Positions 1 through 64,000 of a stretch of 64,000 nt of DNA are shown piece by piece. Location of the stretch: NCBI RefSeq assembly GCF_900302475.1, contig NZ_OMOQ01000001.1:2170001-2234000 (forward strand), written 5' to 3'. The translations under genes and the position numbers were made by a program. Position 1 is the first letter of the stretch. Each line of letters begins with the position of its first letter. Under the pieces are notes generated by a model, which ran no database searches, was not told the DNA's origin, and saw nothing but the letters and a program-made list of their open reading frames with translations. Source of the DNA: Defluviimonas aquaemixtae. Its GTDB lineage: Bacteria; Pseudomonadota; Alphaproteobacteria; Rhodobacterales; Rhodobacteraceae.

Positions 1-32
1 GCAGAGTTCGACTTTCATCGCGTGACTCCATG

Positions 33-95
33 TATATGCAATTGCATATATATGACAGACATCGCGCGCGAAATCAAGGTTGATGCAATCGCATC
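33..95. promoter_or_regulatory. Twin dyad operator upstream of marR-cioAB
   Basis: A perfect 18-bp palindrome TATATGCAATTGCATATA lies at 33-50. A second copy of its core, GATGCAATCGCATC, lies at 82-95; the 12-mers ATGCAATTGCAT and ATGCAATCGCAT differ at one base. Centres are about 47 bp apart, and the second copy ends 19 bp before the MarR start. MarR proteins bind short AT-rich palindromes near their own promoters, so autoregulation is the inference. Confidence 0.6.
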
Positions 96-114
96 TATGT
101 GATCGGATAGCGTT

Positions 115-564
115 ATGAGCAACTCTCCGAACGTGTCCACTTTTGGCGTCTGGACCGGACTGGTGCGTGCCACGACGCGCATTCAGGGCGAGATCGAAGC
201 TGCGCTGAAGGCTGAGGGACTGCCGCCCCTCGGCTGGTATGATGCGCTTTGGGAAATCGAGAAGGCGGGAGCGGACGGCATCCGGCCCTTCGTACTCCAG
301 GAGCGGCTGCTTCTGCCGCAATACGGTCTCTCGCGGCTCATCGACCGGATGGCGGCATCGGGCTACGTTGAAAAACGCGCCTGTGGGGAGGATGGGCGGG
401 GACTCATCGTTCATCAAACGCCGGCGGGCGTGGCGGTTCGGGCACGGATGTGGCCGGTCTACTGCACGGCACTGCAAGTGTCGCTTGGCACGCGACTTGA
501 GGGTGGCGTGGCAGCGGAGTTGGCCGAAACGCTCGCCAAGCTCGCACAGGCGTATCCCGACTGA
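115..564 (+). CDS. MarR-family winged-helix transcriptional regulator
   Basis: 149 aa, normal MarR length. Residues about 15-50 form the N-terminal dimerisation helices, and the winged helix-turn-helix runs about 50-105 (a recognition region reading LPQYGLSRLIDRMAASGYVEK, followed by an RGL..HQT wing). It is the first gene before the bd oxidase genes on the same strand, about 107 bp upstream of cioA, so a shared transcript is possible. Two nearly identical palindromes sit just upstream of the start and are the likely binding sites. The ligand cannot be inferred. The ATG has only a weak Shine-Dalgarno sequence. Confidence 0.85.
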   Translation: MSNSPNVSTFGVWTGLVRATTRIQGEIEAALKAEGLPPLGWYDALWEIEKAGADGIRPFVLQERLLLPQYGLSRLIDRMAASGYVEKRACGEDGRGLIVHQTPAGVAVRARMWPVYCTALQVSLGTRLEGGVAAELAETLAKLAQAYPD

Positions 565-671
565 GCCGCGACTCGGCGACGCACGTCGTCGTGCCGCCTT
601 CAACTGCGTCGGGAGTCGCGCTACGCTACTGTTTCCGCACGACGCCTCGTCACCCGATGAAGGAGACTGCG

Positions 672-2087
672 ATGGCTGGCCTCGACGCGCTCGATCTCGC
701 CCGGCTCCAGTTCGCCTTCACGGTGTCGGCGCATATCATCTTTCCCGCCTTCACGATCGGCCTCGCGAGCTGGCTCGCGGTCCTCAACGGTGCCTGGCTT
801 TGGCGGCGCGACGAGGCCCATCTGAGGCTTTTCGAGCAGTGGAAGACGATCTTCGCGGTGATCTTCGGCATGGGCGTCGTGTCCGGCCTCACCATGTCCT
901 ACCAGTTCGGCACCAACTGGTCGGTCTTCTCCGACCGCACCGGCCCGGTGATCGGCCCGCTCATGGGCTACGAGGTGCTTTCGGCCTTCTTCCTCGAGGC
1001 CGGGTTCCTCGGCATCATGCTGTTCGGACGCAAGCGCGTGGGCGAGGGCCTGCATTTCGTGGCGACCTGCGTCGTGGCGGTGGGCACGCTCTTCTCCGCC
1101 TTCTGGATCCTCAGCGTCAACAGCTGGATGCAGACGCCGCAGGGTCATGCGATCGCCGAGAACGGCCAATTCGTGCCGGAGGACTGGTGGGCGATCATCT
1201 TCAACCCCTCCTTCCCCTACCGGCTCGTGCACATGGTGCTGGCGGCCTATCTCACCACCGCCTTCGTCGTGGGCGCGGCGGGCGCATGGCATCTGATGCG
1301 CACGCCCGACAGCCGGGGCGCCCGGATCATGTTCTCGATGGCGATGTGGATGGCGCTCCTGGTCGCGCCCTTGCAGATCGTCGCCGGCGACACGCACGGG
1401 CTGAACACGCTCGAACACCAGCCCGCGAAGATCGCCGCGATGGAGGGACATTTCGAGAGCTATCCCGAAGGCCGCGCGCCGCTGATCCTCTTCGGCCTGC
1501 CGGACATGGAGGCGGCCGAGGTCCATGCGCGGATCGCCGTACCGCTCCTCGGCTCGCTGATCCTCACGCATCACACCGACGTTCCGCTGGAGGGGCTCGA
1601 CGCCTTCCCGCGCGCGGACTGGCCGAATGTCGAGATCGTCTTCTGGTCGTTCCGGCTCATGGTTGCGATCGGCTTCGCGATGGCGGCCATCGGCCTCTGG
1701 TCGGCCTGGGCGCGGTGGCGCGGGCGGCTCTATACCGACCGCTGGCTGCACCGCGCAGCCTTCGTCATGGGGCCGTCCGGTTTCCTCGCGGTGCTCGCGG
1801 GCTGGGTCACGACCGAGGTCGGCCGGCAGCCCTGGACGGTCTACGGCCTCCTCCGGACCGAAGAGAGCGTATCGGCCGTCGATGCCTCCGCGGTTGGCAT
1901 GTCGCTCATCGCATTCGTCGTGGTCTACGCCGCCCTTTTCGGCGCCGGCACCTTCTACGCATTGCGCCTGATGTCGCACCGGCCGCGCGACCGGGTGGAG
2001 ATTGACGAGGCTGGACCGCACCGCGCCGCCGGACCGGCGGCGATCGCAGACGAACTGGGCGCAGGCGAAACGGGGAGGAACGGATGA
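672..2087 (+). CDS. cioA: Cytochrome bd-type quinol oxidase subunit I (CioA/CydA)
   Basis: 471 aa polytopic inner-membrane subunit that oxidises quinol and reduces O2 to water. Conserved haem-associated residues match the CydA pattern: His21 in SAHIIFPAFTIG, Glu101 and Glu109 in YEVLSAFFLEAG, and His187 in YRLVHMVLAAY. The periplasmic loop after GDTHGLNTLEHQPAK is short, as in the CioA (cyanide-insensitive) type and unlike the long Q-loop of E. coli CydA (522 aa). The start at 672 is chosen because AAGGAG lies 6 bases upstream; an in-frame ATG at 657 lacks this. It overlaps cioB by 4 bases (ATGA), so translation is probably coupled. Haem content (bd versus bb) cannot be read from sequence. 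Confidence 0.93.
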   Translation: MAGLDALDLARLQFAFTVSAHIIFPAFTIGLASWLAVLNGAWLWRRDEAHLRLFEQWKTIFAVIFGMGVVSGLTMSYQFGTNWSVFSDRTGPVIGPLMGYEVLSAFFLEAGFLGIMLFGRKRVGEGLHFVATCVVAVGTLFSAFWILSVNSWMQTPQGHAIAENGQFVPEDWWAIIFNPSFPYRLVHMVLAAYLTTAFVVGAAGAWHLMRTPDSRGARIMFSMAMWMALLVAPLQIVAGDTHGLNTLEHQPAKIAAMEGHFESYPEGRAPLILFGLPDMEAAEVHARIAVPLLGSLILTHHTDVPLEGLDAFPRADWPNVEIVFWSFRLMVAIGFAMAAIGLWSAWARWRGRLYTDRWLHRAAFVMGPSGFLAVLAGWVTTEVGRQPWTVYGLLRTEESVSAVDASAVGMSLIAFVVVYAALFGAGTFYALRLMSHRPRDRVEIDEAGPHRAAGPAAIADELGAGETGRNG

Positions 2088-3091
2088 TGGGCGTCGAGCT
2101 TTCCTTCGTCTGGGCCGGCATCATCGCCTTCGCGATCCTCGCCTATGTGGTGCTCGACGGGTTCGACCTCGGGATCGGTATCCTCTATCCCGCGCTCGGA
2201 TCGAGGGCGGACCGCGAACTCGCCATGAACACCATCGCACCGGTCTGGGATGGCAACGAAACCTGGCTCGTGCTCGGCGGCGGCGGATTGTTCGCGGTCT
2301 TTCCCCTCGCCTATGCGATCCTGATGCCCGCACTCTATCCGCTCATCATCGCGATGCTGCTCGGTCTCGCCTTCCGAGGCGTCGCATTCGAGTTCGTGCA
2401 CCGCACCCGTCGCCTGCGCCCGCTCTGGGAGGCGGGATTCTTCGCGGGGTCGCTGGTCGCCACGCTGGCGCAGGGCATCGCGCTCGGCGCGCTCGTTCAG
2501 GGGATCGCCGTCGAGGGCCGCGCCTATGCGGGCGGCAACTGGGACTGGGCAACGCCGTTCTCGGCGCTCACGGCCGTGGCACTCGTCGTCGGCTACGCGA
2601 CGCTCGGCGCAGGATGGCTCATCCTCAAGACGGACGGAGCGCTCAGGGACCGTGCGCGCCGTATGGCGCGGCCGCTCGGCGCCGCCTTCCTCGCCTCGAT
2701 CGGCGCAGTCAGCCTGATCACCCCGTTCCTCAGGCCAGAATATCTCGACCGTTGGTTCGGCTGGCCGACGGGGCTGTTCAGCGTTTTCGTGCCGGCTCTC
2801 ATACTGCTCGCCGCGATGCTCTACATCCGGGGCCTGAACCGCGGGCGCGACGCCTGGCCGTTCCTCACCACGCTCGCGATCTTCGGCCTCAGCTTCGCAG
2901 GGTTAGGCATCAGCTTCTATCCGTACATGGTGCCCATGAGCGTCACCATCGCCGACGCCGCCGCGCCCGATGCTTCCCTCGGCTTCCTGCTGGTCGGCGC
3001 TTCGGTACTGGTGCCGTTGATCTTGGCTTACACCGCCTATGCCTATTGGGTGTTCCGGGGCAAGGTGCATGCTGACGAGGGCTACCACTAG
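2084..3091 (+). CDS. cioB: Cytochrome bd-type quinol oxidase subunit II (CioB/CydB)
   Basis: 335 aa with about eight hydrophobic segments. It opens with the CydB hallmark AYVVLDGFDLGIGILYP and continues with APVWDGNETWLVLGGGGLFAVFPLAYA. It forms the heterodimer with the preceding subunit I, overlapping its stop codon by 4 bases. A second ATG at 2087 could also serve; GGGGAGG at 2072-2078 suits either. No cydX-like small ORF or cydDC exporter follows: the next gene is a convergent regulator only 9 bases away. Confidence 0.93.
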   Translation: MMGVELSFVWAGIIAFAILAYVVLDGFDLGIGILYPALGSRADRELAMNTIAPVWDGNETWLVLGGGGLFAVFPLAYAILMPALYPLIIAMLLGLAFRGVAFEFVHRTRRLRPLWEAGFFAGSLVATLAQGIALGALVQGIAVEGRAYAGGNWDWATPFSALTAVALVVGYATLGAGWLILKTDGALRDRARRMARPLGAAFLASIGAVSLITPFLRPEYLDRWFGWPTGLFSVFVPALILLAAMLYIRGLNRGRDAWPFLTTLAIFGLSFAGLGISFYPYMVPMSVTIADAAAPDASLGFLLVGASVLVPLILAYTAYAYWVFRGKVHADEGYH

Positions 3092-3100
3092 CGCGGACGG

Positions 3101-3793
3101 TCAGGCGCGAGGTCCCGCCGGAAAGGCGCTGGCGAAGGCGCGCTCGCCCTCGGAAGTGAAGGCGATGATCCGTGTGCCCCTCACGCGCCGCGCCCAGCCC
3201 CTGCCCTCGAGCGCCGACAGGAACGCGCGCCCCAGCCGCCCGCCGAGATGGCTGCGCCGCGCGGACCAGTCGAGGCATTCGCGGCAATGCGGCGGACGCT
3301 TGCCCGCAAAGTCGCCCGGCGTGATGCCGAAACCGGCGGCAAAGTCCCAGCCCTCGGGGCTGAGCGTCATGCCGTCGGCTGCGACGACGAGATGGCCGCG
3401 CGCGACGAGGCTGTCGTAAAGCTGCACGCCCCTTTCGCCCGCGAGATGGTTATAGCAAATCCGCGCCGTCCGGAGCGCCGGATCGCGCGGGCCGGGGCGG
3501 CTTTTCGGCTTCGGCAATCCCCCCGCGAAGCCGGTCAGCGCCTCGATCACCGCCGCCGCGTCGTCCGAGGCGAGCGTGAAGTACTTGTGCCGCCCCTGCT
3601 TGCGCGGCTCGACCAGACCCCCGGCCTCCAGCTGCGACAGGTGGCTCGACGCGGTGGGCAGGCCGACGCCCGCCTCGGCGGCCAGTTCGCTGACCGTCAG
3701 CGCCTGTCCCCGCATCAGCGCGACGAGGATGCTCGACCGCGCCGGATCGCCGATCAGCGCGGCGACGCGCGCGATATTTGGCCCTTCGTGCAT
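3101..3793 (-). CDS. ArsR-type helix-turn-helix regulator with cysteine-containing C-terminal domain
   Basis: 230 aa. Residues about 5-90 are an ArsR-type winged helix (VAALIGDPARSSILVALMRG, then VSELAAEAGVGLPTASSHLSQLEAGGLV and a basic wing RKQGRHKYF). The C-terminal 130 residues are an extra domain with cysteines at RICYNH and PPHCRECLDW, which might sense metal or redox, although no canonical ArsR metal site is evident. It is transcribed divergently from the DUF1127 gene, with about 70 bp between starts, so that gene is the likeliest target. Confidence 0.8.
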   Translation of the reverse strand: MHEGPNIARVAALIGDPARSSILVALMRGQALTVSELAAEAGVGLPTASSHLSQLEAGGLVEPRKQGRHKYFTLASDDAAAVIEALTGFAGGLPKPKSRPGPRDPALRTARICYNHLAGERGVQLYDSLVARGHLVVAADGMTLSPEGWDFAAGFGITPGDFAGKRPPHCRECLDWSARRSHLGGRLGRAFLSALEGRGWARRVRGTRIIAFTSEGERAFASAFPAGPRA

Positions 3794-3864
3794 AGTTCGA
3801 TCTTAAGCGAAGCATGATCGGCGGGCAAGCGGCGATACTGACGGTATCGGGAAAGGACGTTAGC

Positions 3865-4062
3865 ATGACGATCAGAACCATATTCGCCCAAACACTCCGT
3901 CACCACGGCAGCTTCGCTCTCACGGCACGGCTCGCGCATTGGCGGCGGATCAGCCGCAGCCGAACCGCGCTGGCCCGGCTCGGCCCTCGGCTCCTTAGCG
4001 ATGTCGGGCTGGGCGCCGGGGCGGCCGAACGCGAGGCGCGGAAGCCCTTCTGGCGCGACTGA
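3865..4062 (+). CDS. DUF1127 family small basic protein
   Basis: 65 aa, rich in Arg. The C-terminal half carries the DUF1127 pattern (RLAHWRRISRSRTALARLGPRLLSDVGL, a helix ending in LxDVGL). The start at 3865 is preferred over an upstream ATG because AAAGGACG lies at suitable distance. DUF1127 proteins in alphaproteobacteria bind RNA or affect phosphate and carbon metabolism, but the role of this copy is unknown. It lies divergent to an ArsR-type gene and 20 bases upstream of the NIPSNAP gene, so it probably heads this small operon. Confidence 0.72.
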   Translation: MTIRTIFAQTLRHHGSFALTARLAHWRRISRSRTALARLGPRLLSDVGLGAGAAEREARKPFWRD

Positions 4063-4082
4063 GTGGCAAAGGAGGAGACCCC

Positions 4083-4406
4083 GTGCTGACCTGTATCATC
4101 CGCTACCAGATAGACCCCGCGAAACGCGCGGCCTTCGAGACCTACGCGCGGAACTGGGGCCAGGCGATCCCGCGTGCGGGCGCCGATCTCGTGGGCTATT
4201 TCGCACCGCATGAGGGGTCGGCGACGCGGACCTACGGGATCTACCACGTCGAAAGCCTCGCCGCCTACGAGGCCTATCGCGCGCGCCTCGCAGAGGACCC
4301 GCTGGGGCGCGAGAACTACGCCTTCGCACAGGCCGAACGGTTCATCTGGCGCGAGGAACGCTGCTTCGTGAAACTCGTCTCGGCTCCGCATGGAGGGCGG
4401 CAATGA
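4083..4406 (+). CDS. NIPSNAP-domain protein
   Basis: 107 aa single ferredoxin-like alpha+beta barrel domain. The pattern TCIIRYQIDPAKRAAFETYARNWGQAI..LVGYFAPHEGS is typical of NIPSNAP. It starts at GTG with a strong AAGGAGGAG 6 bases upstream. It overlaps the following ABM-domain gene by 4 bases, suggesting co-translation. NIPSNAP proteins have no agreed enzymatic activity, so no specific function is claimed. Confidence 0.78.
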   Translation: MLTCIIRYQIDPAKRAAFETYARNWGQAIPRAGADLVGYFAPHEGSATRTYGIYHVESLAAYEAYRARLAEDPLGRENYAFAQAERFIWREERCFVKLVSAPHGGRQ

Positions 4407-4747
4407 TCGCCGTGATCTTCGAAGTCGTGCCGGCGGGGGGAAAGCGCGAGGAATACCTCGCCCGCGCGGCGGCGCTCAGGGACGAGCTGGAAGCGCATGA
4501 CGGCTTCATCTCGGTCGAGCGGTTCGAAAGCCTGACCGAGCCGGGCAAGCTCTTGTCGCTGTCGTTCTTCCGCGACGAGGCGGCCGTGACCGCCTGGCGC
4601 AACCGGCCCGCGCATCGGGCAACGCAGAAGGTGGGGCGCGAGGGCGTCTTCGCCGACTACCGGCTGCGCGTCGCCGAAGTCCGGCGCGACTACGGCATGT
4701 CGCGGCGGGACGAGGCGCCAGCGGACTCGCGCGTGGTCCACGGCTGA
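4403..4747 (+). CDS. Antibiotic biosynthesis monooxygenase (ABM) domain protein
   Basis: 114 aa. [43 protein letters not shown] and the later [22 protein letters not shown] are characteristic of stand-alone ABM/heme-oxygenase-like dimeric barrels. It overlaps the NIPSNAP gene, a structurally similar fold, at ATGA. It is followed after about 100 bp by the nitrile hydratase operon. The substrate is unknown; such proteins may be cofactor-free monooxygenases or have no catalytic role. Confidence 0.78.
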
Positions 4748-4845
4748 CGGCGCTGGATCGGCCAATTCCGGCTTGTCGCGGGCTTGAATCCGAGCCGTGT
4801 CGGGGAGCGCTGGACACCGCGCGCGGCGCGGATCAAACTCCATCC

Positions 4846-5469
4846 ATGCCGCACGACGATCCGGACCACCCGCATTCGCTCCTGCCGTCCGAGCCCGCGC
4901 TGCGCGTCAAGGCGCTGGAGACCATTCTCGTGCGCAAGGGCCTCGTCGATCCCGCGGCGCTGGACGCGATCATCGAGATCTACGAGACGAAGGTCGGCCC
5001 GCATCTCGGCGCGAAGGTTGTCGCGCGGGCCTGGGCGGACCGCGACTTCCGCGAACGGCTTTTGTCCGACGCGACGCCGGCGATTGCCGAACTCGGCATC
5101 TCCGGACGCCAGGGCGAGCACGTGGTCGCCGTCGAGAACACGCCAGAGGTGCACAACATGGTCGTCTGCACGCTCTGCTCCTGCTATCCGTGGCCGCTCC
5201 TCGGCATTCCGCCGGGCTGGTACAAGTCCGACGCCTACCGCGCCCGCGCCGTCCGCGAGCCGCGCAAGGTGCTGGCGGAATTCGGCGTGGCGCTGCCCGA
5301 GGGGCAGAAGGTTCGCGTCTGGGATTCAACCGCCGAGGTGCGGTACCTCGTCATCCCGATGCGGCCCGACGGAACCGGAGGGCTGGATGAGGAGGCGCTC
5401 GCCGCCCTCGTCACGCGCGATTCCATGATCGGCACCGGCCAGCCGCTCCGCCCCGGAGAGCGGTCGTGA
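4846..5469 (+). CDS. nthA: Nitrile hydratase alpha subunit, cobalt type
   Basis: 207 aa. It hydrates nitriles to amides and carries the metal site. The claw motif [10 protein letters not shown] has cysteines at about residues 108, 111 and 113. Thr in second position marks the Co(III) type, whereas iron enzymes usually have Ser. In the family, two of these cysteines are oxidised to sulfinic/sulfenic acids. The C-terminal [16 protein letters not shown] is typical. The gene overlaps the beta-subunit gene by 4 bases, and the activator gene follows. No amidase or aldoxime dehydratase gene is adjacent. Confidence 0.93.
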
Positions 5470-6137
5470 CCCGGGTCCACGACATGGGCGGCCGATACGG
5501 TGACGGGCCGGTCCTGCCGGAACCGCGGGACGCCGCGCCCTTCGCCGAGGACTGGCACAGGCGCGCGCTGGCGCTCACGCTTGCGGCAGGCGGGCTTGGC
5601 GCATGGAGCATCGACGCCTCCCGCCGCGCGCGCGAGAGCCTGCCGCCCAAAGACTACGCGCGCTTTACCTACTACGAAAAGTGGATGGCCGCGCTCGCCG
5701 ACCTCCTTGTCGACCACGGCTTCGTCACACGCGAGGAACTCGCGAGCGGCACCGCCGCATCGCAGCCGCTGAGCCCGCTCGCGGTTCGTGCCGACGCGAT
5801 CGCCCCTGCGCTCGCGAAGCGGGTGCCCTATGCCAGACAGGGTCCGGCATCCGCCTTCGCGGCGGGCGACAAGGTGCGCGCCCGCCTGCCCGCGCGGAAC
5901 GCCTTTGTCCCCGGCGGCCATACCCGCCTGCCCGCCTATGCGGCTGGTCAGATCGGTCGCGTCGTCCTTGCCCACGGCGCGCATGTCCTGCCGGATTCGA
6001 ACGCCCACGGGCTCGGCGAGGCGCCCGAGCCGCTCTATACCGTCGCCTTCGACGCCGCCGCGCTGTGGGGCGCCGCCGAACGGGAGGGCGACGAGGTCAC
6101 GCTCGACCTTTGGGAAAGCTATCTGGAGCGGGCATGA
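5466..6137 (+). CDS. nthB: Nitrile hydratase beta subunit
   Basis: 223 aa. It starts at GTG overlapping the alpha-subunit stop. [16 protein letters not shown] is a standard nitrile hydratase beta opening. The middle ([29 protein letters not shown]) and the SH3-like barrel at the C-terminus ([38 protein letters not shown]) match the family in order. It pairs with the alpha subunit to form the active heterodimer. Its stop overlaps the activator start (ATGA), so all three proteins are probably made in fixed ratio. Confidence 0.92.
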
Positions 6138-6463
6138 ACGCGGCTTCTGTCTCCCCGTCCGCCGTACCGTCGTGTTTCGACGAGCCCTGGCAGTCGGACC
6201 TCTTTGCGCTGACGGTCGCGCTGAACGAGGCGGGCCACCTGATCTGGCCGGACTGGACGGCGGCTTTTGGCGCGACGCTCGCCGCCCGCGGCCGGGACCG
6301 CCCGCTCGACGGCGGCGCGGACTACTTCGCGGCCTGGCTCGAGACGCTAGAACGCGTCGTCGCCGAACGCGGACTTGCCGACGTGCCCGACCTCGAGGGT
6401 GTTCGCGCCGCATGGGAGCGGGCTTATCGTGAGACGCCGCACGGTCGACCCGTCCGCCTCTAG
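6134..6463 (+). CDS. Nitrile hydratase accessory (activator) protein, P14K/NhlE-like
   Basis: 109 aa. FDEPWQSDLFALTVALNEAGHLIWPDWTAAFGATLAA resembles the nitrile hydratase beta N-terminal domain and is the signature of the small activator that helps insert cobalt into the alpha subunit by subunit exchange. The ATG at 6134 overlaps the beta-subunit stop; longer upstream versions of this frame would lie inside nthB and are not credible. Its 3' end lies 10 bases from the convergent DUF167 gene. Confidence 0.85.
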   Translation: MNAASVSPSAVPSCFDEPWQSDLFALTVALNEAGHLIWPDWTAAFGATLAARGRDRPLDGGADYFAAWLETLERVVAERGLADVPDLEGVRAAWERAYRETPHGRPVRL

Positions 6464-6473
6464 AAACGCAGCC

Positions 6474-6725
6474 CTATTCTTCGATCCGGAACACCTTGTC
6501 GCGCGAGGTGTCGCCGCGGACGAGCCGCAGGCGCGATTTCGGCACTCCGATCGCCTTGGAGAGTAGCTTCGCTACCGCCGAATTGGCCTTGCCGCCTTCC
6601 GGCGCGGAGATGACGTAGACGCGCAGCTTCCCTTCATCGGCCACGACCGCGTTGCGGCCGGCGCACGGCGTGACGCGGACGTGGATCTGCGTGCCCGGAC
6701 GGGCGAAATGGCTGATGTCGGTCAC
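6474..6725 (-). CDS. DUF167 (YggU-like) family protein
   Basis: 83 aa, whole-length match to the DUF167 layout: IHVRVTPCAGRNAVVADEGKLRVYVISAPEGGKANSAVAKLLSKAIGVPKSRLRLVRGDTSRDKVFRI. Structures of relatives show a compact alpha/beta fold, but the cellular function is not established. It is transcribed opposite to the nitrile hydratase genes, tail to tail, so it is probably unrelated to them. Confidence 0.85.
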   Translation of the reverse strand: MTDISHFARPGTQIHVRVTPCAGRNAVVADEGKLRVYVISAPEGGKANSAVAKLLSKAIGVPKSRLRLVRGDTSRDKVFRIEE

Positions 6726-6914
6726 GAGGCGCGGCCCCCTTCATAGCGTACGCCGGGCAGGTTAGGGCATGGCGGACGCGGCGGGAACCGGGCAGACGCG
6801 CGCATCCGAAGTCGAAGCCCTTCAGCAACCGGATGTCCGAATCCCATGACCGTCTTCGAGGTTGACGCCGGAAGCCCGACAGCCGACATGTTCGGAACAA
6901 GAACGGAGACGCCG

Positions 6915-7493
6915 ATGCCCGATCCAAACCCCGCCGCGATGGACTTCTTTCTCACCCGCCGGTCGCGGCCGGCGAAGATCCTCACGGCTCCGGTTCCCGA
7001 TCGAGAAGCGCTGACCCCGATCCTCACGGCCGCCGCCCGTGTCCCCGATCACGGCAAGCTGGTGCCTTGGCGCTTTGTCGTGCTTGAAAAGGCAGCGCTT
7101 TTGCGGCTCGCCACGCTCGCCCGGAAGCGCGGCAACATCCTCGGAATCGAGCCCGAGCGCGTCGAAAAGGGCGTAAGCCAGTTCGCCGACGCCGAACTCG
7201 TCGTCGCGGTTATCCATGTGCCGCGCTCGACCGAGAAAGTGCCTGAGATAGAGCAGATACTGTCGGCCGGCGCAGTCTGCGTCACCCTTTTGAACGCCGC
7301 GCTCGCCTCAGGCTGGGGCGCCTGCTGGCTCACAGGTTGGCATGTCCACGACCCCGACTTTTGCCGAAAGGGGCTGCGCCTCGCCCCTGGCGAGTGGGTC
7401 GCGGGCGTCATTCATCTAGGCACCGAACGGCACGCGCCACCCGACCGGCCGCGTCCTGACATCGCCGACATCACGGAGTGGGTGAGCACGTGA
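6915..7493 (+). CDS. Nitroreductase family protein (FMN-dependent)
   Basis: 192 aa. MDFFLTRRSRPAKILTAPVPDREALTPILTAAARVPDHGKLVPWRFVVLE is the FMN-binding N-terminal region of the YdjA-type nitroreductases, and SAGAVCVTLLNAALASGWGACWLTG is the second conserved block. The start at 6915 is chosen over upstream ATGs because of a GGAG 7-10 bases before it and because the family is about 185-195 aa long. The natural substrate is unknown. The stop overlaps the start of the EI24-like membrane protein. Confidence 0.85.
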   Translation: MPDPNPAAMDFFLTRRSRPAKILTAPVPDREALTPILTAAARVPDHGKLVPWRFVVLEKAALLRLATLARKRGNILGIEPERVEKGVSQFADAELVVAVIHVPRSTEKVPEIEQILSAGAVCVTLLNAALASGWGACWLTGWHVHDPDFCRKGLRLAPGEWVAGVIHLGTERHAPPDRPRPDIADITEWVST

Positions 7494-8188
7494 TTTTCTC
7501 GGATTTCCTGAAGGCGCTTGCGCAGCTTTCGGACCGTCGCTTCCTCAAGGTCGTGGCATTCGGGATCGCACTTTCGTTCGCGCTTCTGTTCGCCGTCTAC
7601 GCAGGCTTCGTCCAGATTGTGGACTGGCTTACGCCGGATACACTGACACTGCCTTGGGTAGGCGAAGTTACCTGGGTTCAGGATCTTCTCGGTTGGGGCT
7701 CGATTCTTCTGATGATCGGTCTGTCGGTCTTCCTGATGGTTCCGGTCGCCTCGGCCTTCACCGGGCTTTTCCTCGACGACGTGGCACAGGCGGTGGAAAA
7801 GCGCCACTACCCCGATCTTCCATCCGCGCCGCGGCTGGCCTGGATGGACGCTCTCATCGACAGCGTCAACTTCTTCGGCGTGCTCGTCGTGGTGAACGTC
7901 GTCGCGCTCATCCTCTACGCCTTCGTGGGCCCGTTCGCGCCCCTTATGTTCTGGGCGGTGAACGGCTATCTACTCGGGCGCGAATACTTCCAGATGGCCG
8001 CCATGCGCCGGATTGGCCGCCAGGGCGCACGCGACCTGCGTCGCAGATTCTCCGGCCAAATCTGGATCGCGGGCATGCTGATGGCCGCGCCTCTGTCGCT
8101 TCCGCTGGTCAACTTGGTGATCCCGGTGCTGGGTGCCGCGACTTTCACCCATCTCTTCCACCGGCTGAACGCCAAAGCCGCGACGTAA
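7490..8188 (+). CDS. EI24-domain (CysZ-like) integral membrane protein
   Basis: About 232 aa with four to five membrane segments (about residues 18-45, 65-95, 120-150, 190-225). The pattern FLKALAQLSDRRFLKVVAFGIALSF..LVPVASAFTGLFLDDVAQAVEKRHYPDLP, followed later by NGYLLGREYFQMAAMRR, is typical of alphaproteobacterial EI24/DUF540 proteins. CysZ relatives import sulfate, but that role is not shown for this group. GTG at 7490 overlaps the nitroreductase stop; GTG at 7478 in the same frame is the alternative start. Confidence 0.8.
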   Translation: MIFSDFLKALAQLSDRRFLKVVAFGIALSFALLFAVYAGFVQIVDWLTPDTLTLPWVGEVTWVQDLLGWGSILLMIGLSVFLMVPVASAFTGLFLDDVAQAVEKRHYPDLPSAPRLAWMDALIDSVNFFGVLVVVNVVALILYAFVGPFAPLMFWAVNGYLLGREYFQMAAMRRIGRQGARDLRRRFSGQIWIAGMLMAAPLSLPLVNLVIPVLGAATFTHLFHRLNAKAAT

Positions 8189-8230
8189 CACTTTCATCTT
8201 GGACGAAACACGCCCGCCGAAGGCGCGGGG

Positions 8231-8255
8231 CCCACCTTCCGACCTACAAGGTGGG
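8231..8255. other. Perfect stem-loop after the EI24 gene
   Basis: CCCACCTT at 8231-8238 pairs with AAGGTGGG at 8248-8255 around a 9-base loop. No T-tract follows, so it is not a convincing intrinsic terminator. It could stabilise the 3' end of the upstream mRNA. Confidence 0.3.
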
Positions 8256-8307
8256 AGGACCGCTTCGCGCCAGCACAGGCACCGTGAGCGGACCGATCAC
8301 CTAAATA

Positions 8308-8349
8308 TTGACAAGTGTGTTGTCTTTATATATGACAATATACTTGTCA
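8308..8349 (+). promoter_or_regulatory. Promoter with tandem MarR-type operators for the desaturase-marR operon
   Basis: Two copies of TGACAA-N5-TTGTC(A/T) lie at 8309-8325 and 8333-8349; the second is a perfect inverted repeat. Centres are 24 bp apart. The pair also forms one larger 41-bp near-palindrome. A TTGACA at 8308-8313 overlaps the first site and could be a -35 box, with TATGAC (8331-8336, 17-bp spacer) between the sites. AGGAGGA and the ATG follow at once. The MarR gene downstream is the obvious candidate repressor. Confidence 0.65.
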
Positions 8350-8364
8350 CTTTAGGAGGATCCT

Positions 8365-9237
8365 ATGTCGGCTATAGAAACCTTCCTGCGCCTCAACGGG
8401 GATACCGCGCTCTACATCGTCTTCTTCGGAGCCATCGCTGGCTTCGGCCTGCTTGAAACCCGCATCGCGCTTCGCGAAGCCGGCGCCAACCGCAGGCGGC
8501 GGTGGCCGGTGAACTGGGCGCTGACCGCGATCAACATCATGCTTCTGGGCGCCCTTCCCGTCTCGTCGCTCCTCATTTCCGATTGGGCCCGCGACGACGG
8601 GCTCGGGCTCATGAACCGGCTGGGCCTCGCTTCTTATGTCGCGATCCCGGCCGGTATCCTCGCCTTCTCCCTGCAAAGCTGGGCCGTGCATTTCGTCATG
8701 CACAAGACACCAATTCTCTGGCGCATCCACCGCGTTCACCACACGGACACGCATATGGACGTTTCCACGACCGTCCGGTTCCACCCGGCCGAATTTCTGG
8801 TGCAGTTGCCGATCAGCGCGAGCGTGATCCTCGCGACCGGCGCACCGCCCGTCGCGGTCATCCTCTATGAACTTGCCGATGCTGCGATCAATGTCTTCAG
8901 CCATTCCAACATCCGGCTGCACGCTACGTTCGACCGCTGGCTCTCGCGCCTGATCGTCACGCCGCATCTGCACCGCATCCACCATTCCACCCGTCCGCGC
9001 GAAACCGAAAGCAACTTTGGCGCGACGCTGCCAATTTGGGACATGCTCTTTGGCACATACCGTACCAAGAGCCCCAAAGAACTCGCCCGCCAGCCGATCG
9101 GTCTGGACGAGATGCAGGACGACCGCGCATATTCGCTCTGGTGGGCGCTCAGCCTGCCACTGCGCGGCATCGGAAAGGCGAAGCGGACACGTGATGGACA
9201 ACAGCCACAGAACCCCGCTCTACCGTCTGATCGTTGA
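8365..9237 (+). CDS. Sterol desaturase / fatty acid hydroxylase family protein
   Basis: 290 aa membrane di-iron enzyme. The histidine clusters are visible: HFVMH (about 112-116), HRVHH (about 125-129), HSN, and HLHRIHHS near 210-217, as in the FA_hydroxylase superfamily. About four hydrophobic segments surround them. ATG follows an AGGAGGA. The gene is controlled by a striking double operator and overlaps the downstream MarR gene by 44 bases, so the regulator probably controls its own operon in response to a lipid or other hydrophobic ligand (inference). The hydroxylated substrate is unknown. Confidence 0.87.
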   Translation: MSAIETFLRLNGDTALYIVFFGAIAGFGLLETRIALREAGANRRRRWPVNWALTAINIMLLGALPVSSLLISDWARDDGLGLMNRLGLASYVAIPAGILAFSLQSWAVHFVMHKTPILWRIHRVHHTDTHMDVSTTVRFHPAEFLVQLPISASVILATGAPPVAVILYELADAAINVFSHSNIRLHATFDRWLSRLIVTPHLHRIHHSTRPRETESNFGATLPIWDMLFGTYRTKSPKELARQPIGLDEMQDDRAYSLWWALSLPLRGIGKAKRTRDGQQPQNPALPSDR

Positions 9238-9646
9238 AATCCGCGGCGCATTCAACGAACTGAAGTCGCTATCAGACGAAATGATCGTCGATCTGGGAGT
9301 GACCGCGGCGATGCGGGCGGTTTTAGAGCATCTCGATCGCCATGGTCCTGCAACGGTGCCGCAGATCGCCAAGGCCAAGTCGGTCACGCGCCAGCATATC
9401 CAGGTCCTGGCCGATCTATTGGTAGAGAAGGGCTTCGCGAAGTATGAGGACAATCCTGCACATCAGAGATCCAGGCTCGTCGTGCCGACGCCATCGGGAG
9501 ACGCTCTCTTCGCGGAGGTCAGCAAGCGCGAAGCGCGGGTGATCGCGCGGCTCGGGCAGTCCCTTACCGAGGAAGAGTTGGAAGCGGCTGCCACCGTGCT
9601 GCAGCATCTGAGAGACGGCCTTCGCAAGGAAGGAACGCCGGACTGA
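9194..9646 (+). CDS. MarR-family regulator of the desaturase operon
   Basis: 150 aa. N-terminal helices are followed by a winged helix (VTAAMRAVLEHLDRHGPATVPQIAKAKSVTRQHIQVLADLLVEKGFAKYEDNPAHQRSRLVVPT). The start is taken as ATG 9194, with GTG 9191 possible; both lie inside the 3' end of the desaturase gene. The coding-level overlap makes co-transcription certain if the upstream promoter is used. The two TGACAA-N5-TTGTCA sites before the operon are its likely targets. A terminator follows. Confidence 0.85.
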   Translation: MDNSHRTPLYRLIVEIRGAFNELKSLSDEMIVDLGVTAAMRAVLEHLDRHGPATVPQIAKAKSVTRQHIQVLADLLVEKGFAKYEDNPAHQRSRLVVPTPSGDALFAEVSKREARVIARLGQSLTEEELEAAATVLQHLRDGLRKEGTPD

Positions 9647-9673
9647 ATGCAGGGCTTCGCGTCGGCCAAGAAA

Positions 9674-9701
9674 AAACCGCAGGGCGCACGCCCCGCGGTT
9701 T
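9674..9701. terminator. Bidirectional intrinsic terminator between marR and carD
   Basis: A 12-bp stem (AAACCGCAGGGC with GCCCCGCGGTTT, one mismatch) and a 4-base loop are followed by TTTTCT on the + strand and by TTTTTTCTT on the - strand. It sits between two convergent genes and can serve both. Confidence 0.8.
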
Positions 9702-9725
9702 TCTAATTTGGCTGCTTTGGTCGGC

Positions 9726-10235
9726 TCAGGCAGCGCGCGACAATAGAACGTCGTCGACTTTTTTCTGAGCGCCAGCCTCGTCGGTACCACCGACGGCAGC
9801 GACCTCGCGCGTCAGCCGTTCGAGCGCAGCCTCGTAAAGCTGACGCTCAGAATAGGACTGCTCGCGCTGATCGTCAGTGCGGTGCAGATCGCGCACCACT
9901 TCGGCGATCGCCATCAGGTCGCCCGAGTTGATCTTCTGCTCGTATTCCTGAGCCCGACGCGACCACATGGCGCGCTTGACCTTGGCCTTGCCCTTGAGCG
10001 TCTCGAGTGCCTTCGTGACGAGATCCGGAGAGGCCAGCTGCCGCATGCCGATCTCTTGTGCCTTGTGCGTCGGCACGCGCAGAGTCATCTTGTCCTTCTC
10101 GAACGAAATCACGAAAAGTTCGAGCTTAAGCCCGGCAATTTCCTGTTCCTCGACGGCCATGATCTTACCCACGCCATGAGCGGGATAGACCACGAAGTCA
10201 TTCGGACGGAAATCAGTTTTCTTTGTTTTGCTCAT
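9726..10235 (-). CDS. carD: CarD/CdnL-family RNA polymerase-binding transcription factor
   Basis: 169 aa. The N-terminal Tudor-like RNAP-interaction domain (about 8-65) has the signature FRPNDFVVYPAHGVGKIMAVEEQEIAG, and the C-terminal helical DNA-contacting domain carries KVKRAMWSRRAQEYEQKINSGDLMAIAEVVRDLHR. CdnL-type proteins stabilise open complexes at housekeeping promoters. An in-frame TTG immediately precedes the ATG at 10235; the ATG has AGGAAGG upstream and is preferred. It is downstream of fdxA on the same strand but separated by about 320 bp, so it probably has its own promoter. Confidence 0.93.
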   Translation of the reverse strand: MSKTKKTDFRPNDFVVYPAHGVGKIMAVEEQEIAGLKLELFVISFEKDKMTLRVPTHKAQEIGMRQLASPDLVTKALETLKGKAKVKRAMWSRRAQEYEQKINSGDLMAIAEVVRDLHRTDDQREQSYSERQLYEAALERLTREVAAVGGTDEAGAQKKVDDVLLSRAA

Positions 10236-10556
10236 CAAGCGCCTTCCTCATAGGAAGATGTCCGCCCTGGCGACACGAATTGGGGGCCGGATCTTACGAT
10301 GCGGTCCGATCATGTTTATCGCCAGAACACCCCTCCGCTGCTGAGGGTCGCAGCGGTGACGGGCAGTCATCCTCATCCAGTTGTATCAAAAATATAGCAG
10401 AAAGCCGGCCATTCTGAAAGGGCCACAACCAATGCAGGAAGTGAAAACGCGACATTCCGCGCCGTCATAACGCGGTTGCGTAACGGATTCGGCGCTGATT
10501 CGGCCTTGTAGCGACTCACCTCCGCGGTGCGCTCCCTGACCGATTCGCGCTAATAT
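10236..10556. other. Intergenic region upstream of carD (no gene seen)
   Basis: 321 bp between fdxA and carD on the minus strand. No ORF with coding character and no recognisable RNA is visible. It contains an AT-richer patch (10380-10400) and should hold the carD promoter and 5' leader, but no clear -35/-10 pair could be fixed by eye. Confidence 0.4.
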
Positions 10557-10895
<339 letters not shown>

Positions 10896-11009
10896 GGGCG
10901 CAGTCCGGCTCTGGCTTCTGGCTGGTACCTAGCCCCGGAACAGGGATCATTCAAGGGATGCGCGCGCGGAAAGACCGTGGCTCCGGCGAGGCTGGCGGGC
11001 GTCGGGAAT

Positions 11010-11315
11010 TCATTCTTCGCGGACAGGCAAGTCCGGCACGTTGTCGGCTTGCGACACCTCCTCGTAAAGCGTCTGCGCCTCGGGCGCCGGACCGCGCCGC
11101 GAGCCGCAGTGCAGGACTCTTACCACCCGCACGCCGCCCCCGAGACCGAGAGTCAGAACGTCGCCCGGGCCGATCGCGCGGCCCGGCTTTACACTGCGTT
11201 CGCCATTGATCCGCACCCGGCCCGACGCCACCGTCCCCGCAGCGAGGCTTCGTGTCTTGCAGAACCTGGCCTGCCAGAGCCACTTGTCGATCCGTATGCG
11301 GTCGGCGTCGGCCAC
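11010..11315 (-). CDS. S4-domain RNA-binding protein (Hsp15/HslR-like)
   Basis: 101 aa. The S4 fold occupies the first 60 residues: RIDKWLWQARFCKTRSLAAGTVASGRVRINGERSVKPGRAIGPGDVLTL. E. coli Hsp15 binds stalled 50S subunits carrying nascent chain; this shorter relative probably binds rRNA or tRNA too. Its start lies 7 bases after the helicase stop, so the two are co-transcribed. Confidence 0.85.
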   Translation of the reverse strand: MADADRIRIDKWLWQARFCKTRSLAAGTVASGRVRINGERSVKPGRAIGPGDVLTLGLGGGVRVVRVLHCGSRRGPAPEAQTLYEEVSQADNVPDLPVREE

Positions 11316-11322
11316 GCCCCGC

Positions 11323-14037
11323 TCAAATCTTGTCGCGCAGGCCCATCAGCGCCGCGGCAAAGGGATTGTCGGGGTCGATGCGATCTTTTTTCGGCGAACG
11401 GCTTTCGAACTCCTCGCGCTTGCCTTTCGGCCCGGACTTGCCCTTGTGCGGCTTTCCGCCACGCTCGGGCTTGCCGCCGCGTCGCTCGCCCCCCGGCCCG
11501 CCGTGCCTGGCCCTCGGGGCGCGGTCGCCTCGCGGTCGGGGAGCCCAGGTGAACGTGTAATAGACCTCGGTCTCGGTCACGGTCTGAAGCGCGGCTTCTT
11601 CCTCGGTAATCGGGTTCGACGTTTCGCCCTCTGGTGTCGGCTGCGCCACGGGTTCGGCACGTACTTTCTCGCGCTCGCCTACCTCGGCCTTGTAGCCGAG
11701 CCCTTTCATCAGGTCGGCGAACTGCTCGAGCGTCATGCCGGTGATCGAAAGCATGTCGGGATTGGTTTCGAAGCCGGCGCGGCTGTCTTGGGCGCGCAGG
11801 AGGTCGGCCAGCCGTTCCAGCATGTCGATGCGGATCGCGCGGCTGCCAGCGGGATGATAGCCCGAAAGTGTGTAATAGCCTTTGGGCACGTCCGGAAGAT
11901 TCGGCACAGTCACGAGGCCCGGCGGCGGGCTTTCGGGGAACTCGTCGAGCCCTTCGGCAAGCGACCACAGCACGAGGCGCAGCCGCGTCGGCGCGGGTTT
12001 AAGGAGAGCGGGCAGAAAGATCGTGTGCTGGCCGAAGCGCACGCCGTGCTTTCTAAGCGTCCCGCGCATGTCCTGATCGAGCGCCTTGACCTCGTGGGCG
12101 ACACTCTCGCGCGTGAGAACACCCAATGCCTCCACCAGCCGAAAGGCGAAGCCGCGGGCCAAACCCTCGAGCGTCTCGTCCCTGCTGAGGTTCATTAGCG
12201 GCTCGAAGAGCGTTGCGATCTTGCGGTCAATGAAGTGCTGCAGGCGCCGGCGCACCTTTTCGGAAACGTCAAAGCCCGCCTCCTCGTCGACGAACGCCTC
12301 GATCTGGGGCTTGAGCACATCAGCGCCCTTCACGAGCTTGCCCACCGCTTCCGCGCCCCACATCAGTCCGCCCTGCTCGGTGAAATCGAGCTCGGTATCC
12401 GGCGCGTTGTAGAAACGGTCGGCGCGCAGGTGGAATTCGGGCTTCAGCGCCTCGTAGGCGGCCTGCTTCAGCGTCTTCGCGGCATCGGGCGTCGCCGATC
12501 CATCCAGATGGAAGCGGAATCCTTCCAGACGGCCGGCAAATTCGCCCTCGACCGTCACTTCGCCCTTGTCGTTCACGTCGGCCACCAGGCCCTCCTTCTG
12601 TTTGAGCCGGCGAAGCAGGACACTTGTCCGCCGGTCCACAAATCGCTGCGTCAGCGCGCCATGGAGCGCATCCGACAGGCGGTCTTCTACCGCGCGCGTC
12701 TCCTCCCGCCAATGGGATTCATCAGTGACCCAGCCAGAACGCTGGGCGACATACGTCCATGTGCGGATGTATGCCAAGCGTTTCGACAATGTGTCGATGT
12801 CGCCCTGTGCCTTGTCGATGCGGCGGATCTGCGCCGACAACCAGTCGTCCGGAACATGGCCGGGTCCCTGAAGGAACCCGAAGATACGCTGCAGCAGGTT
12901 GGCGTGTTCCTGCGGCGAGATGCCCTGGAAATCGGGGATGCGGCAGACGTCCCACAAAAGACGTAGCTCACGCGGGTTATGGGCGCGGTCGCGGATCGCC
13001 GGCAGATCGGCCAACGACTTGAGAGCTCGCACGTCGTCCGCCTCGCGCCCCCGCGCCAGCCATTCGCCGCTTGGCGCAGCTTCCAGAGACGCGATCAGCC
13101 GGTCGACCGAAGCGAATTCGAGATCGGTCGAACGCCAGTTCAGCCGCTGGATGGGGCTGAACCGATGGTTCTCGATGGACTCCACGACTTCGTCGGCAAG
13201 CGGCGCGGCTTCGCCGGTCACGCCGAACGTACCCGGCGCCATGTGGCGTCCTGCGCGCCCCGCGATCTGGGCAAGCTCGTGCGGAAAGAGCGTGCGCATC
13301 CGGTGACCGTCGAACTTAGACGTCGCAGAAAAACCTACATGGCCAATATCAAGGTTGAGCCCCATACCGATCGCATCCGTTGCGACGAGATAGTCCACGT
13401 CGCCGTTTTGGTACATCGCGACCTGTGCGTTCCGGGTGCGTGGGCTAAGTGCGCCCATGACGACCGCTGCGCCACCTTTCTGACGACGGATCAGCTCGGC
13501 GATCGCATACACATTCTCGACCGAGAAGCCGACTATTGCGCTGCGTCCGGGCATGCGACTTAACTTTTTCGAACCCGCATAGGAGAGCGTCGAGAACCGC
13601 TCGCGCTTCATGAACTGGACCTTGGGCACCAAGGCGGCGACTGCGCCGCGCATCGTGTCCGAGCCAAGGAACAGCGTCTCTTGCAGGCCGCGCGCGTTCA
13701 GCAGCCGGTCGGTGAACACGTGCCCACGCTCCGGATCGGCGCAAAGCTGGATTTCGTCGACTGCAAGGAAATCGCAGCCGATGTCCGTCGGCATCGCTTC
13801 GACCGTGCAGACCCAGTACTGGGCGCGCGCACCGATGATGCGTTCCTCGCCCGTGATCAGCCCGGCGACGGAGGGCCCGCGCGCCGTGACGATCCGGTCA
13901 TAGACCTCGCGCGCCAATAGCCGCAACGGCAGGCCGATCACGCCCGTGCGGTGGGCGAGCATGCGCTCGATCGCGTAGTGGGTTTTGCCGGTGTTCGTCG
14001 GACCGAGGACCGCGGTGATCCTCGCCTCCGACGCCAT
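11323..14037 (-). CDS. SUV3-like DEAD/DExH-box RNA helicase
   Basis: 904 aa. Walker A is GPTNTGKTH near residue 12 and the DExH motif is VDEIQLC. The second RecA-like domain carries YLVATDAIGMGLNLDIGHVGFS and QIAGRAGR, both SUV3 hallmarks. The C-terminal region has the SUV3 helical domain and ends in an Arg/Lys/Gly-rich tail (about residues 830-885) that is probably disordered and RNA-binding. Mitochondrial SUV3 works with a 3'-5' exonuclease in RNA decay; the bacterial partner is not visible here. It is in an operon with a TPR protein upstream and the S4 protein downstream. Confidence 0.9.
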   Translation of the reverse strand: MASEARITAVLGPTNTGKTHYAIERMLAHRTGVIGLPLRLLAREVYDRIVTARGPSVAGLITGEERIIGARAQYWVCTVEAMPTDIGCDFLAVDEIQLCADPERGHVFTDRLLNARGLQETLFLGSDTMRGAVAALVPKVQFMKRERFSTLSYAGSKKLSRMPGRSAIVGFSVENVYAIAELIRRQKGGAAVVMGALSPRTRNAQVAMYQNGDVDYLVATDAIGMGLNLDIGHVGFSATSKFDGHRMRTLFPHELAQIAGRAGRHMAPGTFGVTGEAAPLADEVVESIENHRFSPIQRLNWRSTDLEFASVDRLIASLEAAPSGEWLARGREADDVRALKSLADLPAIRDRAHNPRELRLLWDVCRIPDFQGISPQEHANLLQRIFGFLQGPGHVPDDWLSAQIRRIDKAQGDIDTLSKRLAYIRTWTYVAQRSGWVTDESHWREETRAVEDRLSDALHGALTQRFVDRRTSVLLRRLKQKEGLVADVNDKGEVTVEGEFAGRLEGFRFHLDGSATPDAAKTLKQAAYEALKPEFHLRADRFYNAPDTELDFTEQGGLMWGAEAVGKLVKGADVLKPQIEAFVDEEAGFDVSEKVRRRLQHFIDRKIATLFEPLMNLSRDETLEGLARGFAFRLVEALGVLTRESVAHEVKALDQDMRGTLRKHGVRFGQHTIFLPALLKPAPTRLRLVLWSLAEGLDEFPESPPPGLVTVPNLPDVPKGYYTLSGYHPAGSRAIRIDMLERLADLLRAQDSRAGFETNPDMLSITGMTLEQFADLMKGLGYKAEVGEREKVRAEPVAQPTPEGETSNPITEEEAALQTVTETEVYYTFTWAPRPRGDRAPRARHGGPGGERRGGKPERGGKPHKGKSGPKGKREEFESRSPKKDRIDPDNPFAAALMGLRDKI

Positions 14038-14046
14038 GGGATTCTC

Positions 14047-14607
14047 CTAGAGTTCCGTTCCCGCCGTCTTGCGTTCCAGCCGCTGGATGGCTTCGATGAC
14101 ATTGGGCAGATGCGGGTGAATCGCACGAGCCGCCCGGTAGATTTCGAGCGCATCATCGTCGCGACCAAGCTCTTCGAGCATCATGCCAAGACCCGAAAGA
14201 GCGCCGAAATGATGGTCGTTAAGCGCGAGCGTGCGCTGGATGTCAGCGATCGATGGGCCGAACTCGCCGTCCAGATAGTAGGCAGTCGCGCGCGCGTTCC
14301 AGCCCTCCGCGAAGTGGGGTGCGTGATCGGTCAGCGCCGTGAAATGTTCGATCGCAGCTTGCAGGTTGCCCGCTTCCATCGCCTCGCGCCCGCGCTTCAG
14401 CAGCAGGTCCATCGCCGGAGAGCCGGATTTCGACCATTCACGAAGAATATCCGCTTGGGCACGCTGCCACTCTCGGTTGTCGGGATCGGCGAGCTGTTCG
14501 TACAGATTCTCGAGTTGGTCGGGAGCGGCGAAAACCGGCGCAGAACACAGTGACGCTGCGGCAAATAACGCGCATGCCAAGCTGCGGAGGGTGGTGAAAC
14601 CGTGCAT
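14047..14607 (-). CDS. Exported TPR-repeat protein
   Basis: 186 aa. A signal peptide (TTLRSLACALFAAASLCSAPVFA) is followed by tetratricopeptide repeats at about 60-165 (MEAGNLQAAIEHFTALTDHAPHFAEGWNARATAYYLDGEFGPSIADIQRTLALNDHHFGALSGLGMMLEELGRDDDALEIYRAA). The start at 14607 is the ATG that gives the signal peptide; the longer in-frame reading is antisense to the SCP2 gene. It is nine bases upstream of the helicase, so it heads that operon. The function is unknown; periplasmic scaffolding is likely. Confidence 0.82.
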   Translation of the reverse strand: MHGFTTLRSLACALFAAASLCSAPVFAAPDQLENLYEQLADPDNREWQRAQADILREWSKSGSPAMDLLLKRGREAMEAGNLQAAIEHFTALTDHAPHFAEGWNARATAYYLDGEFGPSIADIQRTLALNDHHFGALSGLGMMLEELGRDDDALEIYRAARAIHPHLPNVIEAIQRLERKTAGTEL

Positions 14608-14674
14608 ATCAGGGCACAGTGTAGCCGAACCGCGCCGGAAAGCGATAGGCCCGGCGGTCACAATTGGAGGAAGA

Positions 14675-14962
14675 ATGAGCGATGTTGTGAATGCGGCCGT
14701 GGCCGCGCTTAACGAGAAACTCCCCGGCGGGTTCTCCGGCACGGCAAAGTTTGTGATCGAGGGCGAAGGCGCGCTGATGGTCGACGGGTCGGGCGTCCGA
14801 GCGGGTGACGAAGAGGCGGATGTCACTCTGACCTCCGACCGCGAGACTTTTGAAGGCATTCTGTCGGGCGATGTGAACCCGACCGCGGCATTCATGCAGG
14901 GCAAGCTAGCCGTCGACGGCGACATGGGGCTCGCCATGCAACTCGGGGCCGCGCTCGGCTGA
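14675..14962 (+). CDS. SCP2 sterol-binding domain protein
   Basis: 95 aa, one SCP2 domain: LNEKLPGGFSGTAKFVIEGEGALMVDGSGVRAGDEEADVTLTSDRETFEGILSGDVNPTAAFMQGKLAVDGDMGLAMQLGAAL. The final FMQGKLxxxGDMGLAMQL block is diagnostic. These small proteins bind lipids or acyl-CoA. GGAGGAAG precedes the ATG. The next gene, a lysophospholipase-like hydrolase, starts 2 bases after the stop, which supports a lipid-related pair. Confidence 0.88.
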   Translation: MSDVVNAAVAALNEKLPGGFSGTAKFVIEGEGALMVDGSGVRAGDEEADVTLTSDRETFEGILSGDVNPTAAFMQGKLAVDGDMGLAMQLGAALG

Positions 14963-14964
14963 GC

Positions 14965-15900
14965 ATGGAACCTGCCCCGTTCTACTCCGACGTGGCCGAG
15001 GCCCCGGAAGGTGAGACATGCGTCTGGCTCGGGGCCTCTGATGGCGTGCGCATCCGCGCGGCCCATTGGCGCGGCGGAATCAAGGGAACCGTGCTACTTT
15101 TTTCCGGGCGCACCGAGTATGTCGAGAAGTACGGTCCCGCGGCGGGGGAATTCGCCGCGCGGGGGTACGCAATGGCGACATTCGACTGGCGCGGCCAGGG
15201 GATCGCCGACCGCCTCATCGACGAACGCGCGCCGGGTCACGTCGGGCGCTTCAGCGACTACCAGCTTGATGTTCAGGCCTTCATGTCGTTCGTGCGGGCC
15301 GAAAAACTACCCGAACCCTACTTTCTGATCGGCCATTCCATGGGAGGCTGCATCGGGCTCAGGGCGATCTACGAGGGACTGCCTGTGCGGGCTGTCACGT
15401 TTTCGGCGCCGATGTGGGGCATCAAGATGCCGCCGCTTCTCAAGCCGGTGGGATGGGTGCTGTCGCATGTCGCGCCGCTCGTCGGGCAGGGCCACAAGCT
15501 GGTGCCGACGACCTCGCCCCTGACCTATGTGCTCGAAGCGCCGTTCGAGGGCAACTTCCTCACGCGCGACCAGGCGATGTTCGATTTCATGCAGCGCCAG
15601 TTGACGAAGCATCCCGACCTCGCCATCGGCGGGCCGACACTGCAGTGGCTGGGCGAGGCACTGCGCGAGACGCGTGCGCTGCGCAAGCTCCCCTCGCCCG
15701 ACCTGCCCTGCCTCACGGTGCTCGGTGCCGAGGAGCGCATCGTCAACGCCGAAGCGATCCACGACAGGATGGGCCGCTGGCCGGGTTCGGAATTCGATCT
15801 GGTGGGCAGCTCCGAGCACGAGCTGATGATGGAATGTCCCGAGACACGGGCCAAGTTCTACGACCGCGCTACGGAGCTTTTCGACGCGAACCGCGATTAG
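14965..15900 (+). CDS. Alpha/beta hydrolase, lysophospholipase (PldB-like)
   Basis: 311 aa. The nucleophile elbow is GHSMGG (Ser about 121). The N-terminal pattern TVLLFSGRTEYVEKYGPAAGEFAARGYAMATFDWRGQGIADR is typical of the serine aminopeptidase S33/PldB group. The catalytic His would be in SSEHELMMECPETR near the C-terminus, and the Asp/Glu in GAEERIVNAEAI. It is translated immediately after the SCP2 gene. Its last 4 bases overlap the convergent Anbu gene. Confidence 0.85.
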   Translation: MEPAPFYSDVAEAPEGETCVWLGASDGVRIRAAHWRGGIKGTVLLFSGRTEYVEKYGPAAGEFAARGYAMATFDWRGQGIADRLIDERAPGHVGRFSDYQLDVQAFMSFVRAEKLPEPYFLIGHSMGGCIGLRAIYEGLPVRAVTFSAPMWGIKMPPLLKPVGWVLSHVAPLVGQGHKLVPTTSPLTYVLEAPFEGNFLTRDQAMFDFMQRQLTKHPDLAIGGPTLQWLGEALRETRALRKLPSPDLPCLTVLGAEERIVNAEAIHDRMGRWPGSEFDLVGSSEHELMMECPETRAKFYDRATELFDANRD

Positions 15901-16622
15901 ATCCGGATCTTCGCGAAGCTGTCCTGCAGGGCTTTTGACCAAGCAGCGCTCATCTTCGCGAATTTGGCGTCACCAGGCTCGATCCGGCGCTGTTCTCCGA
16001 CCCGGCACTCGTCGCGACGGATAGTTGCAAGATCGAGAGGCATGCCGACCGACAGGTTGGAACGTAGAGTGGAATCCATCGAAAGAAGCACCGCCTTTTG
16101 CCCGTCTGCCAGCGAAGTATCCGGCCGCACCATGCGGTCGAGGATCGGCTTGCCGTACTTGTGCTCGCCGACCTGGAGGAAGGGCGTGTCCTCCGTCGCC
16201 TCGATGAAATTGCCCTCCGGGTAGATCAGGAACATTCGCATCGCACCACCCTTGCGCTGACCCGCGACGATCATCGAGGCCGGTCCGAACTGACCCTCGC
16301 CCCTGATCCGCCGGTCGACCGCGTCGCGCACCGACCAGAGACAGGCGCCGATGATCTCGGCAACCTTCAGCATCGTGGGCGCCAGCAGGATGGACCGCTC
16401 GCCACTCGCCTCCGGATGCTCGATCTCCTCCTGGAGCCGCGCGAGCGTGGCCTGAGTCGTGGACAGATTGCCCGCCGTCAGGATCACGATTGTGCGCTCG
16501 CCCGGCTGTTCGAAGCGGAACATCTTGCGATAGGACGATATGTGGTCGAGCCCGGCGTTCGTCCGCGTATCGGACAGCAGCACCATGCCTTCGTTCAGCA
16601 GCAGTCCAACGCAATACGTCAT
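15897..16622 (-). CDS. anbu: Anbu-type proteasome-like peptidase
   Basis: 241 aa. After Met1 comes Thr2, the presumptive N-terminal nucleophile, in MTYCVGLLLNEGMVLLSDTRTNAGLDHISSYRKMFRF. SDTRTNAGxDxIS is the Anbu signature. Anbu belongs to the Ntn-hydrolase proteasome beta/HslV superfamily and relatives form ring or helical assemblies. GGAGGAATGC before the ATG at 16622 fixes the start. Most Anbu genes lie with an ATP-grasp, an alpha-E and a transglutaminase-like gene; none is present on either side here. Confidence 0.88.
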   Translation of the reverse strand: MTYCVGLLLNEGMVLLSDTRTNAGLDHISSYRKMFRFEQPGERTIVILTAGNLSTTQATLARLQEEIEHPEASGERSILLAPTMLKVAEIIGACLWSVRDAVDRRIRGEGQFGPASMIVAGQRKGGAMRMFLIYPEGNFIEATEDTPFLQVGEHKYGKPILDRMVRPDTSLADGQKAVLLSMDSTLRSNLSVGMPLDLATIRRDECRVGEQRRIEPGDAKFAKMSAAWSKALQDSFAKIRI

Positions 16623-16774
16623 GCATTCCTCCGCAACGCGTCGCGAGACTAGGGCCTGGCACACGCCTCGGCAACGGCCACGATGCGACTGCCTCGCATC
16701 AACTCGCCGCGGCGGGGTTGCCTTGCCGTTGCCCCCGCCCCTATCTGTTGTCGGACCAATAGAAGGAGCCCCAA

Positions 16775-18601
16775 ATGCCGATCCGCCTCCCGCGCCCCGT
16801 CTTCGATGCCAATGCCGCAGCCGGAGGGCTCGGCGACCTGCCGGAATGGGATCTGAGCGATCTCTACGCGGCGCCAGACGCGCCCGAGGTCGCACGCGAC
16901 CTCGAATGGCTCGGCAAAGCCTGTGCGGGCTTCGCGGCGGACTACGAAGGCAAGCTCGCGTCGCTCGACGCCGCCGCGATGCTCGACTGCATTCACCGTT
17001 ACGAACGGATCGAAACAGTCGCAGGGCGGATCATGTCCTATGCCGGCCTGCGCTACTACCAGAACACGGTTGATGCGGCGCGGGCGAAGTTCATGTCCGA
17101 CTGCCAGGACAAGGTAACAGATTTCACAACGCCGCTGGTCTTCTTCTCTCTGGAATTCAACAGAATAGAGGACAAAGCTTACGAAACGCTCTTCACTGCC
17201 AACAAGGATATCGGGCGCTACAAGCCGGTCTTTGATCGGATGCGCGCTATGAAGCCGCATCAGCTATCGGACGAACTGGAGAGGTTCCTGCACGACCAGT
17301 CGACGGTCGGAGCCTCGGCTTGGAACAAGCTATTCGACGAGACGATGGCAGGGCTGGAATTCGCAGTCGATGGCGAGGAGGAGCCCCTTAACCTAGAAGC
17401 GACGCTGAACCTTCTCACGGAGCAGGAACGCGACCGCCGCGAGGCCGGCGCGCGCGCCTTGGCCAATGTATTCGGCGACAAGGTCAAGCTCTTCGCACGC
17501 GTTCACAACACACTCGCCAAGGAAAAGGAGATTGAGGATCGCTGGCGCAAGATGCCCACGCCGCAACACGGTCGGCACCTCGCGAACCATGTCGAGCCCG
17601 AGGTCGTCGAGGCACTGCGCAACGCCGTTGTCGCTGCCTATCCGAAGCTCTCACACCGCTATTACCGGCTGAAATCCAAGTGGATGGGGCTCGACAAGCT
17701 TCAGGTCTGGGACCGCAACGCACCCCTGCCGATCGAGATGAAAAAGATCGTCAAATGGGACGAAGCCCGCACGACAGTGACTTCCGCCTACGCCGCCTTC
17801 TCACCGGACCTCGCCAAGTTGACCGAACCGTTCTTCGACAAGGGTTGGATCGACGCCGCGGTGAAGCCCGGCAAGGCGCCGGGCGCCTTCGCGCATCCGA
17901 CGGTGACGGAGGTGCATCCCTACGTGATGCTCAACTACCTCGGCAAACCGCGTGACGTGATGACACTCGCACATGAGCTTGGCCACGGCGTCCATCAGGT
18001 GCTGGCGGCGCCGCAGGGCGAGATGCTGGCGTCGACGCCGCTCACATTGGCCGAAACCGCGAGCGTGTTCGGCGAGATGCTGACCTTCCGCAAGCTTCTC
18101 GCGCAGGCCCAGGACCAAAACGAGAGGAAAGTGCTCTTGGCCGGCAAGGTCGAGGACATGATCAACACGGTCGTCCGGCAGATCGCCTTCTACGATTTCG
18201 AATGCAAGCTCCATGCCGCCCGGAAAGAGGGTGAACTGACACCGGAGGACATCAACGCGCTGTGGATGAGCATCCAGGGCGAAAGCCTTGGCGATGCGTT
18301 CGAATTCATGGACGGCTACGAGAGCTTCTGGTCCTACATCCCACATTTCGTTCACTCGCCTTTCTATGTCTACGCCTATGCGTTCGGCGACGGGCTCGTG
18401 AACGCGCTCTACGCTGTCTACGAGGAAGGCCTTCCGGGATTCGAGGAAAAGTATTTCGAGATGCTGAAGGCGGGTGGCTCGAAGCATCACAAGGACCTGC
18501 TCGCACCCTTCGGCCTTGACGCGTCGGACCCGAAGTTCTGGGACAAGGGGCTGAGCATGATCGCCGGCATGATCGACGAACTCGAGGCGATGGAAGGCTG
18601 A
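16775..18601 (+). CDS. pepF: M3-family oligoendopeptidase (PepF-like)
   Basis: 608 aa cytosolic zinc metallopeptidase that cuts short peptides. The HExGH zinc motif (THELGHGVHQ type, HELGH near residues 400-404) is followed at the usual distance by ETASVFGEMLTF, which supplies the third ligand. The C-terminal FMDGYESFWSYIPHFVHSPFYVYAYAFG matches the family. AGAAGGAGC lies 7 bases before the ATG. An M19 dipeptidase gene follows on the same strand after 79 bases, a plausible peptide-catabolism pair. Confidence 0.92.
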   Translation: MPIRLPRPVFDANAAAGGLGDLPEWDLSDLYAAPDAPEVARDLEWLGKACAGFAADYEGKLASLDAAAMLDCIHRYERIETVAGRIMSYAGLRYYQNTVDAARAKFMSDCQDKVTDFTTPLVFFSLEFNRIEDKAYETLFTANKDIGRYKPVFDRMRAMKPHQLSDELERFLHDQSTVGASAWNKLFDETMAGLEFAVDGEEEPLNLEATLNLLTEQERDRREAGARALANVFGDKVKLFARVHNTLAKEKEIEDRWRKMPTPQHGRHLANHVEPEVVEALRNAVVAAYPKLSHRYYRLKSKWMGLDKLQVWDRNAPLPIEMKKIVKWDEARTTVTSAYAAFSPDLAKLTEPFFDKGWIDAAVKPGKAPGAFAHPTVTEVHPYVMLNYLGKPRDVMTLAHELGHGVHQVLAAPQGEMLASTPLTLAETASVFGEMLTFRKLLAQAQDQNERKVLLAGKVEDMINTVVRQIAFYDFECKLHAARKEGELTPEDINALWMSIQGESLGDAFEFMDGYESFWSYIPHFVHSPFYVYAYAFGDGLVNALYAVYEEGLPGFEEKYFEMLKAGGSKHHKDLLAPFGLDASDPKFWDKGLSMIAGMIDELEAMEG

Positions 18602-18680
18602 CGTCGCGTCCTGCTCGACGGGGGCTATGCCCGGCAGGCGGGTTGTCCTAGGCTCGCGCCAATGGAGGGGAGGCCGGCCG

Positions 18681-19859
18681 ATGTGGCGGATCATTGCGAG
18701 ACTAGTTCTATTCGCAATCATCATCGGGCTCCTCGCCTTCTTTTCGCTCGGCCCCGGCCTCGTCGACGACCGCCTGAACCCGGTGACGGAGCATGATCCC
18801 TGGCCGGTCAGCCCCGCAGCCATGGCGATGCACGAACGGCTGATCATCGGCGACTTGCATGCCGACACTCTCTTGTGGAACCGCGACCTGACCGAGCGAT
18901 ACGAGCGTGGCCATGTCGATCTGCCGCGCCTTGCGGATGGCAATGTCGCGCTGCAAGTCTTTACGACCGTTACGAAAAGCCCGTCTGGCCTCAACTATCA
19001 GGAAAACTCAGCAGAGGCGCGCGACGATATTACGGCGCTTTTCATCGGGCAGCTGCGCCCGCTCAACGCGTGGCAGGACCTGACCCAGCGCGCGCTTGTT
19101 CAGGCTAACGCGCTCAGAGCTGCCGAGAAGGCGGCCCCGGAGATGCTGAAGATCATCCGGACCCGCGACGATCTCGCCGACTTGCTGGAACGGCGGGCAA
19201 ACGGCGAAAAGGTCGTCGGCGGCATTCTGGGTGCAGAGGGTGGCCACGCACTCTCGGGCGAGCTCGGCAATCTCGACAAGCTCTTCGATGCCGGATTCCG
19301 CCTTGTCGGTCTCACGCATTTCTTCGACAACGAGCTCGGCGCATCGCTTCACGGCGAGGCGGGGGCGGAGAACGGGCTCACGGACTTCGGGCGGGCGGTC
19401 GTCGGGAAGATGATCGAAAAGCGCATGATCATCGACCTTGCCCACGCCTCCCCAAGGGTCGCCGAAGAGGTGCTCGAAATGGTCGACGTGCCGGTCGTCG
19501 TCAGCCACACCGGCATCCGGTCGCACTGCGAAACGGTCCGCAACTTCCCCGACGACCTCATGCGCGCCATCGCCGAGGAAGGCGGGCTGATCGGAATCGG
19601 CTTCTGGGAGGACGTGACCTGCGACGAGACGCCGGCGGGCGTCGCAGGCGCCATCGTCTCCGCGATCGACATCGTGGGCGAGGATCACGTCGCGCTCGGC
19701 TCCGACTATGACGGATCGGTGCGCGTAGCCTTCGACGTCTCCGAGCTCGCGGCGCTGACGCAGGCGCTGATCGACTCGGGCCTTGACGAGCCCACGATTG
19801 CCAAGGTCATGGGCGGCAACATGGTCCGCTTTCTCGACGCCGCCTTGCCCGAAGCCTGA
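18681..19859 (+). CDS. Membrane-anchored M19 (renal-type) dipeptidase
   Basis: 392 aa. An N-terminal hydrophobic segment (IIARLVLFAIIIGLLAFFSLG) anchors the protein. The first metal-binding HxD is in IIGDLHADTLLWNRDL. Other M19 landmarks are GAEGGHAL, VGLTHFFDNELG, IIDLAHASPRVAEEVL, VVSHTGIRSHC and ALGSDYDGSV. The family cleaves dipeptides, often D-amino-acid-containing, with two zincs. The start at 18681 is chosen for the GGAGGGGAGG upstream; an ATG at 18627 lacks one. Confidence 0.9.
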   Translation: MWRIIARLVLFAIIIGLLAFFSLGPGLVDDRLNPVTEHDPWPVSPAAMAMHERLIIGDLHADTLLWNRDLTERYERGHVDLPRLADGNVALQVFTTVTKSPSGLNYQENSAEARDDITALFIGQLRPLNAWQDLTQRALVQANALRAAEKAAPEMLKIIRTRDDLADLLERRANGEKVVGGILGAEGGHALSGELGNLDKLFDAGFRLVGLTHFFDNELGASLHGEAGAENGLTDFGRAVVGKMIEKRMIIDLAHASPRVAEEVLEMVDVPVVVSHTGIRSHCETVRNFPDDLMRAIAEEGGLIGIGFWEDVTCDETPAGVAGAIVSAIDIVGEDHVALGSDYDGSVRVAFDVSELAALTQALIDSGLDEPTIAKVMGGNMVRFLDAALPEA

Positions 19860-19863
19860 GGGA

Positions 19864-20313
19864 TCACATCGGCAAGATATCCGCGAAGTGCCGTGGCAAA
19901 TCGCGCGCCGGGATTTTGATCAGGTCTTTGGCGAGGTCCGCGTGAAGGGCCTCGGCCGGAGCGCCGGTGAGCCTGGCACGCAGCTCCCCGAGAGTCTTAG
20001 GCGCCGCGGCAAGGACAAGGCGGTCAGGCGCCAGCTTCTTCCATTGGCGCGCGAGAGCTTCCATCACGTGCCCGACAAACCTTTCGCGTGACTGCCGTTC
20101 GAGCGAGGTCGAAGGCTCAAATCCGTGGCGCCCCACATCACCCGGTCCGCCGGTCTGTCTGCCCCGCTGGTCGGCATATTCCACAACCGTGTCGCTGAAT
20201 TGAGACGCGACGATTTTCGACAATTCGCTCAGACCCTTGCCCACCCCTTCGTTCAGGAGGAACCGGGCGGATTCGTCATCCGCGAGCAAGACGAGCGTGC
20301 GAACGGGCTTCAT
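19864..20313 (-). CDS. Host_attach (host-attachment) family protein
   Basis: 149 aa. RTLVLLADDESARFLLNEGVGKGLSELSKIVASQFSDTVVEYADQRGRQTGGPGDVGRHGFEPSTSLERQSRERFVGHVMEALARQWKKLAPDRLVLAAAPKTLGELRARL follows the layout of proteins first named for plant-host attachment in Agrobacterium; the fold resembles eRF1 domain 1. The molecular role is not established. The start at 20313 has GGAGGTGTCC upstream. Confidence 0.8.
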   Translation of the reverse strand: MKPVRTLVLLADDESARFLLNEGVGKGLSELSKIVASQFSDTVVEYADQRGRQTGGPGDVGRHGFEPSTSLERQSRERFVGHVMEALARQWKKLAPDRLVLAAAPKTLGELRARLTGAPAEALHADLAKDLIKIPARDLPRHFADILPM

Positions 20314-20400
20314 AGGACACCTCCGTTTCAATCCGGTATTGCCCAGATATGGGCGAACCAAACCGCATCCGCCATGACAAGGATCACAACCGCGGGCGCG

Positions 20401-21378
20401 TCACTCCGAAGCTGACCATACCATGTCGATCATCGCTTGGGTGCCCCGTGCATCTTCGAGCGTCCACGGATAGGCCGCGCCCCCTCGAATAGTGCGACAG
20501 AACGCCTCGACCTGACTGCGATATTGACGCGCGCCGGGGAAACGCCGGACCTGGTCGGCGGAGTCGTTGCGAAACAAGTGAACCTGCGCCTCGCCGAACA
20601 GTCCCGCATTGAAGGGAGCGGTCAATCGGATGAGGCCGGACTCGCCTTGAAATATGACCTCCTGCCGCGGGAAAAGCCGCATGGAGGTCATCGCCTGGTA
20701 GGTGAAACGGCCGTTTGGCCCTTTCATCTCGCCCCTAACCTGGGCGAAGACGTCGACATCGTTCTCCCGCTTGATGTAAGCGCGCAGATCGACGGGTTCA
20801 GCACCCGTCGCCCAACGCACGGAGCCATAGGCGTAGACGCCGATATCAGGGATCGACCCGCCGCCTGTTTCCGGCCGGTTGCGGATGTTGGCAGGATCTG
20901 CGCGGTTGTCGTAGCTGAAATGCGCATCAGCATGGAGCACGCGCCCGATCGCCCCCTCGGCGATCAGCGCACGCGCGTGCTGCCATTGCGGGTGGTGGAC
21001 GATCATGTAGGCCTCGGTCGCGAAGAGCCCCGTCTCGTCGCGCGCGGCAATCAACCCGTCGATTTCCTCGGCCTTCATCGCAATGGGCTTCTCGGTCAGG
21101 GCGTGCTTGCCAGCGCGAAGCGCCTTCAGTGTCCACTCGACATGCAGGTGATTGGGCAACGGAATGTAGACGGCTTCGACCTCGGGATCGGCCAGAAGGG
21201 CGTCGTAACTGTCGTGTATTCTGAGATCGGGGCAGAACGAGCGAAACGGCGCGGCCTTCTCCACGTCCGACGTGGCAAGCGCGAAGAGCCGCGCGCCCTC
21301 GGCCTCATGTATCGCGCGCGCCATGTGCTCACGGGCGAACTTGGCTGCGCCAAGCACGCCCCAGTTGACGGTTTTCAT
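20401..21378 (-). CDS. Gfo/Idh/MocA-family NAD(P)-dependent oxidoreductase
   Basis: 325 aa. The N-terminal Rossmann fold (NWGVLGAAKFAREHMARAI) is followed by YIPLPNHLHVEWTLKALRAGKHALTEKPIAMKAEE, where EKP is the family motif with the catalytic Lys. GGGSIPDIGVYAYGSVRWATG supplies the substrate-domain motif. It probably acts on a sugar, inositol or related polyol; the substrate is not predictable. It is an isolated gene, not in an obvious operon. Confidence 0.87.
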   Translation of the reverse strand: MKTVNWGVLGAAKFAREHMARAIHEAEGARLFALATSDVEKAAPFRSFCPDLRIHDSYDALLADPEVEAVYIPLPNHLHVEWTLKALRAGKHALTEKPIAMKAEEIDGLIAARDETGLFATEAYMIVHHPQWQHARALIAEGAIGRVLHADAHFSYDNRADPANIRNRPETGGGSIPDIGVYAYGSVRWATGAEPVDLRAYIKRENDVDVFAQVRGEMKGPNGRFTYQAMTSMRLFPRQEVIFQGESGLIRLTAPFNAGLFGEAQVHLFRNDSADQVRRFPGARQYRSQVEAFCRTIRGGAAYPWTLEDARGTQAMIDMVWSASE

Positions 21379-21526
21379 AGGTCAGCCCCTCTCTTGTCAG
21401 ATACATCAAGACCCATTGGTCGCGACGTTGCAATACGGAGGTCCGAGAATCGGTTCGTCCAGGTGACTTGGGTCAAGGCGGCACGCTGTCTGCGCATTCA
21501 GACTGCCCGCAAAACAAGGGGCTCGC

Positions 21527-22483
21527 ATGAAGCGGCGCGCAGTTCTTGGGATCGGCGGGCTCGCAGCCGCGGCTGCGGCGGTTGGATTTCCGGCGAAACA
21601 GCGATTTGACCACGCCGTCGCCGAGGCGCGCGGGAGGATCGCTGCGCCGACCCGACTGGCGTCGACGCGGTTTGGGATGGTGCAGTGGGCCGAGGCCGGA
21701 CACGGCCCACCCGTCCTGATGCTGCACGGGACCGGCGGCGGCTTCGATCAGGGGCTGTTGTTCGCCCGACGGCTATCCGGTGCCGGGTGGAGGGTGATCG
21801 CACCGTCTCGCTTCGGTTACCTCTCTTCGGAGTTTCCCGCCGACCCCTCGCCCGCGCATCAGGCGGACGCGCTTGCCGACCTGCTCGACGCGCTTGCCAT
21901 CGACCGCATTCCGGTGATCGGGGGTTCGGCCGGCGCGCTTTCGGCCATCGAGTTCGCCATCCGCCATCCGGAGCGTTGCGAGGCGCTCGTCACTCTCGTG
22001 CCAGCGGCCTTTGCGCCGGACCGCCCGCCGATGCGCCCCAACGCGCTCGGCGCTGCGATCATGCGATACGGATTGCAGTCGGATTTCCTGTTCTGGGCTG
22101 GCATGACGCTCGCCGAGGGCAGGATGATCGGCACGCTTCTCGCGACCGATCCTGCGCTCGTGCAAGCCGCGTCACCAGAAGAACGGGCCCGCGCAGGCGA
22201 GATCCTGCGTTCGATCCTTCCGGTCAGCGCGCGGGCGCGCGGGCTTCTGAACGATGCCCTACACGCTGGCAACCCTACGCCGCAGGAGTTGACTGCGATC
22301 GCTGCGCCAACCCTTGCGATTTCGCTCGAGGACGACCGGTTTCTGACCCTCGACGCGGCGCGCCATATCGCACAAACCGTGCCCGGCGCGAAACTGCTGA
22401 GCTACGCGACCGGCGGGCATATCTGGATCGGTCATGATGCGGAAATCTTCGCCGAGATCGACGCGTACCTGCGACAGGCCTAG
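21527..22483 (+). CDS. Alpha/beta hydrolase, probably exported
   Basis: 318 aa. The basic start MKRRAVLGIGGLAAAAAAVGFPA looks like a signal or anchor with a single Arg pair. HGTGGGFDQG forms the oxyanion loop and GGSAGAL (Ser about 133) the nucleophile elbow; the final GGHIWIGHDAE holds the His. AAGGGG precedes the ATG. The substrate is unknown. It is convergent with rpoH, 6 bases apart. Confidence 0.8.
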   Translation: MKRRAVLGIGGLAAAAAAVGFPAKQRFDHAVAEARGRIAAPTRLASTRFGMVQWAEAGHGPPVLMLHGTGGGFDQGLLFARRLSGAGWRVIAPSRFGYLSSEFPADPSPAHQADALADLLDALAIDRIPVIGGSAGALSAIEFAIRHPERCEALVTLVPAAFAPDRPPMRPNALGAAIMRYGLQSDFLFWAGMTLAEGRMIGTLLATDPALVQAASPEERARAGEILRSILPVSARARGLLNDALHAGNPTPQELTAIAAPTLAISLEDDRFLTLDAARHIAQTVPGAKLLSYATGGHIWIGHDAEIFAEIDAYLRQA

Positions 22484-22489
22484 TGCGCG

Positions 22490-23383
22490 TTACGCCGGGA
22501 CCGCGATCCCTTTCTCCTGCGCGAGCTTGTGCATCTGGGCCTGCAGCTTCTCGAAGGCGCGCACCTCGATCTGGCGGATCCGCTCGCGGCTGACATTGTA
22601 CTGCGACGACAGGTCTTCGAGGGTCACCGGCTCATCGAGCAGCCGGCGCTGCATGAGAATGTCCTTTTCGCGATCGTTCAGCACATCCATCGCGCGCTCC
22701 AGCAGCTCGCGCCGCACCGACAGTTCGTCCGCCTCCTCGTAGGCGCCGGCCTGGTCGGCATCCTCGTCCTCCAGCCAGTCCTGCCACTGTGCTGTGCCGT
22801 CTTCAGACCCGATCGTCGCGTTCAGAGAGGCGTCGCCACCCGACAGGCGCCGATTCATGGCGATGACCTCATCCTCGCTCACGTTCAGGTCATGGGCGAT
22901 CTTTTCGACATGCTCGGGGCGCAGGTCGCCCTCTTCCAGAGCGCCGATCCGGCTTTTTGCCTTGCGAAGATTGAAGAAGAGCTTTTTCTGCGCCGAAGTC
23001 GTGCCAAGCTTAACGAGGCTCCAGGACCTGAGAATGTACTCCTGGATCGAGGCGCGGATCCACCACATGGCGTAGGTCGCGAGCCGGAAGCCTTTTTCCG
23101 GATCAAACCGCTTCACCGCCTGCATGAGCCCGACATTGGCCTCCGAGATCACCTCGGCCTGCGGCAGGCCATAGCCGCGATAACCCATCGCGATCTTCGC
23201 GGCGAGCCGCAGGTGCGACGTGACCAACTGGTGGGCGGCCGAGCTGTCCTCGTGATCCACCCAGCGCTTGGCCAACATGTATTCCTCTTCCGGCTCGAGG
23301 AGCGGAAACTTGCGGATTTCCTGCAAGTAGCGGTTCAGCCCCTGTTCGGGGCTAGGTGCCGGAAGGTTGGCGTATGTCGTCAT
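22490..23383 (-). CDS. rpoH: RNA polymerase heat-shock sigma factor RpoH (sigma-32)
   Basis: 297 aa. Region 1.2 is NRYLQEIRKFPLLEPEEEYMLAKRW; region 2 has LVTSHLRLAAKIAMGYRGYGLPQAEVISEANVGLMQAVKRFDPEKGFRLATYAMWWIRASIQEYILRSWSLVKLGTTSAQKKLFFNLRK, which includes the RpoH box. Region 4.2 is TLEDLSSQYNVSRERIRQIEVRAFEKLQ. It directs the heat-shock regulon. Alphaproteobacteria often have two or more RpoH paralogues; only this one is visible. ATG 23383 is the start that fits family length. It lies downstream of the pseudouridine synthase gene but has its own promoter-like sequence. Confidence 0.95.
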   Translation of the reverse strand: MTTYANLPAPSPEQGLNRYLQEIRKFPLLEPEEEYMLAKRWVDHEDSSAAHQLVTSHLRLAAKIAMGYRGYGLPQAEVISEANVGLMQAVKRFDPEKGFRLATYAMWWIRASIQEYILRSWSLVKLGTTSAQKKLFFNLRKAKSRIGALEEGDLRPEHVEKIAHDLNVSEDEVIAMNRRLSGGDASLNATIGSEDGTAQWQDWLEDEDADQAGAYEEADELSVRRELLERAMDVLNDREKDILMQRRLLDEPVTLEDLSSQYNVSRERIRQIEVRAFEKLQAQMHKLAQEKGIAVPA

Positions 23384-23414
23384 CTCTAACCCCTGTTCAG
23401 GTCGAGGAATAAAC

Positions 23415-23443
23415 ACATTAGACACCCCCATCGTTCCGTACAA
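23415..23443 (-). promoter_or_regulatory. Putative rpoH promoter
   Basis: On the minus strand TTGTAC (23438-23443) and TAATGT (23415-23420) are spaced by 17 bp, close to housekeeping sigma-70 consensus, 31 bp or more upstream of the rpoH start. A GGAAC inside the spacer is followed 17-18 bases later by TGTTT, loosely resembling an EcfG-type general-stress promoter, so overlapping control is possible but weakly supported. Confidence 0.45.
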
Positions 23444-23538
23444 GTGCGCCAGTGCACAGAGCTTAACGTGAAATGATCGAGATTCCGTCGCTCTGCGAGA
23501 AATGTGTCAACGCTTCACATGCATTTCATGTCTCGCGA

Positions 23539-24588
23539 TCACGGATTGGGTGCCAAGGCGGCAAGCAAATCCGCGAGTGCCTGAAAATCGTGCGGAAGCG
23601 GACATTCGAACGCCATGTCGCGACCGGAGACGGGATGGGTGAATCCGAGCGTGGCGGCGTGGAGCGCCTGCCGGGGAAAGCCCGAGATCGCCGCGGCGGC
23701 TTCGGCGCCAAGTGCCTTCGCGGGCGGTTTGCGGCGGCCGCCATAGGTCTTGTCGCCGACAAGGCCGTGGCCGACATGCGCCATGTGGACGCGGATCTGA
23801 TGTGTGCGTCCCGTCTCGAGCCAGCATTCGACGAGCGCGACGGCAGGTGGCTTACCATATGTTTCGCGCACCCGGACCCGGGTCACGGCATGGCGTCCGC
23901 CCTCGAACCGGACCGCCTGCCGCTGCCGGTCGGTCCTATGGCGCGCCAACTGGGTAGTGATTTTCAATACGCCCCCCGGCTCGAAACTCGTGCCCTTCAC
24001 GCCGTGCAGCCGTGGATCGGCGACGTCCGGCACACCGTGGACAAGCGCAATGTAGCGCCGATTCACGCTGTGCTTCTCGAACTGCCGCGCCAGTCCGTGA
24101 TGCGCGCGGTCAGACTTCGCGACAACCAGAAGACCCGTCGTGTCCTTGTCGATCCGGTGCACGATGCCCGGCCGCTTGCGCCCGCCGACACCCGACAACG
24201 TGTCGCCGCAATGGTGGAGCAGCGCATTCACCAGCGTTCCCGCGCGCGCGCCCGGTGCGGGATGAACAACCATTCCCGCAGGCTTGTCGATCACAATGAG
24301 GTCCTCGTCCTCCCAGAGCACCGTGAGCGGGATGTTTTCGGGCGCCGTCTCGGTCTCTACCTCGGGCACGAGTGCGATTTCGTAGACCTGGCCTTCGGCC
24401 GGTTTCGCCTTGGCATCCGTCACGACCTTCCCGGCCCTTCGGACCCCGGCTTCAGCCAAGAGTTTCACGATGCGGGACCGCGACAGCGCGGCATCCTCTG
24501 GCACATCCCGGGCCAGCGCCTTATCAAGGCGGTCGGGCGGGTTTGGCCCAATCACAACGCTGAGGAGGCGTTTGGCGATGTCCGACAT
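23539..24588 (-). CDS. RluA-family 23S rRNA pseudouridine synthase (RluD-like)
   Basis: 349 aa. An N-terminal S4 domain (PPDRLDKALARDVPEDAALSRSRIVKLLAEAGVRRAGKVVTDAKAKPAEGQVYEIALV) precedes the catalytic domain with HRIDKDTTGLLVVAKSD, whose Asp is the nucleophile, and later WLETGRTHQIRVHMAHVGHGLVGDKTYGG. It converts uridines to pseudouridine in large-subunit rRNA. Its start codon overlaps, head to head, the start of the divergent small membrane protein. Confidence 0.92.
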   Translation of the reverse strand: MSDIAKRLLSVVIGPNPPDRLDKALARDVPEDAALSRSRIVKLLAEAGVRRAGKVVTDAKAKPAEGQVYEIALVPEVETETAPENIPLTVLWEDEDLIVIDKPAGMVVHPAPGARAGTLVNALLHHCGDTLSGVGGRKRPGIVHRIDKDTTGLLVVAKSDRAHHGLARQFEKHSVNRRYIALVHGVPDVADPRLHGVKGTSFEPGGVLKITTQLARHRTDRQRQAVRFEGGRHAVTRVRVRETYGKPPAVALVECWLETGRTHQIRVHMAHVGHGLVGDKTYGGRRKPPAKALGAEAAAAISGFPRQALHAATLGFTHPVSGRDMAFECPLPHDFQALADLLAALAPNP

Positions 24589-24913
24589 GAAAGAGGCTCC
24601 GGTTGATACGGACGCCGGGACGGATCTGCCGCCTCAGCTGCGCTTTCTCAAGGCTCTGGTGACGATCCTTTCCGGAACCATGATTGTGGGGCTGATAACG
24701 ATCGTCGCACTGATTGTCATCCGGTTCCCGACAGCGACTGCACCGCGGCCGGCCCTTCCCGACGGCATACGCCTGCCGGAAGGCGAAGCAGCGCGCGCAG
24801 TGACCTTCGGTTCCGGCTGGATTGCCGTCGTCACCGAAAAGGACGAAATCCTGATCCTCGACGCAGACAGCGGCGCGCTGCGCCAGCGCGTACAGATATC
24901 GGCGGGAGAATAG
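24578..24913 (+). CDS. Small single-span membrane protein (DUF6476-like)
   Basis: 111 aa. PPQLRFLKALVTILSGTMIVGLITIVALIVIRFPT is a conserved leader plus one membrane helix (about 30-50), followed by a short beta-rich extracytoplasmic domain (VTFGSGWIAVVTEKDEILILDADSGAL). It is found next to the RluA-type gene in Rhodobacterales, and its function is unknown. GAGGAGG 10 bases upstream supports the ATG at 24578. This gene and the divergent RluA gene share 11 bases at their 5' ends. Confidence 0.75.
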   Translation: MSDMKEAPVDTDAGTDLPPQLRFLKALVTILSGTMIVGLITIVALIVIRFPTATAPRPALPDGIRLPEGEAARAVTFGSGWIAVVTEKDEILILDADSGALRQRVQISAGE

Positions 24914-25404
24914 CCGCCGTGGGGATGGTGCCGCATCCCGCGCTCGAACGATGACTCTCAGATCCGCAAGTTGCCTGCGCCATTGAATCTAAATGGATTT
25001 TCTGACAACCAGACCAGATCGCGGCGCATCAGTTCAGACGGGTGGTTGATCGCGGCGAGCCAAACTCTGCTGCGCCGAGAGAGTAGCTGACCCAGCCCCG
25101 TGATCCCGGCCAGCAGTCACTACAATAGGGAGGCGCCTAATCTGCTACGCCGAACCGGCAGTTGGAGCATTTGCGCAGCATCTGGCACCGCCAACCGACG
25201 CTTCAGCGGGCAAGACGGGGTGGGCAAGTAAAGCCGGCACTCACTTCCGCAAGTACCACTGTATTTTACGCGATGGCCAGTCGCAGGTACGACGGCAACG
25301 TCCATTTGGCGAAAGTATCGCGTGTTCGGTACGCGCATGATCGCGCGACTACATCAGGAACCCTGATCGCATCTCGCCCCGCGCCGGGGAGCGCTGCGCG
25401 CGCC
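24914..25404. other. Gene-poor region (no gene supported)
   Basis: 491 bp with only short, mutually overlapping ORFs on both strands, none with recognisable motifs or a ribosome-binding site. Codon-position GC bias appears lost compared with neighbours. No tRNA, repeat or hairpin terminator was recognised. Confidence 0.5.
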
Positions 25405-26271
25405 CTAGTCGATGCGGTAGGCCACCAACGTGTTGTCGAGCATCATCGGCACGATCAGCAGCGAGCGGTCGGGCAGATATTCCAGATCGGCGCTGCCCAT
25501 GTTGAGATCGAGTAGCAGGTCATGGCTTCCATCTGCCAAGATCCGGTACACGCCACCCGCAATCCAGTCCGACACCAACCAGCCGCCTTTGCCGTCCGGC
25601 TCCAACCCGTCGAGGTTGCCAACCGGCTCGCCTGAGCCAAGGTTCGCTACGGCTCCGGTTTCGGTATCAACCGTAAGAAGATGCCCGGCGATCTTGGTGG
25701 TGAAGTCGTCCTGCAGATCACGGCCCCAAGCGGCAATGATCAGCTTGTCGTCGAACACGTTGAGCCCATTGGGGTGTTGGAGCGCTTCCCCTTCTGCCAA
25801 CACGGCGAGCCCGTCGTCCGTGAGGACATGGATCCTTTCAGCTATCATGTCGGATACATAGACCCCCGTTGTTCCGACGATCGCCGTGTCGTTGAGAAAG
25901 ACTGCGCCTTCGACCGGCCATGTTTCGGCGATTTCTCCTGCTTCGATGTCGATGGCAACCAGTCGGTCGATATCGCTTACATAGAGCGTGGCACCGTCGC
26001 TGATTAGCCCTTTGGGCGCGTCAAGTCCTGTGACCCATTGCGCCTCCAACATTTCTCCGTCGGGGCTTACGCGAGATATGTAGCCGTTTCCGTCCTTTGC
26101 TGCAGGCTCGCCGGCAATGTTGGAGACGTAAAGCACGGCGCGAGCGTCGTCATAGTAGGCGCTTTCGGGCGTCTCCAGCCCATCGAGGGTCCAGACGGCC
26201 TCTTGCGCATAAGCGAGCGTCCCGCCGCTCAGCATCAATGCGGCCGTTGCAAAGTTGGTGAACATGTTCAT
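25405..26271 (-). CDS. Exported SMP-30/gluconolactonase-like beta-propeller protein
   Basis: 288 aa. A signal peptide (FTNFATAALMLSGGTLAYAQ) is followed by repeated blades: ETPESAYYDDARAVLYVSNIAGEP, GLDAPKGLISDGATLYVSDIDRLVAIDIEAGE, FLNDTAIVGTTGVYVSDMIAERI, HPNGLNVFDDKLIIAAWG, NLDGLEPDGKGGWLVSDW. The layout fits the SMP-30/NHL group. It is probably a periplasmic binding or lactonase-like protein; the typical calcium-site residues cannot be assigned by eye. GGGAGC 7 bases upstream supports ATG 26271 over 26265. Confidence 0.8.
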   Translation of the reverse strand: MNMFTNFATAALMLSGGTLAYAQEAVWTLDGLETPESAYYDDARAVLYVSNIAGEPAAKDGNGYISRVSPDGEMLEAQWVTGLDAPKGLISDGATLYVSDIDRLVAIDIEAGEIAETWPVEGAVFLNDTAIVGTTGVYVSDMIAERIHVLTDDGLAVLAEGEALQHPNGLNVFDDKLIIAAWGRDLQDDFTTKIAGHLLTVDTETGAVANLGSGEPVGNLDGLEPDGKGGWLVSDWIAGGVYRILADGSHDLLLDLNMGSADLEYLPDRSLLIVPMMLDNTLVAYRID

Positions 26272-26825
26272 GTAAATTGCTCCCAAGAAACCCAGGATCG
26301 AGCAGTTTCCAATCCGGTTTCCAGTGTAGCATGGAACGATGCTTTGCGCCGCGAGTTTCCAGTTCGACCTCGCCTGGGCCGGTATTTTCCTGGAGTTTGG
26401 GACAAGGAATCAAACTACCTAGGAACGTACCCTTGGTCCCTTTGATCTCTTGCGGCACCGACTTGCGCGAAGGGCTCAGAGTTGGTTTTTCACTAATCGA
26501 ATGCCGCCATAGAAATTGTGACCCTTAAAACTCCTCGGTTTCGTGTTTTCTCGCAGCGATGCCACACGGTCCCGCGCTCCACACCAGCCCCGGAACCAAG
26601 ATCTGGCAGATAACCCTTTGGCGCCACATTGAAATGAACAAGTCTTCGCCGCGCTTGACGGCCGAATTGGCTCATTGATCACGTAGGGCTCATAGGTTCC
26701 TGGCCCTTCCCGCCATACTACTGATCCTGCCGCACTCGTCCGCAAATTCCCGGCGAAGGGTTTCGCTCGTTGTTGTTTGCCGATACATGCGCCCCAGCGA
26801 ACAGTCCAATTCCCTGAGGTTTCCA
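26272..26825. other. Gene-poor region, possibly decayed sequence
   Basis: 554 bp between the SMP-30-like gene and the SulP gene. The minus strand reads open in two frames (26150-26458 and 26476-26850), giving peptides such as HNFYGGIRLVKNQL and HWKPDWKLLDPGFLG that look more protein-like than random, but no start signal, family or complete gene is recognised. Base composition is lower in GC than in flanking genes. It may be a remnant of a lost gene or mobile element. Confidence 0.35.
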
Positions 26826-28424
26826 ATGCCCCGCTCCGCGCTTGCGGCATTCGCCGCTGCCGTGTCGCCTGTCCATGCGCCGGCCTTCCCGCCTTCCTCC
26901 GCCGCCGCGAGGACGGAGATACTGTCGGGTCTCACGGTGGCGCTCGCCCTGGTTCCGGAGGCGGTGGCCTTCGCTTTCGTCGCAGGTGTGCATCCGTTGG
27001 TCGGGCTCTATGCCGCGTTCATCGTCGGGCTGATTACGGCGCTCATCGGCGGACGGCCGGGGATGATTTCCGGGGCCACCGGGGCATTGGCGGTGGTAAT
27101 GGTCAGCCTCGTCGCGGTGCATGGTGTCGAATACCTCTTCGCGGCCGTAGTCCTTATGGGACTGCTGCAAATTGCCGCCGGTCTTCTGAAGCTCGGCAAG
27201 TTCATTCGCCTCGTGCCGCATCCCGTGATGCTGGGTTTTGTCAACGGCCTCGCCATCGTCATCGGTCTCGCCCAACTCGAACAATTCCGCGTGCCAGACG
27301 ATCACGGCGGGCATGCCTGGATCACGGGATTGCCGCTCGCGACAATGCTCGCGCTTGTCGCCGCCACCATGGCGATCATATGGGTGATGCCGCGGCTCAC
27401 GAAGGCGATTCCCGCGCCGCTCGCCGGGATCGCGATCGTCACCGCCCTCGTGATCGGCTTCGGTATGGACGTGCCGCGGGTTGGCGATCTCGCCTCGATT
27501 CAGGGTGGGCTGCCCACGTTTCACGTGCCTTCCGTGCCTTTGACCCTCGAGACGCTGGAGATCATCATTCCCTATGCGGTGATCCTTGCCGCGATCGGCC
27601 TGATCGAGAGCCTATTGACGCTGAACCTCGTTGGCGAGATTACGGGCAGACGCGGCGGCGCCAGCCAGGAATGCGTGGCCCAGGGCGTGGCCAATACGGT
27701 AACCGGGTTCTTCGGCGGCATGGGCGGCTGCGCGATGATCGGCCAGTCGATGATCAATGTGACTTCGGGCGGACGCACTCGGCTTGCCGCCGTGGCCGCT
27801 TCGCTGTTTCTCTTGTCATTCATCCTCTTCGGCTCGGCGCCGATCGAGCAGATCCCGCTTGCGGCCCTTGTCGGCGTCATGTTCATGGTCGTTATCGGCA
27901 CATTCGCCTGGCAGACCTTCCGGGTCTTGCGCCTCGTACCTACGGTCGATGCGGTCGTCATAGTTCTGGTGACTGCGATCACAGTGGCGACGGATCTCGC
28001 CACCGCCGTCGTCGCCGGTGTCATCGTCTCGGCGCTGGCCTATGCTTGGCAGAACGCCAAGCGAATCCAGGCGCGGACAAGCTTCGGCCCGGACGGTGCC
28101 AAAGTCTATCAGATCGAAGGCCCACTGTTTTTCGGTTCGACAGACGGATTCGCCGAACTCTTCACACCGGAAACCGATCCCGATCGCGTCATCGTCGACT
28201 TTGCCGGAAGTCGGGTGGCGGACCAATCGGCGCTGGCCGCGATCGAGGCGCTCGCAGCGCGTTATGAAGCACAGCGCAAATCGCTCATCCTGCGTCATCT
28301 CAGCCGCGACTGCCACCGGCTTCTGAACCGCGCCGGACAGCTCATGATCGACAGTGACGACGACCCCGACTACGGCGTCGCGGTGGACTACGGCGTGAAG
28401 GCCGGTGCGTTTGGCGGAGCATAG
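26826..28424 (+). CDS. SulP-family anion transporter with C-terminal STAS domain
   Basis: About 532 aa. Residues 25-400 hold about 10-12 membrane helices with SulP signatures: GLTVALALVPEAVAFAFVAGVHPLVGLYAAFIVGLITALIGGRPGMISGATGALAVVM and IPYAVILAAIGLIESLLTLNLVGEITGRRGGASQECVAQGVANTVTGFFGGMGGCAMIGQSMIN. A STAS domain follows at about 425-515 (YQIEGPLFFGSTDGFAELF..VIVDFAGSRVADQSALAAIEALA). Substrates of the family include sulfate, bicarbonate and dicarboxylates; no choice is possible here. The start is uncertain: 26826 has GAGG before it, and 26787 is an in-frame alternative. Confidence 0.88.
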   Translation: MPRSALAAFAAAVSPVHAPAFPPSSAAARTEILSGLTVALALVPEAVAFAFVAGVHPLVGLYAAFIVGLITALIGGRPGMISGATGALAVVMVSLVAVHGVEYLFAAVVLMGLLQIAAGLLKLGKFIRLVPHPVMLGFVNGLAIVIGLAQLEQFRVPDDHGGHAWITGLPLATMLALVAATMAIIWVMPRLTKAIPAPLAGIAIVTALVIGFGMDVPRVGDLASIQGGLPTFHVPSVPLTLETLEIIIPYAVILAAIGLIESLLTLNLVGEITGRRGGASQECVAQGVANTVTGFFGGMGGCAMIGQSMINVTSGGRTRLAAVAASLFLLSFILFGSAPIEQIPLAALVGVMFMVVIGTFAWQTFRVLRLVPTVDAVVIVLVTAITVATDLATAVVAGVIVSALAYAWQNAKRIQARTSFGPDGAKVYQIEGPLFFGSTDGFAELFTPETDPDRVIVDFAGSRVADQSALAAIEALAARYEAQRKSLILRHLSRDCHRLLNRAGQLMIDSDDDPDYGVAVDYGVKAGAFGGA

Positions 28425-28880
28425 TGAGTCAGGACGCGACAGTCATCATCGCCGGCGCTTGTAGGTCGCCAAGTATGCCGCTTGAGACCGCGAGAATGAC
28501 CGCACCGCTGTCGTCGTAAGAACCCTGGCGCCGACGACAGACTTGATGGTCGCCGCTACAGCATGGAAAGCCTAACAAAGGCAGAAAAGGGCTGTTAGTG
28601 GCCCGCGTTGTTTCCGAGCCGTTGCCAACATTCAGTGGCGCGGTTTTTTGCGGTCTACGGCGTTCCGTGGCAGGCATCGAGCCGCAATTTGACGATTTGA
28701 CAGCAGTTCCTTTCGGCACTGGCGCTTGGCAATGCTTCAAAATCTCTCCGGCTCGAACGACAACGGGACGGAGTGCTGGGTCACACATTGGATGCGGCGC
28801 ATCCACATCTGGTTGCTTCTGTCCGATCGAGAAGTGATTATCCTCATGGAAAACGACGAATACGATCGGTTCTTCAGCTT
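28425..28880. other. Intergenic region before the rsbQ-like gene (no gene seen)
   Basis: 456 bp without a supported gene. Short ORFs exist on both strands but lack motifs and start signals. It must contain the promoter of the rsbQ-kinase operon; no clear sigma-70 or EcfG (GGAAC-N16-CGTT) site was found. Confidence 0.45.
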
Positions 28881-29684
28881 ATGATCTTGGCACGCAATAA
28901 CGTGAGGGACACGGGCGAAGTGGAACGTCGACCCTTGGTGTTCGTGCACGGCTTCGGCTGCGATCAGTCGATGTGGCGCGATGTCGTACAGAGCTTCACC
29001 CCGGATTTCAGGATCGTCACCTACGATTTGACGGGCATGGGAGGTTCTGATTTGTCGGAATACGAGCCCCGTCGCTATGCGAAACTTGACGCGCATGCCG
29101 AGGACCTCTTGGACATTTGCGCTCATCTCGACCTGAAGGATGCGATCATCGTAGGTCACTCGATTGGGGCAACGATCGCCGTCTTGGCGGCAAACATGGC
29201 TCCTGAACGCATGAAGCGGTTGATATTGGTGTCTCCGAGCCCGTCGTTTCTGGAAGACCCGGCGACCGGATACAATGGAGGATATTCCCGCGAGGATCTG
29301 GATGGTCTGGTTAAGTTTCTCGACGAAAATCACCTAGGATGGTCGCATCAGATGGCACCGACTATAGTCGGCCAGGATCCGGACGCTCCGGCCGCGATCG
29401 AGCTTACCCAGAGTTTCTGCAGGACCGATCCGCGAATTGCGCGGCATTTCGGCCATGTCACTTTCTTTGCCGACAGGCGAGCAGATTTCGAGCGCCTGGA
29501 GCGTCCCGCCCTAATTATACATTGTAACCAGGACGCATTGGTGCCGATGGATGTCGCCTGGTGGATGCGCGACCATATTCCAGAGTCGAAGCTTGAAATC
29601 CTTCAGGCCACGGGTCACTGCCCTCACATGACCGTGCCAACGGACGCCGTCTCCGCGATGCGCAACTTTCTCGAGGCGGCCTGA
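28881..29684 (+). CDS. RsbQ-like alpha/beta hydrolase (sensor partner)
   Basis: 267 aa, almost the length of Bacillus RsbQ (269). The catalytic triad falls at Ser94 (VGHSIGAT), Asp218 (CNQDALVP) and His246 (ATGHCPHM), matching RsbQ Ser96/Asp219/His247 in position and context. The start region is short and lacks a lid insertion, as in RsbQ and the plant KAI2/D14 receptors. RsbQ works with a PAS-domain protein to signal energy stress; here the next gene, overlapping by 1 base, encodes a PAS-PAS histidine kinase. A small-molecule-receptor role is an inference from this pairing. No strong Shine-Dalgarno precedes ATG 28881. Confidence 0.86.
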   Translation: MILARNNVRDTGEVERRPLVFVHGFGCDQSMWRDVVQSFTPDFRIVTYDLTGMGGSDLSEYEPRRYAKLDAHAEDLLDICAHLDLKDAIIVGHSIGATIAVLAANMAPERMKRLILVSPSPSFLEDPATGYNGGYSREDLDGLVKFLDENHLGWSHQMAPTIVGQDPDAPAAIELTQSFCRTDPRIARHFGHVTFFADRRADFERLERPALIIHCNQDALVPMDVAWWMRDHIPESKLEILQATGHCPHMTVPTDAVSAMRNFLEAA

Positions 29685-31033
29685 TGCAGGGCAGTGATGC
29701 CAGAAGCGATCTGTATCATTCTTCCGAACTGGTAGACGATGCCCCCTGCGGGATTGTCGTCACCGAACCGAACGGCCGTATTGCGTATGTGAACAAGACG
29801 TTGGCCCACTGGATGGGCTGGATATCGGGCAAGATCGAGACCGGGGTGATGTTCTCCGCCTGTCTGACGGTTCCAGGGCGGATCTACTACGAAACCCACA
29901 TTGCCCCAATGATGCGACTACAAGGTTTCGTACGCGAGATATCCTGCGAACTTAAGGTCGAGCGAGGACCACCTTTGCCCGTCCTTCTTAGTGGGATCGC
30001 GCGCCGCGATGCCATGGGAGAGATCGAAAGGTTCGACTTCACCATTTTTGATGCGAGCGAGCGACGGACCTATGAGGAGGAACTTCGCGAAGCGCGGAGG
30101 CAGGCCGACGAACTTGCCGCCATCGTGCGCAGCTCTCCCAACGCTATCCTGCGGGTGAATGCGCACGGCCGGATCGAACAATGCAACAAGGTCGCGGAAG
30201 GTCTCATCACTCATGCGCAATCTTCGCTGGAACGACCGGTCAGTGAGGCCATCCAACTGAAAGACCGGCCCGACTGGTTCAACGAGGCCGTACTGCAATC
30301 GGATGAAGAAGTTGTGTTCGAAGCGGCCGATCTCTCCGACCGTGAGTTTGAAGTCGTCATCAGCCCGATCCGCGAGCGCGATCCGCTCGCCGATTCGCGG
30401 GACTGGTCAATCGTTCTGCGTGACATCAGTGCGCAGAAGCAAGCCGAACGGCATCTCAAGGTCGTGGTCGCCGAGACGAAACATCGCCTGAAAAACACCA
30501 TTGCCGTGATCGCTGGCATTGCCAGGCAGACACTGCCTCACGATGCCGCCGAGATATTGACAAGAAGACTCGGCGCGCTGGCACACGCGCACGATTTGCT
30601 GACCAAGGCGAACTGGAGGAGCGCGAATCTGCGCGAGGTCCTGGACCACACCTCGGGCGAGGCGGGGGGCGCGGACCGCTTTCGGGTCACCGGTCCCGAG
30701 GTCCGTCTCTCTGCGCAGCAGGCAACCTCGCTTTCGATGGCACTTCACGAGCTGGTGACAAATGCACTCAAATACGGCGCACTGTCTGTTCCGGAGGGGT
30801 ATGTCACCGTCGATTACGATTGGGAGGGTGGCCCCTATGCCAGCAGTCTGCGTCTAGTCTGGCAGGAGAACGACGGACCTGCGGTGTCGCCGCCCGAACA
30901 CCGCGGCTTTGGCAGCAAGATGATCGAGATCGTCCTAAAGACCGACCTGTCGGCAGATATCGTGTTCGATTTCCGAAAAGAAGGGCTCTGGTGCGAAGTC
31001 AGCTTCGCTCCGGGAAAGCTCACAGGTGAGTGA
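29684..31033 (+). CDS. PAS-PAS HWE-family sensor histidine kinase
   Basis: 449 aa, soluble (no membrane helix). PAS1 is about 15-130 (SSELVDDAPCGIVVTEPNGRIAYVNKTLAHWMG) and PAS2 about 140-255 (ELAAIVRSSPNAILRVNAHGRIEQCNKVAEGLI). The phospho-acceptor block VVAETKHRLKNTIAVIAGIARQTL places His267. The ATPase domain has MALHELVTNALKYGALS and RLVWQENDGP, the WxE feature of HWE kinases, and HRGFGSKMIE. HWE/HisKA_2 kinases in alphaproteobacteria commonly feed the PhyR-NepR-EcfG stress response or single-domain regulators; none is adjacent. It is translationally linked to the RsbQ-like gene. Confidence 0.88.
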   Translation: MQGSDARSDLYHSSELVDDAPCGIVVTEPNGRIAYVNKTLAHWMGWISGKIETGVMFSACLTVPGRIYYETHIAPMMRLQGFVREISCELKVERGPPLPVLLSGIARRDAMGEIERFDFTIFDASERRTYEEELREARRQADELAAIVRSSPNAILRVNAHGRIEQCNKVAEGLITHAQSSLERPVSEAIQLKDRPDWFNEAVLQSDEEVVFEAADLSDREFEVVISPIRERDPLADSRDWSIVLRDISAQKQAERHLKVVVAETKHRLKNTIAVIAGIARQTLPHDAAEILTRRLGALAHAHDLLTKANWRSANLREVLDHTSGEAGGADRFRVTGPEVRLSAQQATSLSMALHELVTNALKYGALSVPEGYVTVDYDWEGGPYASSLRLVWQENDGPAVSPPEHRGFGSKMIEIVLKTDLSADIVFDFRKEGLWCEVSFAPGKLTGE

Positions 31034-31671
31034 GCAAAGGATCCGTGCAGACGTACCTAGCGGCTATGAGCTGCCGATCACTGTTTGGCAAGGAGTGCTG
31101 CCACCCATGCGCGTCATGGCGAAATCGCGGGCCGATTTCCTGAAACGGCACGAAGCGAGTGCGCTTCCTAACCGGAAACTGCCATCCCGGCATTGGGGGG
31201 CGTGACACGAGATTGCCTGAGGACGAAGGTGTCGCGTTCGTGCGTCGCCTGCTGCTTAGGGAAATTCGCTGCTGGGTGCGCGAGAGATAGGTCAAGTCGG
31301 CCGAGGCGGACGAAAGTCCGCGCTCCGACGAACTCGATCTTGCCCGCATCCCCTTGAATTGCGATCTGCGCAAGTACCTGTCCCTGCTATCCGACGCGGC
31401 GCCGAATGTTCCGTCACTGATCGACCATATCCGCGGCTTGCGCCGCGAACTTCGTGCGATAGCCGAAGCGATTGACCGCCGGCCGCCGGCGACAAGCAAA
31501 GCATTGATGGTCACGTTGACGGAGATCGCCAGAGATAGGCTCGCCAATACGAAGACGTGTCACCGATGCCTCGTTGCCCGGGGATCCGCTTCCGGAAATA
31601 AGACGAGATCCTTGCAGCACCTGCAAGGAACCCTTGCTTTCGGCAATGACCAAGGAAATCAGTCAGTTGGA
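31034..31671. other. Gene-poor region between the kinase and tRNA-His
   Basis: 638 bp with no intact gene. Its first part (31034-31190) shows nothing. The segment 31196-31600 reads like a coding frame interrupted by TAG (see the pseudogene entry). A short inverted repeat, GCACCTGCAAGG..CCTTGC, lies near 31617-31638 but is not a terminator. Confidence 0.4.
31196..31602 (+). pseudogene. Possible decayed protein-coding remnant
   Basis: One frame reads PEDEGVAFVRRLLLREIRCWVRER, then TAG at 31288, then SAEADESPRSDELDLARIPLNCDLRKYLSLLSDAAPNVPSLIDHIRGLRRELRAIAEAIDRRPP and onwards. The composition and helical periodicity resemble real protein, but there is no start signal, the frame is broken by the stop, and its open end runs antisense into tRNA-His. 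No family is recognised. It may be chance. Confidence 0.25.
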
Positions 31672-31748
31672 TGGTACCGACGCCCCGGCTCGAACGGGGG
31701 ACCCCCAGATCCACAATCTGGTGCTCTAACCAACTGAGCTACGTCGGC
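31672..31748 (-). tRNA. tRNA-His (GTG anticodon)
   Basis: 77 bases including encoded CCA. Acceptor GCCGACG pairs with CGTCGGT (G1-U72 wobble), D-stem GCTC/GAGC, anticodon stem CCAGA/TCTGG with loop TTGTGGA (anticodon GTG), T-stem CCCCG/CGGGG with loop TTCGAGC, then A73 and CCA. The base before G1 encodes no G-1, and position 73 is A rather than C. This is the altered tRNA-His type known from a branch of alphaproteobacteria. Confidence 0.95.
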
Positions 31749-31929
31749 ACTTAAGTGGGCATTTAGCCCCCTGTCCAAATGATTGCAAGTGCGTCGTCAG
31801 CCGGATACCTGTGCATCTGCGGGCTGGCGAGATGCTGCCGCGCGGAATTGCAGCGGGCAGCCGAACATGCGTCTTGTCTCGCGCGCCCGTATCACGCTAG
31901 CGAAAGCCAGTGAGCGGAGGATCGCCGAA

Positions 31930-32145
31930 ATGGGCATCGAAAAGGAAAGCGATATCGCAGCCAATCTGCAAATCGGTCCGACGACGCTTGGCATGGTGCG
32001 CATCTACGTCGAGGCCGAGGGGATCGAACTGCCGCTCGATTTCGACCCCGACGAGGCCGAGGAAATTGCCGAGGAGCTACGCGCTGCGGCCGAGGCCGCG
32101 CGTGGCATGGGCAAGAATGTCAGGGGTAAATCCCCGAAACGGTGA
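31930..32145 (+). CDS. Small conserved alphaproteobacterial protein (DUF6324-like)
   Basis: 71 aa acidic protein: MGIEKESDIAANLQIGPTTLGMVRIYVEAEG, then ELPLDFDPDEAEEIAEELRAAAEAARG. GGAGG before the ATG at 31930 supports this short start over the longer open frame. The function is unknown. Its 3' end overlaps the convergent mmcB gene by 26 bases. Confidence 0.65.
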   Translation: MGIEKESDIAANLQIGPTTLGMVRIYVEAEGIELPLDFDPDEAEEIAEELRAAAEAARGMGKNVRGKSPKR

Positions 32146-32572
32146 CGCCCGGATCGCGGAACGCCTGAAGCCTCAGCGCCGCGTGGCGCGCGAATTTTTG
32201 AAGCATCACCTTCCTTCGTGCCCCGGCAAGCGGCGAAGCGGGTCCCAGGCGCAGGATCTCCGCATCGTAGGCGTCGGCGAGCATGAGCCCCGTATTTTCG
32301 GGCAGAAGGCCAGCGGGAAAGTCCGCGTCGACTGCCCAGAAGAACCGGTCACCCCATTCGAGGTAGTTCCGCCACTTGCGATCGGAAACGTAATCCGTCC
32401 GGCTCGACTTGCATTCGACGATCCATATTTCACCCTTCGGTCCAAGTGCCATCACATCGAGCCTAAGGCCGGGCGCCGGCATCAGCTCCTCCACCGTTAC
32501 GAAGCCGTGCTGGAGAAGATGGCGGCACACACCACGCGCGAGAAGTTGGCCAGGCATCAGGTCATCGGGCAT
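32120..32572 (-). CDS. mmcB: MmcB-family DNA repair protein
   Basis: 150 aa PD-(D/E)XK nuclease-like domain: LLQHGFVTVEELMPAPGLRLDVMALGPKGEIWIVECKSSRTDYVSDRKWRNYLEWGDRFFWAVDADFP. The catalytic-type residues are Asp in RLDVMAL and Glu-x-Lys in VECKSS. MmcB affects mutagenic and mitomycin-damage repair in Caulobacter. The start at 32572 is fixed by homologous length and by a LexA box just upstream. It is convergent with the DUF6324-like gene. Confidence 0.88.
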   Translation of the reverse strand: MPDDLMPGQLLARGVCRHLLQHGFVTVEELMPAPGLRLDVMALGPKGEIWIVECKSSRTDYVSDRKWRNYLEWGDRFFWAVDADFPAGLLPENTGLMLADAYDAEILRLGPASPLAGARRKVMLQKFARHAALRLQAFRDPGVTVSGIYP

Positions 32573-32583
32573 GGTCAAAATAT

Positions 32584-32598
32584 GAACATAAAGTGAAC
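32584..32598 (-). promoter_or_regulatory. LexA (SOS) box upstream of mmcB
   Basis: On the minus strand the sequence is GTTCACTTTATGTTC, an exact match to the alphaproteobacterial LexA site GTTC-N7-GTTC. It lies 11 bases upstream of the mmcB ATG. SOS induction of mmcB is the inference. Confidence 0.8.
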
Positions 32599-32693
32599 AC
32601 CTGTCCAGCCCCAGCGCGGCCACGCCCATCCCAATCGCGCCTGTCTGAGGCTGTTAGCCACGCATTACAGCCGTGACGTGGAACACAGACCCC

Positions 32694-32722
32694 TTGTCGA
32701 GACGCCTGAGGCGTCCTATTTC
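32694..32722 (+). promoter_or_regulatory. Promoter of the 6S RNA gene with palindromic spacer
   Basis: TTGTCG (32694-32699) and TATTTC (32717-32722) are spaced by 17 bp and would start transcription near 32729, where the 6S terminal stem begins. The spacer is mostly a perfect-armed inverted repeat, GACGCC-TGA-GGCGTC (32701-32715), a candidate operator. Confidence 0.5.
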
Positions 32723-32727
32723 TGAGA

Positions 32728-32894
32728 TCGGCGGGTTCTGCGCTTCTCGTGCGGGGCCCTTTTCCAGTGGCCGATACTCTCTTCCGAGGGAGCTGGCTCT
32801 GCCGGGATCGTGGTCCCGGTACCCGGCGCCCACCTGGTTAAACCAGGCTCTCGGGAAAAACACGCCTCCACGGTCGCCGCGGTTCCCGCCACTT
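32728..32894 (+). ncRNA. ssrS: 6S RNA
   Basis: About 165 nt between mmcB and a small membrane-protein gene. The closing stem GGCGGG (32730-32735) pairs with CCCGCC (32885-32890). The 5' half contains GGCCGATACTCTCTTCCGAGGGAGCTGGC, similar in order to the E. coli 6S GCCGATATTTCATACC..GTGGCGC block, and the 3' half has CACCTGGTTAAACCAGG, corresponding to CACCUUGAACC..GGUUCAAGG. 6S RNA binds housekeeping RNA polymerase by mimicking an open promoter. Ends are approximate; identity rests on by-eye alignment. Confidence 0.7.
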
Positions 32895-32919
32895 CCCGAA
32901 GATTAGGACCTGATAGCGC

Positions 32920-33234
32920 TCAGCGGCGCGCCCTCACAGGTGAGGATATGCGGACCGGCGCGAGAACCGAGACCGAAGCCGGAAGGCGCGGACCCTTGGG
33001 GGGGTCTTCGTCCTTCTGTTCCATCCGCATTACCACGATCGAGAACTGAACACCCGCGAAGACGATGCCATTGAATACGAACAGCATCAGCGCGGCGATC
33101 CAGCCTTCGGGCGAGGTCGAAATGAGGTGCCAGAGATTGGCGACATTGAGCCACAGAAGCGATGCGACGAATACGCCGGATAGTGCGAAACCAATAAGCA
33201 CATTGCAGATGTAAAGACGGATGAGCGCGGGCAT
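32920..33234 (-). CDS. Small two-span membrane protein, unknown family
   Basis: 104 aa. Two hydrophobic helices (IRLYICNVLIGFALSGVFVASLLWL and WIAALMLFVFNGIVFAGVQFSIVV) are followed by a charged, Pro-rich tail. It lies in the same direction as the DUF1304 gene but 71 bases after it. The function is unknown. Confidence 0.65.
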   Translation of the reverse strand: MPALIRLYICNVLIGFALSGVFVASLLWLNVANLWHLISTSPEGWIAALMLFVFNGIVFAGVQFSIVVMRMEQKDEDPPKGPRLPASVSVLAPVRISSPVRARR

Positions 33235-33305
33235 GACAGGGCTCCCTTCACTTCCAATCTACTGCGAGTCTCTCGGCGCGCCGAGCGGCACGCTGTCGCA
33301 CCCCG

Positions 33306-33665
33306 TCAGCTCAACCAGACGAATAGGAGAGCAATGGCGGCAGGCGCAGCCTGAACGTAGGCGATCCGGCGCGACACCGTTGCGGCACCGAAAAGGCCGG
33401 CGACGATGACGCAGGAGAGAAAGAATATGGCCAAGGATCTGCCGAACGCGCCCTCTGCAATCAGGGACCAGACGAGACCGGCGGCGAGAAACCCGTTGTA
33501 GAGCCCTTGGTTGGCCATCATCGGCACCGTCAAGCGAAACAGCTCGGGCGGGAACCGGCGAAAGAGCTTAGGGCCGAAGCGTTGCCAGGCGAACATCTCG
33601 AACGACAGGAAGCCGAGATGCATCACTGCGACGAGTCCAATCAGGATCTCGGCGACGACCGTCAC
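33306..33665 (-). CDS. DUF1304 family membrane protein
   Basis: 119 aa with four membrane helices. EILIGLVAVMHLGFLSFEMFAWQRFGPKLFRRFP..FRLTVPMMANQGLYNGFLAAGLVWSL is the DUF1304 signature, with HxxxxxxE in helix 1 and NQGLYNG. The function is unknown. Its start overlaps the nusB stop by 4 bases, so it is expressed at the end of the riboflavin-nusB operon. Confidence 0.85.
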   Translation of the reverse strand: MTVVAEILIGLVAVMHLGFLSFEMFAWQRFGPKLFRRFPPELFRLTVPMMANQGLYNGFLAAGLVWSLIAEGAFGRSLAIFFLSCVIVAGLFGAATVSRRIAYVQAAPAAIALLFVWLS

Positions 33666-34147
33666 CGAAACGCCTCGGGACGCGTCTCGCGCGCCATGTG
33701 ATCAAGAACGGCGTTGACGAATTTCGGCTCGCGGCCCTCGGGGAAGAATGCGCTCGCGATTTCCACGAACTCGTTGATCACGACCCGGGGCGGCGTCGCT
33801 TCGTCCTGAAGTTCCGCCCCCGCGGCACGGAAGAGCGCCCTGAGCACCGGGTCAATCCGATCGATTGGCCATTTCGCTACAAGTGCTCGATCGGTCAACT
33901 GGTCGACTTTCGCTTGCCAGTTCACGGCATCCTCGACGATGCGCCGGAAGAGGTCGGGATCGCCCTCGACCATCTCGTCCCCTTCGTAGACTGCGCCGAA
34001 GCGGTGCGTTTCAAATTCTCGCGTGACGGCGTCGACAGTCTGGCCCGCCGCCTCCATCTGGAACAGCGCCTGCACGGCATAGAGGCGCGCCGCCGACTTC
34101 ATCTTGCGCTTTTCCTCGGCGCTCGGCTTGTGGTCCGGGTTGTTCAT
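33662..34147 (-). CDS. nusB: Transcription antitermination factor NusB
   Basis: 161 aa all-helical RNA-binding protein: KRKMKSAARLYAVQALFQMEAAG at the N-terminus, then WPIDRIDPVLRALFRAAGAELQDEATPPRVVINEFVEIASAFFPEGREPKFVNAVLDHMARE, the NusB C-terminal signature. With NusE it binds boxA of rRNA leaders. ATG 34147 overlaps the ribH stop by 4 bases, the standard alphaproteobacterial ribH-nusB arrangement. Confidence 0.95.
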   Translation of the reverse strand: MNNPDHKPSAEEKRKMKSAARLYAVQALFQMEAAGQTVDAVTREFETHRFGAVYEGDEMVEGDPDLFRRIVEDAVNWQAKVDQLTDRALVAKWPIDRIDPVLRALFRAAGAELQDEATPPRVVINEFVEIASAFFPEGREPKFVNAVLDHMARETRPEAFR

Positions 34148-34695
34148 GCGCGGGCCGGTCCCTTGCTGCCGCCCGCGATGCGGAACTCCTCCTCCGCCGG
34201 CTTGAAACCGATGCCTTTCCTCTGGCTCGCCCATTTGCGCGACAACGCCACAAGATGAAGCGCTGCGGCCGCTGCGCCACCGCCCTTGTCCTGACCTGCC
34301 GGATCGGCTCGCACCTCGGCCTGCTTGCGGTTCTCTACCGTCAGGATTCCGTTGCCGACACAGACGCCAGAGAGGCCGAGCATCGTCAGCCCTCGCGAAC
34401 TGTCGTTACATACAGTCTCGTAATGCGTAGTTTCGCCACGGATCACGCAGCCGAGCGCGACAAAGCCGTCATAATCAGCCATCCGGCTGGCCATCGCGAT
34501 CGCGCTTGGCACTTCGAGTGCGCCGGGCACTTCCACCAGATCAACCCCCGCCCCCGCCTTGTCGGCAACGGCGCGCGCGCCGGAAACGAGGTTGTCGGCG
34601 ATGTCCTTGTAGTACGGCGCGACGACGATCAGCAGACGGACCCTCTTGTCGAAACGCGGCAGATCGAGTGTGTGATGTGTTTCCTGTCCGGCCAT
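34144..34695 (-). CDS. ribH: 6,7-dimethyl-8-ribityllumazine synthase
   Basis: 183 aa. VEVPGALEVPSAIAMASRMADYDGFVALGCVIRGETTHYETVCNDSSRGLTMLGL contains the substrate-binding and His-containing loop of lumazine synthase, and GVCVGNGILTVENRKQAEVRADPAGQDKGGGAAAAALHLVAL follows as expected. It condenses 3,4-dihydroxybutanone phosphate with the pyrimidine intermediate. It starts 2 bases after the ribB stop. Confidence 0.95.
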   Translation of the reverse strand: MAGQETHHTLDLPRFDKRVRLLIVVAPYYKDIADNLVSGARAVADKAGAGVDLVEVPGALEVPSAIAMASRMADYDGFVALGCVIRGETTHYETVCNDSSRGLTMLGLSGVCVGNGILTVENRKQAEVRADPAGQDKGGGAAAAALHLVALSRKWASQRKGIGFKPAEEEFRIAGGSKGPARA

Positions 34696-34697
34696 CG

Positions 34698-35792
34698 TCA
34701 GACCTCCTCGATAGGCCGCGTACCCTTGATCGTCAGATCATAGGCATCGAGTCCCAGATACCGCGTCAGCGGCGAATTTGTGAGCAGGACCAGCTCGCGC
34801 AGCCCCATCGCTGAAAGGATCTGCGCCCCGAGCCCGGTCTGCTTGATCGTGCGCGGGCCATCCTCCTCTTCGATGACGAGCTTCGCCTTTGGGTCGCGGA
34901 AGAGACACACAGCCCCCCTACCCTCCTTGGCGATGATCCGCATCGCGCGCGCAAGCTCGCCCTCGGCCGAAGGTCCAAGCGCCAGCACGTCTTCAAGAAT
35001 GTTGAGCGCGTGGGCGCGCACGAGCACAGGTTCCGGCGTCGTGATGTCGCCCTTGGTCAGAACGACATGTTCGGTGCCCTCGGTCTGATCGGTGAAGACC
35101 CGCATCGTCCAGTCGCCGCCATAGGCCGAGTTCACCTGCCGCGTCGCGGTTTCGCGCACAAGATTGTCGTGACGCCGCCGGTAAGCTATGAGGTCCGAGA
35201 TCGTGCCAATCTTCAGCCCGTGCTTCTGGGCGAAGGCCACGAGATCGGGCAGACGCGCCATCGTGCCGTCTTCGTTCATGATCTCGCAGATCACGCCGGA
35301 AGGATTGAGGCCCGCGAGCCGCGCGACATCCACCGCCGCCTCGGTATGGCCTGCGCGGACAAGCACTCCGCCGTCGCGGGCGCGAAGCGGGAAGATATGG
35401 CCGGGCGTGGCGATGTCGGCCGATCCTTTGGTCGGGTCGATCGCCACCGCGACGGTCAATGCGCGATCATGCGCCGAGATGCCGGTCGAAACACCTTCTC
35501 GCGCCTCGATCGAAACGGTAAACGCGGTCTCGTGGCGCGAGGAGTTCTTCGGCGACATGAGCTGAAGGCCCAGCGCATCGATCCGCGCCGTGGACAATGT
35601 CAGGCAGATCAGGCCGCGCCCATGGGTGGCCATGAAATTGATCGCATCGGGCGTGCACATCTGGGCGGGAATGACCAGATCGCCCTCATTCTCGCGATCC
35701 TCGTGATCGACGAGGATGAACATACGCCCGTTGCGCGCCTCGCCGATGATCTCTTCGGTCGGAGAGATCGCCGCCTTGAGGTCGTCGGTCAT
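34698..35792 (-). CDS. ribB: 3,4-dihydroxy-2-butanone-4-phosphate synthase with degenerate GTP cyclohydrolase II domain
   Basis: 364 aa, bifunctional RibBA layout. Residues about 10-205 are an intact DHBP synthase (DHEDRENEGDLVIPAQ, RHETAFTVSIEAREGVSTGISAHDRA, HIFPLRARDGGVLVRAGHTEAAVDVARLAGL). The second half has the GCHII fold order, but the zinc cysteines (the C-x10-C-x-C block, usually around RCDC) are absent; HALNILEDVLALGPSAEGELARAMRII occupies that place. GTP cyclohydrolase activity is therefore unlikely and a separate RibA is expected elsewhere. ATG 35792 fits family length. Confidence 0.92.
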   Translation of the reverse strand: MTDDLKAAISPTEEIIGEARNGRMFILVDHEDRENEGDLVIPAQMCTPDAINFMATHGRGLICLTLSTARIDALGLQLMSPKNSSRHETAFTVSIEAREGVSTGISAHDRALTVAVAIDPTKGSADIATPGHIFPLRARDGGVLVRAGHTEAAVDVARLAGLNPSGVICEIMNEDGTMARLPDLVAFAQKHGLKIGTISDLIAYRRRHDNLVRETATRQVNSAYGGDWTMRVFTDQTEGTEHVVLTKGDITTPEPVLVRAHALNILEDVLALGPSAEGELARAMRIIAKEGRGAVCLFRDPKAKLVIEEEDGPRTIKQTGLGAQILSAMGLRELVLLTNSPLTRYLGLDAYDLTIKGTRPIEEV

Positions 35793-35948
35793 CGCATCAG
35801 TCCCGTTGTCACATGGTGTTCGCCGCTGCACTATCCGAACATATGGGCATTTGCCAGCCCGCAGGCGAAGGTCAGCGAACGATCCTTACAGCGCCCGCGC
35901 CGAACAAGTCGCAAGCCGGTGATAACTTTCCGTTGTGGCCCGACCCGA

Positions 35949-36557
35949 TCACCTGTTCGCCCAATCCCTAAGCCGCGCAACGTAGCGGGCGAGCGTGTCG
36001 ATCTCGAGGTTTACGTGATCGCCCTTGCGGGCTTCGCCCCAGGTCGTCACTGCCTTGGTGTGCGGGATGATGTTGACGCCGAACTCCGCGCCCGAGACCT
36101 CGTTCACTGTAAGCGACGTGCCATTCAGCGCAACGGAGCCCTTGGGCGCGATGAAGCCCGCAAGCGCCTCGGGGGCGCGAAAGGAATAGCGCGTGCTGTC
36201 GCCTTCGTCCTGCACGCCGATGATTTCTGCCACGCCGTCGACATGGCCCGAAACGATATGACCGCCAAGCTCGTCGCCGACCTTGAGCGCGCGTTCGAGG
36301 TTGATGCGCTTGCCGACATGCCAGCCATTCCGGCCGATATTCGTCTTTGACACCGTTTCGGCAGATATCTCGACGTCGAACCAGCCCTTTGGCTCTGTGC
36401 CAGTGCTGATCACCGTCAGGCAGACGCCGTCGCAGGCGATGGAAGCGCCGATATCGATGCCAGCGACCGGATAGGCGCTGGCGATGCGGGCGCGCAGATC
36501 GCCGCGCTGCTCAAGATCCAGCACCTCGCCGATATCGGTGACGATCCCGGTGAACAT
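35949..36557 (-). CDS. ribE: Riboflavin synthase alpha chain
   Basis: 202 aa with two tandem lumazine-binding barrels. The N-terminus MFTGIVTDIGEVLDLEQRGDLRARI is diagnostic; GASIACDGVCLTVIS is the first barrel motif and GSVALNGTSLTVNEVSGAEFGVNIIPHT the second, with GHIVSGHVDGVAEI between. It dismutates two lumazines to riboflavin. It lies 156 bases upstream of ribB on the same strand. Its 5' side faces the divergent kpsS gene. Confidence 0.95.
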   Translation of the reverse strand: MFTGIVTDIGEVLDLEQRGDLRARIASAYPVAGIDIGASIACDGVCLTVISTGTEPKGWFDVEISAETVSKTNIGRNGWHVGKRINLERALKVGDELGGHIVSGHVDGVAEIIGVQDEGDSTRYSFRAPEALAGFIAPKGSVALNGTSLTVNEVSGAEFGVNIIPHTKAVTTWGEARKGDHVNLEIDTLARYVARLRDWANR

Positions 36558-36643
36558 GGAAGGACCTCCGTTTCTCTCTGCCTAGCCCGGCCCCGGATGC
36601 ACCGCAAGAGGCGTACGCACCATTGCAGGCACGCATTCGTTGC

Positions 36644-36710
36644 GATCCATCCCCCTGCTGCTTCGGGGGCCGTAACAGGGCAAGATGACGCAAAAGCAGG
36701 GGGTAGGATC
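36644..36710. repeat. Long inverted repeat in the ribE-kpsS divergent promoter region
   Basis: The arm at 36644-36659 (GATCCATCCCCCTGCT) matches the reverse complement of 36695-36710 at 14 of 16 positions, with a 35-base interval. The CCCCC of the left arm can alternatively pair with GGGGG at 36665-36669, giving two mutually exclusive hairpins. It ends 30 bp before the kpsS start. Confidence 0.6.
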
Positions 36711-36740
36711 GTTAGCGACTGTCGAGTAAGAGTGCGCGCC

Positions 36741-38030
36741 ATGATGCGAAACGTGCATGAGCCAAGCCGATTCCTGATGCTGCAGGGCCCCCACGGCCCG
36801 TTCTTCCGGCAGTTGGGCGACATGCTGCGCCTAGCCGGGGCCGAGGTTTGGCGTGTCGGATTCAATCGTGGCGACGAATTCTTCTGGCGTCGACGGGGAT
36901 ACATTCCCTTCACCGGCCGACCCGAGGACTGGCCGGCACATTGCGCCACGCTTTTCGAGAATCTCGGAATCACCGATCTCGTGCTTTACGGCGACAGCCG
37001 CGCGATCCACGCCGCAGCCATCGCCGAGGCGAAGCAGCGCGGAATAACCGTCCACGTTTTCGAAGAGGGCTACCTTCGGCCCTACTGGGCAACCTATGAG
37101 CGCGCCGGCTCAAACGGCCATTCGCGCCTCATGTCGATGACGGTGAACCAGATGGCCACCGCTCTCGCTCGGTTCGAGATGGATCTGCCGCGGCCGCCGA
37201 CCCACTGGGGCGATATGCGCGAACACATCTTCTACGGCGCGCTCTACCATTTCCTCGTGATGGCGCGGAATGGGCGCTACAGGAGTTTCAGGCCGCATCG
37301 CGGGATCACTGTGGGCGAGGAGTTCAGGCTTTACTTGCGCCGTCTTCTAAATATGCCCGTTCACCGGGCCGAGCGTTGGACCACGACATTCCGCATCAAG
37401 AACGGACGGTTTCCGTATCATATTATACTCTTACAGCTCGAACATGATGCAAGTTTCAGAGCCCATTCCGACTTCTCGACAATGGCTGAGTTCGTGACCG
37501 TATGCCTAGAGGAATTCGCCCGCGGCGCGCCGACCCACCACCACCTCGTCTTCAAGTCACACCCGCTCGAGGACGAACGCGCCGCGTTGGCTGCAACGAT
37601 CCGCGCCGGATCCCGGCGTCTTGGAATTGCCAGCCGTGTCCACCTGCTGCGTGGAGGCAAGCTTGCCCGGGTACTGGATGGCGCACGCAGCGCGGTAACG
37701 GTGAATTCCACCGCCGGCCAGCAGGTCCTGTGGCGCGGATTGCCGCTCAAGGCTTTCGGCCGCGCGGTCTACTCCAAGCCCGAATTCGTCTCAGACCAGG
37801 CGCTTGCGGAGTTCTACGCCTCACCACGCCGTCCTGACGCGCGTGCCTACCGCACTTATCGCCACTATCTCCTTGAAACCTCGCAGATTCCCGGAGGCTT
37901 CTATTCCCAGCGCGGGCGTCGAAGGCTCTTGCGACAGGTGGTCGACATGATTCTCGCGCCCGACGATCCCTATGACGCGCTCAGCGCCGGCACAGCGGCC
38001 CCCCGGCAACAGTTAAGTGTCGTCGACTAG
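36741..38030 (+). CDS. kpsS: Capsular polysaccharide beta-Kdo transferase / export protein KpsS-like
   Basis: About 429 aa. RFLMLQGPHGPFFRQLGDMLRLAGAEVWRVGFNRGDEFFW and LVLYGDSRAIHAAAIAEAKQRGITVHVFEEGYLRPYWATYERAGSNGHS are strong KpsS signatures; HHLVFKSHPLEDER and NSTAGQQVLWRGLPLKAFGRAVYSKPEFVS follow. KpsS adds the first Kdo to the phosphatidylglycerol anchor of group 2 capsules. Two adjacent ATGs (36741, 36744) can start it. It is first of three capsule genes on this strand, set between ribE and ribD. Confidence 0.88.
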   Translation: MMRNVHEPSRFLMLQGPHGPFFRQLGDMLRLAGAEVWRVGFNRGDEFFWRRRGYIPFTGRPEDWPAHCATLFENLGITDLVLYGDSRAIHAAAIAEAKQRGITVHVFEEGYLRPYWATYERAGSNGHSRLMSMTVNQMATALARFEMDLPRPPTHWGDMREHIFYGALYHFLVMARNGRYRSFRPHRGITVGEEFRLYLRRLLNMPVHRAERWTTTFRIKNGRFPYHIILLQLEHDASFRAHSDFSTMAEFVTVCLEEFARGAPTHHHLVFKSHPLEDERAALAATIRAGSRRLGIASRVHLLRGGKLARVLDGARSAVTVNSTAGQQVLWRGLPLKAFGRAVYSKPEFVSDQALAEFYASPRRPDARAYRTYRHYLLETSQIPGGFYSQRGRRRLLRQVVDMILAPDDPYDALSAGTAAPRQQLSVVD

Positions 38031-38111
38031 AAGCGCTGGAGTTTTCGGCGTCATTTCATTAGGCTCGCCCAAAATGCTGAGGCAGCTTCCCGGCAAGAGG
38101 AGCCCGAAGAC

Positions 38112-39245
38112 TTGCGATTCGCCGTTTCCCGCTGGACCAGAACCGTGGTCTTGCTCGCACTCGTTGCGAGTGTGGCAGGCTGTGGCCTGCCACGGTCGGG
38201 TCCCAATAAGCGCGAACTCTATTCCAGTTCCGTCCAACAGGAGGGTAACGCCTTTGTCGTGACGGTCGACAACCACGTGGCGCGTGCTGCTTCAGCCGTG
38301 CCGCCCCTTGGCTTCACCAACGGTTTCCTCGGCGCAGGCGTCATCGGGTCGGATGAAATTCGGCCGGGCGATGTCCTTGGCCTCACGATCTGGGAAAACG
38401 TCGACAACGGACTGCTGGCTGGGCCGGGTATGAACTCCACCGCACTCCAGGAAGTTCAGGTCGATGGCGAGGGTTACATCTTTGTCCCCTACGCTGGCCG
38501 AATCCGCGCCGCGGGCAACACGCCCGAGGCGTTGCGGCGCATCATCACCAACAAGCTCGACGCGCAGACCCCCGATCCGCAGGTATCCGTGAACCGGATC
38601 GCGGGCGATGGCGCAACCGTCTCAGTGATGGGCGGAGTGGGCGGACAGGGGGTCTATCCGATCGAACGCCCGACCCGCACCCTATCGGCGATGATCGCTA
38701 GGGCGGGTGGCGTTGTGATCGAGCCGGAGATTGCCCAGGTGGTAGTTACGCGCGGCAGTCATTCCGGCAGGATCTGGCTGAAGGATCTATATTCCAACCC
38801 GTCGCTCGACGTCGCGCTCCGTCCCGGCGATGTGATTCTCGTCGAGAAAGACCAACGCTTCTTTACCGCCATTGGCGCGACAGGTGCTCAGAACCGGGTG
38901 CTGTTCGAAACGCAGACACTCTCGGCGATTGAGGCAATCGCGCAGGTGGGTGGTCTGTCCACCAATTTGGCCGATCCGACGGGTGTATTCGTCCTGCGCA
39001 ACGAAACGCCCGAGATCGCGAACGAGATTCTGGGCCGTACAGACCTCGTCACGACCCAGCGGATCGCCTACGTGCTCGACCTGACGGAACCGAACGGCAT
39101 ATTCAACGCCCGCGATTTCATGATCCGCGATGAAGATACTGTCTACGTGACCGAGGCGCCCTACGTTCAGTGGCAGAAGACTCTCGCGGCGATTTCCGGC
39201 GCAGCCACTTCCGCGAATTCGCTGTCTAACGCCGCCAATAACTGA
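38112..39245 (+). CDS. Polysaccharide export outer-membrane lipoprotein (Wza/KpsD-like)
   Basis: 377 aa starting at TTG, with AGGAG about 10 bases upstream. A signal peptide ends in a lipobox, LVASVAGCGLP, so Cys about 24 is lipidated. A Poly_export (PES) domain is at about 75-170 (GDVLGLTIWENVDNGL, VQVDGEGYIFVPYAGRIRAAGNTPEALRRIITNKL) and SLBB-type repeats follow (VSVMGGVGGQGVYPIERPTRTLSAMIARAGGV; FTAIGATGAQNRVLFETQTLSAIEAIAQVGGL). It forms the outer-membrane channel for capsule. It overlaps kpsC by 1 base. Confidence 0.88.
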   Translation: MRFAVSRWTRTVVLLALVASVAGCGLPRSGPNKRELYSSSVQQEGNAFVVTVDNHVARAASAVPPLGFTNGFLGAGVIGSDEIRPGDVLGLTIWENVDNGLLAGPGMNSTALQEVQVDGEGYIFVPYAGRIRAAGNTPEALRRIITNKLDAQTPDPQVSVNRIAGDGATVSVMGGVGGQGVYPIERPTRTLSAMIARAGGVVIEPEIAQVVVTRGSHSGRIWLKDLYSNPSLDVALRPGDVILVEKDQRFFTAIGATGAQNRVLFETQTLSAIEAIAQVGGLSTNLADPTGVFVLRNETPEIANEILGRTDLVTTQRIAYVLDLTEPNGIFNARDFMIRDEDTVYVTEAPYVQWQKTLAAISGAATSANSLSNAANN

Positions 39246-41299
39246 TGCCGTCCCCGCCGAGGGATGAGGCCGACAGAGGGGCACGACAGCCACTCTACGT
39301 CTTCTCGGGCGGTTTTCTCACGCAGCCCCGCATCCGCCGAATCCTGACGCTCGCAGGCTACGACATTCGCGTGGGTAAACCCTCCGGCCAAGCCGACCGC
39401 ATCGCCGTCTGGGGTCGCAGCCCGACCGCACCCCGGGGCGAGGCGGTGTCCGATTGGACCGACGCACACTTGATCCGGGTCGAAGACGCGTTCTTGCGCT
39501 CGGTTCACCCGAAGCGCGTCGGGGGCGATGCGCCCATCGGCCTGCTGATCGATCCGGTGGGCGTTCACTTCGACAGCAGCACGCCATCCCGGTTGGAAGA
39601 GATTCTCGCCAGCGAACCGCTCGACGACGGCGCGGTGCTGCAACGCGCGCGCGACGGGATGGCGCGGATAAAGACCTCGCACCTCTCAAAGTACAACAAC
39701 TTCGATCTCGACCTGGATGTGCCGGACCCCGGTTACGTCCTGGTGATCGACCAGACGCGTGGCGACGCCTCGGTCCTCCACGGCGGAGCGACCGAATCCA
39801 CCTTCCGCGAGATGTTGGCTTATGCGGAGATCGAGCATCCCGGCCAGCGTATCGTCATCAAAACCCACCCCGAAACCGCCGCCGGAGCCCGGCAAGGCTA
39901 CTACGATGAAAGCCAAGCGCATGGCCGGATCAGTCTGCTCAGCGATCCTGTCTCACCCTGGTCGCTCCTTGAAGGCGCGATCGCTGTCTATACCGTGTCG
40001 TCTCAGCTGGGATTCGAGGCAATCCTCTCAGGGCACCGCCCGCGCGTCTTCGGCCAGCCCTTCTATTCGGGCTGGGGACTGACCCAGGACGAGAACCCCG
40101 TCCCGCGACGGACGCGCAAACTGACCAAGGCTCAGCTCTTCGCCGGGGCGATGATCCACGCGCCCACGTGGTACGATCCCTGCCGCGACCGCCTGTGCAG
40201 CTTCGAGGAGGCCGCCGACCAGATCGAGGCGGAAGTCCGTACCTGGCGCGAGGACCGGAGGGGCTATGTTGCCGTCGGCATGCGCCTTTGGAAGCGCGCG
40301 CATCTCCAACGCAGCTTTGGCCGCCACAGGCGGCTTGTCTTCACGGACGATCCGACACGGGCGGTGAAACGCGCCGCGACCGAGGGCCGCGATCTGATGG
40401 TCTGGGCCGGGCGCGAGACCGATCAGCTTCGCGACCTTGCAGCAGGCCAGGTGCTGCGCCGCGTCGAGGACGGCTTTCTCCGCTCGCGCGGGCTCGGGGC
40501 AGAGCTCGTCCCGCCCTTGTCGCTCGTCACCGACCGGTCCGGGATCTACTACGATCCCGCGCGCGAAAGCGATCTGGAGCGCCTGATCACCGCCGGCCCG
40601 CCGCCGGGCGGCGAGGTGCGAGCAGAGCGGCTCATGGCGCGGCTGATCCGGCAGGGTCTGACCAAGTACACGCCGGATGAGGTGGACATGCCAGATATGC
40701 CGCGCGGTCGCCGCATACTCGTCCCCGGGCAAGTCGAGGACGACGCCTCGATCCGGCTTGGCGCGGGCCGCGAGACGACCAACCGCGCGCTTCTCGAACG
40801 TGTCCGGGCAGAAAATTCTGACGCGGTGATTATCTTCAAGCCGCACCCGGATGTCGTAGCCGGCCTGCGCCCCGGGCACCTGCCAGAGCCCGAGGCGCGT
40901 AGCTACGCTGACGTCGTGGCAGAGCGCGCGCCACCAGCGAAGCTGATCGAAGCCGTGAACGAGGTCTGGACGATCTCGTCGGGTATGGGGTTCGAGGCTC
41001 TCATCCGGGGCAAACCGGTGACCTGCCTCGGAACACCCTTCTATGCCGGCTGGGGGCTAACGCGCGATCTGTTTCCCCCGCCCTCGCGGCGCAGCGCGCG
41101 GCCAACGATTGCCGCACTCGTCCATGCCGCGATCATCGCCTACCCGCGCTATTCCGATCCTGTCAGCGGCCTACCCTGTCCCGCCGAACTCATCGCCGAC
41201 CGTCTGGCCGACCGCGATATCCCTCATCCGGGGCGGCAGAACCGGCTGCTGGCAAAGCTTCAGGGCATGTTCGCGAGTCAGTCGTGGCTTTGGCGCTGA
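39245..41299 (+). CDS. kpsC: Capsule beta-Kdo transferase KpsC-like, two tandem domains
   Basis: 684 aa, the usual KpsC size. The two halves repeat the same elements: VEDAFLRSVHPKRVGGDAPIGLLIDPVGVHFDSSTPSRLE / VEDGFLRSRGLGAELVPPLSLVTDRSGIYYDPARESDLE; ILVIDQTRGDAS / ILVPGQVEDDASI; VIKTHPE / IFKPHPDV; YTVSSQLGFEAILSGHRPRVFGQPFYSGWGLT / WTISSGMGFEALIRGKPVTCLGTPFYAGWGLT. KpsC extends the Kdo linker with alternating linkages. Its end lies 4 bases from the convergent ribD. Confidence 0.9.
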   Translation: MPSPPRDEADRGARQPLYVFSGGFLTQPRIRRILTLAGYDIRVGKPSGQADRIAVWGRSPTAPRGEAVSDWTDAHLIRVEDAFLRSVHPKRVGGDAPIGLLIDPVGVHFDSSTPSRLEEILASEPLDDGAVLQRARDGMARIKTSHLSKYNNFDLDLDVPDPGYVLVIDQTRGDASVLHGGATESTFREMLAYAEIEHPGQRIVIKTHPETAAGARQGYYDESQAHGRISLLSDPVSPWSLLEGAIAVYTVSSQLGFEAILSGHRPRVFGQPFYSGWGLTQDENPVPRRTRKLTKAQLFAGAMIHAPTWYDPCRDRLCSFEEAADQIEAEVRTWREDRRGYVAVGMRLWKRAHLQRSFGRHRRLVFTDDPTRAVKRAATEGRDLMVWAGRETDQLRDLAAGQVLRRVEDGFLRSRGLGAELVPPLSLVTDRSGIYYDPARESDLERLITAGPPPGGEVRAERLMARLIRQGLTKYTPDEVDMPDMPRGRRILVPGQVEDDASIRLGAGRETTNRALLERVRAENSDAVIIFKPHPDVVAGLRPGHLPEPEARSYADVVAERAPPAKLIEAVNEVWTISSGMGFEALIRGKPVTCLGTPFYAGWGLTRDLFPPPSRRSARPTIAALVHAAIIAYPRYSDPVSGLPCPAELIADRLADRDIPHPGRQNRLLAKLQGMFASQSWLWR

Positions 41300-41303
41300 G
41301 TGT

Positions 41304-42401
41304 TCAGATTCTCGTCCAAAGGCTCAGCGCATCGGAGCCGACTCTCTTGAGCTTTCTGAGGCGGAAACGCGGCGCATCCACGAGCACCCCGAGCCCCAGC
41401 GAAGCGAGCGCCGGCCATGCATCTTCGCCAAGCGCGACGCCCGCAGAGAAGAGGGCGATCTCATCCACGAAACCGGATCGCAGGAGCGTCGCGCCCAGCT
41501 GCCCGCCCCCTTCGCAAAAGACCCGTGTCAGTCCCTCGCGCCCGAGCGCGGCGAGCATCGCGCGCGGGTCGAGTCGTTTGTCGGTTTCTGCGACCTTGAT
41601 CAGACGGGCGCCCGCCGCGGTCCACTCCCGCCGTTCCTCAGCCGGGGCGGACGGTCCGTGCAGAAGCCAGACCGGCACCTCCCTGGCGCTTCGGGCAAGG
41701 TTGCTCGCGCTCGGCAAGTCGAGGCTCCTCGCCGCGATGATCCGCACGGGCTGATGCGCCTCGCCGAGCCCACGCACCGTCAGCGACGGATTGTCCGCGC
41801 GTGCCGTCCCCGCACCGATCAACACCGCATCATGCGCCGCCCGCATCGTATGGACGAGCCGGCGCGCTTCGGGCCCGGTGATCCACTTGCTCTCGCCCGA
41901 CGCAGTCGCGATCCGTCCGTCGAGGCTTGTCGCCAGCTTCAGCGTCACCAAGGGGCGCCCTTCACGGACACGTATCAGAAAGCCGCGCTGAAGATCGGTT
42001 GCTTCCTCGGCCATGACTCCCGTCGCGACATCGATCCCGGCTTCGCGCAGCATCGCGTGGCCGCGCCCGGCGACCCTCGGGTCCGGATCTTCGATTGCGG
42101 TGATGACCTGTGAAATGCCGGCACCAATTAGCGCTTCGGCACAGGGCGGCGTCTTGCCATGATGGGCGCACGGCTCAAGCGTGACGTAAGCGGCGGCGCC
42201 GCGCGCCAGCGGCCCCGCCTGTGCCAGGGCGACGGTCTCGGCATGAGGACGGCCGCTTGGCTGGGTCCAGCCGCGCCCGACGATTCGGCCGTCCTTCACG
42301 ACGACGCACCCGACCGCCGGATTGGGCCAGACCCGGCCGAGCCCGCGCCGGGCCAGTCCGAGCGCATGGGCCATATGGCGTCGGTCGACCTCGGCGCTCA
42401 C
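41304..42401 (-). CDS. ribD: Bifunctional pyrimidine deaminase / reductase RibD
   Basis: 365 aa. The N-terminal deaminase has [14 protein letters not shown] and [21 protein letters not shown] (HAE plus PCxxxxxxPPC zinc site). The C-terminal reductase begins with [61 protein letters not shown]. It catalyses the second and third steps of riboflavin synthesis. It overlaps nrdR by 4 bases. The ribE gene that usually follows lies 4.7 kb away, beyond the capsule genes. Confidence 0.95.
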
Positions 42402-42865
42402 TCTTCCGCCGGGGCGGTCGGGCGCAGCTCCGAGACGAACTTGTCGAAATCGTCCGCCGCTTGGAAGTTCTTGTAGACGCTCGCGAAGCGGACATAGGCG
42501 ACGGTATCGATCCGTGCGAGCGTCTCCATCACGATTTCGCCGATCGTCTTCGAGGGAATATCCGTCTCGCCCATCGATTCAAGCCGCCGCACAATGCCCG
42601 AGATCATTTGGTCGATGCGTTCGGGCTCGATCGGGCGCTTCTGCATCGCGATCCGAATCGACCTTTCAAGCTTGTCGCGGTCGAAGTCCTCGCGCTTGCC
42701 GGAGGACTTGATGACTACGAGGTCGCGTAGCTGCACCCGCTCATAGGTCGTGAACCGGCCTCCACAGGCGGGGCAGAAGCGCCGGCGCCGGATGGCCACA
42801 TGATCCTCGGCGGGCCGCGAGTCCTTCACCTGCGTATCGACATTTCCGCAAAACGGGCAGCGCAT
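42398..42865 (-). CDS. nrdR: Transcriptional repressor NrdR
   Basis: 155 aa. The N-terminal zinc ribbon is [45 protein letters not shown] (four Cys), and the ATP-cone domain follows ([40 protein letters not shown]). It represses ribonucleotide reductase genes in response to (d)ATP. ATG 42865 gives the canonical start. It heads the operon with ribD, as is common in alphaproteobacteria. Confidence 0.95.
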
Positions 42866-43112
42866 CCCCTTCCCCTCGGTCCTAATCCCCTGTTGTCCAC
42901 AGGCACTATAGGCGCGCCTCAAGCATTTGGGTAGGGGGCAATTTTCGCCACCAGATACCGCGACGAGCTTGGGGGAAAATACGGCGCAGCTTCCCCTGAA
43001 ATACGCGTAAGGGTTGAATAATGATGCGCACGCTGACCGGGGCCGGTTGAAGAAGACTCCGGAAGCGGACCGCCCTCACGGGGTCCTGTGCGCCGGACGC
43101 TCCACGCGGCAG

Positions 43113-43532
43113 TTATGGGACGAAATGAGCCACCACCCGGCGGTCATGGGGCGCCCGGCGATGCTCGAACAGGTAGATACCCTGCCACGTTCCGAGCGCC
43201 GGGCGCCCCGCTATCACGGGAATCGTCAGGCAGACCGGCAGAAGCGCCGCCTTGATATGCGCGGGCATGTCATCCGGCCCCTCGTAGGTGTGTTTCAAGT
43301 AGCGCATCGACGGATCGTCCGAAGGCGGGACGAGGCGATGGAAGAATTCCGCGAGGTCCGCCCGCACTTCCGGATCGGCATTTTCCTGGATGACCAGCGA
43401 GCAGGACGTGTGGCGCACGAACAGCGTGAGCAGCCCTTCGCCCCGGCCATCTGAGAACGCGCGAACCTTGTCGGTGAACTCGTAGAGCCCCGGGCCCCGG
43501 GTTGCGATCGTGAACTCCTCCTGCCGACTCAT
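43113..43532 (-). CDS. YjbQ-family protein (secondary thiamine-phosphate synthase enzyme)
   Basis: 139 aa, full-length match to the UPF0047/YjbQ fold: LYEFTDKVRAFSDGRGEGLLTLFVRHTSCSLVIQENADPEVRADLAEFFHRLVP, then YLKHTYEGPDDMPAHIKAALLPVCLTIPVIAGRPALGTWQGIYLFEHR. The HTS and EHR motifs are typical. Weak thiamine-phosphate synthase activity is reported for the family; the physiological role is unsettled. Its start overlaps the stop of the upstream gene by 4 bases. Confidence 0.88.
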   Translation of the reverse strand: MSRQEEFTIATRGPGLYEFTDKVRAFSDGRGEGLLTLFVRHTSCSLVIQENADPEVRADLAEFFHRLVPPSDDPSMRYLKHTYEGPDDMPAHIKAALLPVCLTIPVIAGRPALGTWQGIYLFEHRRAPHDRRVVAHFVP

Positions 43533-44275
43533 CCGGCCCGCCTTCGGCGCAAGGCATGGTAAAGCCTCCGCGCCTTTTGGTAGAGGCGGTTGTGGCGCGG
43601 AAAGTCGGTTCTGCGGGCCTTTCGGTCGAAGACCGAAAACTGCACCGTTTCCTTCCAGTCGAGCGCAGTAATGAAATCGTAGCGGAGCCCGAGTTTCCAG
43701 ACGAGATAGGGAAACGAGATCTGGTCGCGCCGTGAATGGCGCAGGACATGTTCGAACCAGCGTTCGCCGAAACGGGCGGCCGTCGGGTCATTGTGGCGGC
43801 GGACGATGAAGTGCCCCTCGATCAATCCCGCTCGCTCAGGCATCCCTTCGGCGCGATAGGTGCGCATCCTCTCCCTCACGACGCGGTGCTCGTCGAGCCC
43901 GTTTTCCCGGACCGCTTGACCCTCCTGGTAAACACAGTCGCGCCGGAAATGGGCAAACGCGAAGAATGCGGCATCCGATTGCGCCTGAAGCGCAGCCAGA
44001 ACCTGCCGCGGGTCGCGCTTCAGCCTCGACTTGTTGTCGACCCAGATCGACCATTCCTCATCTGGGAAGTATCGATGCGGCATGAGCTTCGCGCGCCGCG
44101 AGGCGCGCGCGGGATCAAGTCCGTCCAAGGGGTCGTGGATCACCTCGACGCCCGGCATGATGAGGTCCGGCTTGTCGGTGAAAAGCACCCGGCGGCAGGC
44201 CCCGAAGCCGCCGAACACGACGGGATTCACCGGATCCGCCGCGCCGTAATGCGCGCTGTATAGAACCAGGCCCAT
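43529..44275 (-). CDS. DUF616/TOD1-like glycosyltransferase-type protein
   Basis: 248 aa. VLYSAHYGAADPVNPVVFGGFGACRRVLFTDKPDLIMPGVEVI, RASRRAKLMPHRYFPDEEWSIWVDNKSRLKRDPRQVL and LIEGHFIVRRHNDPTAARFGERWFEHVLRHSRRDQISFPYLVWKLGL follow the DUF616 pattern, which is related to GT-A glycosyltransferases; WVDN would be the DxD-like site. It may act on surface glycans, perhaps together with the nearby capsule genes, but this is not shown. It overlaps the YjbQ gene. Confidence 0.75.
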   Translation of the reverse strand: MGLVLYSAHYGAADPVNPVVFGGFGACRRVLFTDKPDLIMPGVEVIHDPLDGLDPARASRRAKLMPHRYFPDEEWSIWVDNKSRLKRDPRQVLAALQAQSDAAFFAFAHFRRDCVYQEGQAVRENGLDEHRVVRERMRTYRAEGMPERAGLIEGHFIVRRHNDPTAARFGERWFEHVLRHSRRDQISFPYLVWKLGLRYDFITALDWKETVQFSVFDRKARRTDFPRHNRLYQKARRLYHALRRRRAG

Positions 44276-44437
44276 CTGCTCTGCCTATTCCCGCCTCCGA
44301 CGCACCTTTCACCCGGCGACTATAGCCGTCGAATCTGGCGCGAACGAGGCCCGTCGCGGTTCTGCTAGCCAAACGATGGCCCGAAAATGCTAGACTGTCG
44401 GTATCTGGCACGACGCATACGGATCAGGGAGGACGAC

Positions 44438-45325
44438 ATGACACGTCTGACGGCCAAGGATTTCGCACCCGAGATTCTGGAACTCTACGACTTCTATGCC
44501 CACGGATTGATCACAAAGCGCGAATTCCTCGACCGTGCCGGGAAGTATGCGGTCGGCGGGCTGACGGCTGCGGCAATCCTCGGGGCAATGAGCCCGAACT
44601 ACGCGCTCGCCGAACAGGTGAGCTTCAACGACCCCGACCTCCGGCCTGAATACATCATGTATCCCTCGCCGAACGGCCATGGCGAGGTGCGCGGATATCT
44701 GGTGCGTCCCTCTGCGGCGGAAGGAAAGCTTCCGTCGGTCGTCGTCGTTCACGAGAACCGGGGGCTCAACCCCTATATCGAGGATGTCGCGCGGCGCCTT
44801 GCCAAGGACGGCTTCATGGCGCTCGCACCGGACGGGCTTACCTCGGTCGGCGGCTATCCGGGAAACGACGATGACGGACGGGACCTTCAGAAGACTGTCG
44901 ACGGAACCAAGCTGATGAACGATTTCTTTGCGGCCGTGGAGTTCCTGATGGGCCACGAGGGCTCGACCGGGAACGTGGGGATCGTCGGTTTCTGCTATGG
45001 CGGCGGCGTGTCGAACGCGGCGGCGGTGGCCTATCCCGAACTGAAGGCGGCCGTCCCGTTCTATGGCCGCCAGCCAGGGGCGGAGGACGTGCCGAAGATC
45101 AACGCCTCGCTGATGCTCCACTATGCCGGGCTCGACGAGCGGATCAACGAAGGTTGGCCAGAGTACGAGGCGGCGCTGAAGGCGGCGGGAACCGACTATC
45201 AGGCGTTCATCTACGAGGACGTCAACCACGGCTTCCACAACGATTCAACTCCGCGCTACGACGAGGCAGCGGCGGAGCTCGCCTGGGGGCGGACGGTCGA
45301 CTTCTTCCGCGAGAAGCTCGGCTGA
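44438..45325 (+). CDS. Dienelactone hydrolase family protein
   Basis: 295 aa. An N-terminal helical segment with an internal hydrophobic stretch ([22 protein letters not shown]) precedes the hydrolase domain. [34 protein letters not shown] and [16 protein letters not shown] carry the conserved Glu and the Cys nucleophile; VNHGFHND carries the His. The arrangement (Cys/Asp/His) is typical of DLH. AGGGAGGA precedes the ATG at 44438. The substrate is probably not a classical dienelactone, as no aromatic-degradation genes are near. Confidence 0.87.
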
Positions 45326-45578
45326 TCGTTTAGGAAATCACTCGACTTCACGCGAGAGATGCCGGTCGACCCATTGAAACAAATTCGTTACGGGGATTCC
45401 GCGCTGGATTTCGCACACAGTTTCGAATTTTCGCGCAGGACCAGACTGAGCCTATGGCGGGTGTCTCGGCGAGCATGCATGTTGTAACGGCAATCGGCAC
45501 TGGCAATCATGGCGAGTGCAAATTGCCGTCTGCCTATCTGCTATTCATTGGGATACGAACTTTGCGGTTGGGGGAGTT

Positions 45579-46391
45579 ATGTCAGATCCATATTCAAACC
45601 TTGCCTCTGAAGAAGACTCAATTCAGGCACGTATTGCAGACGCCATGGATGCGCGATGCCTCGAACCTGCGCAGATAGCCATCCGGAAAGAGTATCTGAG
45701 CGATTTGGCGCTTCCTGACAGCGCATACGCGGTCGAGTTTGGTTCCGGCACGGGCCACGTTACGCGCGACCTGATTGCCATTGCCGGTGTCCCGCGCGCA
45801 CACGGCATCGAACCCTCACCCGTCATGGTGAAGCGGGCAAAAGAGCGCTTCGCCGCCCAGCCTGGTCTCAGTTTTGAGATCGGTGACGCCAAGCGCACGG
45901 GTCTGGAAGACGCTTCGGTGGACCTCGTTCTGATGCACACTTTGCTTTGTCATGTTCCCGATCCGGAGAAGGTTGTCCGCGAGGCATTTCGCGTGCTGAA
46001 ACCCGGTGGAACCTTGGCCGTCTGCGACGGTGACTACGATACGGCGACTACCCAAATTGCCGATTTCGATCCGTTGGACCAGATCGTTCGCTTCATGATT
46101 AACCAAAACGTGACGAATCTTTGGATCATGCGCCAGATCACGGACTTGCTGAGAGATTGTGGATTCGAATTGGGAAAGCGGCGCGGACACAGTTACGTTG
46201 CAGAGGGTGATGCCGCGTATTTCTTGACCGTAATCGACCGGGGTGCGGACCGGATGGCGGAAACCGGTGTCCTCTTTCCCGATACCGCCGAGGCCCTGAA
46301 GGCCGAGTCGAGACGTCGGCTAACCGCCAACAGGTTCTTCGGCTTCATGTCCTATGTGAGCCAAATCGCGCGCAAACCCGGCACACCCTGA
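45579..46391 (+). CDS. Class I SAM-dependent methyltransferase
   Basis: 270 aa. Motif I is AVEFGSGTGHVTRDL, motif II GIEPSPVMVKRAK, and motif III/IV GDAKRTGLEDASVDLVLMHTLLCHVPDPEKVVREAFRVLKPGGTLAVCDGD. GGGGAG 3-8 bases before ATG 45579 supports this start. Codons are slightly less GC-rich than neighbours, and a 253-bp gap precedes it, so it may be a later arrival. The substrate is unknown. Confidence 0.82.
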   Translation: MSDPYSNLASEEDSIQARIADAMDARCLEPAQIAIRKEYLSDLALPDSAYAVEFGSGTGHVTRDLIAIAGVPRAHGIEPSPVMVKRAKERFAAQPGLSFEIGDAKRTGLEDASVDLVLMHTLLCHVPDPEKVVREAFRVLKPGGTLAVCDGDYDTATTQIADFDPLDQIVRFMINQNVTNLWIMRQITDLLRDCGFELGKRRGHSYVAEGDAAYFLTVIDRGADRMAETGVLFPDTAEALKAESRRRLTANRFFGFMSYVSQIARKPGTP

Positions 46392-46510
46392 AATCGCGCG
46401 GCGCGTGGATGGCAGCATCCTCCCGCCAAGCTGATCACCAGATTTCCAGGACATCGACACGTAGAAAGGTGCCGGCTGATCATCAGAGATTAGATCGGTA
46501 CGGCGGGCCA

Positions 46511-46891
46511 TCAGCGGCTTCGTCCATCGCGCCGCTTCTCGCAAAACGCCTGCGCGTGGCCCACGGCGATCCCGGCCCCTTGGGTGCCGTAAACGACAAG
46601 CCCGGTCGAGGACGCCGCGCGCGCGGGGTCAAGCGTGAAGCGAATGCCCTCGCCCGAGCGGCGTGGCGGTTCGGAGGCGCGGTATATCGTCGTCCCCGGC
46701 CGAACATGCAGGACCCGGACTGCATAGTCGCCGGCGGCGCACCAGAAATCCGCCGGGCTCGACTTGCCACGCCACGGGATATGGAAGGCCGTTCCGCCCT
46801 CAGGCTCGACCACGAGTCCGTTCTGCGCGATGAAGGCCGTGGCAGGGCCTGCGGACAGCGCGGATAGTGCAATTGCGGCGATGAGACGCAT
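46511..46891 (-). CDS. Small exported protein of unknown function
   Basis: 126 aa. A signal peptide (MRLIAAIALSALSAGPATAFI) is followed by a mature domain with two Cys (DFWCAAGDYAVRVL and AFCEKR) that could form a disulfide. HIPWRGKSSPADFWCAAGDYAVRVLHVRPGTTIYRAS suggests a small beta-rich periplasmic protein. No family is recognised with certainty. Confidence 0.65.
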   Translation of the reverse strand: MRLIAAIALSALSAGPATAFIAQNGLVVEPEGGTAFHIPWRGKSSPADFWCAAGDYAVRVLHVRPGTTIYRASEPPRRSGEGIRFTLDPARAASSTGLVVYGTQGAGIAVGHAQAFCEKRRDGRSR

Positions 46892-46988
46892 GGGAAGCTC
46901 CTCCAGATCGGTCCTTCCGCCTATATAGGCGCGGCGCGGTGGCATTCCCATTCGACGGATGTGAGGGGCGGTAGATTGCCGCCCTCCC

Positions 46989-47453
46989 TCACACCCCGTC
47001 CGACCTTCTCAGCGCCTCGATCGCCCTGGCAATCCGCCGTCGCCGCGTGTCGGCGCCTTTGGCCTCCCAGACCGTCTCGGCCCATCGGCGTCTCAGCAAG
47101 GGTGCAAGCCGCTCCCAGGCGTCGCGCGCGCCGACATCCGCCGCGATCGCCGCGTCGAGGTCAGGCGGGATCTCAGGGGCACGGGTGAGTGCAAAGGTGC
47201 AGACGGCCCCAGTGTCGACCCCGGCGTCGCGGCACTGCCGACTGGTCAGGTTTAAGAAGAGCGCCTCACGCCCCTTGCCCCAAGGCCGCACATGGCGCCG
47301 GAAGGGCGCGCCGCCATTGATCGACACCTCGGCGGCAAACCCTACCGGATACGCGGCCCACGCTTTGCGCGGCAAAACGACATATCTCGGCAGATCGTCC
47401 TGTTTGCGCAGGATTTTCGCCTTGAATTCAAGATGATCCGCCGTCTTGTTCAA
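46989..47453 (-). CDS. DUF1905 / YdeI-OmpD-associated family protein
   Basis: About 154 aa from a TTG start at 47453. LEFKAKILRKQDDLPRYVVLPRKAWAAYPVGFAAEVSINGGAPFRRHVRPWGKGREALFLNLTSRQCRDAGVDTGAVCTFALTRAPEIPP is a DUF1905 barrel, followed by the YdeI-type tail AWERLAPLLRRRWAETVWEAKGADTRRRRIARAIEALR. The frame stays open to a TTG at 47540; neither start has a good ribosome-binding site. The function is unknown. It is divergent from the first caspase gene. Confidence 0.68.
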   Translation of the reverse strand: MNKTADHLEFKAKILRKQDDLPRYVVLPRKAWAAYPVGFAAEVSINGGAPFRRHVRPWGKGREALFLNLTSRQCRDAGVDTGAVCTFALTRAPEIPPDLDAAIAADVGARDAWERLAPLLRRRWAETVWEAKGADTRRRRIARAIEALRRSDGV

Positions 47454-47614
47454 CCGATTTCCGAATGCTCCGCCAGTACGTCTTTGCCTCAAAAGCGCGC
47501 GGAAACGTGAGCGGGTGGGTAGGGAGAACCGGAATGCCAATCCCGCGTCATCCGGGCTATACTTTCCTCAAGCGATCCGTCCGCACCGTATCAGGGAGGG
47601 GTGGTGTCGATCCC

Positions 47615-49123
47615 ATGCGAAAGTACCGTCTTTCCGGCCTTATCCTTGCCGTGTTGGTCCTCGCCGTCCAGTCCCACGCGCGCGCGGCGGACCGGCTGGG
47701 CCTGGTCGTGGGCATGGCAGCTTACGAACATATCGCGCCCCTGAAGAACACGGTCAACGACGCCCGGGCGATAGCGGACACGTTGGAGCGGATCGGCTTC
47801 AACGTGGTGACGCTGACCGACGCGACGCAGGACGAACTTCTGTCCACGCTGGCAGAGTTCTCGTTCCGCGCCGAGACGGCCGATCTGGCGCTCATCTACT
47901 TCGCGGGGCACGGCGTCGAGGTGCAGGGCGAGAACTTCCTTATCCCGGTCGATGCCGCCGTCAGGTCGAACCGCGACGTGGCGGCGCGGTCTGTGTCACT
48001 GAAGGACCTGCTCGGCGCCGTCGACAGGGCGCGCAAGATGCGGATCGTCATCCTCGACAGCTGCCGCGACAACCCATTCGGCGACGTAATCGCGCCGGCG
48101 TCCGACCCCGCCAAGGGCGCCGGCGTGGGGCGCGGGGGTGGCGGTCTTGCCGCCCCCGCGCCTGATCGCGGCACGCTCGTCGCCTTCGCGGCGCGCGACG
48201 GCGAGATCGCGCTCGACGGCGACGGAGACAATAGCCCCTTCGCGCTTGCGCTCGCCGACACGCTGGCTCGGCCCGGGCTGGAGATCAGCCTGATGTTCCG
48301 CCAGGTACGGGATGCCGTCCTCGCCGCGACCGGCAACCGGCAGGAGCCGCATACTTACGGCTCGCTGCCTGGAGCGCCCTTCTACCTGGCCGGCGCGCCC
48401 GAACTGCGCGGGGAGATCGACGTCGCCGACCGCCGCGTCGCCTGGTCGCGTATCCGCCCCGATCAGGCCAGTCAGCTCACTAGACTGGCCAGCGAAGGCG
48501 ACACGCGGTCGATGCTTGGCGTAGCCTATATGCGGCTCGACCCCGAGGGCCGCGACTACGCGCCAAGCGATGCCGCGAAATGGCTCGAGGAGGCGGCCGG
48601 GGCCGGCTCGGCGGAGGCACAGTTCGAGCTTGCGAAGCTCTACGAAACCGGGCTCGGGGTCGACGCCGACCCAGCCCGGGCGCTGGCGCTGCACCAGGAG
48701 GCCGCGGCGCAGGGCTTCGCGGACGCGATCAACGATCTCGGTTTCCTGCAATATCACGGCGGTCTGGGCCTGCCGCGCAACGTGGACAAGGCGCTGGAAC
48801 ATTTCGAACGCGCCGCCGACCTGCGCCATCCGCAGGCGATGTTCAACTTCGCCGCGCTGATCGATGACGGGCTGGTTCCCGGCAAGGGATCGGACGAGGC
48901 GGCTCGCTATCTCTACGGAGCGCTCAGGGCAGGCAGTGCCGAGGTGTTCGCGCTGCTGACCGAAAGGCCGACCATGTTCAAGGACGCGACGCGGCGCGCC
49001 CTTCAGGCCGAACTCAGGCGGCACGAATTCTACAAAGGCGCGATCGATGGCGATTTCGGGCCGGGGACGCAGCGCAGCATCCGCACCGCCTACGGCCTTG
49101 GCGGGACGGAGGCAGGGCCATGA
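47615..49123 (+). CDS. Exported caspase-fold (C14) protein with SEL1 repeats
   Basis: 502 aa. A signal peptide (YRLSGLILAVLVLAVQSHARA) precedes a C14 domain (about 25-260) with His99 in IYFAGHGVEV and Cys150 in VILDSCRDNPF, the intact catalytic dyad. NSPFALALADTLARPGLEISLMFRQVRDAVLAATGNRQEPHTYGSLPG closes the domain. SEL1-type repeats follow (AKWLEEAAGAGSAEAQFELAKLYETGLGV.., DALNDLGFLQYHGG..), then a short peptidoglycan-binding-like end (YKGAIDGDFGPGTQRSI). It overlaps the next gene by 4 bases. A periplasmic role beside the T6SS genes is inferred. Confidence 0.85.
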   Translation: MRKYRLSGLILAVLVLAVQSHARAADRLGLVVGMAAYEHIAPLKNTVNDARAIADTLERIGFNVVTLTDATQDELLSTLAEFSFRAETADLALIYFAGHGVEVQGENFLIPVDAAVRSNRDVAARSVSLKDLLGAVDRARKMRIVILDSCRDNPFGDVIAPASDPAKGAGVGRGGGGLAAPAPDRGTLVAFAARDGEIALDGDGDNSPFALALADTLARPGLEISLMFRQVRDAVLAATGNRQEPHTYGSLPGAPFYLAGAPELRGEIDVADRRVAWSRIRPDQASQLTRLASEGDTRSMLGVAYMRLDPEGRDYAPSDAAKWLEEAAGAGSAEAQFELAKLYETGLGVDADPARALALHQEAAAQGFADAINDLGFLQYHGGLGLPRNVDKALEHFERAADLRHPQAMFNFAALIDDGLVPGKGSDEAARYLYGALRAGSAEVFALLTERPTMFKDATRRALQAELRRHEFYKGAIDGDFGPGTQRSIRTAYGLGGTEAGP

Positions 49124-49908
49124 CACGTAGCAAAACTCTCCCGCGGGATCGTGCGCGGGCAGCATTTGGATATGCGCTGGCGCTCGCGCTCGCATCGGGC
49201 GGCGGACTGCCGGTCGGGGCCGCCGCGTTCGGCATCGTGCCACCCGTTTTGGAGTTGACCGGCGTGCTTTCCTTGCCGGGAGGAGTGCCGGACGAAGTGA
49301 TGCGCGTTCAGTCATCGCCGGGCGGGGTCGGCGGGCAGAGCGGCGGGCAGAGCGGCGGGCAACAGTCGCAGAGCGGTGGGCAAACCGGACGCAGCTTCAC
49401 GCCGGGAGACGGTGCCGACCCCGCGGGACAGGGACGGTTCGTCTTCCTCAATTCCCGCGATACGGACCGTCTGATCTACGTAATCCTGAGCGCGCGTCGG
49501 ACCTGCGGCGACGACTGGATCGAACCGCGCTACCGCATCGACTGCCTGCGATTCCATTTCTGGCAGATGTCGCGCGAACTGCCAAAGTCCGGCGAATACG
49601 AACCGGTGCGCAGAGCGCTGGCGAAAGCAGCCGGCGACCTCGACCGGATCGTGCGGCGAAACCTCGATCGGAGCGCACCGGCGGTGCGCCCGCGGATCGA
49701 GGGAAAGCCTCTTGCGCCCCGCCTGCCGCCGATCCGCGCGGTCAAGCCCGAAGCCGAGGCCCAGGCCGCGCGCGCCGCCGTCGCGGTGGTCGAGGAGGCA
49801 GGCACGGTGCTTCTGCGGTCAAGCGAGAATTCCGAGCGGCGGCAGGTGCATTACCGAAGCATCGCCGGCGCGATCGACTCGACGAAGGTGTTACTTAGGT
49901 CGGCCTGA
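49120..49908 (+). CDS. Exported protein of unknown function with Gly-Gln repeat
   Basis: 262 aa. After a basic start comes a hydrophobic segment (FGYALALALASGGGLPVGAAAFG), probably a signal or anchor. Residues about 68-90 are a low-complexity GGQSGGQ-type repeat. The second half is conserved-looking: RFVFLNSRDTDRLIYVILSARRTCGDDWIEPRYRIDCLRFHFWQMSRELPKSGEYEPVRRALAKAAGDLDRIV, with two Cys that may form a disulfide. No family is recognised. Translational coupling to the caspase gene suggests a partner or substrate. Confidence 0.65.
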   Translation: MTRSKTLPRDRARAAFGYALALALASGGGLPVGAAAFGIVPPVLELTGVLSLPGGVPDEVMRVQSSPGGVGGQSGGQSGGQQSQSGGQTGRSFTPGDGADPAGQGRFVFLNSRDTDRLIYVILSARRTCGDDWIEPRYRIDCLRFHFWQMSRELPKSGEYEPVRRALAKAAGDLDRIVRRNLDRSAPAVRPRIEGKPLAPRLPPIRAVKPEAEAQAARAAVAVVEEAGTVLLRSSENSERRQVHYRSIAGAIDSTKVLLRSA

Positions 49909-49923
49909 GAGCGATGCCGGAAT

Positions 49924-49952
49924 TTGAAGAAAAGTTGCGTTAGTGGTATCAA
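49924..49952 (+). promoter_or_regulatory. Putative promoter of the lipoprotein-caspase operon
   Basis: TTGAAG (49924-49929) and TATCAA (49947-49952) with a 17-bp spacer lie in the 75-bp AT-rich gap before the lipoprotein gene; a start near 49959 would leave a short leader. Confidence 0.45.
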
Positions 49953-49983
49953 TCTCGAACATTAATTTCATGGAGTATTTGAT

Positions 49984-50292
49984 ATGTGGAAGAGGGGTCG
50001 TTTTGTCTGTGTGATGCTGATTACTGGCGCCTGCGTACCAGAACTTTACCAGGGCCAGGCAGAGGTCCAGCCCGAACGGATCCCGGCACCCGCCGCGACC
50101 CCCGCACGTGCTGCGCCCGCGCCAGCGGCGCCTGCACCAGCAGCGACGGCTGTGCCGACGCCCAGTCCGACGCCTACGCCGCCTCCCACCTATGCCGCTT
50201 CGGGTGGTGGCGGCTCGGGCGGCGGCGGCGCGAGCGGTGGCGGCTCGGGCGGTGGCGGCTCGGGCGGCGGTAGCGGAGGGGGGTGGAATTGA
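49984..50292 (+). CDS. Small lipoprotein with Pro/Ala linker and Gly/Ser tail
   Basis: 102 aa. The lipobox LITGAC places the lipidated Cys at about residue 17. After a short polar part comes an Ala/Pro-rich stretch (about 33-70), then a Gly-Ser tail with repeats of GGGGS and GGGS up to the last residues GGGWN. Nothing resembles a folded domain. It may be a flexible tether or a cell-envelope spacer. It overlaps the second caspase gene by 10 bases, so the two are co-expressed. Confidence 0.65.
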   Translation: MWKRGRFVCVMLITGACVPELYQGQAEVQPERIPAPAATPARAAPAPAAPAPAATAVPTPSPTPTPPPTYAASGGGGSGGGGASGGGSGGGGSGGGSGGGWN

Positions 50293-52721
50293 AACCTCCT
50301 ACATGCAGGTCCGATGGCCGCCCGGCGGATCTTCGACTGCTCGGCGGACTTACGTTGGCGGCACTGCTAACGGCGGGTAGCGCCTTCGCGCAATCCGCCG
50401 ACACACCGGTCACGCTGCAACGACCGGCCGAGGTGCTGGGTCTTCCGGGGCTGAGCATCGACCTGACCAAGCCCGCGACGCAGCGCTATGCGCTCGTGAT
50501 CGGCAACGGTGACTACAGCTACGTGCCGTCGCTGCCGAATGCGGTCGCCGATGCCCGGCTGATCGCCGGCGTCCTCAAACGGGCCGGCTATGTCGTCCAG
50601 GAATACGAGAACCTCGACCGACGCGGCTTCGAAGCCGCGCTGAGGCGGATGATCGCCGATACCGACAAGGGGTCGGAGATCGTGATCTACTATGCCGGAC
50701 ACGGCGTCCAGATCGGCAATTCCAACCGGCTTATCCCGGTCGATGCCGAGATCGACACGATCTATGATCTGCCATTCGAATCCGTCTCGCTGTCGAGCCT
50801 CCTGTCGATTGCGGGCGCGCGGTCACGGTCGCTCGTCGTCATCCTCGACAGTTGCCGCGACAATCCCTTTCCCGACCGCGACGCGATCGTCGGGCTCGAC
50901 GCAATTCCGCAGGAACTGAGGACCGGATTCGCGGCGCAGGATTCTCCAGTGAACTCGCTCATCGTCTTCTCGACTTCGCCGGGCGCGGTGGCGCTGGACG
51001 GTACCGGGGCGAACAGCCCGTTCACCGAGGCGCTGAACCAGGCGATCACGGCCCAGCCTGACGCGCCGATGGACGAGATCCTGCGCGATGTCCGCCGCCG
51101 CGTCTATGTCGCGACCGGAGCGCGTCAAGTGCCGTGGGAAAGCTCGTCACTGGTCGAGCGGGTCAGCTTTGATTCCGACCCGTCGGTCGCGGGGTTCCAT
51201 AACGCCGCCGCGGCAATAGAAGGTGAGGCAACTGCCGGGGCCGCGCCCGAGCCGCTGACCATCAGCCTGCCGCTGGATCGCAAGGTCGAGGTGGGCGCGG
51301 CTCTGCGGAACACCGCGCCCGGAACGCTCGAAGACGTCGTGGTGACGCGGCCACCGAGCCTTGGCCGGCTCGAACTGCGAGCGGGCGGGCAGACGCGCGG
51401 GCTGATCCCGCTGACGCGGTTTGCCGAGGGCGTCGACGACCTGATCTATGCCAACAGCCGGCCAGAGCTTTCAGCGCTGCAGATGCCCAATCCGCTCATC
51501 AGGGATGAATTCGAGGTCACCGCGAACGGCACTGCGCAGACCGTGCAGCTGACGCTGACCGTCGATCCGTGCGATTTCGAGGCAGGCGACCATCTCGACC
51601 CCGAAGGGGTTGGCGTCGCACGGTATCCAAACGAGATCGAAGTCGCCGCAGCGCTGAGCGCCTGCGAGGCGGCTGTCGCGCGGGAGCCGACGAATGGCCG
51701 TTTCTATTATCAGTTGGGCCGCGTGTACCTCGCATTGCGCGATCTAGACGCGGCGGAGGCGAGCTTCGACCGCGCCCGCGATTTTGACCACACGCGGGCC
51801 TGGCACGCGCTCGGCATGCTGGAGATAGCTCGCCAGCAGGAAACCGCCGGGGCTGAGCGGCTGCCCGCCCCCGAAACCGCGCTGGCGCTTCTGGCAATGG
51901 GCGTCGACCGGGGCGATCCCTATGCCTATCACTCGCTTGGGCTGCAGCTTCTAGAAATGTCGGTCGATCCCTCGCTCAAGCGGCAGGGTTTCGACCTCCT
52001 GTCGCGCTCGCTCGAAGTGGGGCACACTTTTTCGATGAACGCGCTCGGTTTCTACTTCCTCCAGGAAAACACCGATCACTACGAGCCCGAGCGCGGCCTG
52101 CGCTACATTCGCGAAAGCGCCGAGCGCGATGACATCTACGGGTACGACAACATGGGCTGGATCGCGCTCAACGGCGCGGGCGGCACTACCCGCGACCCGG
52201 GGGCGGCGCTGGAGTGGTTCCGCAAGGCGTCCGACGGCGGCCATCCGCGCGCGCCGACGAGCATCGGGCGGATGTATTTCAATGGCGATGTCGGTGGTCA
52301 ACCTGACTTCGCTGAGGCGGTAAAGTGGTACGATGTCGGGCTGAGCAGGGGCGATGCCTGGGGCGGCGCGAACGGCGCCTGGGTCATCGCCAACCATCAG
52401 CCAGCGGGCTACGGATCGGGTCAGGCCGCGGTTCGGGCCGCCAAGGCGGCGACGCTTCGCAACTCCGAGGCGGTAGCGGCAGCGGAGGAGCTTCTGACCA
52501 CTCTGCCCGCCCGCGAGCTAGACGCGGGCGCGCAGGCGCTGATGCTCGAACTCGGCGCGGAGGTGACAGCCGACGGCGCCTTTGGGCCGGCAAGCGAGGC
52601 GGCGCTGACCGACGTCGCCCAGCGCTTCGGCACCCAAATTTCATCAGACCCCATGGAGCGCTTGAAGGCGCTGGCGCGGATATACTGGACGACGAATCCA
52701 TTCCGGGTGGATCTCTACTGA
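50283..52721 (+). CDS. Exported caspase-fold (C14) protein with long SEL1/TPR repeat region
   Basis: 812 aa from GTG. A signal-like segment (LRLLGGLTLAALLTAGSAFAQ) is followed by C14 at about 66-300: ALVIGNGDYSYVPSLPNAVADARLIAGVLKRAGY, His140 in IYYAGHGVQI and Cys191 in VILDSCRDNPF, then NSPFTEALNQAIT..MDEILRDVRRRVYVATGARQVPWESSSL. A beta-type region (about 320-440) precedes SEL1/TPR repeats (about 455-730). It resembles the first caspase protein in domain order but is larger. It lies upstream of the convergent ompA-like gene at the T6SS edge. Confidence 0.85.
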   Translation: MELKPPTCRSDGRPADLRLLGGLTLAALLTAGSAFAQSADTPVTLQRPAEVLGLPGLSIDLTKPATQRYALVIGNGDYSYVPSLPNAVADARLIAGVLKRAGYVVQEYENLDRRGFEAALRRMIADTDKGSEIVIYYAGHGVQIGNSNRLIPVDAEIDTIYDLPFESVSLSSLLSIAGARSRSLVVILDSCRDNPFPDRDAIVGLDAIPQELRTGFAAQDSPVNSLIVFSTSPGAVALDGTGANSPFTEALNQAITAQPDAPMDEILRDVRRRVYVATGARQVPWESSSLVERVSFDSDPSVAGFHNAAAAIEGEATAGAAPEPLTISLPLDRKVEVGAALRNTAPGTLEDVVVTRPPSLGRLELRAGGQTRGLIPLTRFAEGVDDLIYANSRPELSALQMPNPLIRDEFEVTANGTAQTVQLTLTVDPCDFEAGDHLDPEGVGVARYPNEIEVAAALSACEAAVAREPTNGRFYYQLGRVYLALRDLDAAEASFDRARDFDHTRAWHALGMLEIARQQETAGAERLPAPETALALLAMGVDRGDPYAYHSLGLQLLEMSVDPSLKRQGFDLLSRSLEVGHTFSMNALGFYFLQENTDHYEPERGLRYIRESAERDDIYGYDNMGWIALNGAGGTTRDPGAALEWFRKASDGGHPRAPTSIGRMYFNGDVGGQPDFAEAVKWYDVGLSRGDAWGGANGAWVIANHQPAGYGSGQAAVRAAKAATLRNSEAVAAAEELLTTLPARELDAGAQALMLELGAEVTADGAFGPASEAALTDVAQRFGTQISSDPMERLKALARIYWTTNPFRVDLY

Positions 52722-52746
52722 GGCGCCCTTGCCTGGCTCTCGGCAG

Positions 52747-53469
52747 TCAGCTCAGCGCCTGGAACTCCACGCGCCGGTTCTCGGCGGCCTTCGGGTCGAC
52801 CTCGTCGGCGAGGAACCGCTCGCCCAGACCGACCGCTTCGAGCCGTCCAGGCGCGATGCCGCAGTCGCGGACGAGGTAGCGCTGCACTTCCTCTGCGCGC
52901 AGCTGCGAAAGGCGTTCATTGTATTCGAACGAGCCCGAGGCGTCGGTATGCCCCACGATGCGGAAGAGTTCGATGTCGCTGCCACTCATCACGGTGCAGA
53001 GCTGCTCGAGCTGCGGCAACTGGTCGGAAGAGAGCGCTGCGGAATCGAAGGCAAAACGGATATGGACGTTGATCTGAAGCTCAGGGGCGAGACTTCCGAA
53101 GACAACCTGTTGGGGCGCGGCCGTTTCCTGCGTGCCAAGGCCCTGATCCCGCCCGGTTTGTGCAGGCGAAAGGGGCGATAGCGCGCCCACGGTCACGCCA
53201 CCCGTGTCGGTCGCGGACACGCCTGCGCTCGCCTCGCCGGCATCGGGCTGCGACAGGCCGGGGCTTTCGGTCGCGACAGCGACATCGTCGACTGTGATCA
53301 GGGTCAGTCCGCGCGTACGGCCCGTCGTGCTTTCGCGCGCTGCGCGGAATGCGTCGCGCTGCTTGTTGAAAAGCTCCAGTAACTGGGCATCCGTAAGTTC
53401 CTGCGCGCAGGCCGGAGCGACCATGGCGGCGGACAGGAAAGCGGTCACCAGAACCGGAATGTATCGCAT
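52747..53469 (-). CDS. Exported OmpA-domain protein
   Basis: 240 aa. A signal peptide (YIPVLVTAFLSAAMVAPACAQ) and a variable linker with Ala/Ser/Gly (about 60-120) precede an OmpA C-terminal domain (about 130-240): IRFAFDSAALSSDQLPQLEQL, IVGHTDASGSFEYNERLSQLRAEEVQRYLV and ENRRVEF, the peptidoglycan-binding signature. In many T6SS this domain is part of TssL; here it is separate. AAGGTGG supports ATG 53469. It is divergent from the phosphatase gene. Confidence 0.88.
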   Translation of the reverse strand: MRYIPVLVTAFLSAAMVAPACAQELTDAQLLELFNKQRDAFRAARESTTGRTRGLTLITVDDVAVATESPGLSQPDAGEASAGVSATDTGGVTVGALSPLSPAQTGRDQGLGTQETAAPQQVVFGSLAPELQINVHIRFAFDSAALSSDQLPQLEQLCTVMSGSDIELFRIVGHTDASGSFEYNERLSQLRAEEVQRYLVRDCGIAPGRLEAVGLGERFLADEVDPKAAENRRVEFQALS

Positions 53470-53504
53470 GACATCCACCTTGAGGGTGCATAGGATCGCA
53501 AAAA

Positions 53505-53533
53505 AGCTTACGCTAGCGCAGTGTTCCGATCAA
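53505..53533 (-). promoter_or_regulatory. Possible promoter of the OmpA-domain gene
   Basis: On the minus strand TTGATC (53528-53533) and TAAGCT (53505-53510) are spaced by 17 bp, 35 bases upstream of the ATG. This is a moderate match only. Confidence 0.35.
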
Positions 53534-53610
53534 TTCTGCAATTCCAGACCACGCATGTCCATGAGCCACCAGAACCCACATAGCCAGGAACCGCAGCTTC
53601 GGAGCGACCG

Positions 53611-54366
53611 ATGAGAGGTGCGACGACCGTCGTCCCCCTGCCGTCGTCACGTCGACCCGCGGCGCATGGCGCGGGCATGACGCATCGGGGTTGCCTGCGC
53701 ACCACGAACGAGGACGCAATCCTGATCGACCCGACCGGCCGGCTCTGGGCCGTGGCCGACGGAATGGGGGGGTACGGCAACGGCGGTCTTGCTTCAGGCA
53801 TCGTGATTGACAGCCTCGAGATCATTCAGGACGACGAGGACGCCGACACCGCGCTGCGCTTTCGCCTGGAAGAGGCCAATGACGTGATCCGCGCCCGCGC
53901 CGAAAGCGATGGGCTCGGTCCGATGGGCGCCACCGTGGTCGCGCTCATCATCGCAGATGGCACGGCGCATGTGGCCTGGGCGGGCGACAGCCGGCTCTAT
54001 CTCGCGCGGGACGGCTCACTAAAGCTGATTACCCGCGATCATTCGGTCGTGCAGGACCTTGTCGAACGCGGCGAAATCGGCGCCGACATGGCTGAGCATC
54101 ACCCCGAGTCCCACATCGTCACGCGCGCGGTGGGCGGAGCGGAGGTTCTCGAGGTCGATGAGGTGCAGGTGCAACTCTCGGAGGGCGACCGGCTGCTTCT
54201 ATGTTCCGACGGGCTACCGCGCTGCCTGGATGACGGGGCGATCGCGGACGTCCTAGGCGCTGAACATTCGCCCGAGGCGGCAAGCGCCAAGCTGGTCCGC
54301 GCGGCGCTCGATCTCGGTGCGCCCGACAATGTCTCGGTCATCGTGATTGACGTCCGGAAGGTCTGA
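53611..54366 (+). CDS. pppA: PPM/PP2C-type Ser/Thr phosphatase (PppA-like, T6SS)
   Basis: 251 aa, one PP2C domain: GMTHRGCLRTTNEDAILIDPTGRLWAVADGMGGYGNGGLAS (metal-binding DGMGG), MGATVVALIIADGTAHVAWAGDSRLYLARDG, ITRDHSVVQDLV, LLLCSDGL and PDNVSVIVIDV. GGAG 7-10 bases before ATG. In T6SS loci PppA opposes the kinase PpkA in controlling Fha phosphorylation and assembly; no kinase is in view here. The next gene starts 3 bases after the stop. Confidence 0.88.
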   Translation: MRGATTVVPLPSSRRPAAHGAGMTHRGCLRTTNEDAILIDPTGRLWAVADGMGGYGNGGLASGIVIDSLEIIQDDEDADTALRFRLEEANDVIRARAESDGLGPMGATVVALIIADGTAHVAWAGDSRLYLARDGSLKLITRDHSVVQDLVERGEIGADMAEHHPESHIVTRAVGGAEVLEVDEVQVQLSEGDRLLLCSDGLPRCLDDGAIADVLGAEHSPEAASAKLVRAALDLGAPDNVSVIVIDVRKV

Positions 54367-54369
54367 GGG

Positions 54370-55245
54370 TTGCAGGGCGGTGGTCTGATCGGTCCGGTCA
54401 TCGTAGCGATCGGTGTCGTAGCGGCGGCGATTGCTTTTGCCCTGGTGACGACACTTCTGGAAACCGCCGACAGCGGGACCGAGTTGCGCCTCGACCGGCT
54501 GCAGGAGGAGGTTCAGGCCGCATCGGGCGAGCGCGCGCGGCTGGAAGCCGAGGTCAGGCGCCTGACGAGCGACCTGGCGCGGTTGCGCGAGGATATGAGC
54601 CTCTTGGCCAATCGCGCGCCGGCTGCGAGCGCCCAGCCGCCAGCCGCAGCGGGCGGAACGACTGAACTGCCCGATGAGGATTTTGAGAATCCGCTGCCCA
54701 CCGAGGAGATGACCGAAATCATGCTCCTGGCCAAGACGCGCTTCAACAAGGCCATCACCCAGCCGCGCAACCGGACGATGATGGAGATCCTAGGCCCGCC
54801 GCGCGACAGCTATTCGACCGACTGCCAGCCTGTGACGAACGCCCGGCTAAAGGCGCTTATGGAGACCCGCGAGATCGGGCCGATCCGGGTCACCATGCTG
54901 CGACCGGCGCTTGAAAGCCTCGAACGCATCATGACCCGGCTGCAGAAGAGCGACCCCGATATCTACTCCGCCGTCGGCACGGCGGGTGCCATCTGCGCGC
55001 GGTTCATCCGGGGTTCGACGACGTCGGTCTCGAACCATTCCTGGGGTACGGCGATCGATTTGAAGCTCGAGGGCCAGCTCGACCCCTTCGCCGATGGCGG
55101 CACGCAATTCGGGCTTTTGATTCTTGCCGAGTACTTCAACGAGGAAGGATGGTTCTGGGGCGCGACCTATAGCCGGGAGGATTCGATGCATTTCGAGGTC
55201 GGGGAAGAGACGCTGCGCGCCTGGAAGAACGAAGGCAGGCTCTAA
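54370..55245 (+). CDS. Membrane-anchored M15-type D-Ala-D-Ala peptidase-like protein
   Basis: 291 aa from TTG. One N-terminal membrane helix (IGPVIVAIGVVAAAIAFALVTTLL) is followed by a coiled coil (about 38-80: LDRLQEEVQAASGERARLEAEVRRLTSDLARLREDMSLLANR), an Ala/Pro linker and a C-terminal M15_4-like domain. SNHSWGTAIDLKLEG supplies His and Asp, and REDSMHFEVG the last His, of the zinc triad. It probably cleaves cell-wall peptides in the periplasm, where it may open a path for the T6SS (inference). It lies between pppA and the TssL-TssM chimera, within 5 bases of each. Confidence 0.8.
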   Translation: MQGGGLIGPVIVAIGVVAAAIAFALVTTLLETADSGTELRLDRLQEEVQAASGERARLEAEVRRLTSDLARLREDMSLLANRAPAASAQPPAAAGGTTELPDEDFENPLPTEEMTEIMLLAKTRFNKAITQPRNRTMMEILGPPRDSYSTDCQPVTNARLKALMETREIGPIRVTMLRPALESLERIMTRLQKSDPDIYSAVGTAGAICARFIRGSTTSVSNHSWGTAIDLKLEGQLDPFADGGTQFGLLILAEYFNEEGWFWGATYSREDSMHFEVGEETLRAWKNEGRL

Positions 55246-55249
55246 ACGC

Positions 55250-57745
55250 ATGGCCGGGCGTGATGGCAAGTCTGGCAAGCCGACGACAGGGCGCGGAGGG
55301 CCGGCAGCCAGCGCGGCCTCGCCCGAGCCCTACGAGAGCCGCGCCCGGCCGGTTCTGGACTTCGCGGCCGGGCTCGCGACAGAGGCGCGGCCCGATGCGG
55401 CGCGGCAGGTCGAGCGCGCCGCAATCCTCTTGGACCGGTTCAGCGATGCGCTCAGGCGGGCGGGCGTCGGGGCGTCGACGATACCGCCTGCGCGATACGC
55501 GCTGGCTTTGATCGTCGATCAGCGGGCCCGGTCAAACCGCCGCCTCGACATCCGGACATGGTCGGCAGCCGCGCACAGGCACCTCTTCGACGGGCGAGAC
55601 CTGTCGGTTGCTCGGCTCGAAGAGTTCATCCGGCGGGCCGAGGCTGCAGGGCCGGACTTTGACGCGGTCCGCGCGTTCCTTGGGACCTGCCTCGCGCGGC
55701 TGGAGGACAAGCGGCGGCATTTCGACCGCTCCACCGGGCCGAACTGGACCGGGATCGCTCTGGTCTTGATCGGAGGCTTCATGCTCGCCGTCGCCGGATG
55801 GGCGGCCTATGTCGAATGGCGCTATCATCGCGACTTGGCGCAAGCCTTCGCGTCCGAGGCGCTTGAGATTGGGCTTGACCGGCAGGGCGAGGTTCCCGAC
55901 CTCGCGGGTCGCCTCGACCGGCTCGACGCGGCGGCCGGGCGCGTGGAGACGCAGGCGGAGAGGGCGCCGCTTTCGCTGTTCGCGGGCGCCTTGGGCTTCG
56001 ACGCTGCGGCGCGCGCGTGGGAAAGCTACGACGACGCGCTGGCGCGCCACTTGCCGGGGGTGCTCGCCCGGGCGCTCGATACAGCGATCGCGACCGAGGG
56101 CGAAAACGTCGCGCTATACGACGACCTGCGCGCATGGCGGGTTCTGTCGGGGCAGGACGATTGGTCGCCCGCTTATCTCGCCGGGTGGTCCGCCGACCGC
56201 GCGGACGAGGGGCTGGGCCTTGAGGGGCTTTCACCGCACGTGGCCCGCCTGGCTCGGCCGTCAAGACCCCTGCCCCCGCCCGATCCCGAGCTTCTCGACC
56301 AGGCGCGCGACTTCGCGGCACAGGCGGGCGAGGCCGAGCGCGCCTTTCTGGAGCTGCGCCGGTCCACTTCCGTCGCTGCGCTGCCCGGCTGGCGCGCCTC
56401 CGACGCGGTGCCGGGGATAGACCAACTCCTCCTCCGCCGCTCGGGCCTGCCGATGAGCCGACCGATCCCGGGGCTTTACACCGCCGGGGGCTGGGCGCTC
56501 GCCCGCGACCGCGAGGCGGGGCTTGCCGTCCAGGGCGCCCGCGATGCGGCCGTGCGGATCTTCGATGCGGAGCTTCCAGCCGAGATCGATGCCCCGGACC
56601 GGGTGATGACGCTTCTGCAACGCGCCACGCTTGCCCAATGGAGGACCTATGTCGCCGATCTGAGAGTCCGGCCCTTCTCGGACCCCGATAACGCGGTCTT
56701 CATTTCGGGGCGGCTCGCGCTATCGCCCTCGCCGCTCGAAGCGTTTCTGCGGGCGGTGTGGAACGAGGCAGGCGGCACCGACCGCCAGCGTCCCCATGCG
56801 CTGCAACTGTCGGTCGCGACCGAGTTCGGGCCAATGATCCAGTATGTCGAGCAGGGCCGGATGCGCGAGATTTCGGCACTTTTCGCCGCGCTCAACGTGG
56901 CGCTTGGCGCGATGGACCGCGATGAGGAGGCGGGGCTTCAGCGGCTGATGACTATCCAGGACCGCGCGGCCTCCATCGCCGCGCTGCGGCAAGCGCCGCT
57001 TGTCGTCGTGCAAATCGTGGAGGATGTGCTTGCCCAGACCAGCGCGGCGCATGCCGATCTGATGACCAACCCGCTCACGCGCGCCTGGCAGTCCGAAGTT
57101 CTGCCCTTGTGCCAGGAGGCGGTCGAGGGTCGCTATCCGTTCGCCGACGGTCCTGACGCCGATCTTGCTGCGGTCTCTCGGCTGCTTGGCCCTGGCGGCG
57201 CCGTCGAGCGTTATTTCCGCGCCCGCGCGGAACCTTACGTCGACACGAATGCCGCTCTATGGCGCTGGAAGCCCGAGGCGCGCTTTGCCGGGCTCGCGCC
57301 CGAAAGCGCCGCCTTCTTCCAGCGCGCGCGTGCAATCAGCGAGGGTCTGTTCGCGCCGGACGGGCGCTTGGGCACGGCGATGGCGCTGTCGGCGCTGGCA
57401 GAGCGCGGGCGCGCGTTTATCGCGGTCGGCGGCGCGGGCGGGCCGGTCGAGACGCGCACCGATAGTCTCAGCCTCGACTGGCCGGGCGCGGCGGCCGAAA
57501 GCGGCGTGCAGGTGACCTTCGAAACGCCCGAAGGCGCGGCCGAAATGGCCGGACCCGGGCCATGGGGATTGTTCCGCCTTCTCGATCCGGTTCGCCTGCG
57601 CGAACGCGACGAGGGGCGCCGCTACCTTGTCGATCTGCGCGCGGGCGGGGGGCGGCTGTTTCTCGAGATCGGGTTCGACAGGGCCGAGAATCCGCTGTCG
57701 CGGCGCCGGCTACTCGACGGCTTCACCTGCCCACCGGTTCTGTAG
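55250..57745 (+). CDS. TssL(DotU)-TssM(periplasmic region) chimeric T6SS protein
   Basis: 831 aa. Residues about 30-160 resemble a DotU/TssL cytoplasmic domain (ARPVLDFAAGLATEARPD..ILLDRFSDALRRAGVGASTIPPARYALALIVDQRARSNRRLDIRTWSAAAHRHLFDGRDLSVARLEEFIRRAE). One membrane helix follows at about 167-187. The rest aligns by eye with the periplasmic part of TssM/IcmF: PLSLFAGALGFDAAARAWESYDDALARHLPGVLARAL, NPLTRAWQSEVLPLCQEAVEGRYPF, LGPGGAVERYFRARAEPYVDTNAALWRWKPEARFAGLAPESAAFFQRARAISEGLF and WGLFRLLDPVRL. The same blocks occur in order in the tssM gene at the right edge. No P-loop domain is present. Confidence 0.75.
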   Translation: MAGRDGKSGKPTTGRGGPAASAASPEPYESRARPVLDFAAGLATEARPDAARQVERAAILLDRFSDALRRAGVGASTIPPARYALALIVDQRARSNRRLDIRTWSAAAHRHLFDGRDLSVARLEEFIRRAEAAGPDFDAVRAFLGTCLARLEDKRRHFDRSTGPNWTGIALVLIGGFMLAVAGWAAYVEWRYHRDLAQAFASEALEIGLDRQGEVPDLAGRLDRLDAAAGRVETQAERAPLSLFAGALGFDAAARAWESYDDALARHLPGVLARALDTAIATEGENVALYDDLRAWRVLSGQDDWSPAYLAGWSADRADEGLGLEGLSPHVARLARPSRPLPPPDPELLDQARDFAAQAGEAERAFLELRRSTSVAALPGWRASDAVPGIDQLLLRRSGLPMSRPIPGLYTAGGWALARDREAGLAVQGARDAAVRIFDAELPAEIDAPDRVMTLLQRATLAQWRTYVADLRVRPFSDPDNAVFISGRLALSPSPLEAFLRAVWNEAGGTDRQRPHALQLSVATEFGPMIQYVEQGRMREISALFAALNVALGAMDRDEEAGLQRLMTIQDRAASIAALRQAPLVVVQIVEDVLAQTSAAHADLMTNPLTRAWQSEVLPLCQEAVEGRYPFADGPDADLAAVSRLLGPGGAVERYFRARAEPYVDTNAALWRWKPEARFAGLAPESAAFFQRARAISEGLFAPDGRLGTAMALSALAERGRAFIAVGGAGGPVETRTDSLSLDWPGAAAESGVQVTFETPEGAAEMAGPGPWGLFRLLDPVRLRERDEGRRYLVDLRAGGGRLFLEIGFDRAENPLSRRRLLDGFTCPPVL

Positions 57746-57848
57746 GGAATTCCCGTCTGCGGGATCGCGCCGACTTCGTCTATACTGGCCCGAGTTTGCG
57801 AGAGATTTGAGCCGGTTATTTCCGATACAAGCAGAAAGGAAGCCGATC

Positions 57849-60152
57849 GTGCCAACGGACCGCGAAATCACCGTTTCCGTCCCCGCCTTCGGCGACAAGG
57901 TCGCGTTTGCCCGGATGGAGGGACATGACGAGATCAGCCAGACCTTCCGCTACGCGCTTTCCGTGGTTAGCGACGACCTAGACCTAAAGGCCGCCGACGT
58001 GCTCGGGACACAGGCGACGATTACCGTGACCGGCGACCCGGAGCGACATTTCAATGGGTTCGTCGCCGAGTTTGCGCTGACCGACATCCGCGACGAGAAG
58101 GCGCACTACCGCCTTACGCTCGTGCCCTGGCTGTGGTTCCTGTCACTCAAGGCAGACAACCGGATCTTTCAGAACCAAAGCGTGGTGGACATCGTCGAAG
58201 CGGTGTTCGGCGACTATCCCGAGGCGCAGGTCGAGAAGCGCCTGAAATCCTCTTACCCGCCGCGCGACTATTGTGTGCAGTACGGGGAAAGCGACCTCAC
58301 CTTCGTGCAGCGGCTTCTCGAACATGAAGGCATGTTCTACTTCTTCGAGCATGCCGACGGCGAGCACAGACTGATACTGGCCGACGACAACACGACGATG
58401 AAACCCGCACCGCGCGCCAAGACCCTGTCTTACGAATCCGACAGCCGGATCAGCTTCAAGGAGGGTGATTTCATCACCGCATGGCTGCCGGCGAGCGCGG
58501 TCAGAAGTGGAAAATACGCCCATACCGACTATGACTTCCTGAAACCGTCCTCGGACCTCATGGCGAAGGCCTCTTCTCCCCTTGGTCACAAACAGGACGC
58601 AGCCGAGCAATATCACTATCCCGGCAACTACATCGAGCATGGGCGCGGCGACGACCTGTCAGCGATCCGGCTCGAGGAGTTGCAGTCACCGCACCGGCGC
58701 ATCGCAGCGGCGGGCACGGCGCGGCCGCTCTGGTCGGGGCGGAGCTTTACGCTGGAGTTGTTCCCGCGCGAGGAGGAGAACGACAGCTACATCGTCCTGC
58801 GCGCCGACTACGAGCTTTGGGACGCGCAGTACCGGACCGGGCAGGCCCCGGGCGATCAGGGCTATGCTGTGAGCCTGCGCCTCGCGCCCGCGAGCCTGCC
58901 GTACCGGCCAGAGCGTTTGACGCCGAAACCGGTGATGAAGGGGCCGCAGACCGCCGTCGTTGTGGGGCCGGGCGGCGAGGAGATCTTCACAGACGAGTAT
59001 GCCCGCGTGAAAGTGCAGTTCCACTGGGACCGGCTGGGCGGTCGCGACGAGAATACTACCTGCTTCATCCGGGTCAGCCAGACGTGGGCAGGCGCGGGCT
59101 GGGGCTTCATCCAGATCCCGCGCATCGGGCAGGAGGTGATCGTCGATTTCCTCGAAGGCGACCCCGACCAGCCGATCATCACGGGGCGGGTTTACAATGC
59201 CGAACAGATGCCGCCCTACGGGCTGCCCGGCAACGCGACACAATCAGGCTGGAAGTCGAATTCCTCGCCCGGCGGCGGCGGCTGGAACGAGTTGAGGTTC
59301 GAGGACAAGAAGGGCTCGGAAGAGGTCTATTTCCAAGCGGAAAAAGATCACAATGAGCTGGTCAAGAACAACGAGGCGCGCACAATAGGCAATGACTTTG
59401 CCGAAGACGTGGGCCACGACGCTCAGCAGTCGGTGGGTAACGACCGGACAGAAAGCGTCGGGAACGACAAGTCGACGAGCGTAGGCAACAACCGCACCGT
59501 TTCCATCGGCGTCGACGATACCGAAACGGTCGGCTCCAACCGGTCGCTTACCGTGGGGTCGAACGAGACAATCGGGATCGGCGCCAACTCCACGGAAACG
59601 ATCGGGCAGAACCACTCGCAATCGGTAGGGATCAACCAGTCGATCTCGGTCACCGCCGCCCGGATGGTCACGGTGGGCGCGACCGAGACGAAGGCGGTCG
59701 GGCTCGCGCAGACGATTGGCGTCGGCAACAAGCGGAGCGTCACCGTGGGCGCGGCGCAGAGTCACAATATCGTCGCCGACGACAGCTGGTCGGTCGGGTC
59801 GAACCAGACGATCCAGATCGCATCGAACCAGTCCCTGAGCGTGGGCGGCGGCCAGACGAACAAGATCGGCAAGGACCAGGCGTCCGAGATCGGCGGCAGC
59901 CAGGCCACCAAGGTCGGCAAGGACGAGGCGCTGGAGGTGGCGGCCAAGATGGGCGTGAAGGTCGGGGCAAGCTATGCGCTCGATGTCGCCGACGAAATCG
60001 CGATCAAGTGCGGTTCATCGGCGATTGTGATGAAGAGCGACGGAACGATCACGATCGAAGGCAAGGACATCACCATCAAGGGGTCGGGCAAGATCAACGT
60101 CAAGGCGGGCGGCGAGATAACTATGAAAGGCTCGAAGATCAACCAGAACTAG
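57849..60152 (+). CDS. vgrG: T6SS spike protein VgrG (TssI)
   Basis: 767 aa from GTG with AAGGA upstream. The gp27-like domain spans about 1-380 (DDLDLKAADVLGTQATITV.., YCVQYGESDLTFVQRLLEHEGMFYFFEHADGEHRLILADD). The gp5 OB-fold follows (YARVKVQFHWDRLGGRDENTTCFIRVSQTWAGAGWGFIQIPRIGQEVIVDFLEGDPDQPIITGRVYN), then a long beta-helix needle of VGxNxT/S-type repeats (about 515-700) and the normal tip (TIEGKDITIKGSGKINVKAGGEITMKGSKI). There is no C-terminal effector extension. It overlaps tagF tail to tail by 4 bases. Confidence 0.95.
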   Translation: MPTDREITVSVPAFGDKVAFARMEGHDEISQTFRYALSVVSDDLDLKAADVLGTQATITVTGDPERHFNGFVAEFALTDIRDEKAHYRLTLVPWLWFLSLKADNRIFQNQSVVDIVEAVFGDYPEAQVEKRLKSSYPPRDYCVQYGESDLTFVQRLLEHEGMFYFFEHADGEHRLILADDNTTMKPAPRAKTLSYESDSRISFKEGDFITAWLPASAVRSGKYAHTDYDFLKPSSDLMAKASSPLGHKQDAAEQYHYPGNYIEHGRGDDLSAIRLEELQSPHRRIAAAGTARPLWSGRSFTLELFPREEENDSYIVLRADYELWDAQYRTGQAPGDQGYAVSLRLAPASLPYRPERLTPKPVMKGPQTAVVVGPGGEEIFTDEYARVKVQFHWDRLGGRDENTTCFIRVSQTWAGAGWGFIQIPRIGQEVIVDFLEGDPDQPIITGRVYNAEQMPPYGLPGNATQSGWKSNSSPGGGGWNELRFEDKKGSEEVYFQAEKDHNELVKNNEARTIGNDFAEDVGHDAQQSVGNDRTESVGNDKSTSVGNNRTVSIGVDDTETVGSNRSLTVGSNETIGIGANSTETIGQNHSQSVGINQSISVTAARMVTVGATETKAVGLAQTIGVGNKRSVTVGAAQSHNIVADDSWSVGSNQTIQIASNQSLSVGGGQTNKIGKDQASEIGGSQATKVGKDEALEVAAKMGVKVGASYALDVADEIAIKCGSSAIVMKSDGTITIEGKDITIKGSGKINVKAGGEITMKGSKINQN

Positions 60153-60676
60153 GGCCGATGTCCGATCAGGCGGTCGAGCAGCGGGCCAGGATCGTCGGGC
60201 GCGCAGGCTTCCGGCGCAACTTCCTTCGTCCAGACGAGCATCGCCTCCTCTTCCCGTCCCCCCTGCCCAGGAGGATCTATCGCGCCAAGGGCGGCCCAGA
60301 GGCGTTCCGCGTCCCCGCCGTCCTCGAGGACGGAGCGTGCCGACGCCAGCGCGGCATCGCACCACTTGTCGAGCTTGTCCGGCGTTCCCAGATTGTCCCC
60401 GATGAGGAGAAGGCTGAGGGGAAAGGCCCGCCCCGCGCTGTCGGCGCCGGCAAGCACCACGCCCGCCACCACCCGCCCGCCCGAGGCGAGCCGGAAGCGC
60501 AGGCCGTCTTCCGGCCACTGCCTGACGTCGCGCAAGATGGGCGCGAGGTGGCGCGTCACCCAGGCGTCCCAGCGCTGACGGAAGACGTCCGGCAGACCGC
60601 GTGAAACGAAGTCGCCCGTGGACGGGATCTTGCCGAAAAAGCCCGGCGCGGGCGGGCTCAGAAGCTCTCCGGACAC
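60149..60676 (-). CDS. tagF: T6SS-associated protein TagF
   Basis: About 175 aa from a GTG inside the 3' end of tssM. PGFFGKIPSTGDFVSRGLPDVFRQRWDAWVTRHLAPIL is the TagF signature, followed by LRFRLASGGRVVAGVVLAGADSAGRAFPLSLLLIGD. TagF is a post-translational repressor of T6SS assembly acting on Fha. The frame stays open further upstream to 60835, within tssM, but alignment with the family begins near this GTG. It overlaps tssM by 19 bases, so translation is coupled. Confidence 0.88.
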   Translation of the reverse strand: MSGELLSPPAPGFFGKIPSTGDFVSRGLPDVFRQRWDAWVTRHLAPILRDVRQWPEDGLRFRLASGGRVVAGVVLAGADSAGRAFPLSLLLIGDNLGTPDKLDKWCDAALASARSVLEDGGDAERLWAALGAIDPPGQGGREEEAMLVWTKEVAPEACAPDDPGPLLDRLIGHRP

Positions 60677-63600
60677 CGGAAGTTCCCGAACATCGACAGG
60701 TCGAAGGGGTTCTCGACAGAGGCAGCAAGAAGCTCGTAGTCCGCCGAGAATCCGCCGAGCGACAGGTTCAGGCGGAACTTCTCGGGCAGTTCCGTCGGCC
60801 TCAGCCGCCCCCGGATCATCCTGAGCCAAGCCCATGAGCCGGTCTCTGACGAGATCGCCTCAGCCGTGCCGTCGACGGGCGTGAAGGAGAGCGAGATGAG
60901 GTTGGTGCCGTCCGGTCCCGGCCACGTCATCGGCATCGGCCTCGCGGCAGCGTTGAAGAAGACGAGCTGCTGGCCGTCAACGTTTAGCGTCACCCGGCTC
61001 GCATTGGCCGAGAGATCCTTGGGCTCGAGCGTGAAGGCCATGACCGGCCCGGCGCCCCCGGGAAAGAGGCCGTCACGGATCGAGCGCGCCTTCTCGAATG
61101 GCTGAAGCCGTGCGGCGTCGAGCCCGAGATCCGCGCGCCACGTCCAGGGCCGGACCGTGGTGTCGACGTAAGGAAGCAAGAGCTCGTTCGTGAAGGCGTC
61201 GATCAACCCGCCCGGCCCGAACAGGCGCTGGAAGTCGGCGACGTTCACGTCGATCCGGCTGGTCTGGTCGAATGGGTAGCGTGCCGCCGTGGCCGAGAGG
61301 CAGAACGGCAGCACGTCGGCTCGCCAGCGGGCGTTCAGCTGGGCGACGACCGCTTCGCGCGTGACGCCGATGGTGTCGGCAGCAAGCCCGGCCATCCAGT
61401 CGTTGACCGGCGACGGCAGGGTCCGGGCCACGTTGGCGACCTGCCCCGTGAGTTCCGGCAGCCCGCCGCGCGCGAGCAGCGCCGCCTCGGGATCAGGGCT
61501 CGCGGCCACGGTCTGCAATTCGTTCGCCAGCGCGCCGAGCGCGAGTTCGGCGTCGCCGATCAGGGGCGGCGCGCCGTCGACCTCTTCGATCATCGCCTTG
61601 AAGTCGACGAAATGCGCGGCGATCTCGGCGCCCGGAACCGGCGCGGCCTCGCCGTCCCCTCCGGAAGTCTTGGCGAACTTCGCGCCCTTCTTGGCGAGCT
61701 TGCCGACCTTGCCGAGCCGCTTCGCGACCTTGCTTATGACACCTTTCGGCACCTCCGTCCCACCCTCGGCCGCCTCCTCCTCGACTCGCGTGAGGTCGGT
61801 TTCCGCCACGACCGCCCTGAGCAGACGCTTGAGCGTGGAATCGGCGCTGGCGAGATCCTTCAGATTGGCCGTCGCGGTCTGCAGATCGGTGATCGGCGCG
61901 AGCCGCACGTCTTGAAGGAACCCGTCCCACTGGGCGATGAAATCGTCCCCGTAGAGCTTCACGATATCAGTTTCGAGCGTGGCGACCGAGGCGTCGGAGC
62001 TTTCGGCGCAGCCGCCGGCGAACACCGCCCGGTCGAGCGCGGCCTGGGCGGCAACGTCGGGAATGAGCGGCAGGACGATGTTGTGAAATCCCTCGTAGGT
62101 GAAGGCGCCGGGCAGGCCGACCCGCAGGGTCTTTTCCGACAGCCGCGTCAGCACGCGTGTGGCGTTCGGTCCAGCCTTTTCGGCCGGGATCCAGTCGGCG
62201 AGCCCCATGACAGTCGGGTCCTGCCGGAGCGCCCCGTAGGCCCGTACCGCGAGCGGGATCGTGCAGATCGACTGGAGCGCGGTCGCGACCAGTTCCGGGT
62301 CGTGCGCGATCTTGGTCTCTTCGCCTGCGAGCCGGTCGAGCGCGGCCATCTGGTGGTCGAACGCGGCCTCGGTCGGGAACACTTCAATCGCGGCATGTTC
62401 AGGAAGGTTGTTTTGCCACCAGGAGGTCAGGAACTCGCGGTCATAAGGCGCAAGACCTGTCACCATGTAATAGGCCTTGAGCGCGCCGAGCAGGAATTCG
62501 GGGTCGCGCGCCTCGCGCCACATCGTCGCCTCGAGAAGTGCCACCATGCGCGGCTCGAGCACGTTGCGGAGCGTGCGGTCGTAGGCGATCCGGTGGGCTC
62601 GGGCGAGTTCCGGCGCGGCGGTAGGACCAGCAAGTGTCAGAGCGTTGGTCGCGACCTGCGTCTCGGCGGCGGCGGAAATGGTCGCAGCTTCGAGCGCGAG
62701 GTCGAGGTCAAGCGGGTCGGTCGGCGCCTGGCGGGCGGCGACATTGGCGAGCCGGCCCGAGAGATCGGCGATGAGCCGCGCCTGATCGGCGACGCCACCC
62801 GAATAGCGCAGGTAGGAGTAGAGGAAGACAAGCCCCGCCACGACCGTGACCAGCGCGGCACCCGCGAGCGATCCGCGCCAGAGCCATTTCCGCCGTTCTT
62901 CGGCGGCCCGGTCGAAGAGGCCTAGACCGGCCTCGGGGAAGATCACGTCCGAGAGAAGCTCGCGCAGGAAGTACGACCGGGTTTCGCCGTGGGCGCGGCG
63001 GCGGGGCGGCTCGGAGGCGAGGCCAAAGGCCGAGGAGAGTTCACCCACAAGGCGATCGATGGGCGAGCCTTCCTGTGTCGCCGATGTGAAGTAGAAGCCG
63101 CGCAGCCAGGGGCTGTCCTCGTAGCGGCTTTCGCCGAAGACGGTGTCGATAAGCGCCCTGAGCGGCGCCTCGACTCGGGCCATCTGGGCGGGGAAACGGA
63201 AAATGTCGGCACGCTCGGGCAGGCCCGCATCCTCGGCCATCCGGCCCGCAACGCGGTTCTCTAGCCGGCCGAGTAGCGCCTTGGACTCGCGCTCGATCGC
63301 GAGGCCGTCGATGCGGGCGTCGGTGGGCAGGGTCGCGCCCCAGACCTGTTCGCGGGCGCGGGTCGAGAGGTCGGCGAAGAAGGGTTCGAACCCCGGCACA
63401 AGATCGCACTTGGTGATCATTAGGTAGACGGGCAGGTGCAGCCCGAGCCTGTCGCGCAACTCGGAGAGCCGCTTGCGAATCTCGCGGCCATGGGCCTGAA
63501 GCGGCGCCTCGGGCCCCAGAAGCTCGCGCAGAGAAAGCGCGACGATGACGCCGTTCAGCGCCCGCCGCCCGCGATGCTTCTTAAGCATGTCGAGAAAGCC

Positions 63601-64000
63601 GTTCCATTCGGCTGCATCGACCTCGGGGTCGGAAGCCTGCTGGACATAGCGGCCCGCCGTGTCGACCAGAACCGCCTCGTCGGTGAAGAACCAGTCGCAG
63701 TTGCGCGTTCCGCCAACGCCCTTGATGTCGTCACTTAGGTCGATGGGGAAATGTAAACCTGATTGCTTGAGCGCAGTCGTCTTGCCAGTGCCGGGCGGTC
63801 CGATCATCAGGTACCACGGCATGTCGCGCAGGAACTTCCGGCCGCCAAGCTTTGACCGCTTCATCTGTGAAAGCACCGACTGGAACTTCGTGCTGACCTC
63901 GGCGACGTTTGCCTCGCCTGCCGTGGGTTCGGCCACGGGCTGTGGCTGGGCCAGTTCGGTCACGAACATCTGGTTGCGGCGGGCGGCGCGAATGAGCGCG
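60658..64000 (-). CDS. tssM: T6SS inner-membrane protein TssM (IcmF/VasK), 5' end beyond window
   Basis: At least 1,113 codons are present; the frame is open through base 64000 (reading ALIRAARRNQMFVTEL), so the two N-terminal membrane helices lie outside. Visible parts: the cytoplasmic GTPase-like domain with Walker A GPPGTGKTT and VDTAGRYVQQ, then TKCDLVPGF; a membrane helix (GSLAGAALVTVVAGLVFLYSYLRY); and a long periplasmic region ending in the IcmF C-terminal beta-domain (SLSFTPVDGTAEAISSETGSWAWLRMIRGRLRPTELPEKFRLNLSLGG). A Lys-rich insertion (KVAKRLGKVGKLAKKGAKFAK) is unusual. It forms the trans-envelope complex with TssL and TssJ. Confidence 0.95.
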   Translation of the reverse strand, partial: ALIRAARRNQMFVTELAQPQPVAEPTAGEANVAEVSTKFQSVLSQMKRSKLGGRKFLRDMPWYLMIGPPGTGKTTALKQSGLHFPIDLSDDIKGVGGTRNCDWFFTDEAVLVDTAGRYVQQASDPEVDAAEWNGFLDMLKKHRGRRALNGVIVALSLRELLGPEAPLQAHGREIRKRLSELRDRLGLHLPVYLMITKCDLVPGFEPFFADLSTRAREQVWGATLPTDARIDGLAIERESKALLGRLENRVAGRMAEDAGLPERADIFRFPAQMARVEAPLRALIDTVFGESRYEDSPWLRGFYFTSATQEGSPIDRLVGELSSAFGLASEPPRRRAHGETRSYFLRELLSDVIFPEAGLGLFDRAAEERRKWLWRGSLAGAALVTVVAGLVFLYSYLRYSGGVADQARLIADLSGRLANVAARQAPTDPLDLDLALEAATISAAAETQVATNALTLAGPTAAPELARAHRIAYDRTLRNVLEPRMVALLEATMWREARDPEFLLGALKAYYMVTGLAPYDREFLTSWWQNNLPEHAAIEVFPTEAAFDHQMAALDRLAGEETKIAHDPELVATALQSICTIPLAVRAYGALRQDPTVMGLADWIPAEKAGPNATRVLTRLSEKTLRVGLPGAFTYEGFHNIVLPLIPDVAAQAALDRAVFAGGCAESSDASVATLETDIVKLYGDDFIAQWDGFLQDVRLAPITDLQTATANLKDLASADSTLKRLLRAVVAETDLTRVEEEAAEGGTEVPKGVISKVAKRLGKVGKLAKKGAKFAKTSGGDGEAAPVPGAEIAAHFVDFKAMIEEVDGAPPLIGDAELALGALANELQTVAASPDPEAALLARGGLPELTGQVANVARTLPSPVNDWMAGLAADTIGVTREAVVAQLNARWRADVLPFCLSATAARYPFDQTSRIDVNVADFQRLFGPGGLIDAFTNELLLPYVDTTVRPWTWRADLGLDAARLQPFEKARSIRDGLFPGGAGPVMAFTLEPKDLSANASRVTLNVDGQQLVFFNAAARPMPMTWPGPDGTNLISLSFTPVDGTAEAISSETGSWAWLRMIRGRLRPTELPEKFRLNLSLGGFSADYELLAASVENPFDLSMFGNFRCPESF

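Follow-up and report, generated by a model that had tools for sequence, protein, structure and literature searches.

The membrane anchor of the type VI secretion system (T6SS) is commonly thought of as being built from three core proteins, the lipoprotein TssJ, TssL and TssM. In EAEC, the complex contains 15 TssJ, 10 TssM and 10 TssL in fivefold symmetry, and the C-terminal domain of TssM stimulates the lytic enzyme MltE (PMC10433429). Binding of TssJ is assigned to residues 931-1129 of TssM (PMC3213119). Related work describes TagX, a membrane-anchored pfam13539 enzyme that Acinetobacter needs for T6SS biogenesis (PMC5061870), and the Agrobacterium TssL protein, in which PpkA-dependent phosphorylation of Thr14 is followed by Fha binding (PMC3953482).

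Here we describe a locus of Defluviimonas aquaemixtae in which pieces of two of these core proteins are joined in one gene. The analysis started from a stretch of 64,000 nucleotides (the window), and coordinates are given on its scale (Table 1).

Table 1. Features of the chimera locus, with positions counted from the first nucleotide of the window
Feature	Position	Strand	Remarks
OmpA-domain periplasmic protein	52747..53478	-	divergent first gene of module
PP2C-type Ser/Thr phosphatase	53611..54366	+	same module
M15 (PF13539) peptidase	54370..55245	+	TagX-like, with N-terminal membrane helix; chimera follows immediately
TssL-TssM chimera	55250..57745	+	single open frame, 831 aa
DotU/TssL cytoplasmic domain	55322..55726	+	residues ~25-159
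Membrane helix	55751..55807	+	residues 168-186, inside predicted helix 166-207
TssM-type periplasmic arm	55871..57742	+	residues ~208-831
Arm C-terminal part	57053..57742	+	residues 602-831; matches EAEC TssM 869-1105
vgrG (tssI)	57738..60152	+	next downstream of chimera; 5' end is that of the analysed frame, not necessarily the start
tagF (PF09867)	60149..60835	-	called start overlaps tssM
Complete tssM	60658..64000	-	continues to 64200 beyond the window
tssL	64203-65594	-	beyond the window; 463 aa: DotU, helix, OmpA

Results

Architecture of the chimera

The gene was confirmed as a TssL-TssM hybrid, in which a DotU domain, a helix common to both halves and a TssM arm follow one another. The original prediction had proposed these parts together with the loss of the GTPase-like part of TssM, and each of them was recovered. 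For the periplasmic region, Pfam searches gave IcmF-related at residues 221-506 (E 5.6e-37), IcmF_C at residues 736-809 (E 7.7e-11) and a weak match to IcmF_helical; an IcmF-related region and a C2-like C-terminal domain, as in TssM, are both present. The part of EAEC TssM matched by the arm's end covers most of the reported TssJ-binding region. Full-length alignments to 6ixh and 6hs7 gave an rmsd of ~19 A because the arms bend, and the confident part is residues 602-831. The arm is also better conserved than the DotU domain, with mean column entropies of 1.36-1.69 in four arm segments versus 1.89.

The DotU-like character of the N-terminal domain is carried by domain, profile and fold evidence together, and the domain has the DotU cytoplasmic fold. 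In the window protein, the PF09850 match is partial and below the cut-off of 27 bits, both in a Pfam search (residues 31-95, 22.1 bits) and in a second comparison (profile positions 5-72 of 205, 25.5 bits); the gathering score was reached in six of the nine chimera genomes of a Rhodobacterales sample. A profile comparison with the TssL family, which had been proposed as a check, gave the domain an hhalign probability of only 38.7% (E 3.2e-4). Neither the NTPase-like domain PF14331 nor a Walker A motif was found in the chimera, and the first two helices of TssM are absent, leaving a single hydropathy segment versus the three membrane helices of TssM. The TIGR03348 score of 231.9 bits lies under the equivalog cut-off of 388.15. 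The chimera also lacks the C-terminal anchor of TssL, either free or extended by a peptidoglycan-binding domain: its helix is internal and followed by the 620-residue arm, and PF00691 was not found in it and occurs instead in the separate divergent gene. A lax hydropathy scan of relatives gave one segment in 41 of 66 proteins and two or more in the other 25; therefore, a single membrane pass is a less certain prediction for the family as a whole than for the window member.

Size, spread and integrity of the family

A protein search, which scored the 7993 candidates sharing most words, returned 112 rows, comprising 110 chimera family members (the window protein included) and two TssM. Most relatives are annotated as 'ImcF-related family protein', and two of them (P0084 and P0106) are shorter than 780 residues. 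Among 35 diverse members, identities range from 40 to 68% and many columns are invariant. A named scan with two peptide patterns kept 80 of 82 loci, found in Rhodobacterales (Rhodobacter, Tabrizicola, Gemmobacter, Paracoccus, Rhodovulum, Ruegeria, Sulfitobacter, Shimia and others) and in Rhizobium, Sinorhizobium and Ensifer. Paracoccus denitrificans DSM 413 (L077), a harmless species used in laboratories, carries a member together with the complete gene module described below, and some chimeras are plasmid-borne, for example on Rhizobium plasmids. With scoring limited to the top two candidates of each genome, two chimeras (that of the window genome and G793) turned up among 398 genomes of the phylum, with none beyond Alphaproteobacteria, and only that of the window genome among 385 genomes of the class; a wider spread beyond Alphaproteobacteria is possible.

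The frame is uninterrupted over at least 780 residues in 70 of the 80 loci, and L016 adds 830 open codons. Two loci (L054 and L071) appear frameshifted, one of them being a low-coverage MAG. An assembly or frameshift artefact is ruled out by the 110-protein family and the 70 uninterrupted frames of the same architecture. The scan list also holds an ordinary TssM (L085) and a MAG fragment (L084); in the latter, a 5-kb 'Paraglaciecola' contig, the chimera C-terminus is in frame with an unrelated protein, and this joint is probably a misassembly or contamination. An apparent fusion of M15 and chimera in L078 was rejected, as the long open frame crosses the M15 gene out of phase with its coding frame.

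In an unrooted tree of 66 chosen rows, made with a quick method and with long branches flagged, a single branch (support 100, stem 1.77) separates all 25 chimera arms from the TssM proteins encoded in the same loci. This separation gives no support to an origin of the chimera by recent local duplication from the neighbouring tssM. Several groupings (window/L006/L069; L026/L052/L073) recur in the chimera and TssM halves of the tree, as expected if both proteins were inherited together.

The surrounding T6SS cluster and its gene order

The chimera starts 4 bases past the M15 stop codon, and the M15 gene starts 3 bases past the PP2C gene; therefore, the three genes probably form one operon. The second complete TssM that the original prediction placed nearby is indeed encoded downstream on the opposite strand. 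Beyond the window, tssM is followed on the minus strand by tssL, tssK, tssJ, fha, tssG, tssF, tssE, hcp, tssC, tssB, tssA and ppkA, and clpV lies after ppkA on the plus strand. We assign these gene names from similarity and gene order; DotU, TssM, TagF, VgrG, TssJ and TssC were checked by domain. A single TssC match in the genome indicates that one T6SS was found, and with a full tssJ/tssL/tssM cluster present, the chimera thus adds to a complete T6SS. That it replaces a missing TssL or TssM is ruled out by the normal genes. A separate tssL had also been suggested as something to look for, and a normal long-form tssL with tssJ was found in the same operon as tssM. The original prediction had named a normal tssL plus tssM pair, together with a dispensable chimera, as the outcome that would speak against it; the pair, one half of this outcome, is therefore present.

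Several neighbouring genes deserve mention in their own right. As called, tagF runs 178 bases into the end of tssM, and its TagF domain begins at residue 65; therefore, the true start is probably further in. Upstream of the module, two proteins combining a caspase domain (PF00656) with Sel1/TPR repeats are encoded at 47465-49123 and 50283-52721. Caspase-like genes lie within 10 kb of the chimera in 31 of 80 loci and, on two annotated plasmids, beside the T6SS; an effector role or participation in a linked response is conceivable. After clpV, at contig positions 2251247-2254349 (81247-84349 on the window scale), follow DUF2169-like, beta-ketoacyl-synthase-like and PAAR-like proteins, a trio also annotated in a Rhizobium lentis cluster, to which annotation the names refer by similarity.

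The order ompA(-), PP2C(+), M15(+), chimera(+) is found in all 74 loci with readable upstream DNA. This constant module, which the original prediction did not mention, is the strongest clue to function. Six of the 80 were dropped: in L039, L053, L066 and L074 the contig begins inside the chimera, and L084 and L085 are the fragment and the TssM mentioned above. In 73 of the 74, fewer than 120 bp separate the matches to M15 and chimera, the exception being L078 with its late-starting match. Where there is enough sequence downstream (77 loci), vgrG comes directly after the chimera in 62; the other 15 are 14 rhizobial loci and L084. Module order is kept in these 14, where vgrG and tssM are not adjacent and clpV, ppkA and tssA-C stand on the other side. 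On a Rhizobium lentis plasmid, tssJ, icmH/tssL and tssM belong to the same cluster as the chimera.

The M15 peptidase

The product of the gene upstream of the chimera matches PF13539 (E 4.6e-12) behind a membrane helix at residues 10-28. S221, H223, D230 and H274 are invariant in 75 of 75 sequences, and we take H223, D230 and H274 to be metal ligands from the family motif. The protein thereby combines the domain, metal-ligand residues and membrane anchor that characterize TagX. Judging from these sequence features, it is likely a cell-wall-cutting enzyme, a TagX-like peptidoglycan endopeptidase.

Co-occurrence in Rhodobacterales

In a sample of 196 Rhodobacterales genomes, TssM and TssL occur in an identical set of 56. 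The chimera is present in nine, leaving 47 T6SS genomes without it. All nine also hold canonical TssL, TssJ and TssM, the last being convergent with the chimera and matched on the other strand at a distance of 2.8-3.0 kb. TssJ was found in 13 genomes, namely these nine and G042, G064, G066 and G153, and a chimera without TssJ was not found among the 196. This distribution (9/9 versus 4/47 other T6SS genomes) gives a Fisher p of 9.4e-8, but the chimera genomes are kin, so the association amounts to one or few events.

Strong-scoring homologues of the M15 enzyme occur in 31 of the 196 genomes (33 if all matches at E<=0.001 are counted), with identities of 56-66% in the chimera genomes other than the window genome and 35-43% in 22 others, 20 of which have a T6SS. 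Hence, the M15 enzyme does not need the chimera. In the 12 of these 20 chimera-free M15 loci that were read, no chimera was found, and ompA adjoins M15 in six. Thus, ompA and M15 accompany T6SS beyond the chimera genomes as well, and the chimera itself has been added in a single TssJ-bearing lineage. The 12 loci (L102-L113) represent a second Rhodobacterales T6SS lineage with ompA and M15 genes, mostly without TssJ, whose TssL tails read [KR]-T-[VI]-[IV]-[RK]-P-N-P.

The N-terminal threonine tail

In 48 of 110 chimera proteins, [RK]TV[ILMV] occurs within the first 70 residues, in 47 of them in the tail and in P0103 inside the domain. Further along the same proteins, it was found in 2 of 989 segments of equal length; as relatives, the proteins do not count as independent cases. 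The canonical TssL of chimera loci starts DPFGL...GRT[RI/RV]RP, and R-T-x-[IV] lies within the first 60 residues in 50 of 53 complete frames; the exceptions are L022 and L046, with over-long called starts, and L085, from a distant system. In the 12 chimera-free loci, TssL has [KR]-T-[VI]-[IV]-[RK]-P. We infer that the R/K-T-V tail of the chimera may be equivalent to the Thr14 region of Agrobacterium TssL. The idea that chimeras generally have a PpkA/Fha tail was rejected, since the threonine motif is absent from the window protein and from 63 of the 110 members.

Discussion

A conserved arm, a fixed M15 partner, the precedents of MltE and TagX and the stoichiometry in EAEC together lead us to interpret the chimera as an accessory component of the TssJLM membrane complex that supplies a further TssJ-competent arm and carries the M15 enzyme to the site of assembly. 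We consider this reading somewhat more probable than its negation. Set against it are the M15 homologues of 20 chimera-free T6SS genomes, the 47 of 56 T6SS genomes in the order that manage without a chimera, the weak DotU match of the window protein and the 25 of 66 relatives with two or more hydropathy segments. By analogy with the core proteins, the DotU domain would face the cytoplasm, a single helix would cross the membrane and the TssM-type arm would span the periplasm. The end of this arm corresponds to the region that binds TssJ in TssM, and the chimera may bind TssJ likewise. It would enter the complex in addition to TssJ, TssL and TssM rather than in their place, and supply extra arms without the NTPase-like domain, so that a stoichiometry different from that of the core, as originally suggested, is possible. 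Coupled to these arms, the M15 enzyme encoded upstream might be recruited or activated and might open the peptidoglycan where the complex is being built.

Ten TssM in fivefold symmetry make two TssM places per unit, which could be shared with a second type of arm. A speculative extension, which we regard as doubtful, is a heteromeric ring in which full TssM and chimera share these two places; the chimera would then tie the endopeptidase to the assembling ring and, in tail-bearing lineages, answer the PpkA/Fha switch.

Retention of binding-type domains without the NTPase-like domain would also suit a competitive regulator, which occupies sites on TssJ and TssL/TssK and keeps the complex inactive until it is displaced, acting with the PP2C phosphatase and TagF. 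The chimera is encoded with this phosphatase and near tagF, and the tail of 47 of the 110 members resembles the TssL region around Thr14 that PpkA phosphorylates (PMC3953482). We nevertheless think such a regulator unlikely: the remaining 63 members and the window protein have no such tail, conservation lies in the periplasmic arm rather than in the cytoplasmic domain, and nothing links the M15 enzyme to that role. This enzyme is central to another alternative, in which the arm activates and places M15 before or beside the machine and never belongs to the finished complex. Adjacency of M15 and chimera in 74 of 74 readable loci fits a dedicated scaffold of this kind, as does the stimulation of MltE by the EAEC TssM C-terminal domain (PMC10433429). 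A scaffold explains neither the retained DotU domain nor the restriction to TssJ-bearing systems, and we rate it as quite unlikely.

Finally, the chimera might be a dispensable, decaying relic of a tssL-tssM duplication. Longer branches in the tree show that its evolution outpaces that of TssM from the same loci, and L054 and L071 of 80 loci, one a low-coverage MAG, appear frameshifted. Set against these are the long open frames (at least 780 residues in 70 of 80 loci, plus the 830 codons of L016), the conservation among 35 diverse members (40-68% identity, with many columns invariant) and the fixed operon position, which make decay very improbable. If the accessory-subunit reading is true, the T6SS anchor of these bacteria includes a conserved fourth protein that is made from pieces of two others and tied to an enzyme that cuts the wall, which would show how an extra arm and peptidoglycan opening are built in.

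Comparison with known systems sets the chimera apart from each of its relatives. Relative to TssM (IcmF, VasK; TIGR03348), it is without the first two membrane helices, PF14331 and Walker A, and it scores below the equivalog cut-off. With TssL/DotU (PF09850) it shares the fold of the cytoplasmic domain and, in many relatives but not in the window protein, a T-containing N-terminal tail; its DotU domain is a short version without a full-length PF09850 match, and where TssL ends at the membrane helix or an OmpA domain, the chimera continues from the helix into the TssM arm. Like TagX of Acinetobacter (PMC5061870), the M15 protein carries PF13539 behind an N-terminal membrane helix and is encoded in a T6SS cluster; it differs in having one predicted helix where TagX has two, and in being always paired with the chimera in the chimera loci read. 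The chimera sequences are already in databases under a generic name, and in the open-licence literature text available we found no description of a TssL-TssM fusion, which may be drawn unnamed in a cluster map. In that literature, its nearest published relative is TagP of Pseudomonas putida, likewise encoded in a T6SS cluster as an additional derivative of TssM (PMC5363822, PMC10433429). The exchange in TagP is the opposite one: there the C-terminal periplasmic part is swapped for PF00691, whereas the chimera keeps that part and swaps the cytoplasmic part.
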